A DNA stretch of 64,000 nucleotides from an uncultured Anaeroplasmataceae bacterium (GTDB lineage: Bacteria; Bacillota_I; Bacilli_A; Acholeplasmatales; Anaeroplasmataceae): positions 186,001-250,000 of the forward strand of contig CATKXV010000001.1 of NCBI GenBank assembly GCA_949840955.1. The letters are read 5' to 3'. Positions 1 to 64,000 of the stretch are shown here, in pieces; within the stretch, counting starts at the first letter, position 1; every line of letters starts with the position of its first letter. The notes under the pieces are model-generated. The model was given only the letters and a program-made list of their open reading frames with translations, ran no database searches and was not told where the DNA came from. The translations under genes were made by a program, and so were the position numbers.

Positions 1-115
1 GGTGCTCCTTCATACCATGAACAATTTGAACGATTCCTTTAGCATTTTCTATTTCATACAAGGTTGTATATATTGGGTGTTGATCATATAAAGATTTTAA
101 AGTGATTTGCTCCAT
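1..115 (-). CDS. Alpha/beta hydrolase, lysophospholipase-like (partial, N-terminus only)
   Basis: Only the first 38 codons are inside the window; the gene runs off the left edge. The peptide begins MEQITLKSLYDQHPIYTTLY and reaches a GIVQIVHGMKEH stretch. The beta-strand followed by VHGMxEH is the oxyanion-hole region typical of serine-aminopeptidase/lysophospholipase (Hydrolase_4) proteins. The ATG at 115 has an AGGAG ribosome binding site. It starts 19 nt after the carD-like stop, so the two are probably co-transcribed. The catalytic Ser, Asp and His lie outside the window, so the substrate cannot be judged. Confidence 0.65.
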   Translation of the reverse strand, partial: MEQITLKSLYDQHPIYTTLYEIENAKGIVQIVHGMKEH

Positions 116-134
116 AATTTTACTCCTAAATTGA

Positions 135-620
135 TTAATAAACAGGCTCAGTTTTTAAGCGCTCAAGGACTAAGGAATGTGCCTCATCCTTTGTAATTTT
201 TAAGGCAACAGCTACCTCATTATATAATTTCCGTTCTGCCTGTTGTAGAAATTGGGTATCAAAGGAACCAAGTGTTTTTTTCTCGGCCTTTTTATCCTCT
301 GCAATATGATAAAGCATCTTTAATAAATGGATGGTATCCATAATATTATTTGAGATGACGAGTTGCTGAAATAATAGCTTACGCTCCTTGTTGTCCTTCG
401 TATATTGATCTGAAAGAAGAAGAGAGTCATTTAAGGCTTTCAAAATTTGAGTTTTATCTAAAATAGGTCTTAAGAAGCAGGAAGCCTTTTCTAATGGCAT
501 CTTAATTAACATCTTATTATAATAGGTTTCTAGCTTATAATAAGCATCCTCTACATGTACTTCCAAAATTGTGCATAGTCCATGACCGTTATGAACAACA
601 TAGTCCCCTACTTTAAACAT
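135..620 (-). CDS. CarD/CdnL-type RNA-polymerase-interacting regulator
   Basis: 161 aa. Residues 1-60 (MFKVGDYVVHNGHGLCTI...) match the Tudor-like CarD/TRCF RNA-polymerase-interaction domain, with the typical GDYVVHxGHG opening. The rest is helical, as in CarD-like proteins. Members of this family bind the RNA polymerase beta subunit and tune initiation; the regulon cannot be read from sequence. The start is supported by a GGAGG site 8 nt upstream. It sits divergently from the FAD oxidoreductase at 809 and upstream of the partial hydrolase. Confidence 0.85.
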   Translation of the reverse strand: MFKVGDYVVHNGHGLCTILEVHVEDAYYKLETYYNKMLIKMPLEKASCFLRPILDKTQILKALNDSLLLSDQYTKDNKERKLLFQQLVISNNIMDTIHLLKMLYHIAEDKKAEKKTLGSFDTQFLQQAERKLYNEVAVALKITKDEAHSLVLERLKTEPVY

Positions 621-730
621 TTTTAGCCCTCCTCTCCCCTTGAATATACGAAAACTTACTAATAATATTATATCATAAAGTAAACTAAAAAACTAGGGAT
701 TGATTTAAAGAAAATAAAAGTATTTTTTCT

Positions 731-758
731 TTGTAATTTTTTTGTTTTATGATAGAAT
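731..758 (+). promoter_or_regulatory. Putative vegetative promoter of the FAD oxidoreductase
   Basis: A TTGTAA -35-like box (731-736) and a TAGAAT -10-like box (753-758) are 16 nt apart, about 50 nt before the ATG at 809. Both boxes are imperfect, so this is a suggestion only. Confidence 0.35.
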
Positions 759-808
759 AGTAATGTAGTACGATATTTATCAAAACTTGTAGGATAAGAG
801 GAGTTAAA

Positions 809-2221
809 ATGAAAAAATACGATGTAATTATTGTAGGCGCAGGACCTGCAGGATTATTTGCAGCATATGAACTTCATCAGCAAAATGAAAGTCTAAAGGT
901 TTTATTGGTTGACAAAGGACATGATATCTATCACAGAAATTGTCCTGTATTACAGCATAAACTTTCCAAGTGTCCAATAGATAAAAATGGACATTCAGGG
1001 TGTCATCCAGCATGCTCAATTACAAATGGCTTTGGTGGAGCTGGAGCATATTCTGATGGGAAATTTAATATAACCAGTGAGTTCGGAGGCTGGATGACAG
1101 ATTATCTCGATCCAAAAAAGGTAGAGGAATTAATATCCTATGTGGATTCTATTAATCTTAAATATGGGGCTCCAACTACAATAACCGATCCTACAACAGA
1201 TAAGGTTCGGGAAATTGAGCGAAGAGGCTATGCTGTTGGGCTTAAGCTTTTAAGAGCAAAGGTAAGGCATCTTGGAACAGAAAATAATTTAAAAATTATG
1301 GCTAGAATCTTTGATGATTTAGAAAAATGGATTGACATGCGGTATGAAACTGAGGTCACAGATGTTATTATAGAGAATAATCAGGTCAAGGGGATTAGAA
1401 TCAAGGAGGATGTCCTTGAATGCAATCAGGTATTTTTAGCTATAGGTAGAGATGGTGCTACTTGGCTTCAATCCCTATGTGAAATGCATGAGATCGGTCT
1501 TACTCATAATCAGGTGGATGTAGGCGTGCGTGTTGAAACCAATGATGTCATTATGGAAGAAATTAATCAAAATTTATATGAGGGAAAATTCATATATCGT
1601 ACCTCTGTAGGTACTGAGGTTAGAACCTTTTGCTCCAATCCGAGTGGTCATGTTGTCGTAGAAAATCATAGTGGAACGATCCTTGCAAATGGACATGCCT
1701 ATGCTGATATAAAATTGGGAAGCAAGAACACAAACTTTGCTTTACTGGTTTCTCATAAATTTTCTGAGCCATTTGATAAGCCAAATGAATATGCACATGA
1801 GGTATCTCGTCTTGCAAATCAGTTATCCTGTGGTTCTGTTATTGTACAACGATACGGAGATATATGTAAGGGCAGAAGAACGACTCAAAAGCGCTTGGAT
1901 GAAGGATTTGTCAAGCCAACATTAAAAGAGGCTGTACCGGGAGATTTGGGGCTTGTTTTACCCTATAATACAATGAAATCCATTATAGAAATGATTGAAG
2001 CCTTGGATCATGTTACTCCAGGTATAGCAAACGAACATACCCTATTCTATGGAGTGGAAGCGAAATTCTATTCAGCAAGACCTGTAACCAATGAGTATTT
2101 TGAAACTAAGGTCAAGGGTCTATATGTAGGCGGAGATGGGGCAGGCATTACAAGAGGTCTTGCTCAGGCTGGAGCCAATGGTGTTTGGGTAGCTAGAGAC
2201 ATTGTGAAAAGCTATAAATAA
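809..2221 (+). CDS. FAD-dependent NAD(P)-type oxidoreductase (COG2509-like)
   Basis: 470 aa, cytoplasmic. The N-terminus MKKYDVIIVGAGPAGLFAAY is a classic Rossmann dinucleotide-binding motif for FAD. A second flavin-contacting glycine-rich motif, GLYVGGDGAG, lies near the C-terminus. A GGAGAYSDGKF stretch around residue 75 and the cysteine-rich segment before it (CPVLQHKLSKCP...CHPAC) are typical of the uncharacterised 'NAD(FAD)-utilising dehydrogenase' family found across Firmicutes. The physiological substrate is unknown. The start is set by GAGGAGTTAAA upstream. It is a single-gene unit with its own terminator at 2234-2272. Confidence 0.9.
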   Translation: MKKYDVIIVGAGPAGLFAAYELHQQNESLKVLLVDKGHDIYHRNCPVLQHKLSKCPIDKNGHSGCHPACSITNGFGGAGAYSDGKFNITSEFGGWMTDYLDPKKVEELISYVDSINLKYGAPTTITDPTTDKVREIERRGYAVGLKLLRAKVRHLGTENNLKIMARIFDDLEKWIDMRYETEVTDVIIENNQVKGIRIKEDVLECNQVFLAIGRDGATWLQSLCEMHEIGLTHNQVDVGVRVETNDVIMEEINQNLYEGKFIYRTSVGTEVRTFCSNPSGHVVVENHSGTILANGHAYADIKLGSKNTNFALLVSHKFSEPFDKPNEYAHEVSRLANQLSCGSVIVQRYGDICKGRRTTQKRLDEGFVKPTLKEAVPGDLGLVLPYNTMKSIIEMIEALDHVTPGIANEHTLFYGVEAKFYSARPVTNEYFETKVKGLYVGGDGAGITRGLAQAGANGVWVARDIVKSYK

Positions 2222-2233
2222 ATTTTCAACTAG

Positions 2234-2272
2234 AAAGTGATATTTGACTGGAAAATATCACTTTTTATTTGT
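2234..2272 (+). terminator. Rho-independent terminator after the FAD oxidoreductase
   Basis: A perfect 12-bp inverted repeat (AAAGTGATATTT / AAATATCACTTT) with a 7-nt loop is followed by a T-rich run. Confidence 0.85.
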
Positions 2273-2359
2273 TTTTGTCAAACGATTTATTTATCTAGTT
2301 TTGTCGAAGGACTATAATAATTTTTTTATATGCTTTATAATAAGGCACAGGTGATAAAA

Positions 2360-2710
2360 ATGGGCTTGTCTGTAGGTGTGTATGTGAAAAAGGATATTTT
2401 AATTCTGCGATTAAAAGGAGAATTAGATGATGTTAGTGTTGGGGATTTACGGATACGAATTACAAATTATATTGAAAGCTATAAGATAAATCATTTGGTT
2501 TTAAATTTAGAGAATTTAACCTTTCTTGATTCCTCTGGAATAGGCTTTATTATTGGTCGGTATCATCAATTAAGAAAAAGAAATGGGGATATAACCATCA
2601 GCAATATCCATAGTAAAATTGAAAGAATTATTTATATATCGGGTCTTGCTAAAATCTGTAAAATCAGAGAAACAGAAGAATCCGTAGTCAGGACTTTATC
2701 AGGAGCTTAA
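2360..2710 (+). CDS. spoIIAA: Anti-sigma-F factor antagonist SpoIIAA
   Basis: 116 aa STAS-domain protein. In the forespore, SpoIIAA binds SpoIIAB and frees sigma-F; it is switched off by SpoIIAB-mediated phosphorylation and on by SpoIIE. The phosphorylatable serine sits in the conserved FLDSSGIG motif, and GRYHQLRKRNG follows as in known SpoIIAA. The ATG at 2360 (MGLSVGVYVKKD) was chosen because AGGTGAT lies just upstream. An in-frame ATG at 2330 has no ribosome binding site and adds ten residues absent from the family. It opens the spoIIAA-spoIIAB-spoVA operon. Confidence 0.95.
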   Translation: MGLSVGVYVKKDILILRLKGELDDVSVGDLRIRITNYIESYKINHLVLNLENLTFLDSSGIGFIIGRYHQLRKRNGDITISNIHSKIERIIYISGLAKICKIRETEESVVRTLSGA

Positions 2711-2730
2711 AAAGTGGAGGGAACCGAATT

Positions 2731-3147
2731 ATGTATAATGAAATTTTTATGAAATTTATATCCAAAAGAGGAAATATAGGGATTATTCGAAATGCTGTTG
2801 CAGCATTGATTATTGATAGTAATCCTACAATTACGTTTTTAAATGAATTGAAAACGGTCATTAGTGAGGCAATTACAAATTGTATCGTTCATGGCTATGA
2901 TAATCAAGAGGATCAATATGTGGAAATGAAGGTCATTGTCGATGATGAGAAGGTAGCCTGTGATATTCAAGATTATGGCAAAGGAATTGAGGATATAGAA
3001 CAGGCAAGAGAGCCTCTATTTTCTACCAAAAAGGAAGAAGAACGAAGTGGCTTAGGCTTTACAATTATGGAGATGTTTTGTGACACCTTTGCGGTGGAAA
3101 GCAAAGTAAATGAGGGAACAAAGATACATTTTACGAAAAATTGGTAA
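2731..3147 (+). CDS. spoIIAB: Anti-sigma-F factor and serine kinase SpoIIAB
   Basis: 138 aa GHKL-fold kinase. The N-box (SEAITNCIVHGY, ~46-57), G1 (DYGKGI) and G2 (RSGLGFTIM) ATP-binding motifs are all present. The family holds sigma-F inactive and phosphorylates SpoIIAA. A GGAGG site precedes the ATG, 20 nt after spoIIAA. In the usual Firmicutes operon sigF (spoIIAC) follows directly; here only 42 nt separate spoIIAB from spoVAC, so the partner sigma factor is not encoded at this locus. Confidence 0.95.
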   Translation: MYNEIFMKFISKRGNIGIIRNAVAALIIDSNPTITFLNELKTVISEAITNCIVHGYDNQEDQYVEMKVIVDDEKVACDIQDYGKGIEDIEQAREPLFSTKKEEERSGLGFTIMEMFCDTFAVESKVNEGTKIHFTKNW

Positions 3148-3174
3148 TAAGCCTTTGATTTTTAACCCATAATA
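3144..3174 (+). promoter_or_regulatory. Possible forespore (sigma-G/F type) promoter for spoVAC-VAD-VAE
   Basis: GTAATA at 3144-3149 and CATAATA at 3168-3174 are 18 nt apart. The second box fits the sigma-G -10 consensus CATWMTA and the first is a loose match to the -35 box. spoVA operons are sigma-G dependent in Bacillus. The call rests on short, AT-rich motifs. Confidence 0.3.
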
Positions 3175-3189
3175 ATACTGGTGATTTTT

Positions 3190-3639
3190 ATGGAAAAAAC
3201 AAGAAAATATTATCAGGAGCTTGTTTCAGTAAAAAAGGATTATAAAGTAATGCTTAAAAATTTTCTTTTAGCCTTTGGTTTTGGTGGAGCAGTCAGTATT
3301 GTTGGACAGCTGTTTTTTGATTTTTATCATAATCTATTAAAAGTGAATTCAACAGATGCATCCTTATATATGACGCTCTCTATGGTGTTTATCGCTGGGA
3401 TTTTGACTGCCTTTGGATTATATGATAAGCTCGGCCAAATTGGAAAATGCGGCTTAGCAATTCCTATTACAGGCTTTGCAAATGCATCTGTTTGTTCAGC
3501 TATGGAATACCATAAGGAGGGTATTGTTTTAGGAATTGGGGCAAACACATTGAAATTAGCGGGTAGTGTTATTGTATTAGGAACAGTTTCAGCTTTAATT
3601 GTAGCTAGTATAAGATATCTATTTGAGGTGCTACTATGA
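3190..3639 (+). CDS. spoVAC: Stage V sporulation protein AC (SpoVAC)
   Basis: 149 aa inner-membrane protein of the forespore dipicolinic-acid channel. It has four or five predicted hydrophobic segments, with the SpoVAC/AE signature GLYDKLGQIGKCGLAIPITG and GFANASVCSAMEYHKEG in the middle. It works with SpoVAD and SpoVAE to move Ca-DPA into the spore and release it at germination. The ATG at 3190 (MEKTRKYY) is preceded by GGTGAT; a GTG at 3181 is the alternative. It ends overlapping spoVAD (ATGA). Confidence 0.95.
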   Translation: MEKTRKYYQELVSVKKDYKVMLKNFLLAFGFGGAVSIVGQLFFDFYHNLLKVNSTDASLYMTLSMVFIAGILTAFGLYDKLGQIGKCGLAIPITGFANASVCSAMEYHKEGIVLGIGANTLKLAGSVIVLGTVSALIVASIRYLFEVLL

Positions 3640-4613
3640 CCTTCACTTTAAAGGATGTATATTTAAGTGCCTCATGTGTTGTTGCTGGAGACCTAGAAGG
3701 AAAGGGTCCACTAAAAAGCTATTTTGATTCCATAGATGAATGTAAGGATTGCTGCTTTGAGAATAGTGAAATTGATCTTTTATACAAATCGATTGATATG
3801 CTATTAGAAAAGGAAAAACTTTCCCCTGAGGATATCAGCATAGCCATTGGCGGGGAGCTTTCCAATCAGCTTACTACCTCAAGCTACACCCTAAGGAAGC
3901 TTTCTATAGCCTTTGCAGGTGTGTATGCAGCCTGTTCTACAATTACACTTGGTCTAGGTATGGCAGCCTTGCTGCTTTCCAATAAAGAAATTCAAAATGT
4001 TTTAGTTTTTACCTCTAGTCATAATCAGGCAGCAGAGCGTCAGTTTAGAAATCCTGTAGAATATGGGGGAAATAAAGAGGAAACACAAACCTTTACTTCA
4101 ACTATAGGAGCAAGTGCTCTTTTATCTAGAAAAGAAGGACCATTACGAATGGGTAGCTTTACTATGGGTAGAGTGATTGATATAGGATTTACAGATGCTT
4201 TAGATTATGGTAGAGCTATGGCACCTGCCGCCTTAGAAACCTTATTTAGTCATTTTAGACAGACAAAAACAACGCCTAAGGATTATGATTTGATTTTGAC
4301 AGGAGATTTATCCAAATATGGATCAGAGCTGGTTTTAAAGGCATTAAAGGAAGAATATGGTGAAGTCAAAAATTATAATGACTGTGGGCTTTTACTATAT
4401 GACATTCATCAACAGGATGTTCTTGCTGGAGGGAGTGGGCCTGGAACATCAGCTGCTGTTCTACTAGCCTATGTTAAAAAGAAAATTCTTTCAGGATACT
4501 ATAAAAAGGTATTATTATGTGCCACAGGAGCCCTTATGAATCCTACAATGATCAATCAAAAGAATAGTCTTCCTTGTATAGCTCATGCCATTACATTGGA
4601 GGCGATAAAATGA
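3636..4613 (+). CDS. spoVAD: Stage V sporulation protein AD (SpoVAD)
   Basis: 325 aa, thiolase-like fold. SpoVAD binds dipicolinic acid and is essential for DPA uptake by the developing spore. The conserved GVYAACSTITLGLGMAALLL segment and the late GGSGPGTSAAVLLAYV block match the family. It is translationally coupled at both ends: its ATG overlaps the spoVAC stop and its stop overlaps the spoVAE start. Length is normal (about 330-340 aa). Confidence 0.97.
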   Translation: MTFTLKDVYLSASCVVAGDLEGKGPLKSYFDSIDECKDCCFENSEIDLLYKSIDMLLEKEKLSPEDISIAIGGELSNQLTTSSYTLRKLSIAFAGVYAACSTITLGLGMAALLLSNKEIQNVLVFTSSHNQAAERQFRNPVEYGGNKEETQTFTSTIGASALLSRKEGPLRMGSFTMGRVIDIGFTDALDYGRAMAPAALETLFSHFRQTKTTPKDYDLILTGDLSKYGSELVLKALKEEYGEVKNYNDCGLLLYDIHQQDVLAGGSGPGTSAAVLLAYVKKKILSGYYKKVLLCATGALMNPTMINQKNSLPCIAHAITLEAIK

Positions 4614-4960
4614 TGTATTTCTATGCGTTTTTAATTGGAGGAGCAATTTGTGGTCTTGCTGAAATTATCAAGGATACCTTTAAGCTAACTGTTGGACATA
4701 TGACCGTATTATTTGTATGCCTAGGAAGCCTTCTTGATTTTGGTGGATTTTATGATCGCTTGATTGAAATATCAGGCGCTGGAGCAGCATTACCAATCAC
4801 GAGCTTTGGGCATTCCCTAGTTCATGCCAGTCTTGAAAAAGCAAATGAAATCGGCTATATAGGAATCTTTACAGGAATTTATGGAAAGACAAGCGCAGGC
4901 ATTGCCTTTACAATCCTTCTTTCTGTTGCAATAGCTCTCCTATTTAAGCCAAAGCGTTAA
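4610..4960 (+). CDS. spoVAE: Stage V sporulation protein AE (SpoVAE/AEb)
   Basis: 116 aa membrane protein homologous to SpoVAC, with GFYDRLIEISGAGAALPITS and SFGHSLVHASLEKA signatures. It is the third gene of the minimal C-D-E set seen in many Clostridia; spoVAA, AB, AEa and AF are absent here. The ATG at 4610 (or 4613) has GGAGGCGAT just upstream and overlaps the spoVAD stop. Confidence 0.93.
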   Translation: MMYFYAFLIGGAICGLAEIIKDTFKLTVGHMTVLFVCLGSLLDFGGFYDRLIEISGAGAALPITSFGHSLVHASLEKANEIGYIGIFTGIYGKTSAGIAFTILLSVAIALLFKPKR

Positions 4961-4984
4961 AGAACCTATTAGGTTCTTTTTTAC
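4959..4984 (+). terminator. Terminator of the spoIIA-spoVA operon
   Basis: The AAAGAACCTA / TAGGTTCTTT hairpin is followed by six T residues. Confidence 0.88.
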
Positions 4985-5026
4985 GTTCCCTTAACGCAGA
5001 GAAAATAGGAAAAACTTTAGGGTAAC

Positions 5027-5055
5027 TTGAAGGTTTATATAATCTAGTGTATAAT
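5027..5055 (+). promoter_or_regulatory. Sigma-A-type promoter of the CPBP protease operon
   Basis: TTGAAG (5027-5032) and TATAAT (5050-5055) are separated by exactly 17 nt, 22 nt before the ATG at 5078. Confidence 0.7.
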
Positions 5056-5077
5056 TAAAGGTAAGGAGTTGATCGAT

Positions 5078-5878
5078 ATGGATAAAGCAAAAAATCCTAT
5101 GCTTGAGCCAAATAAAATGGTTGCTGTTATTGGCTATATCTTTTTTACAATTTTTGGAGGCTCCATTTTTGTTATAACAGCTGCTCTGATTTATAATAAA
5201 GCACAAGGACTAAATTTAAATACCTTTTCTTTGATTGAGCTTTTAGGTCAAACTGATTTTTCTAAGATAGAAGAAGCCCATAAAAGCTTATATGTTATGA
5301 GCAATGCCTTAGGAAATATGCTAACGTATGGATTTATGCTCGCTATCGTTGGATTTTATATGAGAAATTTTGTTAAGGAGGATGCAGTAAAACTCCCAGC
5401 AAATAAAAAGCTGTTTTGGATGATTCCAGTGTTTGCTGTAGCTGGATATCTCCTTTCCTTTGTTGTAGATTTAGGAATTTCACAGCTGGTTAGGGATCCT
5501 TCAGTGAATCAAACGAGTATAGTAGAATTAATCTCAAATGGAGGAGCCGTTCCTATGTTCATTGCTGTTGTGGTATGTGCCCCTATTGTTGAGGAATTGA
5601 TTTATAGAAAAGCAATCTTTGAATTTTTGAAGAAGCAGCATATTGTAGTATCGTATATAATCTCGATTGCCTTTTTTGCCCTACCTCATATGGTTACTAC
5701 CTTCATATCTGGGAATTATTCTATTTTAGATAATTCTCTTATGAGTATACCTTATGTGTTTAGTGGATTTCTACTTTGCTTAACCTATCATTTGTGTGAT
5801 GAGAATATATATGCTTCATGGTTTATGCATCTAGTGAATAATTTGATTGCGTTTATTTTAATTGTTGTGGGGGTATAG
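5078..5878 (+). CDS. CPBP-family intramembrane glutamic protease
   Basis: 266 aa with about eight membrane segments. The CPBP/Abi (Rce1-like) motif 1 is EELIYRKAIF, motif 2 is a histidine in FFALPHMVTTF, and motif 3 is HLVNN near the C-terminus, so all catalytic residues are present. Bacterial members serve in bacteriocin immunity or membrane protein processing; the substrate here is unknown. The ATG at 5078 is 9 nt from AAGGAG; an in-frame TTG at 5069 touches the ribosome binding site and is unlikely. Confidence 0.9.
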   Translation: MDKAKNPMLEPNKMVAVIGYIFFTIFGGSIFVITAALIYNKAQGLNLNTFSLIELLGQTDFSKIEEAHKSLYVMSNALGNMLTYGFMLAIVGFYMRNFVKEDAVKLPANKKLFWMIPVFAVAGYLLSFVVDLGISQLVRDPSVNQTSIVELISNGGAVPMFIAVVVCAPIVEELIYRKAIFEFLKKQHIVVSYIISIAFFALPHMVTTFISGNYSILDNSLMSIPYVFSGFLLCLTYHLCDENIYASWFMHLVNNLIAFILIVVGV

Positions 5879-5880
5879 AT

Positions 5881-6408
5881 ATGCTAAGGAAATCAAATCA
5901 ATTTTATAAAGAAAATATTTTTCGTGAGCTAAAAGAGAAGAATGCTATACTAACGGCAGGAGATAAGACACATGGCTTTCATTCTTTAACTGTTTCCTGG
6001 GGTGGAATTGGCGTATTATGGGGCTGTGATGTGGCATTTTTATTTGTAAGAAAATCAAGATTTACTCATCAATTTTTAGAGAAATGTGAAAGTGTCACTC
6101 TTTCCTTTTTGGATGAACAGTATAAGGACAAGGTAGAATTTATGGGAACCCATTCTGGAAAGGATATGGATAAAATGAAGGCCTGTGGGCTTTCCTATAC
6201 CTATGATCCAGATTATGATGGAGCTTATATAAAAGAAGCAAGCTATTGCTTTAAAATGAAAAAACTTTATGAAATGGAACTATCCTATGATTTACTCTCT
6301 GAACAGCTGAAGGAAAGGTTCTATCCTACAAAGGATATGCATACAATGTATGTATGTGAAATCAAGCAGTTCCTGGTTACGGAGGAAATCTATGATACCC
6401 TATATTGA
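5881..6408 (+). CDS. Flavin reductase-like (FMN-binding split-barrel) protein
   Basis: 175 aa. The N-terminal half fits the flavin-reductase-like FMN-binding split barrel: NAILTAGDKTHGFHSLTVSWGG, then GCDVAFLFVRKSRFTHQFLE, and FMGTHSGKDMDK further on. These proteins bind FMN and act as NAD(P)H:flavin or small-molecule reductases; the substrate is unknown. It starts 2 nt after the CPBP stop and overlaps the dipeptidase start by 17 nt, so it is the middle gene of an operon. Confidence 0.85.
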   Translation: MLRKSNQFYKENIFRELKEKNAILTAGDKTHGFHSLTVSWGGIGVLWGCDVAFLFVRKSRFTHQFLEKCESVTLSFLDEQYKDKVEFMGTHSGKDMDKMKACGLSYTYDPDYDGAYIKEASYCFKMKKLYEMELSYDLLSEQLKERFYPTKDMHTMYVCEIKQFLVTEEIYDTLY

Positions 6409-7366
6409 TCTACATTGTGATACGATATCCGCTTTACAAGAAAAAAAATGGCATTTAAGGGATGCCAATTTACAAGTAAACCTAAATCATTTAAAGCAAG
6501 GAAATTGTATGCTCCAATGCTTTGCTATGTTTATTCATCTGAAAAAGACAAAGAATCCTTGCTTGGATTGCTTGAAAATGATAGATTATTATTACCAGGA
6601 ATTGGAAAAAAATAAAGAAATCGCTCCTGTTTTCTCCTATAATGATGTTCTAAAAAACCAAGAAAAGGGCCTGATTTCAGCCCTCCTTACCATTGAAGAG
6701 GGTGGAGTCACAGAAAACAGCTTAGAGCTTTTGCGGATATATTATCGCTTAGGTGTTCGAATGATTTGCTTAAATTGGAATTTTATCAATGGAGTAGGGC
6801 ATCCCAATTTTGTTTATACTCAAAGGCCAGATTTTAAAACACCAGAAGAGGAAAAGGGACTTACAGAATACGGGATTCAAATGGTTCAGGAAATGAATCG
6901 ATTGGGAATCATTGTTGATGTTTCACACCTATCAGATAAAGGCTTTTATGATTGTATAAGGTATTCTACAAAGCCGATTGTAGCTAGTCATTCGAATGCT
7001 AGAAGCATCTGCAACCATGTCCGTAATTTAACAGATGATATGATTTTAAAATTAAAAGAAAATGGTGGCGTTATGGGAATGAATTTTTGTGCAGCCTTTT
7101 TAGCAGAAGACGAGGCTGAGGCAGAAGGAAAGGACACCATACCCTACTTAATTTTACATATGAAGCATATCAAGAGTATTGCTGGGGCTGAGGTTATAGC
7201 GATTGGTAGTGATTTTGATGGAATTGATCCGGATATTTCATTGAAAAATGCTTCTCTTTTACCAAGGCTTTTTGATGAAATGAGGCATCAAGGCTTCACA
7301 GAAGAAGAGATTTCAATGATTTCTCATAAAAATTTTTTAAGAGTTTTAAGAAAAAATATAGGCTAA
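6392..7366 (+). CDS. Membrane-dipeptidase family (M19) zinc dipeptidase
   Basis: 324 aa TIM-barrel metallopeptidase. Zinc ligands of the M19 family are visible: HxD in DLHCDT at the N-terminus, the bridging Glu in TIEEGG, His in VDVSHLS and in SHSNARSICNH, and Asp in GSDFDG. It should hydrolyse dipeptides, possibly including D-amino-acid dipeptides. The ATG at 6392 has GGAGG 8 nt upstream and removes a spurious 14-residue extension. Last gene of the CPBP-flavoprotein-dipeptidase operon. Confidence 0.93.
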   Translation: MIPYIDLHCDTISALQEKKWHLRDANLQVNLNHLKQGNCMLQCFAMFIHLKKTKNPCLDCLKMIDYYYQELEKNKEIAPVFSYNDVLKNQEKGLISALLTIEEGGVTENSLELLRIYYRLGVRMICLNWNFINGVGHPNFVYTQRPDFKTPEEEKGLTEYGIQMVQEMNRLGIIVDVSHLSDKGFYDCIRYSTKPIVASHSNARSICNHVRNLTDDMILKLKENGGVMGMNFCAAFLAEDEAEAEGKDTIPYLILHMKHIKSIAGAEVIAIGSDFDGIDPDISLKNASLLPRLFDEMRHQGFTEEEISMISHKNFLRVLRKNIG

Positions 7367-7453
7367 AATGTCTAAAATAGCCTCAAAATGCTCTTATTTT
7401 TGTCGATTTTGTAAAAATAAATCATTTTTTTGCAAAAAAATAAAAAAAAACTC

Positions 7454-7482
7454 TTTACATTTCATTGAAAATAGTGTATCCT
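7454..7482 (+). promoter_or_regulatory. Strong promoter of the candidate small RNA
   Basis: TTTACA (7454-7459) and TATCCT (7477-7482) are 17 nt apart, placing transcription start at about 7488-7490. No open reading frame with a ribosome binding site follows. Confidence 0.6.
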
Positions 7483-7488
7483 ATAGAT

Positions 7489-7607
7489 GCGTATGATTTC
7501 GCACTATATATTATCTCCCAATTTACTCATGAGATCATACGCACTTATTTATCTCTCAATTTACTCAAAATACAAGGAAAAGACCATCCCTTTTGGATGG
7601 TCTTTTC
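7489..7607 (+). ncRNA. Candidate ~120-nt small RNA with a duplicated C-rich motif
   Basis: A promoter, a structured body and an intrinsic terminator form a complete small transcription unit without a reading frame. The 5' end forms a perfect 9-bp stem, GCGTATGAT (7489-7497) with ATCATACGC (7534-7542). A 19-nt motif beginning TTATCTC and ending CAATTTACTCA occurs twice with one change, at 7511-7529 (inside the loop) and 7549-7567 (after the stem). The motif exposes UCUCCC or UCUCUC, complementary to Shine-Dalgarno purines, which suggests a trans-acting antisense RNA (inference). I do not recognise it as a known RNA family. Confidence 0.55.
7578..7606. terminator. Bidirectional terminator shared by the small RNA and the gene at 7612
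   Basis: AAAAGACCATCC pairs perfectly with GGATGGTCTTTT across a 5-nt loop. The flanking A and T runs let it work on both strands. Confidence 0.88.
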
Positions 7608-7611
7608 TATT

Positions 7612-8178
7612 CTAATTTTTACTAGCCTGATATAGCTTAAAATATCGGAATCGACTGATGCGATTTGCAGAATTGGTGAACGCATAAGAATCACAGGCCT
7701 CCCAAATGAATACCCAAGAAAATATTTCTATAATTCCCTGAAATATAAAATTGACATGGTACCATTCTAACAGCCCAAAAACAAAAAATAGAATTGCTCC
7801 AATACCTAAGGATATCGTTCCCTTTATATTTGTTCGAAGTATGGCTAGATTCGTTTCCTGAAGCTCAACAGCATAATGGATTTGAATCATTTTTTTTATG
7901 CTTTCCTGCTCTTCTATATTCATTTGTTCAGGAAATAGAATTTTTAAATTTAAAGTAGCATTTCTTTTTGTATAGGAATATGCCTTTTCAATATAGGTGA
8001 ATATCCCTTCGTTTAGGATTCGGTTCCCACTATATTCCTGATAGATTTGTTGATCCCTTAAATCCAAATAAATGGTTGAGGAATTTTCCTGAAGTGAATA
8101 TTTGGATATTTCAGAGGTTTCTAAATAATCGTCGATTAGAAGGTTGATTTCCTGGATCGTTTTCTTATATTTCTTCAT
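7612..8178 (-). CDS. Hypothetical membrane protein
   Basis: 188 aa, no recognised family. The first ~115 residues are soluble and charged (KKYKKTIQEINLLIDDYLET...), followed by two hydrophobic segments (GTISLGIGAILFFVFGLLEW and NFIFQGIIEIFSWVFIW) and a basic tail. The ATG at 8178 was chosen over one at 8202 because AAGGAG precedes it and nothing precedes the other. It runs against the local gene direction and shares a terminator with the candidate small RNA. Confidence 0.75.
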   Translation of the reverse strand: MKKYKKTIQEINLLIDDYLETSEISKYSLQENSSTIYLDLRDQQIYQEYSGNRILNEGIFTYIEKAYSYTKRNATLNLKILFPEQMNIEEQESIKKMIQIHYAVELQETNLAILRTNIKGTISLGIGAILFFVFGLLEWYHVNFIFQGIIEIFSWVFIWEACDSYAFTNSANRISRFRYFKLYQASKN

Positions 8179-8237
8179 TTTTTTCGTTCTCCTTTTCTTC
8201 ATTATACACGGAAGAAGAAAAGATTTCTAGTATTAAG

Positions 8238-8266
8238 GAATAATTGTAGCGTCTTTCTCATATGCT
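8238..8266 (+). promoter_or_regulatory. Possible sigma-E-type promoter of spoIVA
   Basis: GAATAAT (8238-8244) and CATATGCT (8259-8266) are 14 nt apart, resembling the mother-cell sigma-E pattern (KMATATT - 14 - CATACAMT). spoIVA is sigma-E dependent in Bacillus. Both boxes carry mismatches. Confidence 0.4.
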
Positions 8267-8293
8267 TCCTATGACTAACGAGGAGGAAAATAT

Positions 8294-9760
8294 ATGAATG
8301 ATGAGGCATTGATTAGCTTATCAAATAGAATGAAGAGTGATTTATTTGTTGGATTTGTTGGTTCCTGCAGAAGTGGAAAATCAACTTTAATTAATTCATT
8401 TTTTAAATTGTTGATTTTACCAAATGTGGAAGATGAATTTCTAAAGCACAAGATTTTAGATGAATTACCACAGACAGCAGAGGGCAAGCAGATTATGACT
8501 GTAGAACCGAAATTTATTCCTTCAGCTTCTATTGAATTAAATGTGAATAGCACAGTAATGAATGTAAGATTTGTGGACTGCGTAGGTGAAATTATTCAAT
8601 CTGCGGAGGGGTTTGGAACAGAAGCAGAGCCTAGATTGGTAAAAACTCCATGGTACAATGAGGCCATTCCTTTCCAAGAGGCAGCTTCTATTGGTACGGA
8701 AAAGGTTATATTTAATCATTCCAATTTAGGAATTTATGTGACCTCTGATGGATCCTTTAGCGAATTTACAAGAGGAGAATATCAGGAAATTGAGGAAAAA
8801 TTGATTCCTAAGATGAAGGAAATGAATAAGCCATTTGTAATTGTACTCAATACGAAGGATCCATCTGATGCAAAGGCTCAAGCAATTGCTAAGGAATTAG
8901 AATCCAAATATGAGGTCAATGTGGTATGCCTTTCTGCCGTGAATATGACAAGAGAGGATGCCAATATGGTTCTAACTAAGGCTTTGGAGGAATTCCCAAT
9001 TTCAGATTTAGAAATTTCATTACCAGATTATATTGATGCAATAGGGGAAGACATTCCTTTAAAAAAGGATATTGTAACAACCATTCAGGATGTGGAAATG
9101 AAATATAAAAAGGTAAAGGATGTTACCAACATTTGTAAGGAGCTTAGATTGACCAATCAATTCTCAGATGTTCGCCTAGAGCTTTTAGAGGCTTCTACAG
9201 GAAAAGCCAGCATTGTATTGGATTTAGATGACTCAAAATACAAGGAAATAGTAGATTTACTTCTAGGCAAATGTAGTGAAACTAGAAAGGATTTTATCAG
9301 CTATCTATATCAATCCAAAAAGGCAAATGAGGTTTATGAGGAGGTTAATTCTGCAATCCTAGAGGCAAAGGAAACGGGCTATGGAGTTTCTGTACCTAGA
9401 ATCACGGATATGCATCTTTTACCACCAGAGGTTGTTAAGAAGAATGGAATGTATGGGGTAAAGCTTTCAGCTAAGGCCTCCTGTATTCATATGATTGCTG
9501 TTGATTTGGAATCCTCATTTACTCCAATCATAGGCTCAGAGGATCAATCCAGAATGCTTATGGAAAGCTTAAATAGCGATGGAGATGAAGAAGCGCTTTG
9601 GAATAAGGAATTCTTTGGGAAAAAGCTTTCTGATATCGTAAATGATTCTATGAAATCTAAAATCCATAGCTTACCAGATAAATCAAAGGATAAAATTAAG
9701 AATGTCCTTGATAAAATTATGAATTCCAATCATAACAATCTAATTGCCATCATCCTATAA
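8294..9760 (+). CDS. spoIVA: Stage IV sporulation protein A (SpoIVA), coat basement ATPase
   Basis: 488 aa, matching the family (B. subtilis about 492). SpoIVA polymerises on the forespore surface using ATP and anchors the coat. The N-terminal TRAFAC-like ATPase domain shows a Walker A GSCRSGKST (24-32) and a VDCVGE Walker-B-like segment. The C-terminal region (VSVPRITDMHLLPPEVVKKN...CIHMIAVDLESSF) is the part needed for assembly. A GAGGAGG site precedes the ATG. It has a strong terminator and is transcribed alone. Confidence 0.97.
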   Translation: MNDEALISLSNRMKSDLFVGFVGSCRSGKSTLINSFFKLLILPNVEDEFLKHKILDELPQTAEGKQIMTVEPKFIPSASIELNVNSTVMNVRFVDCVGEIIQSAEGFGTEAEPRLVKTPWYNEAIPFQEAASIGTEKVIFNHSNLGIYVTSDGSFSEFTRGEYQEIEEKLIPKMKEMNKPFVIVLNTKDPSDAKAQAIAKELESKYEVNVVCLSAVNMTREDANMVLTKALEEFPISDLEISLPDYIDAIGEDIPLKKDIVTTIQDVEMKYKKVKDVTNICKELRLTNQFSDVRLELLEASTGKASIVLDLDDSKYKEIVDLLLGKCSETRKDFISYLYQSKKANEVYEEVNSAILEAKETGYGVSVPRITDMHLLPPEVVKKNGMYGVKLSAKASCIHMIAVDLESSFTPIIGSEDQSRMLMESLNSDGDEEALWNKEFFGKKLSDIVNDSMKSKIHSLPDKSKDKIKNVLDKIMNSNHNNLIAIIL

Positions 9761-9767
9761 AAATAAA

Positions 9768-9792
9768 GGTCTCTCCTTAGAGAGATTTTTAT
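9768..9792 (+). terminator. Terminator of spoIVA
   Basis: A short TCTCT / AGAGA hairpin is followed by five T residues, 8 nt past the spoIVA stop. Confidence 0.7.
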
Positions 9793-10269
9793 TTCGAAGC
9801 ATATCTAGTTATGAAAACTAAATATTAAAATATATTTATTTTCTATTAAGAATTTAAAACTATACATCGTTATTATAAAAACCAGCTTTGTATTGAAATA
9901 CTTTTTTCTTGCAATTAGAACATTTCAATTCCTATGTAATATAAAATACTAGATAATTTTGTTAAAACAAGTATAATTTTTGAAATTAATTATTATTTAT
10001 TATGTTTTTGTAAACTAAATAAAGAACGAAATAATATTCTTTTTAAAGAAAACAACGTATTTTTCAATCAAAAATCATCCTTTTTAAATTTCTTTAGAAC
10101 TATAAATCATACCCGCTTTGACATTGAAAATAAGCCTCAAAACAGGCCTTTTTAGCCATTTTTCATGTGAACAGGATAAATGAATCGCTAGGCTTTAAAA
10201 TCTCATAAATCAATCGATTTTAAAGTGTTTTTGAATTAGATATTATTTTTGAAGATAAAAAATCACGCA

Positions 10270-10312
10270 TTGATTTTCCTTAGAATGGATAAGTATAGGG
10301 CTCGATGGCTGA
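10270..10312 (+). repeat. Diverged module 2 of the intergenic repeat (copy D)
   Basis: GCATTGA...ATGGATAAGTATA...CTCGATGGC aligns over 43 nt without gaps to module 2 of copy A (GCATCGA...ATGGATACTTATA...CTCGATTTC). A loose module 1 lies at 9948-9990. Divergence is high, so confidence is limited. Confidence 0.4.
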
Positions 10313-10468
10313 TAATTCCACCTTTTTTAGCTACTTTAGGGATCAATTCATTCTACCACTAGAATTTTTATTCAAGTTATGCTATAATTTGTTAACTCGA
10401 TAGCATGAAAAATAATTTGGAAATACAACTGGTTAATTAAACTAGATAATGAAATGTGTTTGATTGTT

Positions 10469-10477
10469 TGATATAAT
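10469..10477 (+). promoter_or_regulatory. Possible extended -10 promoter of the uridine-kinase-like gene
   Basis: A TG-N-TATAAT extended -10 box lies about 67 nt before the ATG. No good -35 box is present. Confidence 0.4.
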
Positions 10478-10543
10478 TTAAGACATTTTCAAATATGTTT
10501 TTTCAAACTATTAGAAAAAAATAATTATTAAGGAGGAAAAATA

Positions 10544-12190
10544 ATGAAAATTGAATTCAATGGACAAATCATCCAGCAGAATGAGCCGATTCGTATTTCT
10601 GATTTGATTCAAACCAATAAATATGATTATCAGGCTGCCAAAGTCAATAATCGTATTCGTGAATTAGAATACCTGATTGAAAAGGATTGTAAGGTAGAGC
10701 TTTTAACCTTGACAGATACAGATGCAGTAACAATTTACCAGTCTACATTGAGATATTTGGTTATTATGGCAATTCAAAGAGTCTTTCCAAAGGCAAGAGT
10801 CATTTTTAATTACAGTGTCTCTAGATCTATATTTGCAAGTGTATCCAATATCAATCATGCATTATTACAGGCGGATTTGGATCGAATTAAAGAGGAATTA
10901 GATAAAATTATTGCTGAGGATTTACCAATCAAGCGTTCTAGCATTACAAAAGAAGAAGCAAAGCAGTATTACAATGAGATTGGATACAAGGATAAGGCAA
11001 AGATTTTAACCTATCGTAAAGAGGCTACAGTGCATGTATATGAATGTGGCAACTACAAAAATTATATGTTTGGATATATGCTACCATCTACAGGATATAT
11101 TAAGGAGTATCGATTTAGACTATATGCTCCTGGATTTATCATTCAGTATCCACGTGCAGAAAATAAGGGGCAAATCCCTCCATTTGAGGATGAAAAGGTA
11201 TTTCAAAACACTTTACGTGAGGCGAACCGTTGGGGAAATATAACAACGGCAAGCTACATTTCTCAAATGAATGAAATTGTAGAACAGGGAAGAGCCTTAG
11301 AATTCATCAACATCTGTGAAACAAGACATAACAATCAGCTAGCTGATTTAGGTCAAAAAATAGCTAGAGACATTGATACAATTCGTTTGATTGCTGTTGC
11401 GGGTCCATCCTCAAGTGGGAAAACGACCTTTACAAATCGATTACGAATTGAATTAAAAAGCCTAGGAATTGATCCATTAATGATTAGTGTAGATGATTTT
11501 TATAATCAAGGGCATATGGCTCCAATTGATGAGTATGGAAAACCAGATTTTGAACATATCGATGCTTTAGATCGTAGACTGTTTGATGAGGTCATTTATA
11601 AGCTGATTAATGGAGAAGAGGTATGCTTGCCAAAGTATAATTTTGCCACCCAAACTAGAACCTTTGGAGAGCCTGTAAAATTAGGGAAAAATCAGCCTAT
11701 TATGATTGAAGGGATACATGCTTTAAATGATGAGTTAACTCCATCCATTCCTACAGAGCTTAAGTTTAGAGTCTACATTGCGCCTCAAGCTCAATTACAT
11801 ATCGATGACCATAATCCAATCTCCCTTTCAGACATTCGCCTTATAAGAAGAATGGTTAGAGATTATGAGACTAGAAATTCAAGCTGTGAGCAAACACTAG
11901 AAATGTGGCCTAGTGTTCGTAGAGGTGAATTCAGGTGGATCTATCCACATCAATCTAATGCGGATTTTGTATTTAATTCTGAATTATCCTATGAGCTATG
12001 CGTACTGAAGAAGCATGCCCTTCCTTTATTAGAGGCAGTGCCTTCTGATAGTCCATATTTCATTCAAGCCAATCGCTTAGTCAAATTTTTAAAGTATTTT
12101 ACTGATATAACAGATAAATGGATTCCATGCAACTCCATCATCAGAGAATTCATCGGAGATTCCATTTTTTATACAAAGGATAAATGCTAA
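10544..12190 (+). CDS. Nucleoside (uridine) kinase with N-terminal ThrRS-like TGS domain
   Basis: 548 aa. Residues 1-60 form a TGS-type ubiquitin-like domain and ~60-260 resemble the threonyl-tRNA synthetase second additional domain. From ~285 a uridine kinase/PRK domain follows with P-loop GPSSSGKTTF and the VDDFYNQ motif. This TGS-SAD-kinase architecture is an established Firmicutes/Thermotoga family, usually annotated as nucleoside kinase; whether it phosphorylates uridine is not certain. The SAD-like part is not expected to be catalytic for aminoacylation. AGGAGG lies just upstream of the ATG. Confidence 0.9.
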   Translation: MKIEFNGQIIQQNEPIRISDLIQTNKYDYQAAKVNNRIRELEYLIEKDCKVELLTLTDTDAVTIYQSTLRYLVIMAIQRVFPKARVIFNYSVSRSIFASVSNINHALLQADLDRIKEELDKIIAEDLPIKRSSITKEEAKQYYNEIGYKDKAKILTYRKEATVHVYECGNYKNYMFGYMLPSTGYIKEYRFRLYAPGFIIQYPRAENKGQIPPFEDEKVFQNTLREANRWGNITTASYISQMNEIVEQGRALEFINICETRHNNQLADLGQKIARDIDTIRLIAVAGPSSSGKTTFTNRLRIELKSLGIDPLMISVDDFYNQGHMAPIDEYGKPDFEHIDALDRRLFDEVIYKLINGEEVCLPKYNFATQTRTFGEPVKLGKNQPIMIEGIHALNDELTPSIPTELKFRVYIAPQAQLHIDDHNPISLSDIRLIRRMVRDYETRNSSCEQTLEMWPSVRRGEFRWIYPHQSNADFVFNSELSYELCVLKKHALPLLEAVPSDSPYFIQANRLVKFLKYFTDITDKWIPCNSIIREFIGDSIFYTKDKC

Positions 12191-12195
12191 TTTTT

Positions 12196-12222
12196 AGGGA
12201 CGTTTCAAGCGTCCCTTTATTC
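12196..12222 (+). terminator. Terminator of the nucleoside kinase
   Basis: An AGGGACG / CGTCCCT hairpin with a 7-nt loop is followed by a T-rich run. A second hairpin, AAAATGAC / GTCATTTT (12226-12252), follows directly and may reinforce it. Confidence 0.85.
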
Positions 12223-12233
12223 TTTAAAATGAC

Positions 12234-12262
12234 TTGTTTTACAGGTCATTTTTTGTTATAAT
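12234..12262 (+). promoter_or_regulatory. Promoter of the Fic-like gene
   Basis: TTGTTT (12234-12239) and TATAAT (12257-12262) are 17 nt apart and overlap the second terminator hairpin. Confidence 0.55.
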
Positions 12263-12299
12263 TTAGAAGGAATCATATGAAGAATGAGGAAGTGAAAAC

Positions 12300-13385
12300 A
12301 TGTACTGTTTAGAGAATATGCAAAGGATATCTTATCCGAGTGACTTGGTTATGGATTTGACTAAGCTCTACCGATTTAAGGGAAAGGATTTTTACTATGA
12401 AGATATCTTCAAATCGGATATGCAAACTATCATTAAGGATACGATTGAGCGAGACACCTTTTTTGCTGCAAGAGTATTAAAATTGGATATAACCGAGAAT
12501 CGGCAAAGACTCATTATCCAAAAAAATAGCACTCCAAAAACAAACGATGAGCACATCCTTTCCAACCTAAAAGAGGTCTTCAAAATCCTCCAAACAAAGG
12601 GGAATGATTTGGAGCTAACCTCCAATGAATTTTTAGCCCTTTCCAAGCGTATTTTTGGAGGCGTAAAAGATGTAGGATATGGCACAAGAATTGTAGAGGT
12701 TCAGGTCAATCTTTTAAGGGAAAAAAAGAAAGAATCCATGCGGAATAAATTCGATGAACTTTTAAGGCTTTATAAGAACCTTTTAAATAGCAATCAGGTA
12801 GAGGCTACGCAGCTGGCAACAAACCTTTTTGTAGATATTTCTAACATTAGAATTTTTAATACTGAAAATGAGTTTATGAACCTTTTAATTTACTATTGCT
12901 TGCTGTTTAGAGAAAGATTTAACGTATTCAAATATATCAGTTTTTTCGAATTATATCTAGAACATGAGGAAGAATTTAAGAATGCTTTGGTATCAGCAAG
13001 CTTCAACTGGGAGACAGGATTTTCCCAAACAGCCATACTTAACAGGCTCACAATCAAGCTTTTACTAAAGGGATATAATGAGATAGAATCAAAAAAATCA
13101 GAGTATAGCTTTGATAAAGGAATTAGGAAAATTGACAGTGTAGAAAGCTCCATTTTGAAAATGGGTGAAATTTTCACCAAGGATGAAATTCGAGCAAAGA
13201 ATCCATATCTATCCGATTCGACGATCAATCGAGCTTTAGAAAATTTAAAGAAGGAAAATAAGATCCGTCCAAACGGTACAGGAAGGTCCGCTACATGGAT
13301 AAGAATTAACAATCAAGAAACCTTTGATCCGAAAAATAGACAGGTTAGTTTATTTGAATTCATATCAGAGGATAATAGAAAATAG
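12300..13385 (+). CDS. Degenerate Fic-like protein with C-terminal winged helix
   Basis: 361 aa. Residues ~195-270 (FMNLLIYYCLLFRERFNVFKYI followed by ELYLEHEEEFKNALVSASFNWETGF) read like the helical end of a Fic/DOC AMP-transferase, where family members have an HPFxDGNGR loop just before. No such loop is found, so AMPylation activity is doubtful. Residues ~295-345 (FTKDEIRAKNPYLSDSTINRALENLKKE...GRSATW) form a winged helix of the type found at the end of many Fic proteins, suggesting DNA binding. It is monocistronic with its own terminator. The Fic assignment is by pattern only. Confidence 0.6.
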   Translation: MYCLENMQRISYPSDLVMDLTKLYRFKGKDFYYEDIFKSDMQTIIKDTIERDTFFAARVLKLDITENRQRLIIQKNSTPKTNDEHILSNLKEVFKILQTKGNDLELTSNEFLALSKRIFGGVKDVGYGTRIVEVQVNLLREKKKESMRNKFDELLRLYKNLLNSNQVEATQLATNLFVDISNIRIFNTENEFMNLLIYYCLLFRERFNVFKYISFFELYLEHEEEFKNALVSASFNWETGFSQTAILNRLTIKLLLKGYNEIESKKSEYSFDKGIRKIDSVESSILKMGEIFTKDEIRAKNPYLSDSTINRALENLKKENKIRPNGTGRSATWIRINNQETFDPKNRQVSLFEFISEDNRK

Positions 13386-13406
13386 GAAGAGCAATCTTCC
13401 TTTTTA
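13384..13406 (+). terminator. Terminator of the Fic-like gene
   Basis: AGGAAGA / TCTTCCT hairpin with a GCAA tetraloop and five T residues, overlapping the stop codon. Confidence 0.88.
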
Positions 13407-13754
13407 TTTTTGGCAGTACGTGTTCCTCATTGCAAAAATGAAGCAAACTGAAATAAGCAGGGGATATAGGAGAAGAGGGAAGAAGAAGAGAAGTGAAAAA
13501 ATTATCACAAAAGCAGACAAACCCACAATAAAGACAGTTCCCTTAATTTTTAGACAGTAAGGCCAAGGATTCCCCATAAAAAGAAATGTCGATTGCTATA
13601 TCATTTTAGCTTATTCTGTTAAACTACCTCAAAGCAGAGAAAGTGGATATGATTATTCTTGTCTACTTATATAAAAAACTCTAAAAAAAGCCCTCAAAAA
13701 TATAGGTGAATATATTTTTCAAACCCATAGAACACGATTTTAAAAACTCAAATA

Positions 13755-13782
13755 ACTTCCTATAATATATATTATGTTAACC
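13755..13782 (+). other. dif: Chromosome dimer resolution site dif
   Basis: The 28 bp consist of a XerC arm ACTTCCTATAA, a central TATATA and a XerD arm TTATGTTAACC. Compared with B. subtilis dif as I remember it (ACTTCCTAGAA, TATATA, TTATGTAAACT) only three of 28 positions differ. The location fits: it is inside a non-coding gap at the point where gene direction flips from rightward to leftward. A XerD-like recombinase is encoded 4 kb away at 17550-18485. Confidence 0.92.
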
Positions 13783-14184
13783 GATAAAATGCATTGATAT
13801 TCTGCGATATTTTAATTGTTTGTGAATAAGTGTGTTTTTGGTGGATTTCTACTTTTTTATGGTTTTCGATATAATCTATCAAATTCACAGACGGATTTTA
13901 CGACTTTTAAATTTTTAATTTTAAAGATCGAAATTCCTATTTATGATTTATGGATCATTCAAGCTCTTAAAATTGAGTATGTTTATTGATGGAATTTTGA
14001 ATGAATTTCTCTGATGAACTACCTCAACGTGTCCAATTTTAAGATGTTATTTCAGTTTGACTGGACATGTTCCTCTCATTTTTCAATTATAATTATACCT
14101 TTAAATGTTACATTATTTATGTATGTTTATTTTTTCTTTTAAGCGTTTTTAATAATCTCGCTTTGCGTCTAACATAATTATATA

Positions 14185-14310
14185 ATCTAGTATATTAAAC
14201 TAGTTCGTTTTTGAAATTTATTTTTTATGGGCTAGAAAGCTACCTCATTTATATATCAATTTTTAGGCATCGAGAAAGAATTTTATGGATACTTATACAC
14301 CTCGATTTCT
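14185..14310 (+). repeat. Composite structured intergenic repeat, copy A
   Basis: Module 1 (14187-14220) is a CTAGT...ACTAG mini-hairpin followed by a TTTTGAAATTTATTTTTT tail. Module 2 (14268-14310) is a 43-nt block that starts CATCGAG, contains TTTATGG, and ends CTCGATTTCT, with ATCGAG pairing with CTCGAT. The same two modules recur in the same order and orientation in copy B, so it is a repeated element and not chance. Function unknown. Confidence 0.65.
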
Positions 14311-14642
14311 CTTAAAATGTGATGTTTTTTGGATGCTCTAGGACCTATTTATTGTTAGGTTGATATTTCTCTTTACTGAATAAATGATCCTCCGTTTTTA
14401 GGAATATTTCATCTCTATATTCCACCATATTGTTCCCTTTTGAGCTTCAAAGATTTCTGCCTGTTTTATATTTATTTGAATGAAAAAATGGAAATTTAGG
14501 AATGAGAAATCTTATCTATTATTTGATTTCATTTATAGGAAAAAGGAATAGTTTTTTGGATTCCTTCTTTTTTTATAATTAGAAAAAAAATGAAATGGCA
14601 TCTTATAATAAAAAACTATTCTTATAAAATAAACAATTATTA

Positions 14643-14800
14643 AAACTAGTATTAAAAACTAGATTGATTTTGAAATTTTTTTATTAAGCTTACTCTATGA
14701 CTTACTCAGTATATAATGCTTCATTTTATACTTTTTTTGATATGAATTTATAGCCATCGAGAAACCACTTTATGGGTAACTGTCAAGCTCGATTTCTATT
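14643..14800 (+). repeat. Composite structured intergenic repeat, copy B
   Basis: Module 1 (14644-14681) has ACTAGT...ACTAG then TTGATTTTGAAATTT. Module 2 (14755-14797) starts CATCGAGAAA, has CTTTATGGGTAA in the middle and ends CTCGATTTCT, aligning without gaps to copy A. The spacer between modules is longer than in copy A. Confidence 0.65.
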
Positions 14801-15106
14801 GTATTAATCCTTTTTTATTTCTAAAAATTGCTTTGGGAATAGAGGGGATTATTCTGGTTTTTTTATGGCTTTTTTCATCCTTTTTTTTGCCCTGAAAAAG
14901 GGGATATTTTTTTTCATTTTTTCTTTAGTTGCTTTATAGAAAAAAAGCTTTGAAAATTAGAGTAAAATTGGCTTTTTTTATAAGTGATTTTGGCTATATT
15001 TTTTCTATACTTTTTTGCTCGATTTTTTATATGAAATGGCCTCCATTTTTTAACTGAAAAATATCTAATAATCAATGTTATGTTTTAAGTGTTTTCAAAT
15101 TAAATA

Positions 15107-15145
15107 ATCTAGTATCACACACTAGATTGATTTTGAAATTTATTT
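15107..15145 (+). repeat. Intergenic repeat, module 1 only (copy C)
   Basis: TCTAGT...ACTAGA mini-hairpin plus TTGATTTTGAAATTT, nearly identical to copy B. Module 2 is missing; the alcohol dehydrogenase terminator follows instead. Confidence 0.6.
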
Positions 15146-15154
15146 TTTCCAATA

Positions 15155-15184
15155 AAAAAGGAGGTCACCATGGACCTCCTTTTT
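15155..15184 (-). terminator. Terminator of the adh-deoB-xerD-hemW operon
   Basis: Near-perfect AAAAGGAGGTC / GACCTCCTTTT hairpin 10 nt after the alcohol dehydrogenase stop. Confidence 0.88.
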
Positions 15185-15194
15185 ATAGGTGTTT

Positions 15195-16370
15195 TTATTG
15201 TGCCTCTGTGAAGATTTTTAAAGCCATTTCCTCATCAATTTGAATTACATCCTGAATGACTCTAGTGTGGTTAAATGTGACGTTGAAGGCAAGCTTTTTT
15301 AGATCTTCCTCTTGGGTAATATTCAGTTCCTTTAGGGATGTTGGCATGCCTATTTCTTTGAAGAAATTTTTCATTGCCTCAATCCCCTTTAGAATATCAT
15401 GATCTAAAGAATTTGTTGGTTGAATTTCTAGTACCTCATAGGATAATCTAGCAAACTGATTTTTTGCATAAGGATAAGCAAATTTTGCCCAGGCAGGCCA
15501 CAATACAGCAAGGCCTGCTCCATGAGCTACAGTATCAAACATTCCACTAACCTCATGCTCTAGCTGATGCACTGACATGACAAAGGATCTGCCACAGGAG
15601 GTTAAGCCGTTGTGGGAAAGACTATTTGCCCATAGTAACGTAGCTCTTGCTTCATAATTATTTGGATCCTTCATAACCTTTTTTCCTGCTTGATAAACCG
15701 CCTTCAGCAATCCTATGGACATTGAGTCTGTTGGTTCTGAAGGACCACTTGTGGAGATAAAGCGCTCTAGTGTATGCATCATAATATCTACAATGCCACA
15801 AGCGGTTTGATAAGCAGAAACACTATAAGTAAGCTCAGGATTTAATATCGCAAATTGAGGACGATTCAAGGGGCTATTGAAGCCTCTTTTTTCCTTGGTT
15901 TGCTCATTTGTTATGACACAAGAATCTGACATATCTGATCCACTAGCAGCAAGGGTCAGTATTACCCCAACAGGAATTGCTTGAGTTGGGAATTTTTCTT
16001 TAATGGAAAAGAGCCATGGAGAATGAGATACACAGGCTCCTACAGCAATTGCCTTAGCTGAGTCTAGCACTGAGCCTCCGCCAATGGCAAGGATAAAATC
16101 AATTCCTTCTGTTTGAACCAATTGAACACCCTGTTCTACTAAAGAAAGCTTTGGATTTGCTTCTACTCCTCCAAGCTCTACAAAAGAGATTTTTGCCTCC
16201 TTTATCAAGGCCTTAATTTGGTCCAATAGACCACTTCGAATCACAGAACCCTTCCCATAATGGAGGAGAACCTTAGAAGCCTTAAAACTGGCTAAAATCG
16301 ACCCGATTCTTTGTTCTTCCTTTTTTCCAAAGAAAACCTTTGTGGGTGTATGATATATAAAATTTTCCAT
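15195..16370 (-). CDS. Iron-containing alcohol dehydrogenase, butanol-dehydrogenase-like
   Basis: 391 aa, group III metal-dependent alcohol dehydrogenase. The N-terminal NAD(P) domain has GGGSVLDSAKAIA. Metal-binding residues of the C-terminal domain are visible in GIVDIMMHTLERF (Asp and His) and in HQLEHEVSGMFDTVAHGAGLAV (two His). It resembles NADH-dependent butanol dehydrogenases (BdhA/YugJ), so it likely reduces short aldehydes during fermentation. The ATG overlaps the deoB stop (TAATG), so it is last in a translationally coupled operon. Exact substrate unknown. Confidence 0.93.
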   Translation of the reverse strand: MENFIYHTPTKVFFGKKEEQRIGSILASFKASKVLLHYGKGSVIRSGLLDQIKALIKEAKISFVELGGVEANPKLSLVEQGVQLVQTEGIDFILAIGGGSVLDSAKAIAVGACVSHSPWLFSIKEKFPTQAIPVGVILTLAASGSDMSDSCVITNEQTKEKRGFNSPLNRPQFAILNPELTYSVSAYQTACGIVDIMMHTLERFISTSGPSEPTDSMSIGLLKAVYQAGKKVMKDPNNYEARATLLWANSLSHNGLTSCGRSFVMSVHQLEHEVSGMFDTVAHGAGLAVLWPAWAKFAYPYAKNQFARLSYEVLEIQPTNSLDHDILKGIEAMKNFFKEIGMPTSLKELNITQEEDLKKLAFNVTFNHTRVIQDVIQIDEEMALKIFTEAQ

Positions 16371-17545
16371 TACTTTAATTCCTTTAGGAAACTTGTTCCT
16401 ATATTCTGACTTTCTACCTGAAAGTTTTCAGCTATCGTTTGTCCTAGGTCGGCAAAGGTGCTTCTTGTTCCTAAATCTCCAAAGGCTAGGCTAGGGCTAT
16501 ATACGAGAATAGGAACATATTCTCTTGTATGATCTGTTCCTGTCCATGTTGGATCATTCCCATGATCAGCAGTTATCATTAGAAGATCGTCCTTTTTCAT
16601 CAGAGGTAAAAAGCTAGCCAAATCTTTATCAAATTCCTCTAAGCATTCCTTATATCCCTGTGGATCTCTTCTATGACCATATAATGCATCAAAATCAACT
16701 AAATTTAAAAAGCATAATCCAGTGAAATCCTTTTTAGCAATCTCATTTAAGGTTTCCATTCCATGATGATTTGAAACGGTTTTATGAGCCTCTGTTATTC
16801 CACAGGTATTAAATATATCATTAATCTTTCCAATAGAAATAACATCATATTTGGCCTGTTTTAAAGCATCAAGCGTTGTTTCATGAGCTGGGGATAAGGC
16901 ATAATCATGACGATTTGGTGTACGCTTAAAGGTATCTGCTGTTTCACCAACAAACGGTCTTGCGATAATCCGACCTACCTTATATTTTTCATCTAAGCAG
17001 ATTTCTCTTGCTGTTGCACAGCAACGATAAAGCTCCTCTAATCCAAAATATTGCTCATGACAGGCAATTTGAAGTACACTATCTGCTGAGGTATAAACAA
17101 TCATAGCTCCAGTTCGAATGTGCTCTTCTCCCAATTCCTTTAATATTTCAGTACCACTTGCAGCCTTATTTCCGATAATTTTGTGGCCTGTTTTCTTTTC
17201 TAACAAATCAATAAGCTCCTTTGGGAAGCCTGTGTCTGTAAAGGTTTTAAAAGGCTTAGTAGTATGAATTCCTACCATTTCAAAATGACCTGTCATTGTA
17301 TCCTTTCCCGTAGATAGCTCATCTGCCCTTCCATAATATGCCTTTGGAGTAGATACTGCTGCTACTCCTGGAATTGGAGTTAAATTCCCATAGCCAAAGG
17401 CTTCTAATGTTGGAAGGGAAATCCCCCCTGTAGCCTCTGCAATATGCTTTATGGTATTTGCTCCATCATCTCCATATAAATGACTCAAAGGGGCTGTTCC
17501 ACAGCCTACAGAGTCCATTACAACTAAAAAAACACGTTTGTACAT
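16370..17545 (-). CDS. deoB: Phosphopentomutase
   Basis: 391 aa alkaline-phosphatase-superfamily enzyme interconverting (deoxy)ribose 1- and 5-phosphates in nucleoside salvage. Metal sites match Deo[10 protein letters not shown] and GDDGANT at the N-terminus, [19 protein letters not shown] near the C-terminus, and the phosphorylatable Thr in [18 protein letters not shown] lies 9 nt before the ATG. It begins 4 nt after the xerD stop; the same xerD-deoB neighbourhood occurs in B. subtilis. Confidence 0.97.
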
Positions 17546-17549
17546 TCTT

Positions 17550-18485
17550 TTATTCTCCTTCTTTTTTATTTTTTATAGCTAAGGGATGTGTATGTTCATA
17601 CATTTCCTTTAGCCTCAAACGATCAATATGTGTATAGATTTGAGTGGTCGATATATCCTCATGCCCTAAAAGCTCTTGAACAATTCTTAAATCGGTTCCA
17701 CCCTCCAATAGATGTGTTGCAAAGCTATGTCGAATTGTATGAGGAGAAATCTCCTTAACAATCCCATTTTCCTTTGCCAGTTTTACAATATATTTATATA
17801 AGGCCTGTCTTGAAATTGGATTTCCCTGATAATTATAAAATAAGGTATTTCCAGGCTTCTTTGATAAAAACGGTCTTCCTTTTTCAATATAATTTCTTAA
17901 AGCCATAATGGCCATATCACCTAGGGGAACCATGCGCTCCTTATTTCCTTTTCCAATAACAACAATATACTTTTCTCTTAAATGAATATCAGCAGTAGAT
18001 AAATTTACAAGCTCACTGATACGTAATCCAGAAGCATACAGCGTTTCAATCATTGCCTTATTTCTAAGCCCTAAAGGTGTATCAACCTCAATGGATTCAA
18101 TCATCCTTGAAATTTCTTCCTTACTCAAAACAACAGGGAGAGGCTTAGAGGCTTTGGGTAAATCAATGAATTTTGCTGGATCTACATCCGAAATTTTTTC
18201 AGAAAATAGAAATTTATGAAATTCCTTGATGGCTATAATTTTTCTAGATATGGTTTGCTTAGAAAAATCTGCCCGCTTTAAAGAGCCAATATATTTTTGG
18301 ATATGCTGCTCTGTAACCATGGTAATATCCCGAATTTCCTGATACTTTACTAGGAACTCACCATAAAGCTCTAAATCGGTCATATAGGCAGCAATCGTGT
18401 TTTGACTCAACCGTTTATCAGTTTGTAAATGATATCGAAAATCTGAAAATTCATAAAACTGGATTTCTCTATCCTTCAACCTCAT
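17550..18485 (-). CDS. xerD: Tyrosine recombinase XerD
   Basis: 311 aa. The N-terminal SAM-like core-binding domain covers ~10-95 and the catalytic domain ~115-300. The catalytic residues are present: Arg in SGLRISEL, Lys in GKGNKER, HxxR in [11 protein letters not shown], His in [13 protein letters not shown], and the Tyr nucleophile in that same segment (QIYTHI). Its place before deoB is that of XerD (RipX) in Bacillus. It should act at the dif site 4 kb away. The ATG at 18485 lies inside the end of hemW and has AGGAGG very close upstream. Confidence 0.93.
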
Positions 18486-19596
18486 CACCTCCTACAAAGG
18501 CTTCAAAGACAAGATTCCCTAGCCATATTTTATCCCTTTTTATTCGAATGAAGCCGTTTTTTTCCTCCAATAACCCATTTTTAAATAAGGAAACTAGGTC
18601 AAAATCGTCTTTTGGATATGTTTGAAATCGATGATAATAGCTTTTTATGGAAATACCAGAAAGCTTTCTTAGACCAAGCATCATAAATTCTTGTTTTGAT
18701 TCTCTTAAAGAAATTGGCTCAATTTCTACCTCTTTTGCATAATATTTCTTTAGCGAAAGAGGATGAGTAAACCTTTTTTGATGATGATAGCCACAGGCTC
18801 CAGCGCCAAAGCCAATATATTCCTCACAATTCCAGTAGCCTAGATTATGTATGGATTCAAAGCCTGCCTTAGAATAATTACTTATTTCATAATGGGTATA
18901 CTTCTTCTTTTTTAGCCTTTTCGTTACATATTGAGCCATGTCAACAACAGAATCATCATCAGGAATATGAATTTGATTCTGTTTTAATTGATAAGCAAGG
19001 ATTGTATTTTCTTCTACAATCAGGCTATAGTAGGAGATGTGAGGAACCCTCAGCTTTAAAACTTTTTTCACATCTGCTTTTACATCCTTCAGCGTCTGAT
19101 GAGGAATTCCATACATCATATCCATATTGATATTAGAAATACCTTCCTTTCTTAGCAAGGAAACAGCTTCAATTACCATCTGTTCGGTATGCTTTCGTCT
19201 GATTTCTTTTAACAGGCTTGCTTGAAATGTTTGTACACCCATACTTATTCTTTCTATATGATATTTCTTAAATAGATGTACCTGAGAGGCTGTTAAAAGC
19301 TCTGGATTAATCTCGATGGTATTTTCCTTAGCTTGCTTTAAAAATGGCTCTAAGGCCTGAAATAGTCGTTCTAATTGTAGTAAGGATAAAGCATTGGGCG
19401 TTCCTCCTCCAATATAGACACTTTGTGTTTTTTTTGACCAATCCTTAAACCAGTCCTGCTCCTTCATCTCTGTAATTTCTTGAATGAGCTTATCCATATA
19501 GATTTCCTTGGTTTCTTCCTTTGCGATTTGCTTTGGAAAATCACAATAGGAGCAAATCGAATTACAAAAGGGAATATGAACATAGATTCCATTCAT
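18469..19596 (-). CDS. hemW: Radical SAM protein HemW (coproporphyrinogen oxidase-like)
   Basis: 375 aa. The cluster motif CNSICSYCDF (CxxxCxxC) lies at residues 11-18, in the HemW context IYVHIPFCxxxCxYCDF, followed by VYIGGGTPNAL. HemW is a heme chaperone and not a true HemN. The C-terminal HemN-type domain is present (LGLRKLSGI). The ATG overlaps the amidohydrolase stop (ATGA) and the end overlaps xerD by 17 nt, so the operon is tightly packed. No other heme genes are nearby. Confidence 0.93.
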   Translation of the reverse strand: MNGIYVHIPFCNSICSYCDFPKQIAKEETKEIYMDKLIQEITEMKEQDWFKDWSKKTQSVYIGGGTPNALSLLQLERLFQALEPFLKQAKENTIEINPELLTASQVHLFKKYHIERISMGVQTFQASLLKEIRRKHTEQMVIEAVSLLRKEGISNINMDMMYGIPHQTLKDVKADVKKVLKLRVPHISYYSLIVEENTILAYQLKQNQIHIPDDDSVVDMAQYVTKRLKKKKYTHYEISNYSKAGFESIHNLGYWNCEEYIGFGAGACGYHHQKRFTHPLSLKKYYAKEVEIEPISLRESKQEFMMLGLRKLSGISIKSYYHRFQTYPKDDFDLVSLFKNGLLEEKNGFIRIKRDKIWLGNLVFEAFVGGDEVEG

Positions 19597-20507
19597 TGAA
19601 GCAAATCTCCAAATAATCGTTTTGCATTTTTATATAGAATTTGTTCTTTTTCCTCTTGTGTAAATTGTTGGCTATCCTCTATATAGCTATAGGCTTCCTT
19701 GTAGGAGCAATAATTCATTGCGTTAGGAAAATCACTTCCCCATAATATTTTTTCTATTCCCATAACATCTATTGCTTTTCTTATATAGGCTTGTGCTTCA
19801 TAAAAAGGATAAGGCTCCTTTGTATTATTGGGAAGACTTGCAAGATCAAAATAGACATTTTTAAAATTCAATTTCGCTAAATTTTCCTCTAATATTGCCA
19901 TTTGATTATGCTGAGGAGCTGTTAAATGACATATGATAAAAGTCATATTCGGATATTTTTTTATAGCCTGTGCTAAGGCCTCCACCTGATAGCAATTATT
20001 TCCAGGACGTCCGATATCAATAAAGAAAATGAGCTGATGCTGATTGGCCATTTCATAAACCTCATGCATGATTGGACCATCCAAATCTACAGTACAATGA
20101 TTGGCCATCAGTCCAGAACCATTAGATACTTCCATTTTAATCAGTTTTATTTTCAAATCTTCAAATAAATGCTTTATTATTTTGTCCTTATTTCTAAAAA
20201 ATGGATCATAGGTTCCAGCAGAAAGTATATTTTTTGGATATTGTAAGGAAGCCTCATAAGCATAAAGATTTTGAAAGCCTGCATAATTTCCCTGTAAAGC
20301 AATAGAAAATTCTACATTATGCTCCTTTTGTACTTGGATTAAGGTTTCAGGAGTAACTCCAAAATCTCCATATTGAGCTGGAAAAAGCTGAATTTCCTTT
20401 CCGCTTGCATAGATAGCTCTTCCGTTTCCTAAAGGTGCCAGCTCTCCTTCTGAGCCAATTCCACAGATTACTCTAATCAAATGAACATGAACATCGATTT
20501 TTTTCAT
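19593..20507 (-). CDS. Amidohydrolase family 2 TIM-barrel metal-dependent hydrolase
   Basis: 304 aa. An HVH metal motif is present at residues 7-9 (DVHVH), a central His in FIICHLTAPQ and the C-terminal Asp in ILWGSDFPNAMNY, the pattern of amidohydrolase-2/ACMSD-like enzymes. The substrate cannot be inferred. GAGGAGG precedes the ATG. First gene of the five-gene operon ending at 15195. Confidence 0.88.
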   Translation of the reverse strand: MKKIDVHVHLIRVICGIGSEGELAPLGNGRAIYASGKEIQLFPAQYGDFGVTPETLIQVQKEHNVEFSIALQGNYAGFQNLYAYEASLQYPKNILSAGTYDPFFRNKDKIIKHLFEDLKIKLIKMEVSNGSGLMANHCTVDLDGPIMHEVYEMANQHQLIFFIDIGRPGNNCYQVEALAQAIKKYPNMTFIICHLTAPQHNQMAILEENLAKLNFKNVYFDLASLPNNTKEPYPFYEAQAYIRKAIDVMGIEKILWGSDFPNAMNYCSYKEAYSYIEDSQQFTQEEKEQILYKNAKRLFGDLLQ

Positions 20508-20559
20508 GGCTATTCCTCCTCATCCAAAGAATTTTTTACAGTCATTTTTCCCTTTTTTA

Positions 20560-20565
20560 ATTATA
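20560..20565 (-). promoter_or_regulatory. Extended -10 promoter of the amidohydrolase-adh operon
   Basis: Reading leftward, TGGTATAAT is an extended -10 box about 52 nt before the amidohydrolase start. No clear -35 box is seen. Confidence 0.45.
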
Positions 20566-20632
20566 CCATAAAATGAAATGATTGAGTAGGTATATTTTTT
20601 ATGAAAAAATGCAAGAAAAACAGGATAATTTC

Positions 20633-20661
20633 TTTACAAATTCTCTTTTTTTGAATATAAT
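20633..20661 (+). promoter_or_regulatory. Promoter of mscL
   Basis: TTTACA (20633-20638) and TATAAT (20656-20661) are separated by 17 nt, 24 nt before the ATG. Confidence 0.75.
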
Positions 20662-20685
20662 TAAGGCATATTATGGAGGAAAAAC

Positions 20686-21285
20686 ATGAAAAAGTTAGTA
20701 CAAGAATTTAAAGCATTTATAACTCGTGGGAATGTTTTAGATATGGCTGTTGGTGTCATTGTAGGAGGAGCATTTAACACAATTGTGACTACATTGAATA
20801 AAAATATCCTTATGCCAGTTGTCAATTGGGCATTATCTCATATTCCTGGAATGTCTTCTGGACTATATACGATTTTACCTGATTCAATAAAGGTTCCAGA
20901 AGGAACTGCAAATGCAATTGCAGGACCTGATGGAAATTTTTATAAGGTTCTAAACTATATTGACTGGAGTGCTTTTATTGAAGCAATATTAAATTTCTTC
21001 TTTATAGCTTTAACCTTATTTGTTATTCTTAAGGTATTTTCTGCAATCAGTGCTAAACGTAAGGCCTTTGAAGAGGAAATGAGAAAAAAGAAAGAGGCTG
21101 AAGCTCAAGAGGCTGTTCTAGAAGCCGTAGAGGAAATTGCTGAGGCTATCCCTACCCCTGAGCCTGTAGAGCCTGAAAAGGATCCTGTAGTTCTTCTTCT
21201 TGAGGAAATTCGAGATAGCCTAAAGCAAAAAGAGGAAAAGCCAAAGGCTAAAACAACCAAATCAAAAAAGACTACAGAAGAATAA
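20686..21285 (+). CDS. mscL: Large-conductance mechanosensitive channel MscL
   Basis: 199 aa, longer than the usual 120-150. The N-terminal amphipathic helix and TM1 are canonical (FKAFITRGNVLDMAVGVIVGGAF), and TM2 is AFIEAILNFFFIALTLFVILKVF. The external loop is long (SHIPGMSSGL...GPDGNFY). After TM2 there is an extra ~60-residue acidic then lysine-rich tail, ending in KAKTTKSKKTTEE. It opens on osmotic downshock. It has its own promoter and terminator. Confidence 0.96.
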   Translation: MKKLVQEFKAFITRGNVLDMAVGVIVGGAFNTIVTTLNKNILMPVVNWALSHIPGMSSGLYTILPDSIKVPEGTANAIAGPDGNFYKVLNYIDWSAFIEAILNFFFIALTLFVILKVFSAISAKRKAFEEEMRKKKEAEAQEAVLEAVEEIAEAIPTPEPVEPEKDPVVLLLEEIRDSLKQKEEKPKAKTTKSKKTTEE

Positions 21286-21297
21286 AAGATCACTATA

Positions 21298-21327
21298 AAT
21301 CATCCTATGATAGGGTGATTTTTTATT
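21298..21327 (+). terminator. Terminator of mscL
   Basis: AATCATCCTAT / ATAGGGTGATT hairpin (G-T pairs allowed) followed by six T residues. Confidence 0.85.
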
Positions 21328-21387
21328 TTATTTATACACCTTATAAAGTAAAGGTGTTTCTTAAGAAAGGCTCCTATTTTGCTTCGT

Positions 21388-21420
21388 ATAAAGAAAAATC
21401 CAACTCTTTCAAGTTGGATT
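21388..21420 (-). terminator. Terminator downstream of the RhuM fragment
   Basis: Reading leftward, AATCCAACT and AGTTGGATT pair, followed by TTTTTC. It lies about 45 nt past the stop. Confidence 0.7.
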
Positions 21421-21462
21421 AGCAAACTGTTGATAAAGTCGAATTTGCTATTTTTTTATTTA

Positions 21463-21852
21463 TTAGCATTTTAATCTGTCATCATCCATTGCAAATCCCT
21501 TGATGAGATATTCCTTCAAAATTTGATTCGCCCATATTCTAAATTGAGTTCCTCGTTTAGACTTAACACGGTATCCTACAGAAATAATGACATCAAGATT
21601 ATAATGCTCTATTAGCCTCTTTACTGTTCTCTGTCCTTCAATTTGAACTATTGCAAAATTTGCAACAGTTGCTTCTCGCATCAATTCACCTTCTGCAAAT
21701 ATATTTTTTATATGCTTAGAAATTACAGATTTATCGTGCTCAAAAAGTTCACTAATTTGGTCTAAATTAAGCCAAACCGTTTCGTTATTCAAATTGACAT
21801 TTAGTTTTACTAAACCATCCTCACTTATGTAAATCACAATATCATTTTTCAT
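21463..21852 (-). pseudogene. Truncated RhuM-family protein
   Basis: 129 aa. The sequence matches the N-terminal part of RhuM/virulence-associated proteins: VWLNLDQISELFEHDKSVIS, EGELMREATVANFAIVQIEG, HYNLDVIISVGYRVKSKRGT and FRIWANQILKEYLIKGFAM. Full-length members are about 330 aa and continue after the (D)DERLK motif; here the frame stops at DDDRLKC. This is therefore a C-terminally truncated remnant, although the start and domain are intact and it could still be expressed. RhuM genes are typically carried on mobile or phage-like DNA; no other mobile genes are nearby. Confidence 0.75.
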
Positions 21853-21950
21853 TTTGAATTCTCCTCATATTATCATACAGATTATAACATTATGTTACTA
21901 CAAAATTCTACTCCTTGGAAATTTAATTTTCTTATTCCTCATAACACCAC

Positions 21951-21984
21951 TTAAAAAAGGCCCAGTTCCGTATAGGACTGAGCC
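21951..21984 (-). terminator. Terminator of the giant lipoprotein operon
   Basis: Reading leftward, GGCTCAGTCC pairs with GGAACTGGGCC and six T residues follow, about 50 nt past the stop at 22037. Confidence 0.85.
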
Positions 21985-22036
21985 TTCATAAAATTATTGT
22001 TTTTTTTGTATTACTTACAATAAATTAGAATGGTTT

Positions 22037-25000
22037 TTATTGTAAGAATAGGGCATAAAGCAGTGTACCTGTTGTATCCTTAGACAAGGTATGAGATCCA
22101 GCAGATAACTGGATGACAAGAATACCTGTTGAATCTACGGTATAGGATTTCCCATCTACTTTAATCTTTTTCCCAGCAGTAACATGTAGAGTTAATGTTC
22201 TAGCAATGTCTGTTTGGAATGTAACACTGGTTGAGGATTCCATCTTTAGGCCTTGAGCATAAGAGGTTCCTCCTATGGTTGCAGATGTTTTTCCATAGTT
22301 TCCTGATACACTGACAGATGGATCAGAAGGTGCCCCCGCAAAAGTACACTCTATTCTTGTATTCAAAAGCTCATCATATTTTGCTTTTGCGGCAGTTAAG
22401 ACATCGTAATTGGTTACTTTTGCTTTTTCCTCTGAATTTAAGGTAGCATACATAGCTTCTGCCTCATCAATTAAAGTCTTAGAATCTATTGTAACGGTTC
22501 CAATGGATTGGATCATCTTCATTACTAGAGAAACTCTTATATTAGAAATTTGATCTGCATTCGATACCTTTGCTTTCTCAGCTGCGGATAAAGCATCATA
22601 GGCAGCTAGTACCTCTTTCATAGATTGTGTACTATTGAGATCTACATTAGCTATCAGCTGTACAACATTTTCTACTACAAGTAAAGCATTTAATTCCTTT
22701 TCAGCATCAAGAAGCTTTTGTAGATTTGTTATTTGAGCCTTTTCTGCTGCACCTAAAGCATCATATTCAGCTCTTGCAGCTAAAATTGCATCCTTTTGCT
22801 CGATGGTAACTGGAGTTACAATTGCATTAATCTTATTGATACATGAGGTAATCGCATAGCTCTTAAATGCTGACTCAGCGTTAAGTAGTGTTTGATAATT
22901 CTCAATTTGTACAGTTGCATCCTCTTTTATAAGCTGATTATAGGCTGTTCTAGCCGCCATTATGGCAGATCCACTGGATTCAGTAACTGTACCAATTTGT
23001 TGAATTAGGCTGGTAACTTTTTCTTTTCCCAAGGTGATGTATTTTTGCCATGCTGTAGTAACGGTTGAATATGGAACTGTTACCTTAGCTTTATTTTCAG
23101 CACTTAATAAGCTATAGGCTGTTTTAGCTGCTACAATTGCTTGATAGCAGGTGCTGTTATATTCTATTGCTGCTGGAATTTTTTTAGCCTTCGCATCATA
23201 ATCTGCGATTTGCTCAGCTCCATCATCATGCTCTTGAATGGTTATCGAATTGATTGTCATATCCTTAAAGGTTCCTGGCGTTACGGTATTACTAACTCCT
23301 GGCTGGAAATTTTGAGATTGACAGATATAGGTTCCGGCCTTTAAGATTACAGTACCGCCTCCTGTTAGCATACATTCTCCTGCCTCATTTACAAGTACAC
23401 CCTCTGCTGTACCATAGCTTACGCTAACCTCAGCAGATTTACTTAAGGTAAAGGCATAGACTGTTTTACTGATTTTTCCAGGATTTAAAGTAGTTGGATA
23501 GGTGTCTACACGTACTGGAGTAACACTGCTTGGAAGAACAGAAATGTATTTCATTTCAACATCCTTCATAGAAATGTTTTGAGCTTTTCTTACACCCGTG
23601 AAGGCATAAATTGCTTTTCTTGCTTCTGTGATATTGGTTTGAAGCACATAATCTCCATTTGGAATATAGGATAAGGTAGCATTTGTATCAAAATCACTAT
23701 AGGTATTAGAGGTTGGAACCTTCTGATTTTTATCCTTTACAATGGTTCCACCCATCTCATTAATACAGCTTGAGAAGGAATCATTATAGCTCTTGATTGC
23801 TCCACTATCAACACGATGAGGACTCTTTACCATATAGAATAAGTTATATTCAGAGAAAATATAGGCATTGGCTCTTGTATTCATCGCAAAATCAGTTTGA
23901 CCCTCAAATACATTATTATACATATGGATATTGGCTGTACGAGATAATGGACCTCTTGCCTTACATAGCTTCCAATAGTTATGATGATAGGTTAAATTAT
24001 ATTGAATATTACTATCACTTGCACCAACTAAATTTGTCTTATGACAGCCCTCAAAATAATTATAGCTACAGGTTAGGTATTGACCTCTCTTGAAATCACA
24101 TGAGCCATCTCCCTCAGCCTTATCACTTTCTGCTGGTCCAGAAATGGATGGACAATAGAATTCATTGTTATGAATCCAGCATCTTTCAACACTTGCTGTT
24201 AGGGTACTTCCCTCCTGTACACCCTCCATACCAATGGCATCCTCAGGTGTATTAATGAATTTTAGGTTACGAACCTCAAAGCTTTTACCAAGCTCTGGAC
24301 CAGAGCTTTCAGCCATAAAGTGGAAGCCCCAGCCATCAATCGTGGCATCCTCTCCTACACCCTCTATGGTGATATCCTTACCAGATTTCATACGAGCCAT
24401 ATGTCCGTTATCTTTTGGAGTTCCACCCCAATCTAGGGAGTTAAATACGGTTAAGCCATTGATGAGTGGTGTACTGCTTGCTGCAAAGGAGGCTTGCTTA
24501 TATAAGCCACTATCGGATACACATCCAACAAAACGAATAACAAGCGGTATATTATCCTCGGCAAGCAATCGTAGTATGCCTTGGTTTGTATTGGCCTTAC
24601 CACCTTTAGCAGTTAAGCCTCCACCCACATCAGCACCTACGGAATTTAAAATATTTCCAATACCCACAACGGTAGTTCCCTTATGTGTAAGAGAAATTGT
24701 ATTTTTATTCTGATCGGTTACCCAAAGAACGATAGCATTTTCCTTTAATGCACCTGTATCATCGTATGCACCAACTCCTGCGGTATAATTGAAATGAGCA
24801 TATCCAGAGCGATCATATTCACCAACAACAAAGGTACAGCTAGAGCCCTTGGCTGTCTCATCATCCTTCGGATAAACAATAGCCTCATAGCTTCCAGCAG
24901 GAATGCCTAGAATATCTGCACGTAATACTCCATTTTCCATAGAACGAATATAAACATATTTATCATCTAGTACCTTAGGAGTAGAATTGTTTGAATTTCT

Positions 25001-28000
25001 TAAGGTAATGGTATACCCATTAGCTCCTGTGTATGGTCTAAAGGTGATGTATGCACCCTCAACCTGACCTACAGCACGAATTAGCTCTACAGCTCCTCGA
25101 TCAACAATTTGACCAGGACCAGCCTCAATATAATCTGAAGCCTCTGGATCCTTTTCCCATTTCGCATAAAGAATTGTATCCTTTTCAATAGGTAAATTGA
25201 AATCAAATTCTGTTAAATAGGTATTATCCTTATACCAGCCTGCAAAGATAAAGTTTGGCTTGGTAGGTGTATCTAGATTTGGAAGCTTAGATCCCTTCTT
25301 CAGCTCAAGAGGATCCATATTTGTATTTTCAAAGGTTACATAGACTGGCTTTTCCTCCCATTTGGCATAGATGGTGATGTTGTTCATAATTGGCTTTGTG
25401 AAATCATGCACCACTGTACACTCTGGGTCATCATACCAATCAATGAAGAAATAGCCTTCCTTGACTGGATCATTTGGAGCGGCAACCTTAAAGCCCTCAT
25501 TGACATCCTTAGATGGAATTACAGTACCTCCATTGGTTTCATAGGTTACTGTATATATTTTTAAGCTTGGATCAATAGGCTTTTCCTCCCATTTTGCATA
25601 TAAGGTAATATCCTGTTCTAGCTTTGTATTAAAATCAAATGGGGTTTGACATGTGCTATCTATGTACCAGCCCTTAAAGATATATCCGTCCTTAACTGGA
25701 GCTTCTGGCTCAGTAACAGTCTGCCATTTTGCAAGAATCACATCCTGAATATTAGAGCCATTGGCTGTATTGAAATGAACTGCTATTTCTACAACCTGAT
25801 TGTATTCATATAGGGTGAAAACCGTTATTTTTAAAGAATTCTGTGTTTTTAAACGATATACACCAGCCTCGAGCCCTTCTACAAGAGCACTAAAGCTACC
25901 CTTTGGTACGGCTGTACCTAATTCTTTAATCAATACTTCTTTTCCATCGATTACCTGATATAAGGTAACAACAGTGTTAGATGTCGTTGAACCACCTGTA
26001 CCAACAATTTTTACACTATTGCTAAATTTTCCTGTTACGGTAAAGTAAATATCCTTTCCTTGAGAATTTAGCATAGCAGCCTCTGATTTTGCACCAGTGG
26101 ATACCTTAAATTGACCAATTTCAAAATCAGCAGTTGTTTTGCCTGCAGAATCCTTTGGTGCTTTAGAGTTAAATTCACTAAATGGGAATTTAATTTCTAA
26201 ATCCTCTTCTGTCTGGTTTTTCTCCCAGCATGCATAAATTGTTGTATTAGAGGTAATAAGATCTGTCTCAAAGTTCCAAGGTGTTGTTCCATCCTTATCC
26301 TTAAACCACCCTAGGAAGGTGTGATTTGCTTTAATAGGATCTGCTGGCTTTACAGCTGTTCCATTAGCTGTTACTTTTTGATTATCGACCTTGCTTCCTG
26401 CTTGAGTATCAAAGGTTACGATATAGGTTGCCACAGTCCATTTTGCATATAAGGTTGTATCCTCTGTAATGACATCCTGATCAAAATTGAATTTTTCAGT
26501 CAAGTCACCATTTTCATCCTTAAACCAGCCTAAGAAGGTATAGCCTTCTCTTACTGGATCTGCTGGTTTTGAAATTTTACTACCAGAAGCAACGTTTTCT
26601 AAGGCAGGAACATCTGTACCACCCTTGGAGTTGAAGATAACTATAAAGGTATTTACCTCTGTAGATTGCTTTATCCATTTGGCATATAAATACATATTTT
26701 CTTCAATCTTGGTATTGATAAAGTCAAATTCATTATCAAAGCCTGCATCTCTATACCAGCCGACAAAAAGATACCCTTCTCTTGTTGGTGTCGTAGGTCG
26801 GATGGCAAAAGCTCCTGCTGGAACCTCCTGAGAAGGAACAATCGTACCACCATTGGATTCAAATTGTATTGTATATTTTTTTACATCCCATTTTGCATAT
26901 AAGGTTATGCTTTCTGTAATAACATCCTGATTGAAGTCAAATTTTTCTTTTAAGGTACCCTCGGTATCCTTAAACCAGCCTAAGAAGGTATAGCCTTCTC
27001 TTACTGGATCGGATGGCTTTGGAATCTTGCTTCCAATTGTAATATTTTCGTAGGAATCAACACTACTTCCACCCTTTGAATTGAAGATGACCTTAACCTT
27101 ATCCGTTTCAACAGGCTTAGCCTCCCATTTTGCATAAAGCGTGATGTCTGAGGTGATGACTGTGTTGATGAAATCAAATTCTTCTTTCAAGCCTTCATCC
27201 TTATACCAACCAATAAAGATAAATCCCGCTTGGGTTGGACTCTTTGGTCGGATGGCCTTTAGACCATGTGCAACCTCTAAAGAATCAACCTCAGTACCAC
27301 CATTGGATTCAAATTGTATTGTATACTTTTTTACATCCCATTTTGCATATAAGGTTATGCTTTCCTTTATCGTTTCAGTCACAAAATCAAAGGCTTCAAC
27401 CAATTCACCATCGGTATCCTTAAACCAGCCGACAAAGGTATAGCCCTCTCTAACTGGATCCGCAGGTCTAGCTATGGTAGAGCCTCCCAATACGCCATCT
27501 AAATCTGGAATATCAGATCCACCCTTTGAATTGAAGATAACCTTAAAACGATTTGCTTCTGTTGAGCTATCTGTCCATTTGGCATATAGGGTAATATCGG
27601 ATGAAATCGGTGTATTTACGAAATCAAAGGCATTCTCAAGCTCTGGTTCTTTATACCAGCCTGTAAAGATATACCCGTCCTTGGTTGGACTCGTTGGTCG
27701 ATTGGCCTTTCCGTTAGCCTCAACCAGCTGATTATTTACCTCAGTACCACCATTGGAATCAAAGGTTACTCTAAACCACTTGACTGTCCATTTGGCATAC
27801 AGGGTAATGTTTTTATAAAGTGCTTCCTTAAAATCCCATTCATTTTGGCAAGCCTCTTCCTTATACCAGCCTCCAAAGGATGCATTAGTTTTCTTAGGAT
27901 CAGTAGGCTTTTCTATGAGATTTCCTTCCTCAACAATCTGATTTGGAATGCTTCCAGCACCTTTTGTATCAAAGGAAACTGTGTATAGGTTATTCCATTT

Positions 28001-28297
28001 TGCATAAAGCGTCAAATCATCCTCAGGAATAAATTCCTCAAAATGATATTGATTTTCAAATGTAGATTCCATATACCAGTCTACAAAAACAGAATTTTCT
28101 TTTACAGGGCGTTCAGGCTGAACCACCTTTTCGCCCCGTTTAATTGTTTGAGGGGCAACCTCGCTCCCCCCTAGGGAATCAAACGTTATGAGAATATTTT
28201 CCTTTCCCTTGTCTGTCTTACAGCCTGTGGTTGTAAGCAAAATTCCAAAGGATAAAAATATGCATAACATCCCCATGAATATTTTTATTTTTTTCAT
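22037..28297 (-). CDS. Giant InlB-repeat lipoprotein with PL1 pectate-lyase-like domain and helical C-terminal repeats
   Basis: 2086 aa. A lipoprotein signal peptide ends at the lipobox LLTTTGC. Nine InlB/Listeria-Bacteroides (Flg_new) repeats cover ~30-690, each ending in (L/I)YAKW. A beta-sandwich, CBM-like domain follows (~695-835), then three more repeats (to ~1045), an Fn3-like domain (~1050-1160) and a PL1 parallel beta-helix (~1160-1590) with TYHHNYWKLCKARGPLSR and HMYNNVF. Then come about five FIVAR-like three-helix repeats (~1700-1985) and a C-terminal beta domain. No LPXTG is present; anchoring is by lipid. The ATG at 28297 has GGAGG; an in-frame TTG at 28309 is rejected. Likely binds and cleaves pectin outside the cell (inference). 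Confidence 0.9.
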   Translation of the reverse strand: MKKIKIFMGMLCIFLSFGILLTTTGCKTDKGKENILITFDSLGGSEVAPQTIKRGEKVVQPERPVKENSVFVDWYMESTFENQYHFEEFIPEDDLTLYAKWNNLYTVSFDTKGAGSIPNQIVEEGNLIEKPTDPKKTNASFGGWYKEEACQNEWDFKEALYKNITLYAKWTVKWFRVTFDSNGGTEVNNQLVEANGKANRPTSPTKDGYIFTGWYKEPELENAFDFVNTPISSDITLYAKWTDSSTEANRFKVIFNSKGGSDIPDLDGVLGGSTIARPADPVREGYTFVGWFKDTDGELVEAFDFVTETIKESITLYAKWDVKKYTIQFESNGGTEVDSLEVAHGLKAIRPKSPTQAGFIFIGWYKDEGLKEEFDFINTVITSDITLYAKWEAKPVETDKVKVIFNSKGGSSVDSYENITIGSKIPKPSDPVREGYTFLGWFKDTEGTLKEKFDFNQDVITESITLYAKWDVKKYTIQFESNGGTIVPSQEVPAGAFAIRPTTPTREGYLFVGWYRDAGFDNEFDFINTKIEENMYLYAKWIKQSTEVNTFIVIFNSKGGTDVPALENVASGSKISKPADPVREGYTFLGWFKDENGDLTEKFNFDQDVITEDTTLYAKWTVATYIVTFDTQAGSKVDNQKVTANGTAVKPADPIKANHTFLGWFKDKDGTTPWNFETDLITSNTTIYACWEKNQTEEDLEIKFPFSEFNSKAPKDSAGKTTADFEIGQFKVSTGAKSEAAMLNSQGKDIYFTVTGKFSNSVKIVGTGGSTTSNTVVTLYQVIDGKEVLIKELGTAVPKGSFSALVEGLEAGVYRLKTQNSLKITVFTLYEYNQVVEIAVHFNTANGSNIQDVILAKWQTVTEPEAPVKDGYIFKGWYIDSTCQTPFDFNTKLEQDITLYAKWEEKPIDPSLKIYTVTYETNGGTVIPSKDVNEGFKVAAPNDPVKEGYFFIDWYDDPECTVVHDFTKPIMNNITIYAKWEEKPVYVTFENTNMDPLELKKGSKLPNLDTPTKPNFIFAGWYKDNTYLTEFDFNLPIEKDTILYAKWEKDPEASDYIEAGPGQIVDRGAVELIRAVGQVEGAYITFRPYTGANGYTITLRNSNNSTPKVLDDKYVYIRSMENGVLRADILGIPAGSYEAIVYPKDDETAKGSSCTFVVGEYDRSGYAHFNYTAGVGAYDDTGALKENAIVLWVTDQNKNTISLTHKGTTVVGIGNILNSVGADVGGGLTAKGGKANTNQGILRLLAEDNIPLVIRFVGCVSDSGLYKQASFAASSTPLINGLTVFNSLDWGGTPKDNGHMARMKSGKDITIEGVGEDATIDGWGFHFMAESSGPELGKSFEVRNLKFINTPEDAIGMEGVQEGSTLTASVERCWIHNNEFYCPSISGPAESDKAEGDGSCDFKRGQYLTCSYNYFEGCHKTNLVGASDSNIQYNLTYHHNYWKLCKARGPLSRTANIHMYNNVFEGQTDFAMNTRANAYIFSEYNLFYMVKSPHRVDSGAIKSYNDSFSSCINEMGGTIVKDKNQKVPTSNTYSDFDTNATLSYIPNGDYVLQTNITEARKAIYAFTGVRKAQNISMKDVEMKYISVLPSSVTPVRVDTYPTTLNPGKISKTVYAFTLSKSAEVSVSYGTAEGVLVNEAGECMLTGGGTVILKAGTYICQSQNFQPGVSNTVTPGTFKDMTINSITIQEHDDGAEQIADYDAKAKKIPAAIEYNSTCYQAIVAAKTAYSLLSAENKAKVTVPYSTVTTAWQKYITLGKEKVTSLIQQIGTVTESSGSAIMAARTAYNQLIKEDATVQIENYQTLLNAESAFKSYAITSCINKINAIVTPVTIEQKDAILAARAEYDALGAAEKAQITNLQKLLDAEKELNALLVVENVVQLIANVDLNSTQSMKEVLAAYDALSAAEKAKVSNADQISNIRVSLVMKMIQSIGTVTIDSKTLIDEAEAMYATLNSEEKAKVTNYDVLTAAKAKYDELLNTRIECTFAGAPSDPSVSVSGNYGKTSATIGGTSYAQGLKMESSTSVTFQTDIARTLTLHVTAGKKIKVDGKSYTVDSTGILVIQLSAGSHTLSKDTTGTLLYALFLQ

Positions 28298-28318
28298 ACT
28301 TTCCTCCAACCGTAAGAA

Positions 28319-31300
28319 TTAGCTTTCTCCTAAAATTCTTACAAGTGTGGTTTTATAATTTAAAACCATCTGCTTTAATTCTGGAATAATACCATAATTT
28401 GTATCTTCCACTTCATTGTTAAATGTAAATTTCAAATCTCCCCCATTGATTCTTCCTGCATACCTCATAACCTTTTGTCTTGCAACCTCAGGAGAATCAA
28501 CTTCATATGAATAAAAGGTAGAGCTTGTATCAAAATTGTTATACGTTGTACCACCAGATAGGGTCATTACACTGCTTGGTAGCTTTTCATCACGTGAGGA
28601 AGCTAAATAAGCATCAAAGCTGGTAGCATTGGATTGATAATAAATAACTTCCTTTCCACCCTCAATATAATTTCCATAGGCTTTAATAATTCCACCAGTT
28701 TCACCACTAAAGGTTCCATCCCCCAATGCATCTGTTCCCTGTAGAGAGCTTAGCATTGGATTGTTGCAGTTTCTAAAGTAGTTGTTTTCTACAAAGGCAG
28801 AACCACCCATCGTAATTCCTACACCATATTTGGAATTGCCATCAAAGTAATTGTTATACACATGTACACTACAGGTACGAATTCTTGGGTGACGTGAATC
28901 AGAATGGTCATACCAGTTATGATGATAGGTAATATAATCCTCGGTTGCTTCACTCTTCATTCCCTGTAGATTACATTTACCAGAATCCCAGAAATGATTG
29001 TAGGCAGCTGTTATATATCTAGAATGCTTCTTAATATCTAAGGATCCATCTCCCTTGGCTTGATCAGAATCTCCTCCAGGAGCACCATAGAAGAAATCCA
29101 CATTATGAATCCATAGGTTACAATTGTTTGTATCAATTGAAATCCCATCATCCATGAAATTGATGATACCAAAATTACGCATTTCAACATTTCCTGAATT
29201 TCGAATCAGGAAGCCAAAGCCATTGATGGTTGCATCCTCTCCTACGCCCTCAAAGGTTATATTCATATTTTGGTAGCCCTTAGCTCCTTTGATTTGTAAT
29301 CCCTCTGCTGAGCTTGATATGTGGTCTAGATCAGAGCGCTTTATTTCTCCAATAATTCTAAAGTCTAAAATATCGGTAGATCCAGCCTTTTGCTTTGCGT
29401 CAATGATGGATTGAAGTCCAGATACCTCATTTCCTTGAACTGTAGCCTTCACTGTTTTCGCATTTTTGGCTGTAACATAAATAACCTGTGCTCCAGCTCT
29501 AAGGGTTCCATCATCATTATATGCACCTGAAGCTGTTTTTAGTGGAGAATCAGCAGCAAAAGCAAATCCACTTCTTGTGTGAGCTAAAACGGTTACATCC
29601 TCTATAGCTCCGTTTCTGAATTCATCTGTACCAAATACAGGAACAACCTTTAAGGTATAATTTCCCGCAGCAAGCCCTAAAACATCTGCACGATATTTTC
29701 CTGGATATTCTCTAATGAGCATCTTATCTAAAGAAACATATTTTGCATCAGCCTCTGTGGATTTTTTATAATATACATTGTAGGAGGTTGCCTCTGCAAC
29801 AGGCTTCCACTCCACATATGCTGTTTCTAAATCGCCAAGAGCTCGAATAACTTCAACATTGGATTTTTCATTCCATTTGGCATATAGAATGACATTCGCT
29901 TCTAATAGATCTCCAGCACTTGCCTTTTCTGTAAGCTCCTTATCATAATACCAACCTCCAAAGGATTTTTCAGAAGAGGTTAATTTTGGTAATTCAGGTA
30001 AAGCTGTGACTTTTTGAATCATTTCAATAGGATCAGCATATCCATTAGTTTCAAACTGTATAGAATAGGTAACCTGTTCTATCCATTTAGCATATAAGGT
30101 AATATCCTCATATACAGGTAAATCAAAATTATAGGCCTCTTGGAAGGATGAATCTGTGTACCAGCCTGCAAAGGTATAGCCTTCCTTTACTAAAGACGCT
30201 GGTGTTGGAAGCTTTTTGCCTTCCTGAATCTGCTTCTTTTCAAGTTGTGTGTCACAATCGGTTATAAAAAGAACGGTATAGGCCTTTACATTTGGATCAA
30301 GGGGCTCCTCCTCCCACTTAGCATATAAAATCAAATCAAATGTAATCGGTGTATTGAAATCAAAAGGAGTTGTATATAAGGAATTGGTATACCAGCCTTT
30401 AAAAATATAGCCCTCGTACACAGGATCTATAGGCTTTTCTACTACATTTCCTTCCTGTACAGAAACGATGTTCTCGCTCGTTCCATTTTGATAATTAAAC
30501 GATACTAAAAATTCATTTAAAACAATGGAATTGCTTTTTTCTGTAACAATAAAATTAGAAATTTTTAAGGACCTATCCGTCTTAATCACATAGGTACCCG
30601 CTTCTAAATCCATCTCAGTAAGCGTAATACTTTTCTTATAATCTACTCTTCCCAATTCCTTTACCAATACATTCTGTCCATCCACTACCTTATATAAGGT
30701 AATAATTGTTGTATTAGAGGTCGTACTATTTCCACTACCTCCTGTTCCAGTAAGGGTAAAGCTATTGCTTACCGTTCCCGATAAGACAATGGTAATTTCC
30801 TTTCCTTGTGTATTTAATTCTGAGGCTGTAGCCTTTACACCAGTTCCAACAGTAAAGATATCCATAGCTATTGGTACCGTAGTTTTATTATTTGAATCGA
30901 GCTTTCCTACAGTTAATCCATTAAACTTTGCAAAATCAAAAACAATTGTTTTTTCTTCAGCTACAGGTAGCTTTTCCCATTTGGCGTATAGGGTGAAATT
31001 TGTAGTAACAGGCTCACTAAATACATAGCTTGTTTGAAATAAGGAATCCTTAAACCAACCAATGAAGGTATACCCTTCTCTTATTGGAGTTGTAGGAGCT
31101 GAAAATGCTTTGCCTGCCTCTACCTTAAGTGATGATATTGGATTTCCTCCATTAACCTCAAAGGAAACCGTATAGGTAATCACAGGCTTAACTTCCTCTT
31201 CCCATTTTGCATAGAGTGTCATACTTTCTGTAACAACCTCTGTGTCAAAATCAAATTCGTCGACTAAGGCACCACCTGTATCCTTAAACCAGCCAACAAA

Positions 31301-32644
31301 GGTATAGCCCTCTCTTACTGGATTGTTCGGTTTTGTTATTTTAGAACCAGATACAACATGGGTAATCGGAGAGATTTCACTTCCTCCTTTACTATTAAAG
31401 GTTACCGTTATACTTGTAGGATTATCCTTTATCCATTTGGCATAAAGTACCATATCCTTAAGCACTATATCATTCACAAAATCAAACTCTAAGGTTTTTA
31501 ATGGATCAATATACCAGCCTCCAAAGATAAAGCCTTCCTTTGTAGGACTTTCTGGTCTTACAGCAGTTGTGCCATATTCTACAGTTTGAGATGATACCTC
31601 ACTTCCTCCATCACTATGAAAGGAGACATTGTAAGAATTTATATCCCATCTAGCATATAGAGTCATGCTTTCGGTAACAATTTCTGTATCAAAATCAAAT
31701 TTTTCTTTTAAGGTACCCCCTGTATCCTTAAACCAGCCTAAGAAGGTATAGCCTTCTCTTGTTGGATCCTCAGGCTTTGAAATCATAGATCCTACAGCAA
31801 CATTCTCATAAGCTGGAATACTACTTCCTCCCTTAGAATTAAAGACTACCTTTACTCTGTCCTCTTCTTCAGGCTTTTCTTCCCATTTTGCATAAAGAAC
31901 GATATCCTTTACAATCATGGTATTGATAAAATCAAATTCCTTTGTTAAAGCAGCATCCTTGTACCAACCAACAAAGATATATCCCTCTTTGGTTGGACTC
32001 TCAGGTCGTTCTGCCTCATGATGATATAAAATAGACTGATTTTTCACAGCAGAACCACCATTGGATTCAAAGGTTACCTGATAGGTTTCTATCTGCCATT
32101 TTGCATAAAGCGTCAAATCCTTAAGAACATCCTTTTGAAAATTAAATTCTATTTTGAATTCCTCATCCTCATACCAGCCTAAAAATTGGTATCCTTTTTT
32201 TGTAGGATTCTCTGGCTGGACTACTTTTCCATTTTCATTAATGGTTTGATTCTTTATTGCTGTACCTCCATCCGTGTGGAAGGTAATTGTATATGTTATA
32301 GGAGTTGAATCCTCCTTTTTTTCCCATTTCGCATATAATACCATATTGTACATGACAATATCTGTTTCAAAATTCCATTCATTTTGGCAGGTTGTTTCCT
32401 TGAACCAGCCTTTAAAAATGTAACCATCCTTTTGGGGATCGGAAGGCTTCGTCACTTTTTTTCCCTTTTCAATTGTTTGACTATCAATCGTCTGAGCACC
32501 CTTAGGATCAAATGTTACTGTAAATTTCTCTGCCTCTACAACCGGTGGATTAGGATCCTTAGGCCCATCTCCCGTCTTACAAGAAGCTAAAGCAAATACA
32601 GCAAAGGCTGTTCCTAGTGCCATGAAAATTTTTTTCTTTCTCAT
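28319..32644 (-). CDS. InlB-repeat lipoprotein with PL1 pectate lyase domain
   Basis: 1441 aa. Signal peptide MRKKKIFMALGTAFAVFALA followed by the lipobox Cys (LASC). Seven InlB repeats (~38-555), a CBM-like domain (~556-705) that is clearly paralogous to that of the downstream protein, three more repeats (to ~925), an Fn3-like domain and a PL1 beta-helix (~1025-1360). The catalytic-region motif ITYHHNWYDHSDSRHPRIR and HVYNNYF is canonical, so activity as a pectate lyase is more likely here than in the downstream paralogue. The ribosome binding site is weak. Middle gene of the operon, 21 nt before the next start. Confidence 0.92.
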   Translation of the reverse strand: MRKKKIFMALGTAFAVFALASCKTGDGPKDPNPPVVEAEKFTVTFDPKGAQTIDSQTIEKGKKVTKPSDPQKDGYIFKGWFKETTCQNEWNFETDIVMYNMVLYAKWEKKEDSTPITYTITFHTDGGTAIKNQTINENGKVVQPENPTKKGYQFLGWYEDEEFKIEFNFQKDVLKDLTLYAKWQIETYQVTFESNGGSAVKNQSILYHHEAERPESPTKEGYIFVGWYKDAALTKEFDFINTMIVKDIVLYAKWEEKPEEEDRVKVVFNSKGGSSIPAYENVAVGSMISKPEDPTREGYTFLGWFKDTGGTLKEKFDFDTEIVTESMTLYARWDINSYNVSFHSDGGSEVSSQTVEYGTTAVRPESPTKEGFIFGGWYIDPLKTLEFDFVNDIVLKDMVLYAKWIKDNPTSITVTFNSKGGSEISPITHVVSGSKITKPNNPVREGYTFVGWFKDTGGALVDEFDFDTEVVTESMTLYAKWEEEVKPVITYTVSFEVNGGNPISSLKVEAGKAFSAPTTPIREGYTFIGWFKDSLFQTSYVFSEPVTTNFTLYAKWEKLPVAEEKTIVFDFAKFNGLTVGKLDSNNKTTVPIAMDIFTVGTGVKATASELNTQGKEITIVLSGTVSNSFTLTGTGGSGNSTTSNTTIITLYKVVDGQNVLVKELGRVDYKKSITLTEMDLEAGTYVIKTDRSLKISNFIVTEKSNSIVLNEFLVSFNYQNGTSENIVSVQEGNVVEKPIDPVYEGYIFKGWYTNSLYTTPFDFNTPITFDLILYAKWEEEPLDPNVKAYTVLFITDCDTQLEKKQIQEGKKLPTPASLVKEGYTFAGWYTDSSFQEAYNFDLPVYEDITLYAKWIEQVTYSIQFETNGYADPIEMIQKVTALPELPKLTSSEKSFGGWYYDKELTEKASAGDLLEANVILYAKWNEKSNVEVIRALGDLETAYVEWKPVAEATSYNVYYKKSTEADAKYVSLDKMLIREYPGKYRADVLGLAAGNYTLKVVPVFGTDEFRNGAIEDVTVLAHTRSGFAFAADSPLKTASGAYNDDGTLRAGAQVIYVTAKNAKTVKATVQGNEVSGLQSIIDAKQKAGSTDILDFRIIGEIKRSDLDHISSSAEGLQIKGAKGYQNMNITFEGVGEDATINGFGFLIRNSGNVEMRNFGIINFMDDGISIDTNNCNLWIHNVDFFYGAPGGDSDQAKGDGSLDIKKHSRYITAAYNHFWDSGKCNLQGMKSEATEDYITYHHNWYDHSDSRHPRIRTCSVHVYNNYFDGNSKYGVGITMGGSAFVENNYFRNCNNPMLSSLQGTDALGDGTFSGETGGIIKAYGNYIEGGKEVIYYQSNATSFDAYLASSRDEKLPSSVMTLSGGTTYNNFDTSSTFYSYEVDSPEVARQKVMRYAGRINGGDLKFTFNNEVEDTNYGIIPELKQMVLNYKTTLVRILGES

Positions 32645-32679
32645 TTTTCTTTTTCTCTTCTTTTAATTCATGGTTTAAT

Positions 32680-32717
32680 CATAAAGGAATGCCATGAAAT
32701 TTGGTCATTCCTTTATG
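32680..32717 (-). other. Intercistronic hairpin between the first and second lipoprotein genes
   Basis: A perfect 12-bp inverted repeat (CATAAAGGAATG / CATTCCTTTATG) with a 14-nt loop lies in the 96-nt gap. No T-run follows in the leftward direction, so it looks more like a processing or stabilising stem than a terminator. Confidence 0.65.
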
Positions 32718-32740
32718 ACAATATCTTATTTAATTTTTAT

Positions 32741-35700
32741 TTAAGCATTTGGAGTTACAGTAGCCGTTGTACTATAAAAATTCAATCTACTTGTACTAGG
32801 AGTAAAAGATGCAGTTTGACCAGCGGTTAATGTAATTTCTATTTGTACTTTATTTTTAGCAACTGAAATACTTTGATTTGCAATAGCAACATAGCTTCCA
32901 GATACTTTGATTTGACCTGTTCCAGTCACCTTTATAGACCCATTTTTAGAAGTTAAACCGCCACTATCTCCTATGGAAAGTTCAATCACAAAAGACATTG
33001 ATTTAACATTTTCACCAGCCGTAACTGTTATTATTCTACTACTACCTGTAGCCTCTAAAGCACCTGCTGTATTGTAACTAAAATTTCCTTCACTAGTGAT
33101 TGTAAAGTACTCTTTTTCACTTTTTAAATTTAAAACTGCTTTAGATAGATTTGGATAGGATGTAGCCAATAGTTGGTCACTTTCAGGCATTATTTCTTCA
33201 AATTTAGCTGTTAGAGTCACTGTTGTTCCTGCTGTTACTGCTGCAAAATCAAATTCAACATCTCCTTCAGTAAACCATCCAACAAATCTGTATCCCTCTT
33301 TAACCGGATTGCTAGGAGCATCGATTCCTTGACTTCCTTCAGCAACATAATATTCTTTCATTGTTGAAGCGCCATCAACAACATATGTAATAGAAACGTT
33401 TGATGTAGCATATTTAGGTAACATTACTAATTTTGTTCCAGATGGATATGCTTTGCTTTCAAATCTTACTTCTTCTTCATCTACAATATGATACCAATAT
33501 AAGAATACACCCTCCGTTGAACTAGGTCCTTCTACGGCTTCAATTACATCAAAGTAATGATATTGGATTGGGTCAGAGGTCTCTCCCCATTGAACAGAAA
33601 CATCCTTTGATGCCTTAGATGCATCTATTGTTGCATCTATACCACATAATAATAGGTTACCACCAGATGTGTTTGTATTTTTTGCATAAACTGTTACAAC
33701 ATCACCAGCATTTAACTTTTCAATGGTTAATTTTTTTGAAACTCCTGAAAGCTCAACAGCTGGATTATCATTAATAGCATAGAATGTGCTTCCACTTCTT
33801 TCCTTTGCTCCTGTACTATCTCTTAAAGTTACATATATATTTACATTTACAACATTTTCTTTAAAAGTAATGCAATAAGGATTAGCAGAGTTATCTAGCT
33901 TACTACCTACAGGAGTACGAATTACAGATTCAAAACTTTCTCCCTCAAAAGTAACTCCCTGGAATGGAGAACCAAAATTATTGTTTGTATCTACATAATA
34001 AGCTTCTCCTGTTATATTAATATCAAAGAAATTTGTTTGAGCTCTTTCATCTGCTACAAAAGGCTCACCAGCAATTAATGAGGTACCATCCTCTGTTGTA
34101 TCTGCAATATAATCTGCTCCACGCCACTGAATTGTTTTTTCAAAGCCTTCAATATCTTCTACATCAACTAGAATTACCATATCTTCATAAACGGCAACCT
34201 TATCTTCACTTGCTATTGGTGCATAATTGCCTTCTGCATCCATAACATGAACAGCTAGAACATTTTGAGCTGTCACATGGACATCAGCTAAGGTGAATGT
34301 TTCACCATATTTACGTGTGAAAGTGTCAAGCTTACCTTCTATAGAAATCGTATAGGCTGTATTCTTTAATTCTGCGACTACTGCATCAATTGATTCTTTT
34401 GCAGAAGTAAATGCAGCTAATAGGTCAGATGAATTTGCATTTTCCTTAGCTAAAACTTCCTTAATTCCAGTAGCACCTTCTAAAACCTTATTATCTAAGG
34501 TAGTAGCAAAGTCGGAAGAAACAAATGGTAATTCAGCTTTTACCTCTTGAGCATAGGTTCCTAATTCCTTCACATAATCATAGCATGAAATCACTAGAGT
34601 TAATCCATTTCTTGCTGTACGATAGGTAGCGTTAAGAACTGCCTTTCCACTGGTTAAAGCATTCATTTGCTCTAACCCCTTTGTATAGGCAGAGGTTAAA
34701 GCTTGATATTCCTCACTTACTTCCTCATAGTTTTCGATTAAGGATTCATAATAAGCTGTATAGGCATCTAATAACTCTGTCTTTAATTCTGCAAAGGTGG
34801 TTTTATATGTTTGTAGGAACGTATCAATATAATTTTCAGCCTCTGTAATTTCTACCTGTATTTTAGAAATATCGGAAACTGCGTTTATATTATCCTCACG
34901 GCTACGTAGAATATCATTTAATTCACGAATAATAACATTCTTATCATAATATTCAGGATCACCCTCAGGTACTTCACAATCTGGGATATTTTCTAAGCTA
35001 CGATCAGTTACCTTATAATCTCTAATGTGCTTTGTCATTTCAGATTTAGCTGAAGCTAGTAATTCTTCGTTTGTACTACAATTTGCAATAGAGGTTGTTG
35101 CTTTAGCAAGCTCTGCCTCAATTAATGCCTTAACATCAAGATAGGTTTGACCTTCCTTTAGGGTAGCCACTGCCTCAATAGCAACAACACCACCATCATA
35201 AGCAATCTTATAGGTTGACTTATTATTGTAGGTCTTAGAAGCTGCTGTACCATCATCATTCTTAAAGGTCAAAGTAACATCTGTTGTAAATGCAGTTGGA
35301 CCTCCATCAACTAAAGCTAAGTCAGCTAACGCTTTGTTTTTAAGAGTTACAATTGCTACCTCATCCTGCTCAACCATAGAAATATTCTCAGTACCTAAAG
35401 CTAAAGCTTGATCTACCTCTTCTATCGTTTTCGCATTCATAATGTTATTTTCTGCTTCCTCTAAAAGCTCATTTAGTGCATCTATATTTAAGGTATATAG
35501 ACTCTTATCTACTGCATTGATTTCAGCTAAGGCAGCTTCCTTGCTTTCTCTTAATGCAGTTGCTTCTATCGTCTCTACAGCCTTCATATCAAGAATAGCC
35601 TGATCTAAAAGTCCTTGTAGAAGTGCTTTATCCTCTGCTGTGTTAATAAGCTCATAGGCTTCATTATAAATATTTTCTAAAGCCTCCCAATTTGCTTCAT

Positions 35701-38419
35701 CATATTCTAAAGAATCATAGGCTTGGTAAGCTTCATCCAATTGACTTAAAATTTTGATTTGAGCTTCTTCTAAAGTTAATGGTTCATTCACTAAGGCAAT
35801 ATTATCTAAAGACAATCTCTTAGCTGCTGAATTACTAGAAACAAATTGTACACCAATTACTTCCTTTACAGATAATTCAACATCCGTTACAAATGCCTCA
35901 CCATTAATTAGAATATTGGCTAGGCCTGTTTCAAAATCAAATTCAAAATAGATTCGAAGTGTTGTTACCTCTGTAATATTAATTTCAGTATCACCAAGAA
36001 TGAATTCCTTTGATTCATCTAAACGATATTTCACTAAATTATTATCAAAACGGATACCTAGAACTTCCTTTTTATTGGAGCCATAAAATTGAATAGGGGT
36101 CCAAGAATTTCCTGCATCAATGGTTCTTACATTCACATAGCCCTTAAGAATGCCATCGAGCTTACCAAAATCTAATACAAGCTTAGTAGCTCCATTCATT
36201 GAAGGATCATCTATCAATTCTGCTCTATTGTTTCCATTCGCATCTTGTCTAATCACAACATAGTTTGTATCATAGGTTACAGCCTCTTCTGGATTCTTTG
36301 AATTCTTTGCGAAGGCTCCATAGACACCTTTAGTTCCCCAAACACCATCCCATTCAGGTAGCTTACTATCCTTATCATAGCCAACAAAGGTTTCATTTAA
36401 AATTAAATTTTCGTCTTGGATTAATTCACCATAGAGTGTATCTGCTGTACAGAATACCTTTGAAGAAATGTCTGTACCCTCAACGGTTGCAGTGATCACA
36501 ATTTGTTCTGTACCCTGAGAAAGCATACGAACCTCAGCTTCTAAACCTAATTCATCTGTAGGAGTAACCTCTGCTACTGTTGGATCTGAAGACTTCCATA
36601 TGATTTTAACATTGGTTGCATCAAGAGGTGTAGGGATAACGCTTAAGATTTCACTTGTATGGTTTGGAGTTAATGTGATTCGGTCGACATCTCCTTCTCC
36701 AACCCTCACACTGATGCTAGTTACAGGTACAGCCTTCTTTTCAACTATAATTTTACAGGTTGAGGTAAGTCCCTTATGTGTTGCTGTTATTGTAACCTCT
36801 CCATCAGAAATTGCAGTAACTAGACCATTTTCATCAACTACAGCAATATCCTCATTGGAGGACGTCCATACAATTTCCTTATTTAATATATTTTCAGGAG
36901 TGAAAACTACATTCAACTGAATTGTATCATTAACTAATAAGGTAATTTGAGATGGGGAAACCTGAATATGTGTAGCCTCAGTTTCTGTCCAATGGGCATA
37001 TAAGGTTAAATTAGAAGAAATTGAGGTTTCCTCTAGATTAACTAAAGTACCACCCTCCTCTTCAGTAAACCAACCTACAAACGTATATTGATCCTTAAAA
37101 GGATTTTGTGGAGCAACTACTAAATTTCCATATTGAACATCCTGCTCATCTAGTTTGGTTCCATCTACATAGAAGACAACCTTATAGGTATTGATAACCC
37201 ATTTTGCATGAATCGTTGTATCCTGAGTAATAACATCCTTTTCAAAATCCCATTGATTTTGACATGAAATTTCTTTATACCAACCAGCAAAGGTATAGCC
37301 ATCTTTTGTTGGAGCTAAAGGAGCTGTAGCATAATTCATATACTCAACTTCTTGAGCAGCTATAGAAGTTCCACCATAGGTTGCAAAGCTAACCTGGTAT
37401 TGATTTGCAGACCATTTTGCATAAAGAGTCATACTTTCTGTAACAAGGTCCGTATCAAAATGGAATTCTTCTGTCAAAGTACCATTGGTATCCTTAAACC
37501 AGCCAACAAAGGTATAGCCTTCTCTTGTTGGATCCTCAGGTCTTTGGATTGTAGTACCTACAGGAACATTATCATAAGGAGCAACAGGGCTACCTTCCTT
37601 TGAATTAAAGATAACCTTTACTTTATCTCCGGCTTCAGGCTTTGCCTCCCATTTGGCATAAAGCGTAATATCCTTAGTAATAAGCGTATTTACAAAATCA
37701 AAGGCAGTCTTTAGCTCAGCATCCTTATACCAGCCTACAAAAATAAACTGATCCTTTGTAGGACTTGTAGGACGAGTAGCCTTTTCATTTTCCTTTATGG
37801 TTTGAGAAGCAACCTCAGTACCTCCATTGGAATTAAAGGATAGGGTATAATATACTACTTTTTTCTCCCATTTGGCATATAGGGTTACATCCTTCGTTAC
37901 TGTTTCTGTTTCAAAATTCCAAGCATTATTACATTCTGGATCCTTAAACCAACCAACAAAGGTATATTTATCCTTTGTAGGATCAGTAGGCTTCTTAACC
38001 TTTTCATTTGCTTTAATGCTTTGATTCTCTATTGTACTCCCACCATTTGTATTAAATACGACTGTATATGTAATAGGAGCTGGAGTATCCTTCTTTTCCC
38101 ATTTTGCGTATAGGGTTACATTACCCATCACAGTATCCGTTTCAAAATCCCACTTCGTTTTACAGGTGGATTCCTTATACCAGCCCATAAACGTGTAGCC
38201 TTCTTTCTTTGGATCTGTTGGTTTTGTTGCCTTTTTCCCTTTTTCAATTGCTTGGCTTGCAATTGCATCTGCACCCTGAGTATCAAATGACACAGTATAT
38301 TTCTCTTCTTCCACTACAGGTGGATTTGGCTTTTCTGGTTCTTTTTCTGTTTTACAGGAAGCCAAGGCAAATACTGCAAGCACTGTACCGAGTGCTAAGA
38401 AAACTTTTTTCTTTCTCAT
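32741..38419 (-). CDS. Giant InlB-repeat surface lipoprotein with Ig-like, lectin-like and helical domains (no lyase domain)
   Basis: 1892 aa, first gene of the operon. Signal peptide MRKKKVFLALGTVLAVFALA with lipobox LASC, almost identical to the next gene's. Six InlB repeats (~36-478), two bacterial Ig-like (Big_2) domains (~478-660; IVWTSSNEDIAVVDENGLV is diagnostic), a LamG/CBM-like beta domain (~660-875), a long helical region (~876-1360) of FIVAR-like and coiled segments, beta-rich domains, a seventh InlB repeat (~1690-1745) and a C-terminal beta domain. No catalytic motif is recognised, so it is probably an adhesin or substrate-binding partner of the two lyases (inference). Confidence 0.88.
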   Translation of the reverse strand: MRKKKVFLALGTVLAVFALASCKTEKEPEKPNPPVVEEEKYTVSFDTQGADAIASQAIEKGKKATKPTDPKKEGYTFMGWYKESTCKTKWDFETDTVMGNVTLYAKWEKKDTPAPITYTVVFNTNGGSTIENQSIKANEKVKKPTDPTKDKYTFVGWFKDPECNNAWNFETETVTKDVTLYAKWEKKVVYYTLSFNSNGGTEVASQTIKENEKATRPTSPTKDQFIFVGWYKDAELKTAFDFVNTLITKDITLYAKWEAKPEAGDKVKVIFNSKEGSPVAPYDNVPVGTTIQRPEDPTREGYTFVGWFKDTNGTLTEEFHFDTDLVTESMTLYAKWSANQYQVSFATYGGTSIAAQEVEYMNYATAPLAPTKDGYTFAGWYKEISCQNQWDFEKDVITQDTTIHAKWVINTYKVVFYVDGTKLDEQDVQYGNLVVAPQNPFKDQYTFVGWFTEEEGGTLVNLEETSISSNLTLYAHWTETEATHIQVSPSQITLLVNDTIQLNVVFTPENILNKEIVWTSSNEDIAVVDENGLVTAISDGEVTITATHKGLTSTCKIIVEKKAVPVTSISVRVGEGDVDRITLTPNHTSEILSVIPTPLDATNVKIIWKSSDPTVAEVTPTDELGLEAEVRMLSQGTEQIVITATVEGTDISSKVFCTADTLYGELIQDENLILNETFVGYDKDSKLPEWDGVWGTKGVYGAFAKNSKNPEEAVTYDTNYVVIRQDANGNNRAELIDDPSMNGATKLVLDFGKLDGILKGYVNVRTIDAGNSWTPIQFYGSNKKEVLGIRFDNNLVKYRLDESKEFILGDTEINITEVTTLRIYFEFDFETGLANILINGEAFVTDVELSVKEVIGVQFVSSNSAAKRLSLDNIALVNEPLTLEEAQIKILSQLDEAYQAYDSLEYDEANWEALENIYNEAYELINTAEDKALLQGLLDQAILDMKAVETIEATALRESKEAALAEINAVDKSLYTLNIDALNELLEEAENNIMNAKTIEEVDQALALGTENISMVEQDEVAIVTLKNKALADLALVDGGPTAFTTDVTLTFKNDDGTAASKTYNNKSTYKIAYDGGVVAIEAVATLKEGQTYLDVKALIEAELAKATTSIANCSTNEELLASAKSEMTKHIRDYKVTDRSLENIPDCEVPEGDPEYYDKNVIIRELNDILRSREDNINAVSDISKIQVEITEAENYIDTFLQTYKTTFAELKTELLDAYTAYYESLIENYEEVSEEYQALTSAYTKGLEQMNALTSGKAVLNATYRTARNGLTLVISCYDYVKELGTYAQEVKAELPFVSSDFATTLDNKVLEGATGIKEVLAKENANSSDLLAAFTSAKESIDAVVAELKNTAYTISIEGKLDTFTRKYGETFTLADVHVTAQNVLAVHVMDAEGNYAPIASEDKVAVYEDMVILVDVEDIEGFEKTIQWRGADYIADTTEDGTSLIAGEPFVADERAQTNFFDINITGEAYYVDTNNNFGSPFQGVTFEGESFESVIRTPVGSKLDNSANPYCITFKENVVNVNIYVTLRDSTGAKERSGSTFYAINDNPAVELSGVSKKLTIEKLNAGDVVTVYAKNTNTSGGNLLLCGIDATIDASKASKDVSVQWGETSDPIQYHYFDVIEAVEGPSSTEGVFLYWYHIVDEEEVRFESKAYPSGTKLVMLPKYATSNVSITYVVDGASTMKEYYVAEGSQGIDAPSNPVKEGYRFVGWFTEGDVEFDFAAVTAGTTVTLTAKFEEIMPESDQLLATSYPNLSKAVLNLKSEKEYFTITSEGNFSYNTAGALEATGSSRIITVTAGENVKSMSFVIELSIGDSGGLTSKNGSIKVTGTGQIKVSGSYVAIANQSISVAKNKVQIEITLTAGQTASFTPSTSRLNFYSTTATVTPNA

Positions 38420-38444
38420 TTCCTTATTAAAATTCTCCTTTCTA

Positions 38445-38474
38445 TAGAAAGCGCTTTAAGTAAGCGTTTTACAT
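38445..38474 (-). promoter_or_regulatory. Two adjacent CcpA/LacI-family operator-like boxes
   Basis: GAAAGCGCTTT (38447-38457) and GTAAGCGTTTTAC (38460-38472) each carry a central CG within a partial palindrome, as in catabolite-responsive elements or LacI-family operators. They lie just after the predicted transcription start, a position suited to repression. Outer bases differ from the strict cre consensus, so the regulator may be CcpA or a local LacI-type protein. Confidence 0.55.
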
Positions 38475-38481
38475 AGTATAT

Positions 38482-38511
38482 ATTATACCCCCCCCCATAT
38501 AGTTTTGTCAA
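38482..38511 (-). promoter_or_regulatory. Promoter of the lipoprotein operon with a G9 tract in its spacer
   Basis: Reading leftward: TTGACA (38511-38506), an 18-nt spacer whose last nine bases are all G (C9 on the plus strand, 38488-38496), then TATAAT (38487-38482). Both boxes are perfect consensus. Spacer length would change with slippage of the homopolymer, moving between good and poor promoter geometry. Confidence 0.85.
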
Positions 38512-38532
38512 TTGTTAATCTATAGTTTTTTT

Positions 38533-38566
38533 GAAAAAATAAAAGGCTTAACTTTCATCAAGCCTT
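38533..38566 (-). terminator. Terminator of the thiT operon
   Basis: Leftward AAGGCTT / AAGCCTT stem overlapping the stop at 38558, followed by TTATTTTTT. Confidence 0.7.
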
Positions 38567-38992
38567 CTTTTTTGTATCAGAAATATAACTAAAAAGTAAG
38601 TATGCAATCAAAACCAATCCTAGGATGCCTATATACAGGTACTCTTGATTCTCTATGAAGGGCTTTTGCTTAGCTAATGCCTTAAAGAAAACACCCAAAG
38701 GATAGAAGGTAAGCAGTGTTGCTATAACACTAAAGGAAGCATAATAGGGAAGTGTCAAATCCTTATTCTTTTTATAGCCATAGATACTATAAATTCCATA
38801 GACAAGAAGTGAGCATCCACATAGGAAATAAACGATCATATCCATATCAAGCGAAATATCCGTTCCATAACCATCATCATAGATTTCAAAGCTGAAGCAA
38901 AACTCTATAATACATATGACCATAAAAAGGACAGCAAATAAAACAATCATTCCTCTTTTTAAAAGCTCACTATTTGATTTTAGACTCTTCAA
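38558..38992 (-). CDS. Small four-TM membrane protein co-transcribed with thiT
   Basis: 144 aa, no recognised family. Four hydrophobic segments are visible (MIVLFAVLFMVICIIEF, MIVYFLCGCSLLVYGIYSIY, YYASFSVIATLLTFYPLGVF, YIGILGLVLIAYLLFSY) with a basic tail. The start is a TTG overlapping the end of thiT by 23 nt, with GGAGG 9 nt upstream; an ATG at 38950 is the alternative. The shared transcript suggests a role linked to thiamine uptake, or simple read-through; undecided. Confidence 0.75.
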   Translation of the reverse strand: MKSLKSNSELLKRGMIVLFAVLFMVICIIEFCFSFEIYDDGYGTDISLDMDMIVYFLCGCSLLVYGIYSIYGYKKNKDLTLPYYASFSVIATLLTFYPLGVFFKALAKQKPFIENQEYLYIGILGLVLIAYLLFSYISDTKKKA

Positions 38993-39641
38993 TTTCTTTA
39001 ACCTCCTTCTTTTCTGTTTCCAGAGTTTCTAAAAACTGGGGATAAAATTTTGCAATCAAAAGCATGGTTCCCGTACAAATGATGAGATTTGGAATACAAT
39101 AGGCACCATTATATAGGAAGGAATAGAGCCAGGATGTATCTGCAATATTCCAAAAGCTAGCCCCCTGATTTAACCAAAATACGCCACCTGCAACAACATG
39201 ACAGGTGTATTTGAGAAGTCCAGCTATACCACAGCCTACGACAATCCATAAGCATTTTAAGGATTTTTTTTCATTTTTCTTATAAAGACTAGCAAAAAAT
39301 CCAGCAAATCCGACAACAGTATAGGCTAAAATATAATCCAGCATTATCTGCAAAAACGGACCCATAACCTGTAAAAATGAACTTTCAAATGAGGAAGCAT
39401 TAATGACATATATTCCTCCAAGCATTTGTACAAGGCTTACAATTAGACCACAAAGTATCCCTGGAAATAGTCCTCTTCTATAACTGATTAAGAGGATGGG
39501 TACCATCGCAAAGCCTATGGATCCTCCACTAGCAAATACACCTCGAAAGATTCCTCCCTGAAGTGCATCGAGTGCAAAGGCTAAAGCAGCAAAGATCGCT
39601 ACCTCTGCAAGCACTCTTGTTGAAAATTTTTGTTTTTTCAT
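38970..39641 (-). CDS. thiT: ECF transporter S component for thiamine, ThiT-like
   Basis: 223 aa with six membrane segments. The ThiT signature regions ALAFALDALQGGIF, GFAMVPILLISYRRGLFPGILCGL and KYTCHVVAGGVFW are present; substrate specificity is supported by the TPP riboswitch directly upstream. It needs the shared ECF energising module (EcfA, EcfA', EcfT), which is not in this window. The ATG at 39641 has GGAG 6 nt upstream. An ATG at 39716 would lie inside the riboswitch and is rejected. Confidence 0.93.
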   Translation of the reverse strand: MKKQKFSTRVLAEVAIFAALAFALDALQGGIFRGVFASGGSIGFAMVPILLISYRRGLFPGILCGLIVSLVQMLGGIYVINASSFESSFLQVMGPFLQIMLDYILAYTVVGFAGFFASLYKKNEKKSLKCLWIVVGCGIAGLLKYTCHVVAGGVFWLNQGASFWNIADTSWLYSFLYNGAYCIPNLIICTGTMLLIAKFYPQFLETLETEKKEVKEIEESKIK

Positions 39642-39656
39642 TTTGTTCTCCTTTAA

Positions 39657-39680
39657 TAAAAAAATGTCCGCTAGGACATG
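39657..39680 (-). terminator. Riboswitch-controlled terminator upstream of thiT
   Basis: Leftward ATGTCC TAGC GGACAT hairpin followed by seven T residues, between the TPP aptamer and the thiT ribosome binding site: the expression platform for transcription attenuation. Confidence 0.85.
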
Positions 39681-39717
39681 CATAAAAAAGAATATAAATG
39701 AGATGAAATTCCTCATA

Positions 39718-39796
39718 TTATTCCCTACGCTAGCATTACCTAGATCAGGTTAAGGGTAGATCCTTATCCTCTCAGGCTCATCGCCTCCCCTTAATA
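39718..39796 (-). promoter_or_regulatory. TPP (thiamine pyrophosphate) riboswitch aptamer
   Basis: Reading leftward, the THI-box landmarks appear in order: GGGGAGGCGATGAGCCTGAG (pyrimidine-sensing arm with CTGAGA), ACCCTTAACCTGATC, and TAATGCTAGCGTAGGGA, closing the P1 stem. It precedes thiT with a terminator in between, so TPP binding should stop transcription. Confidence 0.95.
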
Positions 39797-39887
39797 TGAC
39801 AACTCCATTATAAACCAAGCCTTGCAAAAAAGCAATATTATTCAAATGAAATTCATTCCTTCCTTCATATTTTGTCTTTTTAAAATT

Positions 39888-39930
39888 AAAAAAAGATGCT
39901 TATAAGCACTTTTTTATGTCTATAAGCATC
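39888..39930 (-). terminator. Terminator downstream of the lepA-HIT-immunity operon
   Basis: Leftward GATGCTTATA / TATAAGCATC, 10 bp perfect, with seven T residues after it. It lies about 120 nt past the immunity gene stop. Confidence 0.75.
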
Positions 39931-40048
39931 CTAACACTTCTTATAAAGCTACCTCTTCCGTGTTTTGCACTGTGGGTGAAATCGGCTATTTATGACTTGA
40001 GTAAGCTATAGAATCTGTTAGGCTCACCCAATAAATTGTGATTTGGAA

Positions 40049-40510
40049 TTATTTATATGACAATTCTATTAGCTTGTTGAATTGCCAATTTCTTTCTTCG
40101 ATTACCTTTTCTAAATCATTTTCATATAATAGATTGATAACCTTTATAGCATAATCGCTAGTGATTATAGAATGTTCCTTCATATGAGCACTTCCGATTG
40201 CTTGTCCAACAACTCTAATTATGGTTTTTATTAATTCATCCGTTTGCTCTCTTGCAATTTTATGAATTCTAAACCCTGCTTGTCTTACATCATATATTCT
40301 TGCTTCACTTACTTGAGATAACTCGCTTATTTTAAATCCTTCATTGATCTCCGGAAATTTGCTAACATCTACATTGGATATTTCAATAATATGTTTTGCA
40401 ATCTCTATTGACCATTTTGCCAATGTAATTTTATTTTGCTTCTCATATGTTTTGTCTATTTTATTCCTAACCTCATCAGCATCAACAATTTTAATTTTCC
40501 GAATCGTCAT
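40049..40510 (-). CDS. Putative Imm5-like immunity protein
   Basis: 153 aa, all helical. The block RVVGQAIGSAHMKEHSIITSDYAIKVINLL resembles the GQAxxxAHxxxHxxxAxxYAxKA region of the 'putative immunity protein' (Imm5-like) family of polymorphic toxin systems. No toxin gene is nearby, so it may be an orphan protecting against toxins from neighbours (inference). It starts 24 nt after HIT, with only a weak ribosome binding site. Confidence 0.6.
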   Translation of the reverse strand: MTIRKIKIVDADEVRNKIDKTYEKQNKITLAKWSIEIAKHIIEISNVDVSKFPEINEGFKISELSQVSEARIYDVRQAGFRIHKIAREQTDELIKTIIRVVGQAIGSAHMKEHSIITSDYAIKVINLLYENDLEKVIEERNWQFNKLIELSYK

Positions 40511-40534
40511 ATATAGTCTCTTTTACAAATAGCT

Positions 40535-40963
40535 TTATTCAGCCTCATAATTTTCTATAATTTTTTTTGCAACCTCTTGACAAGCCTTTTCATCTACAAG
40601 ATTTCCTGTATTCATAATAAAGGTTCCACCCCATTCTGCTTTTCCTTCGTATTTTGGACAAAGGTGAAAATGGAGATGTCCTAGAGTGTCTCCATAGGCT
40701 CCATAGTTGATGCGATCTGGATGATAGGCCTTTTGGATTGCTCTTGCAACATCAGATACATCCTTCATAAAGGCATTTCTTTCCTTTTCGCTTAAATCTT
40801 GAATTTCTGCTATATGATCCTTTTTATAGGCAACAATCATCCTTCCCGGATGAGTTTGATCCTTAAATACAATTACAGAAGAGGTTTCTGTTTCAAAGGC
40901 TAAATATCCAAATTTAGCTAGTGCCTCTCCATAGGCACAATAGGGACAATTCGTTTTTTTCAT
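40535..40963 (-). CDS. HIT-family nucleotide-binding protein
   Basis: 142 aa. The catalytic histidine-triad motif HLHFHLCPK lies near residue 95, and an N-terminal CPYC pair is present, as in Firmicutes HIT hydrolases. It likely hydrolyses nucleoside phosphoramidates or dinucleoside polyphosphates; the substrate is not known. It begins 16 nt after the lepA stop and so belongs to that operon. Confidence 0.92.
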   Translation of the reverse strand: MKKTNCPYCAYGEALAKFGYLAFETETSSVIVFKDQTHPGRMIVAYKKDHIAEIQDLSEKERNAFMKDVSDVARAIQKAYHPDRINYGAYGDTLGHLHFHLCPKYEGKAEWGGTFIMNTGNLVDEKACQEVAKKIIENYEAE

Positions 40964-40979
40964 CTTTTGCTTCTCCTTT

Positions 40980-42803
40980 TTAATCCTCTGTAGAAAGAAT
41001 AGCTAAGAAGGCATCCTGTGGAACATCTACACTACCAATGGCCTTCATTTTCTTCTTTCCTTCCTTTTGCTTTTCTAATAATTTCTTTTTTCTTGAGATA
41101 TCTCCACCATAGCATTTGGCTAATACATCCTTGCGAAGTGCCTTAATATCACTTCGGGCTATTACCTTATGATTGATTACAGCCTGAACAGGAATCTCAA
41201 ATAAATGTCGTGGAATAATTTCCTTGAGCTTTTCTACAATGATTTTTCCTCTTGCATAAGCAAAGTCCTTATGAACAATGGTAGATAGAGCATCTACTAC
41301 ATCGCCATTGAGCATAATATCCATTTTTACAAGCTTAGAGGCTTCATAATCTCCAAGCTCATAATCAAAGGATGCATATCCCTTGGTATAGCTTTTGAGC
41401 TTATCGAAAAAATCAAATACAATTTCCAAAAGAGGAATATTATAATGAAGTACAGCTCTTGTTTCCTCTATATACTGCATATCCACAAAGATTCCTCTTT
41501 TTTTCTGACATAGATCCATAACAGCTCCAATATAATCGGTTGGTGCCATAATGGTTGCCTTAACAAAGGGTTCTTCAATATGGTCAATGGTTTGAATGCT
41601 AGGTAATCCACTTGGATTATCAATTTCTATCATACTTCCATCCGTTAAATATACATGATAAGAAACGGATGGGGCTGTTGCTATTAGCTCAATTCCAAAT
41701 TCTCTAGAGATTCTTTCCTTTATGATATCCATATGAAGTAATCCTAGGAAGCCTGTTCTAAAGCCAAAGCCCAAAGCCTGTGAGGTTTCAGGCTCAAATA
41801 CAAGAGCTGCATCAGAAAGCTTTAGCTTGTCTAAGGCATCTCTTAAGTCATTATATTGCTTAGAGTCAATGGGATATAGACCACAGAATACCATCGGATT
41901 GAGCTTTCTGTATCCCTCTAAGGGAATATCAGCATGCTGGGCACAGGTGGTAATGGTATCTCCTACTCGTACATCTTGTATATCCTTAATGGATGCTGTA
42001 ATAAAGCCAACATCCCCTGCCATTAAATAGTCTCTTTGAACCTCCTTTGGTGTTCTTACACCTAGCTCAACGACCTGATATTTTGCACCTGATGCCAAAA
42101 ATTCAATGGTATCTCCTTTTCGTATAATTCCTTCTTTCACACAAACTAAGACAACCACCCCTCGATAGGGATCAAAGGCACTATCAAAAATTAAAGCACG
42201 GGTTGGAGCTAAAATATCTCCACTTGGTGGAGCTATGTAGGAAACAATTTGCTCTAATACATCTCTTACTCCAAAGCCTGTTTTTGCTGAGGCCAATACA
42301 GCCTCAAAGGCAGGAATGCCAATCACATCTTCAATCTCCTGCTTTGCCCGTTCAGGATCTGCGGAGGGTAAATCAATTTTATTAATTAAAGGTAGGATTT
42401 CTAAATTATTATCCATTGCTAAATAAACATTCGCAAGCGTCTGAGCCTCAACCCCCTGAGTAGCATCAACAACTAAAATGGCACCCTCACATGCTGCAAG
42501 GCTTCTAGATACCTCATATGTAAAGTCAACATGGCCTGGGGTATCAATTAAATGAAACTCATATTCTAACCCATTTTTTGCTTTATACACTAAGCTTACC
42601 GAGTTGAGCTTTATGGTGATTCCTCGTTCACGCTCAAGCTCCATAGAATCCAAAATTTGCTCCTGCATTTCTCTTTTTTCTACCGATTCACAGATTTCTA
42701 ATATACGATCAGCTAAGGTTGATTTTCCATGGTCGATATGAGCGATAATGCAAAAATTTCGAATCATTTTTTGACGTTTTTTCATTTGTTCTAAATCCTG
42801 CAT
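40980..42803 (-). CDS. lepA: Elongation factor 4 (LepA), translational GTPase
   Basis: 607 aa, normal length. GTPase motifs are AHIDHGKST (G1, ~22-30), RERGITIK (G2), DTPGH (G3) and NKIDLPSA (G4). Domains II and III follow, and the LepA-specific C-terminal domain is intact ([20 protein letters not shown]). It back-translocates stalled ribosomes. GGAAG precedes the ATG. Confidence 0.98.
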
Positions 42804-42904
42804 TGTATCACTTCCTATTCTTTATTTATTCTATCAAAAATACCTCTTTTTTTCAATATATTCTTCCTTTTAAACGATAAAACTTCATCGATATCTAATT
42901 TTCA

Positions 42905-42948
42905 TAAAAAAACAACTCCTTTGAATTGATGATCCATGGAGTTGTTTT
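42905..42948 (-). terminator. Terminator of the PadR-DUF1700-DUF4097 operon
   Basis: Leftward AACAACTCC / GGAGTTGTT with seven T residues, about 10 nt past the stop. Confidence 0.85.
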
Positions 42949-42958
42949 ACAAGGAGAT

Positions 42959-43708
42959 TTACTTTTTATAAAGAATCGTTTGATTTCCCAAGGAAACATC
43001 ATAGGTGATAGAGGTTTTTCCATTTCCTAAGCCATTTATGGTATAAGCCTCCTCCTCACGATTTAAATGGAGGGTCATATTTCCCAAATCTGCTTGAATC
43101 CTTCCCGTTTGAAGAATATCTCCCTGGAAGGTTAGATTCCCAGCATTCAATTTCATAGCTACAGTATCAAATATCGTATCCTTCATTTTAATATTTCCTG
43201 CATTAGCTTCTAGGGTTGATGTACTAGCTGTCACCTGATTGAGCTCAAGATTTCCGGCACTAACCTTAATGTCTAAATTTGAAATATTGATTTTATCTAA
43301 GCAGACATTGGCAGCATTTACATCTAACACAAGCTCGTCTAAAGCATTATGAATATATAAAACACTCGTATCTATCAAGGAAAAGCCAAAATGTACTTTA
43401 TAGTTTTGAACAACGCGAAGCGTCTGTTCTTCCTTATTATAATCGATATCATAGGTCATATGCTTACCTTCATAATAATGGAAGAGATTTTGATCCTCTG
43501 TATAGCAGATTTTCAGTGTTTCAGCACTTCCTGAAAAATAAATCTTTTTCACTTCCTCAAGCTCTAAGGATTTTTCCTCAAGGGTTGGATCCATAAAAGT
43601 CTTTTTAATTTCCTCATTAAAATCCAATTGAGTACTTGCAATCACAGTAATACCCGTTCCTAACAAAGTAATCAGTATACCTGTTCCAATCCATCTTCTT
43701 ATCTTCAT
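42959..43708 (-). CDS. DUF4097-type surface or adhesin-like beta-helical protein
   Basis: 249 aa. One N-terminal membrane segment (IGTGILITLLGTGITVIA) is followed by an extracytoplasmic domain of short beta repeats with recurrent (N/S)AGN motifs: VSAGNLEL, ANAGNIKM, LNAGNLTF. This is characteristic of DUF4097. Function is unknown, but it is regularly grouped with DUF1700 and PadR. The ATG overlaps the DUF1700 stop. Confidence 0.85.
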   Translation of the reverse strand: MKIRRWIGTGILITLLGTGITVIASTQLDFNEEIKKTFMDPTLEEKSLELEEVKKIYFSGSAETLKICYTEDQNLFHYYEGKHMTYDIDYNKEEQTLRVVQNYKVHFGFSLIDTSVLYIHNALDELVLDVNAANVCLDKINISNLDIKVSAGNLELNQVTASTSTLEANAGNIKMKDTIFDTVAMKLNAGNLTFQGDILQTGRIQADLGNMTLHLNREEEAYTINGLGNGKTSITYDVSLGNQTILYKK

Positions 43709-44298
43709 GCGTATCTTCTCCTTCCCCCAAATAAAAATCTTATGAAATTCAAAATAAGTTTTCCTATTAGACTAACGATTTTTATTAAAATAGGTGCAAT
43801 AATGAATAGAATTCCAATCATACAACAGCCGATTCCGATACGAAACAATCCAGATGCCCAAGAGGTTGTAAATAGGGTAACACCATTCCATATGCATATA
43901 ACCCCACCTGTCAAGGCTCCGATTCCTGCCCCAATAATTCCTAAAAAGACGCCTAAAAGTGTTGCAAAAAGAATAATCCATAAAGGAATGAGACAGATCA
44001 TTAGAAGAATTCCAACAACCGATGTGGAGGAGCTTTCCTTTCTTCTTTTTCTTGCTTTTCTTCTAGGAGTAGGTTCCTCTTCCTCATATTTTATTTTTTT
44101 TCGATAGGTTGGATCTACACGTCGTGCAATGTCTTCTATTTCACCCAAATCGTAAATTACATCCGATTCACTATTTCCTGTTTTTTCAATTCTATCCTCT
44201 ATCAATTCATCATAATAATCTAAGATATCATCTCGTTCATCCCGATCTAAATGGGATAGCTCTTGATTTAATCTTCTTAAAAATTCCCTTTTTCTCAT
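43705..44298 (-). CDS. DUF1700 membrane protein
   Basis: 197 aa. The N-terminal cytoplasmic DUF1700 motif is REFLRRLNQELSHLDRDERDDILDYYDELIEDRIE, a helical region typical of this family (shown here only by its key start RKREFL and DYYDEL core). A basic linker and three or four membrane segments follow. It begins 2 nt after the padR stop. Probably an envelope-stress or lipid-related sensor partner of DUF4097 (inference). Confidence 0.88.
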   Translation of the reverse strand: MRKREFLRRLNQELSHLDRDERDDILDYYDELIEDRIEKTGNSESDVIYDLGEIEDIARRVDPTYRKKIKYEEEEPTPRRKARKRRKESSSTSVVGILLMICLIPLWIILFATLLGVFLGIIGAGIGALTGGVICIWNGVTLFTTSWASGLFRIGIGCCMIGILFIIAPILIKIVSLIGKLILNFIRFLFGGRRRYA

Positions 44299-44300
44299 GC

Positions 44301-44612
44301 TTATCTACCCTTTCTTCTTATGAAGTCGTATACACGCTCCATATCCTTCCACTCATCCATAAATTCCCGAATTCTTTTTTCTCCCAAACGAGTTATCTCA
44401 TAGTACTTTCTTGTTCTACCATTAAAATCCCTAGAAAAGGTTCTTAGCATATCCTGCGCCTCAAGTCTTCGCAAAATGGGATAAAGTGTGGATTCTGATA
44501 TTTCGATTAATTCAGAAATATCACTGATTATTTTATAACCATAGGATGGTTCTCTTCGCAAGCTAGCAAGGACACAAACCTCTACGATTCCTTTTTTTAA
44601 TTGAACATCCAT
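44301..44612 (-). CDS. PadR-family transcriptional repressor
   Basis: 103 aa winged helix. PSYGYKIISDI, ESTLYPILRRLEAQDML and RTRKYYEITRLGEKRI are the classic PadR recognition and wing segments. It lacks a long C-terminal dimerisation domain, as expected for subfamily 2. AAGGAG lies just upstream. Two matching palindromes in its own promoter region point to autorepression. Confidence 0.95.
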   Translation of the reverse strand: MDVQLKKGIVEVCVLASLRREPSYGYKIISDISELIEISESTLYPILRRLEAQDMLRTFSRDFNGRTRKYYEITRLGEKRIREFMDEWKDMERVYDFIRRKGR

Positions 44613-44626
44613 CTCATCACTCCTTT

Positions 44627-44647
44627 ATACTATGTAATGCATAGTAT
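44627..44647. promoter_or_regulatory. PadR operator 1 (proximal)
   Basis: Perfect 8-bp arms ATACTATG and CATAGTAT around a 5-bp centre, lying between the transcription start and the padR ribosome binding site. Confidence 0.75.
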
Positions 44648-44685
44648 TAAGCCTAAAAAAATATACAAAATCATTTTCCATATAT

Positions 44686-44714
44686 AGTATACTATGCGTT
44701 GTATAGTATGTCAA
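44686..44714 (-). promoter_or_regulatory. padR promoter with operator 2 in its spacer
   Basis: Reading leftward, TTGACA (44714-44709) and TATACT (44691-44686) are 17 nt apart. The second ATACTATG-N5-TATAGTAT palindrome (44689-44709) fills that spacer, so repressor binding would directly occlude RNA polymerase. Confidence 0.8.
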
Positions 44715-44773
44715 CTCTTTTTTTACATTTTTTTTATAGATTTTATTCTTTGAAGCTACAGTATAGATTTTGT

Positions 44774-44808
44774 ATTAAAAAAAAGGAAAAGCGAATTCCC
44801 TTTTCCTT
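44774..44808 (-). terminator. Terminator of the metallophosphoesterase gene
   Basis: Leftward AAGGAAAAG / CTTTTCCTT followed by eight T residues, 5 nt past the stop. Confidence 0.87.
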
Positions 44809-44813
44809 ATATC

Positions 44814-46844
44814 CTATTTGAAAATGTCTTTTAATTTTATTGGTGTAACTTGGATTGAGGAATCCTGATAAAGCTGGATGAGCGTTCCTCCCCTTTGTTC
44901 TTCCTTCATTGCAATATCTGGATATGCCAGGTAATCAATACTTAATCCATAGGTTAGCATAATTCCTTTGTAGCTTAAAGCTATCGTATTCAAATGGTCA
45001 TGTCCACAAAACATAGCCTTAGTACTTCCTAATTCCACTGCTTTTTCAAAAAGAAGGCTATGATATTTGGAATCACAGATTTCCTCATTTTTTTCTCCAA
45101 TTTCCCCAAAATGATATTGAACCTCTGTGCTTCCTTGCTTATACAAGGTATAAGCCTCCTGATATTCATTCAAGGGCATATGGAAAAAGGCAAGAGAGGA
45201 GATCAAATGCCCCTCCTTATTGGACATATTTTGAATTTCTTCTTCATACCATAAAACCTGGTCATCATGAATATAATCATACTGATTTATCCCTTTATCG
45301 ATATAGGAATTGGAATCTAAAACAAATAAAGCCTGAATGAGCTGTTGATGCTTTCCCCGAATTTCTATTATCTGATTATTTCTGCCATATATGTCGGGCT
45401 GAACATAGGGATATAATAGGTTTCTTGAGTTTTTAAAGGATAGTGACTGAAATAGGCTATCCACTTCCCCTTCGGAAAGAATGGCTAAGGATTCAGTATC
45501 ATGATTTCCATAAGCAAATACCCAAGGAACACCGATATTTCTCATAAAGGAAGCAAATTGCATAATCGGAGCATTGTTATTAAAGGAAAAGGACATAATT
45601 CCTAAAGGAAAAACCAAATCCCCTGTAACGATAACTAAATCAGGCTCACTATATTCAATAAGCCTATATACAGAACTCAAAGCAAGCTTATCCTTGTTGT
45701 AGGAAAAATTACTTCCACCCAAATGAATATCTGTAAGCTGCAAGATTCGAAATTCCTCTTCCTCTGTTTCTATGGTATAAACCCCTGTATCTTCCTGATA
45801 GGTTATCCGATTTCCTTTGGTTTGAACAGCTGGAATTTGATTGATATAAGGCTGTAGCAGCCAGGAATCCAATCGCATCGATATATATACGGTGAGTAAA
45901 ACAACAAGAGAGCCTACAGCAATAATTCTTCTTTTATTCATATAAATATTCACAAAGGTAATTCTTTGTCTAAAATATAGTGTATAGATCAAGTATAAAA
46001 TTATATAAATGACACCAAAGCATACTCCAATCATACTTCCAATGTCGTTAGAGAAAAAGGAAAGCATAAGAATCACAAGGCTCCAATAGCCAGCACTGAT
46101 TCCAGATATATAAAGGCAATGCCTTATGTATTCCTTTTCCTTTGGATTTTCAATTAAAAAATGAAAATAGATATTATAAGATATGTTTTTAATTACACAA
46201 AAAATAAGGATTTCATATAGCGTAAGACTACTATAAATTTGACTTAAAACCTCATTTCCCCGATAATTTGAAATCAAGATAAAGGCAATGGTAAGAAAAA
46301 GTATGGATATACATAATACAATAGAATTGATTGCTTTTTTAAAATATCGAATGGACAAATCCTCTATTTTACTATAAACCGCATAGGTATAGCTTTGAGA
46401 ATGAACGACCCATTTTTTATATTTTACTATAAATAAAACTTGGTAGGGAATCGGCAGCACAAGTGGAATCGAATAATAAGGTGATTTTGCTGTGATCCAT
46501 AAAAAAATATAAATGAGATCTAAGGTTGCAAACAAGCTAAACAATAAAATAAGAATTTTAGATTTTCTATGCTGCTTTCTAAATTGCTTGGGGCCTACAA
46601 TATCAGAGACCCTTTGCCAGCAAAGGACCTCTTCTTTTTCATATCCAGCAAGCTCAGCTGCTTGTTGAAGGGTTCCGTATTGCTGAAGTAGCTTTGCATA
46701 GGCAAGTAAGCTATCATTATATTTTAAGAAAAATTTTTCATATTCATTTTCTAATGCTGTTGTAATTTGTTCTCTAATCTCCTGAAAAGCATTGGAATAT
46801 GGAATATCCTTAAATAATTCATCGACAATTTGATTTATATTCAT
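44814..46844 (-). CDS. Membrane-bound calcineurin-like metallophosphoesterase
   Basis: 676 aa. Residues ~1-75 form a cytoplasmic helical prefix (NINQIVDELFKD...AELAGYEKEEVL), followed by about seven membrane segments (~95-355), then an extracellular metallophosphoesterase domain. All metal motifs are visible: LTDIHLGG, VTGDLVFP, AYGNHDTES, FFHMP and FCGHDHLN. The domain resembles phosphatidate- or UDP-hydrolysing and other YkuE-like enzymes, but the substrate is unknown. The start at 46844 follows GGAGG; a start at 46931 overlaps the rnpB terminator and is rejected. Confidence 0.88.
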   Translation of the reverse strand: MNINQIVDELFKDIPYSNAFQEIREQITTALENEYEKFFLKYNDSLLAYAKLLQQYGTLQQAAELAGYEKEEVLCWQRVSDIVGPKQFRKQHRKSKILILLFSLFATLDLIYIFLWITAKSPYYSIPLVLPIPYQVLFIVKYKKWVVHSQSYTYAVYSKIEDLSIRYFKKAINSIVLCISILFLTIAFILISNYRGNEVLSQIYSSLTLYEILIFCVIKNISYNIYFHFLIENPKEKEYIRHCLYISGISAGYWSLVILMLSFFSNDIGSMIGVCFGVIYIILYLIYTLYFRQRITFVNIYMNKRRIIAVGSLVVLLTVYISMRLDSWLLQPYINQIPAVQTKGNRITYQEDTGVYTIETEEEEFRILQLTDIHLGGSNFSYNKDKLALSSVYRLIEYSEPDLVIVTGDLVFPLGIMSFSFNNNAPIMQFASFMRNIGVPWVFAYGNHDTESLAILSEGEVDSLFQSLSFKNSRNLLYPYVQPDIYGRNNQIIEIRGKHQQLIQALFVLDSNSYIDKGINQYDYIHDDQVLWYEEEIQNMSNKEGHLISSLAFFHMPLNEYQEAYTLYKQGSTEVQYHFGEIGEKNEEICDSKYHSLLFEKAVELGSTKAMFCGHDHLNTIALSYKGIMLTYGLSIDYLAYPDIAMKEEQRGGTLIQLYQDSSIQVTPIKLKDIFK

Positions 46845-46907
46845 AAGGGAAGCCTCCTTTAGATTATGATATATTATAGCAAATTGTCGGAATAAGATAA
46901 AGAATGA

Positions 46908-46939
46908 ATTAAAAAAAAGAAGGATTTTCATCCTTCTTT
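46908..46939 (-). terminator. Terminator of rnpB
   Basis: Leftward AAGAAGGAT / ATCCTTCTT hairpin followed by a long T run, directly after the RNase P RNA 3' end. Confidence 0.88.
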
Positions 46940-47278
46940 AGCAGTCTATAAGCCATGTTCTGTACCTAAAAAATTAGGTGGTAACTATTTATCTGCAATT
47001 TCTTGCCTCTATGATAGCTTCATTTTGCCTCATAAAGCTCCCCTACCAAAATTTGGGTTTCTAGCTTGAGGGGTTTACCAACGTTTCATTTCTATATTTC
47101 TATAGAACTCGTCTCTGTGGCACGTTATAGAATACACCATATCCATCCGGACTTAGGCTTCTTCTGCCGTCATATTTCTATGCCTTAGCTTATGGTTTAG
47201 CTAAGCACAAACACTACAATCATCTCAGATTGTGCTAGCATGGACTTTCCTAACCAGTGGCTCAGTTACCCAACTGCT
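46940..47278 (-). ncRNA. rnpB: RNase P RNA (type-B-like)
   Basis: Conserved landmarks are in order: GAAAGTCCATGCT (J/CR-I region), GACGGCAGAA, GTGCCACAGAGACGA, GTAAACCCCTC then AAACCCAAATTTTGGTAGG, and ACAGAACATGGCTTATAGA near the end. P1 pairs AGCAGT (5') with ACTGCT (3'). The AAACCCAAATTTTGG stretch is identical to the B. subtilis type-B RNA. About 339 nt, shorter than B. subtilis by about 60 nt. Confidence 0.96.
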
Positions 47279-47363
47279 TGTTTTAAGTATACCATTTTTT
47301 AGGTTAAAAAACAAGAAAATCCATCGATTTTATTCATATGATATCCAAGATTAAATTGGATTA

Positions 47364-47394
47364 TGAAAAAATAGCTCACCTAACATGAGCTATT
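47364..47394 (-). terminator. Terminator of pnp
   Basis: Leftward AATAGCTCA / TGAGCTATT followed by T residues, 14 nt past the stop. Confidence 0.85.
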
Positions 47395-47407
47395 ATAATC
47401 TTATAAG

Positions 47408-49576
47408 CTATTCTGCTGATTTTTTGGGTTCATTTCTTTTTTGAGCATCCCGTAAAGCATCCTTACGAGACAAATCAATTTGACCCTTTTCATTTACACC
47501 TATACATTTCACAATGATTTCATCATTTAAGGAAACGACATCCTCAGGCTTTTCTACTCTTTCTAAAGCAAGCTTAGAAATATGACAAAGGCCTTCTGCA
47601 CCCTCCCATAGCTCAACAAATACACCATACTTTTCCATACGAGTTACTCTACCTGTGTAGATAGCACCAACCTCAGCCTCACGAATGGAATCTAGAATGT
47701 ATTGTAAGCATGCTTTCGCAGTTTCCATCTTCTCATGCATAACATAAAGACGTCCATCCTGCTCAAGATCAATTTTAACGTTATCAAAGCGCTCAATTGT
47801 AGCATTAATTGTCTTTCCACCAGCACCAATCACATCCTTAATTTTGTCTGGATTAATTCTAGCAGTAACAACCTTAGGAGCATATTTAGAAAGCTCATGG
47901 CGAACCTCAGAAATCGTAGATGACATATGCTCTAGGATTTCTAAACGACCTTGCTTTGCTTGATACAAGGCTTCCTTAAGAATTTCATAGGTGATTCCCT
48001 TGATTTTTATATCCATTTGTAATGCTGTGATTCCCTCACGTGTACCTGCCACCTTAAAATCCATATCGCCTAGATGATCCTCTAAGCCTTGAATATCAGT
48101 CAAAATGGTATAGTCATCTCCATAGGTGATGAGTCCCATCGCAATTCCTGCAACAGGAGCCTTAATTGGAACACCCGCTGCCATTAGGGCTAAGGTACCA
48201 GAACAAATGGTTGCCTGAGAGGAGGAGCCATTGGATTCTAATATTTCAGATACCACACGAATCGTATATGGGAATTCATCCTCATTTGGAATAACATAGG
48301 ATAAGGCACGCTCTCCTAAGGCACCATGCCCAATTTCACGGCGGCCTGGAGCACCATAACGACCTGTTTCACCAACAGAAAATTGAGGGAAATTATAATG
48401 TAGCATAAATCTCTTATTGGATTCTTCTCCTAATCCATCAATAATCTGGCTATCCACCAAAGAGCCTAAGGTAACGGTACCTAAGCTTTGTGTCTGTCCT
48501 CTTGTAAATAAGGCAGAGCCATGAACGCGTGGTAACACATCAACACGGCTTGAAAGTGGTCTAATTTCATCTACCTTTCGACCATCAGGACGTATCTTAT
48601 CTACAGAGATCAATCTACGAACCTCTGTATGTAAAATCTCATCTAACGTATACTGAACATGGCGTAGGTATTCCTTCTTTTCATCTGTATCAATGACCTG
48701 AATTCCTCCTACCTCCTTGATAAATACCTTTTCATCAAAGTGAGCTAACGTTTCCTCATTGATAGCATCAATTGCAGCATAGCGCTCCAATTTATCTTCA
48801 ATACGAATGGCTTCCACTAGACGCTTTTCCGCATAGGCTTTAACCTCTGCCATAATTTCCTTATTTACTTCAAAAAGCTCTACTTCTACCTTTTCTTTTC
48901 CACAGGAGGCAACAATTTCCTTTTGGAAATCACATAGCTTTTGAATTTCAGCATGACCAAATTTCAAAGCCTCCCACATATCATCCTCACTAACAAAGCG
49001 AGCTCCAGCCTCAACCATATTAATCGCAGTATGTGTACCTGCCACTGTTAGGTTAATATCAGATTTTTCTAATTCCTCTGGAGTTGGATTCAAAATAAGC
49101 TTTCCATCGACCTTGCCTACAACAACTCCAGCAATAGGTCCTTCAAATGGAATATCTGAAATCATTAATGCAAGAGAAGATCCAAGCATAGCTGCCATTG
49201 CAGTAGAGCAATCTGGATCACTAGATAATACTGTATTTACAACCTGAACCTCATTTCTAAACCCCTCAGCAAATAAAGGTCGAATTGGTCGGTCAATTAA
49301 GCGTGAAACCAAAGTTTCATGCTCAGAAGGTCTTCCTTCCCTTCTTAAAAATCCACCTGGAATTTTTCCAGCTGCATATAATTTTTCTTGGTATAAAACC
49401 ATTAATGGGAAAAAGTCTGCGGTTGATGCGACATTATTAGAACAAACTGCTGATAAAACCGTACTTTCTCCATAAGTAACTAAGCATGCACCATTTGCTT
49501 GCTTAGCAACCTCGCCTATTTCGATTACCAATGGACGTCCTGCCCAATTGTACTCGAAGCGTTTTACTTCACTCAT
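47408..49576 (-). CDS. pnp: Polynucleotide phosphorylase
   Basis: 722 aa, expected length. Two RNase-PH-like domains (~1-220 and ~310-540), then KH ([17 protein letters not shown]) and S1 ([20 protein letters not shown]) RNA-binding domains. It degrades RNA 3' to 5' using phosphate, in the degradosome. It follows rpsO in the usual Firmicutes order. The ATG has AGGAG 9 nt upstream. Confidence 0.98.
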
Positions 49577-49691
49577 GTAAAAATTCTCCTTAAATTCTTC
49601 TTTTTTTATTCATAACATATTTATTATATCATAAATCATCTCAAAATAAACTAAAAAAATAAAAAGATGTATGCTTTTCTAGTAAAACAAA

Positions 49692-49715
49692 ATAAAAAGG
49701 ACTGAAAAACAGTCC
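49692..49715 (-). terminator. Terminator of rpsO
   Basis: Leftward GGACTG / CAGTCC with a five-T loop and a T-rich tail, just past the stop. It separates rpsO from pnp. Confidence 0.87.
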
Positions 49716-49722
49716 AATAAAA

Positions 49723-49989
49723 TTAACGACGTAAGCCTAGCTTCTTTATTAATTCCTCGTAGCCCTTTAAATTCTTTTCCTTTAAGTAATCTAATAAAGC
49801 TCTTCTTTGACCAATCTTACACATTAAACCACGCTTAGAATGAAAATCATGAATATGCTTTTCAAAGTGTAGGTTTAATTGGTTAATTTCTTCTGTAAGA
49901 ATTGCAATTTGAACCTCAGTAGAACCTGTATCCTTTTCGTTCTTACCATAGGTTTTAACTAATTCTGCTTTTCTTTCCTTAGTCAACAT
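49723..49989 (-). CDS. rpsO: 30S ribosomal protein S15
   Basis: 88 aa, exactly the family length. Diagnostic segments are GSTEVQIAILTEEINQLNLH, HDFHSKRGL, and RRALLDYLKEKN. It binds 16S rRNA and central-domain proteins. AGGAGG lies upstream. The 5' leader (49990-50075) contains a GGGAA...TTCCC hairpin that could take part in S15 autoregulation. Confidence 0.98.
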   Translation of the reverse strand: MLTKERKAELVKTYGKNEKDTGSTEVQIAILTEEINQLNLHFEKHIHDFHSKRGLMCKIGQRRALLDYLKEKNLKGYEELIKKLGLRR

Positions 49990-50073
49990 TTCTTTTTCCT
50001 CCTTTATGAATTTTCGCGAATATCCTAGTATGGGAATAGAGGAATTCCCGATACAAAGAAATCGACCTTTATT

Positions 50074-50101
50074 ATTATAGCATAATTTCAGCTTTTTTCA
50101 A
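50074..50101 (-). promoter_or_regulatory. Promoter of rpsO
   Basis: Reading leftward, TTGAAA (50101-50096) and TATAAT (50079-50074) are 16 nt apart, giving a leader of about 80 nt. Confidence 0.65.
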
Positions 50102-50111
50102 TCTTTTTTTA

Positions 50112-51023
50112 TTATTTTGTGAAATTAAAATCCTTAGATAATTGATAGCATTGAACTTTATCCTCCCTCAGCTGCTTTACTAAAGCATCCACACTAGAAA
50201 AGGCCTGTTCTCCTCGAATTCGTTCATGGAAAAAAACCTCAAGCTCTTGTCCATATAAATCCTCATTCAAATTGAATATATTGACCTCTACTTTTAGATT
50301 TTCAGAATAATTGAAGGTTGGATTGTTGCCTATATTGCACATACCAAAGTATAGGTTATGATGGATGCGAACCGTCACAAAATATACGCCTCCTGCTGGA
50401 AGATAATAATTTGTATAATCGATATTGGCTGTAGGAAAGCCAATCAAGCGACCATGCTGAGTTCCATAATTTATTTTTCCTCGTATCGAATAGGTTCTCC
50501 CCAGCAAACGATTTACTCTTTGAATATTCCCAAGGGATAACAGCTCTCGAATAAAGGTAGAGGAAACCCGCACATCCTCATAGATGTATTTTTTTACCTC
50601 ATAGAATTCAAATTCCTTCATCAAATCAAAAATGGTTCCTGCTGCCATTCTACCGAAGGTAAAATCATACCCACATACACAGGCACGAATATTCAGGTGC
50701 TTCATAAAACGAATGAAGGATTCCTTGCTGATTTTAGCAACCTCCTCATTAAATTCAACAATAATAAGATAATCAATTCCCATTTGAGTCAGCAAATCTG
50801 CTTTGTGCTCCATAGGTGTTATCAGCTTATAGTCAGGTATTTTTTTTAAAAATACAGACGGATGAGGATAAAAGGTCAAAACAGCAGATTTATAGCCATG
50901 CCTCTTGCATTCAGCTATCAGCTTTTGATGCCCTAGATGTAAGCCATCGAAATTGCCAATCGCTGCACAAATGGGTTCTAAAATTAGCTCATGCTCTTGA
51001 TCCTTAATATGAATAATTTTCAT
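50112..51023 (-). CDS. ribF: Bifunctional riboflavin kinase/FAD synthetase
   Basis: 303 aa. The N-terminal adenylyltransferase domain has IGNFDGLHLGHQKLI; the C-terminal kinase domain (~180-300) has GKINYGTQHGRLIGFPTANI. It makes FMN and FAD. It follows truB 14 nt after the stop, the conserved truB-ribF pair. Confidence 0.96.
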   Translation of the reverse strand: MKIIHIKDQEHELILEPICAAIGNFDGLHLGHQKLIAECKRHGYKSAVLTFYPHPSVFLKKIPDYKLITPMEHKADLLTQMGIDYLIIVEFNEEVAKISKESFIRFMKHLNIRACVCGYDFTFGRMAAGTIFDLMKEFEFYEVKKYIYEDVRVSSTFIRELLSLGNIQRVNRLLGRTYSIRGKINYGTQHGRLIGFPTANIDYTNYYLPAGGVYFVTVRIHHNLYFGMCNIGNNPTFNYSENLKVEVNIFNLNEDLYGQELEVFFHERIRGEQAFSSVDALVKQLREDKVQCYQLSKDFNFTK

Positions 51024-51037
51024 CCTTCCACCTCCTT

Positions 51038-51895
51038 CTATTTAAAAATAACCACAGGCTTATACTTAAATTGAGCAATCGGCTCATAAAGCGCAATGAT
51101 TTTTTGATTATAGCATACATAAAAGGGTTCTTCTGTTTGAATCTGACGTTCATCTAAAACAACACCATTTTTGGCAAGCCTTGCTGTAAATTCATTTACC
51201 TCTAGATGAAAAAAGGGAAAGACCTCTTCCATCGAGTAAATCCGAGCACAGGAAATTTGCTGCAAAGGAACAGCATTTTCTATTGTAAAGGAGCCACTTG
51301 AAAGCCTTCTTAGCTCCTTAATGATAGCACAGCCTCCCAATAGCTGACCTAAATCTCTTGCAAAGGAACGTACATAAAATCCCTTAGAACAAGTAATTTG
51401 AATTTCTATTTCAAGGTGTCCATTGATTGCTTTTAAAGAACCAATTTGCTTCATATCATATATTTTTACAGGCCGCTTTGGAAGCTCAACCTCTTGATGC
51501 TTCCTTTCATATTCATAAAGCTTTGTTCCGGATACCTTAATTGCAGAAACCATTGGAGGAATCTGAACTTCTTTTTCTTTTAATATCTCTAAGGCTTCCT
51601 TCAAAGCCATTTCATCAAATTGCATAGGTATATCCCTTGTGATTGTACCGTAGGCATCTAAGGTATTAGAATCATAACCAAACACAATCGTTGCTTGATA
51701 GGATTTTTCTTGCTCATTTAGCAATCGAATTGTTTTGGTTGCATCTCCGAGTGCTACAACAAGAAGTCCTGTTGCATCAGGATCAAGCGTACCTGTATGC
51801 CCACATTTTTGAAGATTCAATTCCTTTTTTACTCTAGCAACAACACCATAGGAGGTAATTCCCTTAGGCTTGTCTAGCAATAAAAATCCATTCAT
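51038..51895 (-). CDS. truB: tRNA pseudouridine(55) synthase
   Basis: 285 aa. The catalytic Asp is in GTLDPDATGLL. The N-terminus MNGFLLLDKPKGITS is the standard TruB start, so the ATG at 51895 was chosen; it overlaps the MATE stop (ATGA) and sits very close to GGAGGAGG. It modifies U55 in the T-loop of tRNA. Confidence 0.96.
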   Translation of the reverse strand: MNGFLLLDKPKGITSYGVVARVKKELNLQKCGHTGTLDPDATGLLVVALGDATKTIRLLNEQEKSYQATIVFGYDSNTLDAYGTITRDIPMQFDEMALKEALEILKEKEVQIPPMVSAIKVSGTKLYEYERKHQEVELPKRPVKIYDMKQIGSLKAINGHLEIEIQITCSKGFYVRSFARDLGQLLGGCAIIKELRRLSSGSFTIENAVPLQQISCARIYSMEEVFPFFHLEVNEFTARLAKNGVVLDERQIQTEEPFYVCYNQKIIALYEPIAQFKYKPVVIFK

Positions 51896-53193
51896 ACCTC
51901 CTCCCTCCATTCTAAGCTTTTTCTTTGCTTTTTTCCTTCAAAATATAATAAAAGTAATGAAACTCCAACCAAGCAGATCTGAACGAAAAGATACGCTATC
52001 CAAACTCCTGTCATTTGTAATGGTATAGCCAAGCATGCTAAGAAAAGAGGGGTAAGAACGAAGGGCTCAAGAATAATTAAAATATTGGCAAAAATTTTAG
52101 AATCAATCGCATAAAGATAGCTTGCAATGACCTTGAAAACAGAAATCAAGATGCCTCCAAGTAAATAATAAAGAAGTCCCTCATAATAATATTGAAAAGC
52201 TATATCTGATAAATTATAGAGCCTTCCCATAGGCTGCTTTAAAATAACCAACAAAAGAACAAAAGCTAGAATGGTAAAAAAGCTAATCAAAATTGCAATA
52301 GATAGCATTTTTTTATTTTTCTGATACTCCTTCTTTGCGGCTTGAAAGGAAAACAAAGGCTGTAGGGAATCTCCTACTGCACAGCTAATAGCCATAAGAA
52401 TATAGGCGATATAGGATAATAGCGTATAGGCCGCAACTGCTTCATCTCCTCCGATATGAGTACACACAATATTGGTTATCATTATCACAATAGAATAGGA
52501 AAAGGTAAGGATAAATGGAGCAATTGACATTTTAAAAATTTCAAACAGCTCTTCCTTCTTAAGGGTTATCCCCTTTAGCTCCTTCCTATAGGAGGTTAAG
52601 CAAACTAGTGCTGAAGCAATTTGAGCAAGCACAGAAGCTAAAGCTGCTCCCATTAAGCTCATATCAAGACAATAGATCATCACATAATCTAAAATCAAAT
52701 TTGTAAAAATAGCTGTCATAGAGGCTACAGCAGCTAGCTTGACCTTATTTGAATTTTTTAAAAGAGGAATCAGCATAGTTCCTATGACCTGAAATAAGGC
52801 ACCAATCAGGATAATTCTTAAATATTCCATAGCATAAGGAAAGGAATCCTCTGTTGTCCCTAAAGCCTGTAATAGGGGTCTTCTTACCGCATAAAATAAA
52901 AGGCCAAAAAGACAAGCTAGGATACCTCCTAGCATTAAAACGGTAAGCTTCATTTTTGTGGCAGATAATAGATTATCCTCTGCCATCTTCCTTTGTATAT
53001 AGATTCCACCTGCTAGTCCAAGAGCTGTTCCAATGGCTTGGAGAAAGGCAGTAATCGGCCAGACAATATTGATAGCTGCAAGCCCCACATCTCCAATTTT
53101 TTGGCCAATGAATATGCCATCTATCATAGCATACATACTCATAAATACACTAGCTATGAGTGATGGTATTAAATAACCTGCAAATCGTTTCAT
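51892..53193 (-). CDS. MATE-family multidrug/Na+ efflux transporter
   Basis: 433 aa, about twelve membrane segments in two six-helix halves. MATE features include GIFIGQKIGDVGLAAINIVWP, GLAGGIYIQRKM and a C-terminal CVQICL-like half. Probably exports cationic drugs or metabolites; the substrate is unknown. It is inserted between thiN and truB and overlaps truB. Confidence 0.92.
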   Translation of the reverse strand: MKRFAGYLIPSLIASVFMSMYAMIDGIFIGQKIGDVGLAAINIVWPITAFLQAIGTALGLAGGIYIQRKMAEDNLLSATKMKLTVLMLGGILACLFGLLFYAVRRPLLQALGTTEDSFPYAMEYLRIILIGALFQVIGTMLIPLLKNSNKVKLAAVASMTAIFTNLILDYVMIYCLDMSLMGAALASVLAQIASALVCLTSYRKELKGITLKKEELFEIFKMSIAPFILTFSYSIVIMITNIVCTHIGGDEAVAAYTLLSYIAYILMAISCAVGDSLQPLFSFQAAKKEYQKNKKMLSIAILISFFTILAFVLLLVILKQPMGRLYNLSDIAFQYYYEGLLYYLLGGILISVFKVIASYLYAIDSKIFANILIILEPFVLTPLFLACLAIPLQMTGVWIAYLFVQICLVGVSLLLLYFEGKKQRKSLEWREEV

Positions 53194-53194
53194 A

Positions 53195-53797
53195 TTAATC
53201 TTCCTTCGATTGTATTACAAGAACTCGTCCACCCTTGAGGGTTACAACGCCTCGTTCCTTGATAATTTCATTGGAAATGGTTAATGGATCGGTATTCTTT
53301 AAATAATAATTGGTTAAAGGATACGCAAAGCCATCAAGTGAAATAATGGTATCACGTAATGCAAAAAAGGATATAAAACGATATTCTGTCTTTTTAATGG
53401 TAAAGGAAGAATCCATAATGTACATATGAGAATTGTTATCTAGCATTTCCACCTTCGGATGGGTTTCCATAAGCATTAAATTGGCTATAAAATGCTCAAT
53501 CCGTTTTCCCTGTATTCCACCTAAAATAAGAATACGTGAGGCATCCTTACAAAGCCTTAAGGCTGCCCCAGTATCTGTATCATTTTTCTTTTCAGGTAAA
53601 ACAATAACCTTGGTTTGGCTTTGAATATAGGCTAGCTTTTCTTGATCAACGGAATCAAAATCACCTATTGCTATATCTAAAGGAATCCCTGCCTGTAAGG
53701 CAATATACGCCCCTTCATCGACACCAATCACATATTTTTCTTTGAAATTTATTTTTGTAAAATCTATATCATGTCCAATGATCAAAACATATTCCAT
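53195..53797 (-). CDS. thiN: Thiamine pyrophosphokinase
   Basis: 200 aa. The Mg/ATP loop is IGDFDSVDQEKL, the second NDTDTGAAL, then LGGIQGKRIEH. It converts thiamine to TPP, feeding the ligand of the riboswitch at 39718-39796. The ATG at 53797 has AAAGG upstream; an ATG at 53821 overlaps the previous gene without a ribosome binding site. It starts 2 nt after the thioredoxin-like stop. Confidence 0.95.
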   Translation of the reverse strand: MEYVLIIGHDIDFTKINFKEKYVIGVDEGAYIALQAGIPLDIAIGDFDSVDQEKLAYIQSQTKVIVLPEKKNDTDTGAALRLCKDASRILILGGIQGKRIEHFIANLMLMETHPKVEMLDNNSHMYIMDSSFTIKKTEYRFISFFALRDTIISLDGFAYPLTNYYLKNTDPLTISNEIIKERGVVTLKGGRVLVIQSKED

Positions 53798-53799
53798 AA

Positions 53800-54090
53800 T
53801 TAAAGCCTTTCTGTCAACCATTTTTTTAATGTAAGGTAATCCAAATTGCCATCCTTTCTTCCTACAATCTCCTGATTTTCTATTAGAAGATAGGTTGGAA
53901 ATTTTGTAATGAGATATTCCTTTTTCATATTGGAATATTTTGTTGTATTTACCTTATATATTCGTAAATTTTTAAAATCAACACTTAACCGTGTAAGCCT
54001 ATCTGCTAGTAGATTACATCTTGAATTCCAAGCAGCATAAAAATAATATAGGCCATCTGCTAAATTTGAGCCATTATACTCATAAATCAA
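53800..54090 (-). CDS. Thioredoxin-like protein lacking the first active-site cysteine
   Basis: 96 aa, thioredoxin-sized. The fold signature is kept: YYFYAAWNSRCNLLADRLTRL in place of FxAxWCGPCxxxxP, the cis-Pro in TKFPTYLLIEN, and the final KxxGxL region. The first Cys and Pro of WCGPC are replaced (WNSRC), so dithiol oxidoreduction is unlikely; it may serve as a chaperone, adaptor or single-Cys protein. It follows mutS2 by 13 nt. Confidence 0.75.
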   Translation of the reverse strand: MIYEYNGSNLADGLYYFYAAWNSRCNLLADRLTRLSVDFKNLRIYKVNTTKYSNMKKEYLITKFPTYLLIENQEIVGRKDGNLDYLTLKKWLTERL

Positions 54091-54103
54091 TCTTGATCCA
54101 TCC

Positions 54104-56428
54104 TTATTTTAATTTGACGACAGTTACTCCGTTTAAGCCCTCTCCTTCTCCACCAAAGCGATAGCCTTTTGCATAAGGACAATGCTTTAGATAATCCCAA
54201 ACAGCCTTTCGAATTGCTCCTGTCCCAAATCCATGAATAATGGATACTGTTTCTAAATTTCCTAGTATGGCTTGATCTATATAAGAATCCATAAGCTCCT
54301 TAACCTCCTCATACCGCTTTCCTCTTAAATCTAAGGATAGACTTGCATGAGAGGCTGGATTATACCCGCTCATTCTTGTTCGTTTTTCTTTTTTCTCCTT
54401 GGGTCTTGTGGACTTAACTAAATCCTTTTTTGAAAAATCCATTTTAAATTGTCCCATTTGGATGGTATAGCGATCTTTTTTGATCGATAAAATTGTCCCA
54501 TATTGCTCATAGGGCTTTATGTAAACATAATCATTCACATTGAATTCTTCTTCAAAAAGAGCCTCTGTTTCCTCCTCTTGATGCAATTGCTTTAGGTTAT
54601 GCTTTAGCTGAGCAAGCTCGTGATCCTTATACTCTCCTGAAGCCTTTTCCTTGACCTGCTCTAATATATCAAAGGCTTCCTTCGTGGTTTGCTCTACTAT
54701 TTTTTTTGCCTCCTGTCTAGAAGCATCTAATATTTTCTTTCGCTCCTGCTCTAGGCTTAGCTTTTCTAAAGAAAGCTTATGGTTTAAACTATCGTACACT
54801 TCTAGTTTATGCTGAAGCTCCTCCTCTTGAGCCCTCAATTTTCTTATTTCCTCCTCCATATCCTCCATAAATTGTGAGGATTCTGAAAAATGAATATTTT
54901 CCATATAGCTTTTTGAGGTTTCAATAATTTTTTCAGGAATCCCTAGACGAGATGCTATTTCAATAGCATTTGACTTACCAGGAACTCCAATCAAGAGCCG
55001 ATATGTTGGAAGCAGGGTACTGGTATTAAATTCTACAGAGGCATTTTGTACATCCTTCTCCTGATAGGCGTAGGTCTTTAAATCACTATAATGAGTTGTA
55101 ACTAATAGCTTTGCTCCTCTATTTTTTAAATAATCAATCATAGAAATAGCAAGACTACTTCCTTCCTTAGGATCTGTACCACTTCCAAGCTCATCTAGCA
55201 ATATTAAGGATTCAAAGGAAGCCTTCATAAGAATTTCATTCATTTTTTTCATATGAGCAGAAAAGGTTGACAAGGATTGAGCAATGGATTGTTCATCCCC
55301 GATATCCACTAAAATTTCAGAAAATACACTTAGGCTTGAGCTTGAATCACAAGGAACCATCATTCCACACATCATCATAGCATGGAGTAAACCAACAGTC
55401 TTTAAGGCTACCGTTTTTCCTCCCGTGTTCGGACCTGTAATAATAATCGTACTATAGGAATTACCCAATTCCACATCTATAGGGACAACGGTCTTAGGGT
55501 CTAGTAAGGGATGCTTTGCCTTTTTTAAGACAAAATGCTGTGTATTGGTAATATTTACCTCCTGATATTCCAATTCCTTACCCATAAATGCCTTAGCAAA
55601 AATGATATCCAATGTAGTTAAGACATTCAAATTTTTAAGTAAGGCTGACGATTCTGCCCCCACTAAAAGACTCAAATTTTTTAAAATAATCTGAATTTCC
55701 TTCAGCTCAGCAGCCATATAGCTATCAATTTGATTTGCTGTCTCTATTGTAGAGGCAGGTTCAATATAGCATGTCGTATTTGAGGAGGAAATATCATGAA
55801 GAATTCCCTTAAAGGTATTTTTATATTCAATCTTTACTGGAAGGCACATTCGGTTATCTCGTAAAATGATTAAATTTTCTGTTAGCATAGATGCCTTAGA
55901 GGTTAATAGCTCATTTAACTTACTTCGAATACGATTTTGTAGGGAAAGAATACTTCTTCGAATTGTAAAAAGCTCCCTTGAAGCATTATCATTGATTTTT
56001 CCATCATAATCAATAGCCAAGGTAATGCTCGACTTTATCTGTGGAAAAAGACTTAATTCATCCCTATACCTCTTTAAGGATGATATTTCTATTTTATTAC
56101 TTTCCAGACTTTTTATATATTTTATTACATTGGCACTTGCATCAAGAAGTCCAACCACATTTAAAAGCTCAGAGGGCTCTAATATCCCACCGATTGCTGC
56201 TCTTTCTAGACTTCCCTTAACCTCATATAAGCCTCCAAGTGGGATATCAGACAATCGAACAATGGCTTGAAAGGCTTCTTTGGTTTCCTGATTTAAGCGC
56301 AAAACCTCTTCATAGGTATTCGTAGGGAGTATAGCATCAATCTTCTCCTTTGCATATTGTGTTTTGGCATATTTTTTTAAAATAGCAAGGACATCATAAA
56401 ATTCGATGGCATCTAAATCATAATGCAT
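54104..56428 (-). CDS. mutS2: Endonuclease MutS2
   Basis: 774 aa. The ATPase has Walker A GPNTGGKTVALKT and Walker B LILLDELGSGTDP. A coiled coil covers ~520-600 and the C-terminal Smr domain is SLDLRGKRYEEV...IIHGFGTGAIR. It lacks the MutS mismatch-recognition domains. MutS2 suppresses recombination and rescues collided ribosomes. AGGAGTGGG lies upstream. Confidence 0.97.
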   Translation of the reverse strand: MHYDLDAIEFYDVLAILKKYAKTQYAKEKIDAILPTNTYEEVLRLNQETKEAFQAIVRLSDIPLGGLYEVKGSLERAAIGGILEPSELLNVVGLLDASANVIKYIKSLESNKIEISSLKRYRDELSLFPQIKSSITLAIDYDGKINDNASRELFTIRRSILSLQNRIRSKLNELLTSKASMLTENLIILRDNRMCLPVKIEYKNTFKGILHDISSSNTTCYIEPASTIETANQIDSYMAAELKEIQIILKNLSLLVGAESSALLKNLNVLTTLDIIFAKAFMGKELEYQEVNITNTQHFVLKKAKHPLLDPKTVVPIDVELGNSYSTIIITGPNTGGKTVALKTVGLLHAMMMCGMMVPCDSSSSLSVFSEILVDIGDEQSIAQSLSTFSAHMKKMNEILMKASFESLILLDELGSGTDPKEGSSLAISMIDYLKNRGAKLLVTTHYSDLKTYAYQEKDVQNASVEFNTSTLLPTYRLLIGVPGKSNAIEIASRLGIPEKIIETSKSYMENIHFSESSQFMEDMEEEIRKLRAQEEELQHKLEVYDSLNHKLSLEKLSLEQERKKILDASRQEAKKIVEQTTKEAFDILEQVKEKASGEYKDHELAQLKHNLKQLHQEEETEALFEEEFNVNDYVYIKPYEQYGTILSIKKDRYTIQMGQFKMDFSKKDLVKSTRPKEKKEKRTRMSGYNPASHASLSLDLRGKRYEEVKELMDSYIDQAILGNLETVSIIHGFGTGAIRKAVWDYLKHCPYAKGYRFGGEGEGLNGVTVVKLK

Positions 56429-56446
56429 ATATTCCCACTCCTTTCT

Positions 56447-56983
56447 TTATACCTCCAACAGGTCAAGATCCTCTACTAATTTTTTATAAGAAATGACCTT
56501 TGCCCCATATACATCGGTATCTGGGTAAACAAATACCATTTCACATTCATTAATAACCTTTAATAAAGCTGTTACATTGGGATATACAATAAACAGCTTA
56601 TGCTCCTTCTTTTCCTGATGCGTTAAATCCAGACGCATTAAAGGCTCAACACCCTCAACAAAAACAAGCTTTTCGTTGCGGTCACCTAGCTTTCTTAACT
56701 GCCACTTAATTGCATTATTAATACAAATTTCCTGATTAGAAAAATTGTTAATAATTTTTATATAATAAATATTGCTTTCATCCTCAAAATAAAAATCATG
56801 GGTATCCTTTTTGACATATTCCATTTTATATTCTGTTATATTTTTCTTTTTACAGGCAGCCTCGAAAAGCTTTACGATATCACTCTTATATTTTTGTGAG
56901 CGTTTCTTTTTAGTCAAAGTAACTGCAAAGATCAACCCAGAAATAACGAGAATAGCGCCTATAATATAATATATGAATTCCAT
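56447..56983 (-). CDS. Hypothetical N-terminally anchored protein
   Basis: 178 aa, no recognised family. One N-terminal membrane segment (FIYYIIGAILVISGLIFAVTL), then KKKRSQK and a soluble alpha/beta domain (VKLFEAACKKKNI...KLVFVEGVEPLMRL...KVISYKKLVEDL). The pattern vaguely recalls a membrane-tethered nuclease-like fold but no catalytic motif is certain. Sits in the mutS2 operon. Confidence 0.7.
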   Translation of the reverse strand: MEFIYYIIGAILVISGLIFAVTLTKKKRSQKYKSDIVKLFEAACKKKNITEYKMEYVKKDTHDFYFEDESNIYYIKIINNFSNQEICINNAIKWQLRKLGDRNEKLVFVEGVEPLMRLDLTHQEKKEHKLFIVYPNVTALLKVINECEMVFVYPDTDVYGAKVISYKKLVEDLDLLEV

Positions 56984-56986
56984 ATC

Positions 56987-57187
56987 CTATTCCTCACTTT
57001 TCTTTTTTAGCCATAGTATACCTGCTATAAATAAATATATATACCCCATACTAGCAAGAATCAATAATCCAAGACCAAAATACATGATAAAAAAATTCTT
57101 TTCTACAGATGACCATAGAAGTAATCCTACACCAATAAATAATAATATAAAGGATAAAAAAGCACTAATGATGTTGATTGTCTTCAT
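56987..57187 (-). CDS. Small two-TM membrane protein
   Basis: 66 aa. Two hydrophobic helices (NIISAFLSFILLFIGVGLLLW and YFGLGLLILASMGYIYLFIAGILW) and a basic tail. The ATG at 57187 has GAGGA upstream and lies within the end of plsC. Unknown function. Confidence 0.6.
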   Translation of the reverse strand: MKTINIISAFLSFILLFIGVGLLLWSSVEKNFFIMYFGLGLLILASMGYIYLFIAGILWLKKKSEE

Positions 57188-57983
57188 AAAGTTTGATATC
57201 CTCATGGACCATATCCATAACCCTTTGCCCGAGCTCTGTCGTATTCATTAAGCTATAGTCTTCCTTTGAAATCGGCTGATGAAAAATAATTGTAATTTTA
57301 ACTCTTTTGAAAATGGTTTTTCTTTTCTTGGTGTTAGAGCTACCTATAATTGTTGCAGGAAGCAATAAGGCTTCACTTTTCGTAACAAGCTTATAGGCTC
57401 CAGCTCTTAAATTAACCATTTCCTCTGTATCCCTAGTTTTAATGCCACCTTCAGGAAAAATGATATAGGACATGCCCTCTTTAACCGCACGTATGGCCTC
57501 AATCATCGACTTTGCAGCAGCACGATCATTATCACGATCTAAAGCTACTGCCCCAAAAACCTTTTGACATTGCTTAATAATCGGTATTTTAAATAAAGAC
57601 TTTTTACCGATTGCTGAGCAAATTCGATGCAAGCCATAATAAAGTGCAATAGGATCTATATCGGATTTATGATTTGAATAGCATACAAAGGTTTCATTTG
57701 GAACATATTCCTTTCCAATCACTTTAACCTTAACATTGGACAGAATTAAAACCATATGACAAACCTGATATAAAACCTTATGACGAATTTTTCCTTTAGG
57801 ATCCGTTCTCATCCATACCTGAAATACCAAAATCACAAATAGGATAAAGGTAAGGAAGGCCAATAGAATAGATAGGGGTACCCACAGAAAATAAAACCAT
57901 AGAGATAAGCCTGTGTAATAAAAGCCATAGGCATAGGCTGCTGCAATAAGCAAAAAACTAAAAATTAAAATCATATCAATCAA
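57165..57983 (-). CDS. plsC: 1-acyl-sn-glycerol-3-phosphate acyltransferase
   Basis: 272 aa. Two N-terminal membrane segments precede the acyltransferase domain. The NHxxxxD catalytic motif is NHKSDID with FPEGG as the second block. It makes phosphatidic acid. The ATG overlaps the folA stop by 4 nt. Confidence 0.9.
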   Translation of the reverse strand: MIDMILIFSFLLIAAAYAYGFYYTGLSLWFYFLWVPLSILLAFLTFILFVILVFQVWMRTDPKGKIRHKVLYQVCHMVLILSNVKVKVIGKEYVPNETFVCYSNHKSDIDPIALYYGLHRICSAIGKKSLFKIPIIKQCQKVFGAVALDRDNDRAAAKSMIEAIRAVKEGMSYIIFPEGGIKTRDTEEMVNLRAGAYKLVTKSEALLLPATIIGSSNTKKRKTIFKRVKITIIFHQPISKEDYSLMNTTELGQRVMDMVHEDIKLYEDNQHH

Positions 57984-58450
57984 ACTCTTTCATAAATAGA
58001 ATATTCTACCAAATCTGTGACTTGATTTGAGATTAGCTGAAACTTGGTAAAATCAATTTCTGGAAAATATGTATCTCCCTCATATTCTTCTTTAATCCAG
58101 GATATATATAAAGAATCGGCATAGGGCAAAGCCAGCTGATAGATGCTCGCTCCTCCAACTACCCATATATCTTCTTTTGTATTTTTTAAAAAATCAATGG
58201 CATCCAGTACAATCGTTGCATCCTTTAGCATAAGATTTCTATTTAGACTTGCTACATAGATTTTCCCATAAGGAAGAGGTCTTTTCTTATAATATCCCTT
58301 TAAAGAATAATACGTATTTTCACCCATAAACACAATTTTTCCTTCCGTATGGCTCTTGTAGTAAAGCAAATCCTCCTTGATATGCCATGGGATACGATTA
58401 TCCTTTCCAATAACATGACTTTTTGTCATTGCCCAAATTAAGGAAATCAT
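57980..58450 (-). CDS. folA: Dihydrofolate reductase
   Basis: 156 aa. Folate and NADPH contacts are visible: IWAMTKSHVIGKDNRIPWHIKEDL (typical AxxxxxVIGxxxxIPW), and VVGGASIYQLALPYAD. It is coupled to thyA by a 1-nt overlap, pairing the two enzymes that make dTMP and regenerate THF. Confidence 0.95.
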   Translation of the reverse strand: MISLIWAMTKSHVIGKDNRIPWHIKEDLLYYKSHTEGKIVFMGENTYYSLKGYYKKRPLPYGKIYVASLNRNLMLKDATIVLDAIDFLKNTKEDIWVVGGASIYQLALPYADSLYISWIKEEYEGDTYFPEIDFTKFQLISNQVTDLVEYSIYERV

Positions 58451-59316
58451 TAGACTGCAACCTTTCCCTTAATCCCTTTATGTGGATCATAGCCTTCTAA
58501 GGTAAAGTCCTCATATGTAAAATCATAGATGGATGTAATATTAGGATTGATTATCATTTTTGGTAAAGCTCTAGGCTCACGCTTTAGTTGTCTATCAATC
58601 TGTTCTAAATGATTTAGATATATATGAGCATCACCAATGGTATGCACAAAAGTTCCTGGCTTTAAATTACATACCTGAGCAATCATCATAGTAAATAAGG
58701 AGTAAGAAGCAATATTAAAAGGAACCCCTAAAAATATATCAGCACTTCTTTGATAAAGCTGACAGGATAAACGTCCTTCATTGACATAAAATTGCATAAA
58801 GCAATGACATGGAGGTAAAGCCATTTCCTCTATTTCACTTGGATTCCAAGCAGAAATAATTAATCTTCTTGAGGTTGGATTCTTTTTTATCTCCTGAATC
58901 AGCCATTCTAACTGATCAACACCATTAAAATTTCTCCACTGTTTTCCATAAACAGGTCCCAAATTCCCATAGCGCTTTGCAAAGGCTTCATCTACTTTTA
59001 CTTTCTCAGCAAATTCTTCTATGGTCTCGCCCTTATATTCACTTGATTTTTGATAGCTTGCATAAGGCCAATCATTCCATATTCTTACATCATGATCTAC
59101 TAAATATTTTATATTTGTATCTCCTGTAATGAACCACAATAGCTCATGAATAATACTTTTCAAATGAACACGCTTTGTGGTAAGAAGGGGAAAGCCTTCT
59201 TCAAGATTGAAACGCATTTGGTACCCAAAATAAGAAATTGTACCTGTTCCCGTTCGATCCTCTTTTCTAATTCCTTCATTCAAAACTTTTTTTACTAAAT
59301 CTAAATACTGCTTCAT
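58450..59316 (-). CDS. thyA: Thymidylate synthase
   Basis: 288 aa. The catalytic Cys is in [13 protein letters not shown], with [12 protein letters not shown] before it and [13 protein letters not shown] near the end. The ATG at 59316 has GGTGAT immediately upstream; the TTG at 59328 is rejected. First gene of the thyA-folA-plsC run. Confidence 0.96.
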
Positions 59317-59357
59317 TTTAATCACCAATATTTATTATACAAAAAACTTCATCTTTT

Positions 59358-59406
59358 TTCAATAAAAGAAAGCCTTCTAAAGCAAGAAAACTAAAGAAAG
59401 GCTTTG
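59358..59406 (-). terminator. Possible terminator upstream of thyA
   Basis: Leftward AAAGCCTTTC / GAAGGCTTT stem with a long loop followed by TCTTTTATT; it could end transcription from the lipoprotein gene at 59612. Confidence 0.5.
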
Positions 59407-59611
59407 AAATGAAGTAGATTCAATTTTTATCAATTAATTTAAATATGTTAGACTTCAATCTTATAAGATAGTATGATAGCTCATCCTATGAATTGCAATT
59501 TTAATTCTACTAAGTAAAATAAAAAAAGATGTCAATATATGGACTTAAAATCAATTCAATAGATATCTATTCTTGATTCTTTTTGTCTATATGCATCTTT
59601 CTTTTTACTTC

Positions 59612-59968
59612 TTATTTTGTTTTTAAATCATTTGCTGTAATTTTACGATATTCAGCAGCAGTTGCCTTACTTGCTAAAATTGTAACTACGATTCCTTCTA
59701 CATCTTCATTATTATCAATTTTAGTCTTGATATCCTCAATGCTCTTGCAGCCCTTTACAGAGATAATTACGCCAGAATTTAAAACAACGATTTCAGCACG
59801 ATCATCTCCTAAATCCTTACGAACCTGATCTAATGTGATAGCCTCGCCATCCTTTGCTGCCTTGTTAATCTTATCAGCATAGCTTTGGCTAACATTTGAA
59901 CATGATACAAGAACAAATAGGCCAAAACAAGCTGCAAAAACGCCAAGCCATTTGAAAAATCTTTTCAT
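59612..59968 (-). CDS. Small predicted lipoprotein
   Basis: 118 aa. Signal peptide MKRFFKWLGVFAACFGLFVL with lipobox LVSC. The mature part has a small alpha/beta domain (ADKINKAAKDGEAITLDQVRKDLG...DVEGIVVTILASKATAAEYRKI). It is anchored outside the membrane; function unknown. A GGAG-type site precedes the ATG. Confidence 0.85.
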   Translation of the reverse strand: MKRFFKWLGVFAACFGLFVLVSCSNVSQSYADKINKAAKDGEAITLDQVRKDLGDDRAEIVVLNSGVIISVKGCKSIEDIKTKIDNNEDVEGIVVTILASKATAAEYRKITANDLKTK

Positions 59969-60029
59969 ATACCTTCTCCTTCCTCGCTATTGTTTAGTTT
60001 ATTTTACTCCTTTTTTATAAAATTGTAAA

Positions 60030-60362
60030 CTAGATATTTATTTTTTTACATGGAATATCCAAATATATTTTTTCTAAAGAAAAATGCTCTCGCTCCTCAT
60101 GAGTAAAAATGGATAGGATAATATCATTTAAATCAATTAAAACCCATGAGCTATTTAATCCCTCTACACCACGTACAGAGCCTCCTAGCTTAGCTACCTC
60201 TTCTTCTATATATGAAACTACAGCAGAAGCCTGACGTTCTATATCTACACTTGCTAATATCATAGTATCGTAAAAGGGGGATATTCCCTTCATATCATAT
60301 TCTAAAATATTGGTTGCCTTGACCTTTCCAAGGCATTCATAAACCTTTTCTTTTTTATTCAT
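60030..60362 (-). CDS. rsfS: Ribosomal silencing factor RsfS
   Basis: 110 aa. The RsfS (Iojap) pattern is seen: ILEYDMKGISPFYDTMILAS, VRGVEGLNSSWVLIDLNDII and FTHEEREHFSLEKIY. It binds L14 and blocks 70S assembly when nutrients run out. The ATG overlaps the yqeK stop. Confidence 0.95.
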   Translation of the reverse strand: MNKKEKVYECLGKVKATNILEYDMKGISPFYDTMILASVDIERQASAVVSYIEEEVAKLGGSVRGVEGLNSSWVLIDLNDIILSIFTHEEREHFSLEKIYLDIPCKKINI

Positions 60363-60934
60363 TGCTTACACTTCCCCTCATAATATTTTAAAACCTCCAT
60401 CTGTAATGGATGAGGATTTATGTTTTTTGATTTTAAAAACTCGATTGTATAGTAGGTAGACTCATAAATAGCCTTATATAGGTCTTTAGATAATAGAGTT
60501 TCTCTTACCTTAATACAATTGGGATACATTCGGTTTTCCTCAGTATAATCACTAATTAGTATAATTTCTTCTAGCCTTGTCATATGGAGTCTACCAAATA
60601 CATGATTGCGTATAGCCTCATAAACCTCTTCATCCTTACCTATATATTTTTTATAGTATTGGGCAGAGGCATAGGAATGATACAAAACGGGATAGCTTTC
60701 ACATTCCTCTATATCCTTGGGATCCAATAGGGAAGTAATCTCCTCTAAGGAATCATATTTACAAAAATCATGAAGGTAAGCCGCAAGAAGCGCCTTTGTA
60801 GGATCTATCCCATACTGATTGGCAAGGGTAAGCGCCATTTTCCCTACCCCTAAGGTATGTTTATAGCGCTCTATCTGTCCTACAGAAATAAATTTTTCTT
60901 CCACCATTTTTCTTATTTCATCCAAGGATTGCAT
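60359..60934 (-). CDS. yqeK: HD-domain diadenosine tetraphosphatase YqeK
   Basis: 191 aa. The HD motif set is KHTLGVGKMALTLA, AYLHDFCKY, HSYASAQYY and IRNHVFGR. YqeK symmetrically hydrolyses Ap4A. It overlaps yqeH by 17 nt. Confidence 0.93.
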   Translation of the reverse strand: MQSLDEIRKMVEEKFISVGQIERYKHTLGVGKMALTLANQYGIDPTKALLAAYLHDFCKYDSLEEITSLLDPKDIEECESYPVLYHSYASAQYYKKYIGKDEEVYEAIRNHVFGRLHMTRLEEIILISDYTEENRMYPNCIKVRETLLSKDLYKAIYESTYYTIEFLKSKNINPHPLQMEVLKYYEGKCKQ

Positions 60935-62009
60935 CTGTTATATAAACCTCCGTATTTTTTATATATCGTATTGTGATTTTTGCAGTACCAGATACCTGTA
61001 CAAAGCCAAAGCCTGAAAACCAAATATCCTTCTTCCCAGTGATTTGAATATCCTTAGACTCGTAGGAGAGATTCACTATTTCCTCCTTTGTAGGTGGAAT
61101 GAGGATTCCTCCAAGCTGTGAGGTAAAAAGCTCTTCTACTCGACTGGTTTTTGTTCGATGCAAATATAAGGAATTGGAGGTGTATACCGTTACAGATAAT
61201 GGCTTTTTTGTAGAAAAGCTAAGTACAGCGAGTCCTCCTAAAAAGATACTGTTCCCATCTGTTATTTGATACGTTTTTGGCTTTACTTCTTTATTTGGAA
61301 GAATTGATTTAAAGGACTTAGGTAAAATTTGATTGAGTATATCCGATGTATTGATTAACCCAGGTGTATCAATAAGCATAGAATTGTCCTCAAAATAAGG
61401 AATACGTATTTCATTCAAGGTGGTTCCTGGAATTAAAGAGGTTGCAATAACATCCTCTGTTCTTGTCGTTGTTCTTTTCAATAAAGCATTGATAATACTC
61501 GATTTTCCAACATTCGCACAACCAACAAAATAGACATCTCTATGCTTTCTTGCCATATCTATCGTAGCAAGTAAATCATCCATAAAATCTGCTGTTTTAG
61601 CAGAGGCAACTCCAATGGCTAATGCTTTCAGCTGAAATCGATCACATTCCTTGCTAATCCACTGGACTACCTTTGCTAGGTTTGTGCTTTTCGGTAGGAG
61701 ATCAATCTTATTTGCTACTAAAATCACATCCTTGTTCCTTAGACGCTCTATCATCATTTTATGGAAGGTAGATTTAAAGGAAAAGATATCTACAATATAG
61801 ATAAACAAGGCATTCTTTTTTACTACAGCATCTATCACGGCCTCATATTCCTCATTGGTTGCTACGATTTTTGGAAGTTCATTGTAATGCATCATTCGGA
61901 AACATCTCTTGCAAATCTTCATTTCCTCTGTAAGCATAGGAACAAACCCGGGTTTATTTTCATTTTCTGCCTGTAATATGGCTCCACAGCCAACGCATTT
62001 TTTAAACAT
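60918..62009 (-). CDS. yqeH: Circularly permuted ribosome-biogenesis GTPase YqeH
   Basis: 363 aa. An N-terminal CVGCGA...CKRC zinc finger is followed by the permuted GTPase order: NKIDLLPK (G4) before GCANVGKSSIINALL (G1) and DTPGL (G3). It is required for 30S maturation. The start overlaps the yqeG stop by 8 nt. Confidence 0.96.
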   Translation of the reverse strand: MFKKCVGCGAILQAENENKPGFVPMLTEEMKICKRCFRMMHYNELPKIVATNEEYEAVIDAVVKKNALFIYIVDIFSFKSTFHKMMIERLRNKDVILVANKIDLLPKSTNLAKVVQWISKECDRFQLKALAIGVASAKTADFMDDLLATIDMARKHRDVYFVGCANVGKSSIINALLKRTTTRTEDVIATSLIPGTTLNEIRIPYFEDNSMLIDTPGLINTSDILNQILPKSFKSILPNKEVKPKTYQITDGNSIFLGGLAVLSFSTKKPLSVTVYTSNSLYLHRTKTSRVEELFTSQLGGILIPPTKEEIVNLSYESKDIQITGKKDIWFSGFGFVQVSGTAKITIRYIKNTEVYITDAILG

Positions 62010-62559
62010 CCTTTTCCCTCACATATAAATCTAGCTTTTGCTGATATAATCTTGGATGGTAGCGTTCAATTTTATCTAAAAAGAAATTTTCTAATTTACG
62101 ATTGATTTTGGTAGGTAAAATTTCTGTTTTCTTATCAATTGCCTTTAACAAAATCGTATGAAGCTTTAGACGCTTAGAGGCAAAAACATCTGTCATTAGC
62201 TGATCCCCTAATACCACAATTTCCCTTGCTTCATATTTCCTTGAAGCTATTCGTAGTGCCTTTTTCAAGCCAAATAGCAATGGCTTTTTAGCAAATTTCA
62301 CAAAAGGAACCTGTAAAAGATTCGCAAAATGCTCTACACGATCCTTTCTTGAGTTGGACACAATAATGATTTCAAAGCCCATAGCCTCTACCTTATGCTT
62401 CCATGCATAAAGCGCCTCTGTTGGCTCTGCTTCCTTATAGGAAATGAGTGTATTGTCTAAATCTGTAAGAATAAGTCTAATTCCATTTGCATAAAGTGTA
62501 TTGTATGGAATATCTTCAATTTTGTTATAGTATTCATCTGGAATCAGTTTTTTTAGCAT
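62002..62559 (-). CDS. yqeG: YqeG-family HAD phosphatase
   Basis: 185 aa. The HAD nucleophile motif is LTDLDNTLI, with IIVSNSRKDR and VLGDQLMTDVFAS. Likely a phosphatase of the IIIA group. The ATG at 62559 (MLKKLIPDEYY) has GAGGT upstream; a start at 62661 would overlap the divergent sigK and is rejected. Confidence 0.95.
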   Translation of the reverse strand: MLKKLIPDEYYNKIEDIPYNTLYANGIRLILTDLDNTLISYKEAEPTEALYAWKHKVEAMGFEIIIVSNSRKDRVEHFANLLQVPFVKFAKKPLLFGLKKALRIASRKYEAREIVVLGDQLMTDVFASKRLKLHTILLKAIDKKTEILPTKINRKLENFFLDKIERYHPRLYQQKLDLYVREKDV

Positions 62560-62623
62560 ACATTTACCTCGTTTTCTTAAAAATCTAATAGTTCCATCAT
62601 AATATTCATAAAGGAGTTTTATA

Positions 62624-63283
62624 ATGTTGTTTTTCATGCTTCCGCTTTTTGGAGCAATCAAGAGTGAATCCTATCCTCAAAAGCTTTCTGATGAGGAGGA
62701 ACGAATGTATCTTTTACGATACGCAAACAATAAGGATGAGGTAGCCCGTGCGAAGCTAATTGAGCATAACCTTCGTCTTGTAGCGCATATCGCTAAAAAA
62801 TATGAAAATACAAATGAGGATAAGGATGATATCCTATCCATTGGTATTTTAGGCTTAATGAAAGCTGTTGATTCATATCAAATTACAGCAAGCAATAAGC
62901 TAGCAACCTATGCAGCCCGCTGTATTGAAAATGAAATCCTTATGCATCTAAGAGCCAATAAAAACAAAAGAAATCTCGTCTATCTACAATCCCCTGTTGC
63001 CATGGATAAGGATGGAAATGAGGTAGAGCTTTTAGATCTTATGGAAGACAAATCCATAGATATTATGGCTTCCTATGAGAAAAAAGCAATGCATAAGGAT
63101 CTAGACGATGCTTTAAAAACCTTAAATAGCCGAGAATATGAAATCATAGCTCGAAGATACGGAATCAATCGTGATTCTCAAACCCAAAAAGAAATTGCAA
63201 AGGATATGAATATCTCTAGAAGCTATGTATCAAGAATAGAAAAGCGAGCATTACTCAAGCTCTACTTTCTACTCAAAAAATAG
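62624..63283 (+). CDS. sigK: Mother-cell sporulation sigma factor sigma-K
   Basis: 219 aa. Region 2 is EHNLRLVAHIAKKYENTNED then SIGILGLMKAVDSY and TYAARCIENEILMHLRANKN; region 4 ends KEIAKDMNISRSYVSRIEKRALLKL, which is the sigma-K signature. The gene is uninterrupted, so no skin-like element is present. The hydrophobic N-terminus (MLFFMLPLFGAIK) is a short version of the sigma-K pro-sequence. AAAGGAG precedes the ATG. It runs opposite to its neighbours. Confidence 0.95.
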   Translation: MLFFMLPLFGAIKSESYPQKLSDEEERMYLLRYANNKDEVARAKLIEHNLRLVAHIAKKYENTNEDKDDILSIGILGLMKAVDSYQITASNKLATYAARCIENEILMHLRANKNKRNLVYLQSPVAMDKDGNEVELLDLMEDKSIDIMASYEKKAMHKDLDDALKTLNSREYEIIARRYGINRDSQTQKEIAKDMNISRSYVSRIEKRALLKLYFLLKK

Positions 63284-63302
63284 GACACCTAAAAGTGTCC
63301 TA
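63281..63302. terminator. Bidirectional terminator between sigK and greA
   Basis: TAGGACAC / GTGTCCTA hairpin; T-run on the leftward strand and an A-run preceding sigK's stop. Ends both converging genes. Confidence 0.87.
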
Positions 63303-63305
63303 ATC

Positions 63306-63755
63306 TTACTTTATATCCATCAGTTTAACTTTTAATTCTTTACCATTTTCTGTAGATATATGGAAAACATCTCCCACCTTATGTCCTAATACAGCCTTAC
63401 CTAGTGGAGAATCATTGGATATTTTTCCAGCAAATGGATCAGCCTCGATTGTACCAACAATTTGAAACGTTGAAACACGGTTTAAATCCACATATTTTAC
63501 GGTAACCGTATTCACATCCATTATTTTTGCATGCTTTAAAATATTTTCAATTTCTAAAATACGTGCCTCAATATTGGCCTGTTGCTCTCTTGCAGAGGAA
63601 TAATCAGCATTCTCAGAAAGGTCTCCCTGCTCACGAGCCTCCTTAATTGCTTCACGAATTTGGATTCTATCTACTGTTTTTAATTTTTCTAATTCTTCTT
63701 GAAGGGCATCTGCACCAGCCCTTGATAATTCAAAAACTTCATCTTTGTTCATCAT
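63306..63755 (-). CDS. greA: Transcription elongation factor GreA
   Basis: 149 aa. The N-terminal antiparallel coiled coil (GADALQEELEKLKTVDR...EAREQGDLSENADYSSA) contains the acidic tip, and the C-terminal FKBP-like domain has SPLGKAVLGHKVGD. It rescues backtracked RNA polymerase. The ATG at 63755 (or 63752) has GGAGG upstream. Confidence 0.97.
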   Translation of the reverse strand: MMNKDEVFELSRAGADALQEELEKLKTVDRIQIREAIKEAREQGDLSENADYSSAREQQANIEARILEIENILKHAKIMDVNTVTVKYVDLNRVSTFQIVGTIEADPFAGKISNDSPLGKAVLGHKVGDVFHISTENGKELKVKLMDIK

Positions 63756-63819
63756 GTTTACCTCCAGTATTCACGCTTATTAATTATACCTAACAATCAA
63801 GAAAAAATCAAGAACTATT

Positions 63820-64000
63820 TAAGCAAAATACACTTTTGCCTTGGAGCAATTTTCCTTTAATGCATTCAATGCCTTAGAGCAAGGATATCCATCGACTAAA
63901 GCATGAGAAACGGTTAAATTGAAGGGCATCATAAAGCGATCCCCTACCCTTTCAAATTTTCCAAAGCAGATTCTAGGGACAGAAAGGGATTCTCTATCAT
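63820..64000 (-). CDS. Chloramphenicol acetyltransferase-like protein (C-terminal part)
   Basis: The last 59 residues are in the window; the gene continues past the right edge. VSHALVDGYPCSKALNAL holds the catalytic histidine and DG of the CAT fold (usual form HHAxxDGYH), preceded by SVPRICFGKF and FMMPFNLT. The Pro in place of the second His after DGY is a small departure. It could be a resistance determinant or an unrelated CAT-like acyltransferase. Confidence 0.75.

Follow-up and report, generated by a model that had tools for sequence, protein, structure and literature searches.

A candidate phase-variable promoter with a poly-G spacer upstream of a giant lipoprotein operon in an uncultured Anaeroplasmataceae bacterium

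Does a run of nine G residues between the two boxes of a promoter switch the genes below it on and off, or is it a fixed, passive or accidental feature of the sequence? The question is raised by positions 38,482 to 38,511 of the window, by which we mean the whole 64-kb stretch of DNA analysed here. On the minus strand, 38511-38482 reads TTGACA-AAACTATAT-GGGGGGGGG-TATAAT, with a -35/-10 spacer of 18 nt. The perfect -35 box TTGACA (38506..38511) is followed by a constant 9-nt spacer half, AAACTATAT (38497..38505), which recurs at the same offset in the similar form AAANTATNT in three other copies in this genome. Next comes the G9 tract proposed as a slippage switch (38488..38496; C9 on the plus strand), and the perfect -10 box TATAAT (38482..38487) abuts it. 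Together the two boxes are a 12/12 match to the consensus and form the top promoter-like site across 21-40 kb of the window. Perfect boxes, 18-nt spacing and nine G next to the -10 box were what the original prediction had described, and the sequence agrees with it at every position. Just 5' of the promoter, an intrinsic-terminator-like hairpin (38541..38568, minus strand) closes off the preceding gene, and the first ATG lies 62 nt past the -10 box; the promoter therefore serves the operon below. A switch in the leader RNA was also considered and is unsupported, the folding of the leader being unremarkable (z -0.73).

That operon consists of three minus-strand genes with intergenic gaps of 96 and 9 nt, and all three proteins start with a signal peptide and lipobox. 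The first gene (32741..38419) encodes a 1892-aa lipoprotein with lipobox LASC, seven Flg_new/InlB B-repeats and a Big_2 domain. The second (28319..32644) encodes a 1441-aa lipoprotein with ten Flg_new repeats and Pectate_lyase_4, and the third (22037..28309) a 2090-aa lipoprotein with twelve Flg_new repeats, Pectate_lyase_4 and CBM77. The lipoprotein signals, together with the Pectate_lyase_4 and CBM77 domains, suggest a surface-bound pectin-degrading set. The operon had been predicted to encode three very large surface proteins of the kind typically targeted by such switches. They are indeed giant lipoproteins, but they are not simply antigens, since two of them are pectate lyases.

We consider it very probable, judging from the DNA, that this is a phase-variable promoter of the porA type, switched through its spacer. 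In such a promoter, slipped-strand mispairing at replication would add Gs to the G9 tract or remove them from it. The G count would set the -35/-10 spacing around the value best suited to the housekeeping sigma factor, with 8 G giving 17 bp, 9 giving 18, 10 giving 19 and 11 giving 20. The shift in spacing would move transcription of the three pectin-degrading lipoproteins between high and low levels, reversibly and in sub-populations. The assembled 18-bp state would be on or moderately on, the 17-bp state (one deletion) maximal, and the 20-bp state (two insertions) nearly off. That the tract slips within the population here, and that transcription responds to this, is what we infer from the features described below. 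MutS is encoded in all 11 genomes of the genus and should slow single-base slippage, so that the switching rate is probably modest.

In order to judge whether the tract could have arisen by chance, we compared G runs with expectation over the 2.10-Mb genome. No other G or C run in the window exceeds 6 nt. Its length had been called rare for an AT-rich genome, and as far as the run itself is concerned this did not hold, since 5 runs of G>=9 were observed and 3.9 were expected under a first-order Markov model. What is unusual is the placement. Perfect TTGACA-N14..22-TATAAT pairs number only 55 in the whole genome, and four of the five long G runs lie inside such pairs, each abutting TATAAT; the remaining 51 pairs, which are without poly-G, have a spacer mode of 17 nt. 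A chance homopolymer would explain the near-expected count, but not the position, the recurrence, the results of the reversed and poly-C controls or the length distribution given below, and we regard it as extremely improbable. The fifth run, a G10 at C1:145733-145742 (L191:5734), stands right after a GTG where an LPG_synthase_TM-like gene begins, about 30 nt 3' of a perfect promoter, and could be a separate switch in a 5'-UTR or at a start codon.

The three further copies of the TTGACAAAANTATNT-Gn-TATAAT promoter in this genome carry tracts of G9, G11 and G9, so that the genome would hold at least four such switches, the locus studied here among them, as part of a family-wide set. One G9 promoter, on contig C3, lies before the genes of a pair of giant lipoproteins with InlB repeats. 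The other (C2:13598-13627) precedes an operon encoding HD/RyR-like, TIR and ParA-like proteins and two large proteins of no assigned family. This operon looks like a conflict or defence system from its domains, and PADLOC gave no clear system match for it. The operon below the G11 promoter (C2:33064-33095) encodes an MkoA-like SF1 helicase (PADLOC E 1e-87) together with ClpB-like AAA and radical-SAM proteins and a DEDDh exonuclease, and is possibly a Mokosh-related defence system. Within the genus, the MkoA-like gene is confined to two species, between which it shows 40% amino-acid identity; in each of them a poly-G promoter precedes it, with G11 in one and G8 in the other. The view of surface proteins as the targets thus needs to be widened, as they are not the whole set and two sister sites precede phage-defence-like operons.

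The form TTGACA-N9-Gn-TATAAT was found at 20 sites in 7 of the 11 genomes of the genus. Across the order, 160 genomes gave 32 poly-G promoter sites, all within Anaeroplasmataceae (genera g1 and g4 and one g2 genome), and the 105 genomes of the other families gave 0 sites. Neither the reversed pattern, used as a control, nor a poly-C version of the spacer had any match in the 55 genomes of the family. Four g2 matches (L041-L044), which precede HMA-domain (copper-ATPase-like) genes, were left out of the switch count. Their form TTGACA-ACCCTATGGGGGTA-TATAAT (ACCCTAT-GGGGGTA) is a palindromic spacer operator and not a slippage tract. A wider scan of genome contigs returned at least 119 stretches with the same signature, mainly in Clostridia and Bacilli metagenome-assembled genomes; Saccharibacteria, Streptobacillus and Helicobacter are also among the matches listed beyond the family. 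The IMG/VR scan gave three matches, one of them with the half-palindrome GGGGGGGTA. On one IMG/VR viral contig (L237), two promoters read TTGACA-..-GGGGGG(G)TA-TATAAT.

We then considered tract length, which bears on the reading that the poly-G spacer is a fixed element, serving a tuned promoter strength, a DNA shape or the operator of a regulator in a surface and defence regulon that does not switch. Several features would fit such an element: the four sites of this genome have a similar left spacer half, TTGACAAAANTATNT, the tracts of the family always abut or almost abut TATAAT, and the promoter strand carries G alone and never C. However, many members have an unrelated left half (AAAAACGCT, TTTTGCCT, GGAATTTAT), the copies range over tracts of 8-11, homologues with otherwise identical flanks differ in length, and a protein site is not expected to tolerate such variation. 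The family tracts of G8-G11 correspond to spacers of 17-20 bp, and G9 at our locus, with 18 bp, has a slippage-prone length at which gains and losses would shift the spacing across the 16-19 bp optimum. Among the matches listed, 157 distinct sites had tract lengths of 7 (15 sites), 8 (30), 9 (64), 10 (28) and 11 (14). Composition would give a roughly four-fold drop per added G, whereas these lengths peak at 9.

The closest comparison is that of genomes G047 and G048, whose promoters are identical from 120 nt upstream through the -10 box save for G8 in one and G6 in the other, within a locus 97.8% identical across 5 kb. In the G047 leader (L244; L050 on G047:C2) about 37 nt, RBS and start codon included, are duplicated in tandem, a feature absent from G048. 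Homologous promoter pairs were taken from the top of an all-against-all flank comparison, made at a loose threshold that yields mostly chance alignments, and several of them were checked with blastn; unequal tracts among paralogous or related promoters were 10/9 (L136), 11/12 (L073), 9/10 (L085/L117) and 9/11 (L069/L115), and equal tracts were seen in two homologous promoters common to G002 and G004 (10/10 and 8/8) and in L171. Each species is represented by one metagenome-assembled genome, and the 38488-38496 tract is known at a single length, G9. Given these length differences, we judge the fixed element unlikely.

Another reading takes the G tract to be a neutral or locked passenger and lets a CcpA-like protein and its cre site set the expression of the operon in practice. 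A palindrome, AAAGCGCTTT, which resembles a cre site (a CcpA-type operator), lies 3' of the -10 box at 38448..38457 on the minus strand, and each genome of the genus encodes one CcpA-like LacI-family protein (about 290 bits, below the equivalog cut-off). The homologous operon in genome G003 (43% identity) has a similar cre-like site after a plain 17-bp promoter, TTGACA-17-TATACT, that is without a G tract. The G003 operon suggests that the tract is an added layer and that the operon can do without switching. Interrupted tracts (GAGGGGGG, GGGAGGGG, GGGGGAGGG) with 17-18 nt spacing precede secreted-protein genes at other loci. In G001:C51, G005:C3:58961 and G042:C16 the poly-G spacer before such a gene is broken by one A, and from their sequence these spacers look like switches locked by mutation. 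The tract at our locus is uninterrupted, however; slippage in a spacer necessarily alters spacing, and neutral drift would not place long G runs in perfect promoters in four cases out of five. We therefore think it quite improbable that the tract is a mere passenger, while the cre-like operator probably adds carbon-source control to the phase-variable promoter.

The genes downstream of poly-G promoters are biased toward secreted products. With signal peptides called by a hydrophobicity heuristic and starts picked automatically, so that the fractions are approximate, a signal-peptide-like N-terminus followed 21 of 29 poly-G sites of the family (72%) compared with 6 of 29 ordinary perfect promoters of the same genus (21%; p=1.7e-4). 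Outside the family, the corresponding values among the matches listed were 74/105 (70%) versus 2/20 (10%) in controls. Considering also the lipoproteins and the MkoA-like and TIR/RyR operons, the targets are mostly surface-exposed or host- and phage-interaction genes. The architecture, the recurrence, this target bias and the tract-length differences among homologous promoters are direct observations. The recurrence in genome, genus and family, the length differences between homologues, the length peak at 9 and the secreted targets support the original prediction of a promoter-spacer switch.

The mechanism itself has precedents. In Neisseria, porA, fetA and opc undergo phase switching via homopolymeric G or C tracts between the -35 and -10 boxes (PMC2791445), with transcriptional switches of 12G in porA, 11C in opc and 9C in fetA (PMC4235727). 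The parallel to the porA and opc spacers had been drawn beforehand and agrees with this literature (PMC2791445; PMC4235727). As in the poly-G porA and the poly-C opc and fetA of Neisseria meningitidis, the homopolymer here is located in the spacer, between the -35 and -10 boxes of the lipoprotein operon promoter, its length changes the spacing, several loci carry it and the targets lie at the surface. Unlike the neisserial set, the present one belongs to an unrelated Gram-positive/Mollicutes lineage and to unrelated genes, has perfect consensus hexamers, is poly-G only within the family, includes pectate lyases and defence-like operons among its targets, and is known from sequence alone. Closer in lineage, the Vlp lipoprotein promoters of Mycoplasma hyorhinis are phase-variable and have a poly-A spacer. 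They come from a relative among the Mollicutes, the class to which NCBI assigns our lineage, and share with our locus lipoprotein products and a homopolymer in the promoter region, but the Vlp proteins are small repetitive antigens, whereas giant InlB-repeat enzymes and poly-G are found here, and no relation in sequence was seen. The tract, being G9, does not fit a poly-A switch of the Vlp type. Gut Bacteroides switch their glycan-use loci by invertible promoters (PMC11868660). Stochastic switching of carbohydrate-use and surface genes in gut commensals would be common to both; recombinase-driven DNA inversion operates there, in contrast to the replication slippage in a spacer that is proposed here.

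In the open-access literature we found no link between Anaeroplasmataceae or Acholeplasmatales and promoter-spacer phase variation. On that literature, the mechanism is already known; what appears new is the lineage that hosts it, the pectinase and defence-like genes among its targets and how many loci an uncultured gut group devotes to it. A 2025 review described multi-locus phase variation as apparently restricted to pathogens, and counted this pattern, which biased databases may have produced, among the major open questions (PMC11868660). An uncultured gut lineage that is not a known pathogen and has a family-wide set of promoter switches would bear directly on that question, as would the stretches with the same signature, over 100 of them, in the genomes of other groups. 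We lean towards the broader view that poly-G spacers are a widespread and repeatedly evolved form of multi-locus phase variation, in uncultured gut Anaeroplasmataceae and many other, mostly Bacillota, lineages, stochastically controlling surface proteins, enzymes that degrade plant polysaccharides and phage-defence operons in bacteria that are not known pathogens. If switching is true, pectin degradation and phage defence would be bet-hedged in the gut. The signature TTGACA-N9-Gn-TATAAT is simple enough for immediate testing in existing metagenome reads.

Two structured RNAs were also located on the minus strand of the window: a TPP riboswitch (Rfam RF00059, 59.8 bits) at 39704-39801, 5' of the gene at 38970-39716, and an RNase P class B RNA (RF00011) at 46944-47277.
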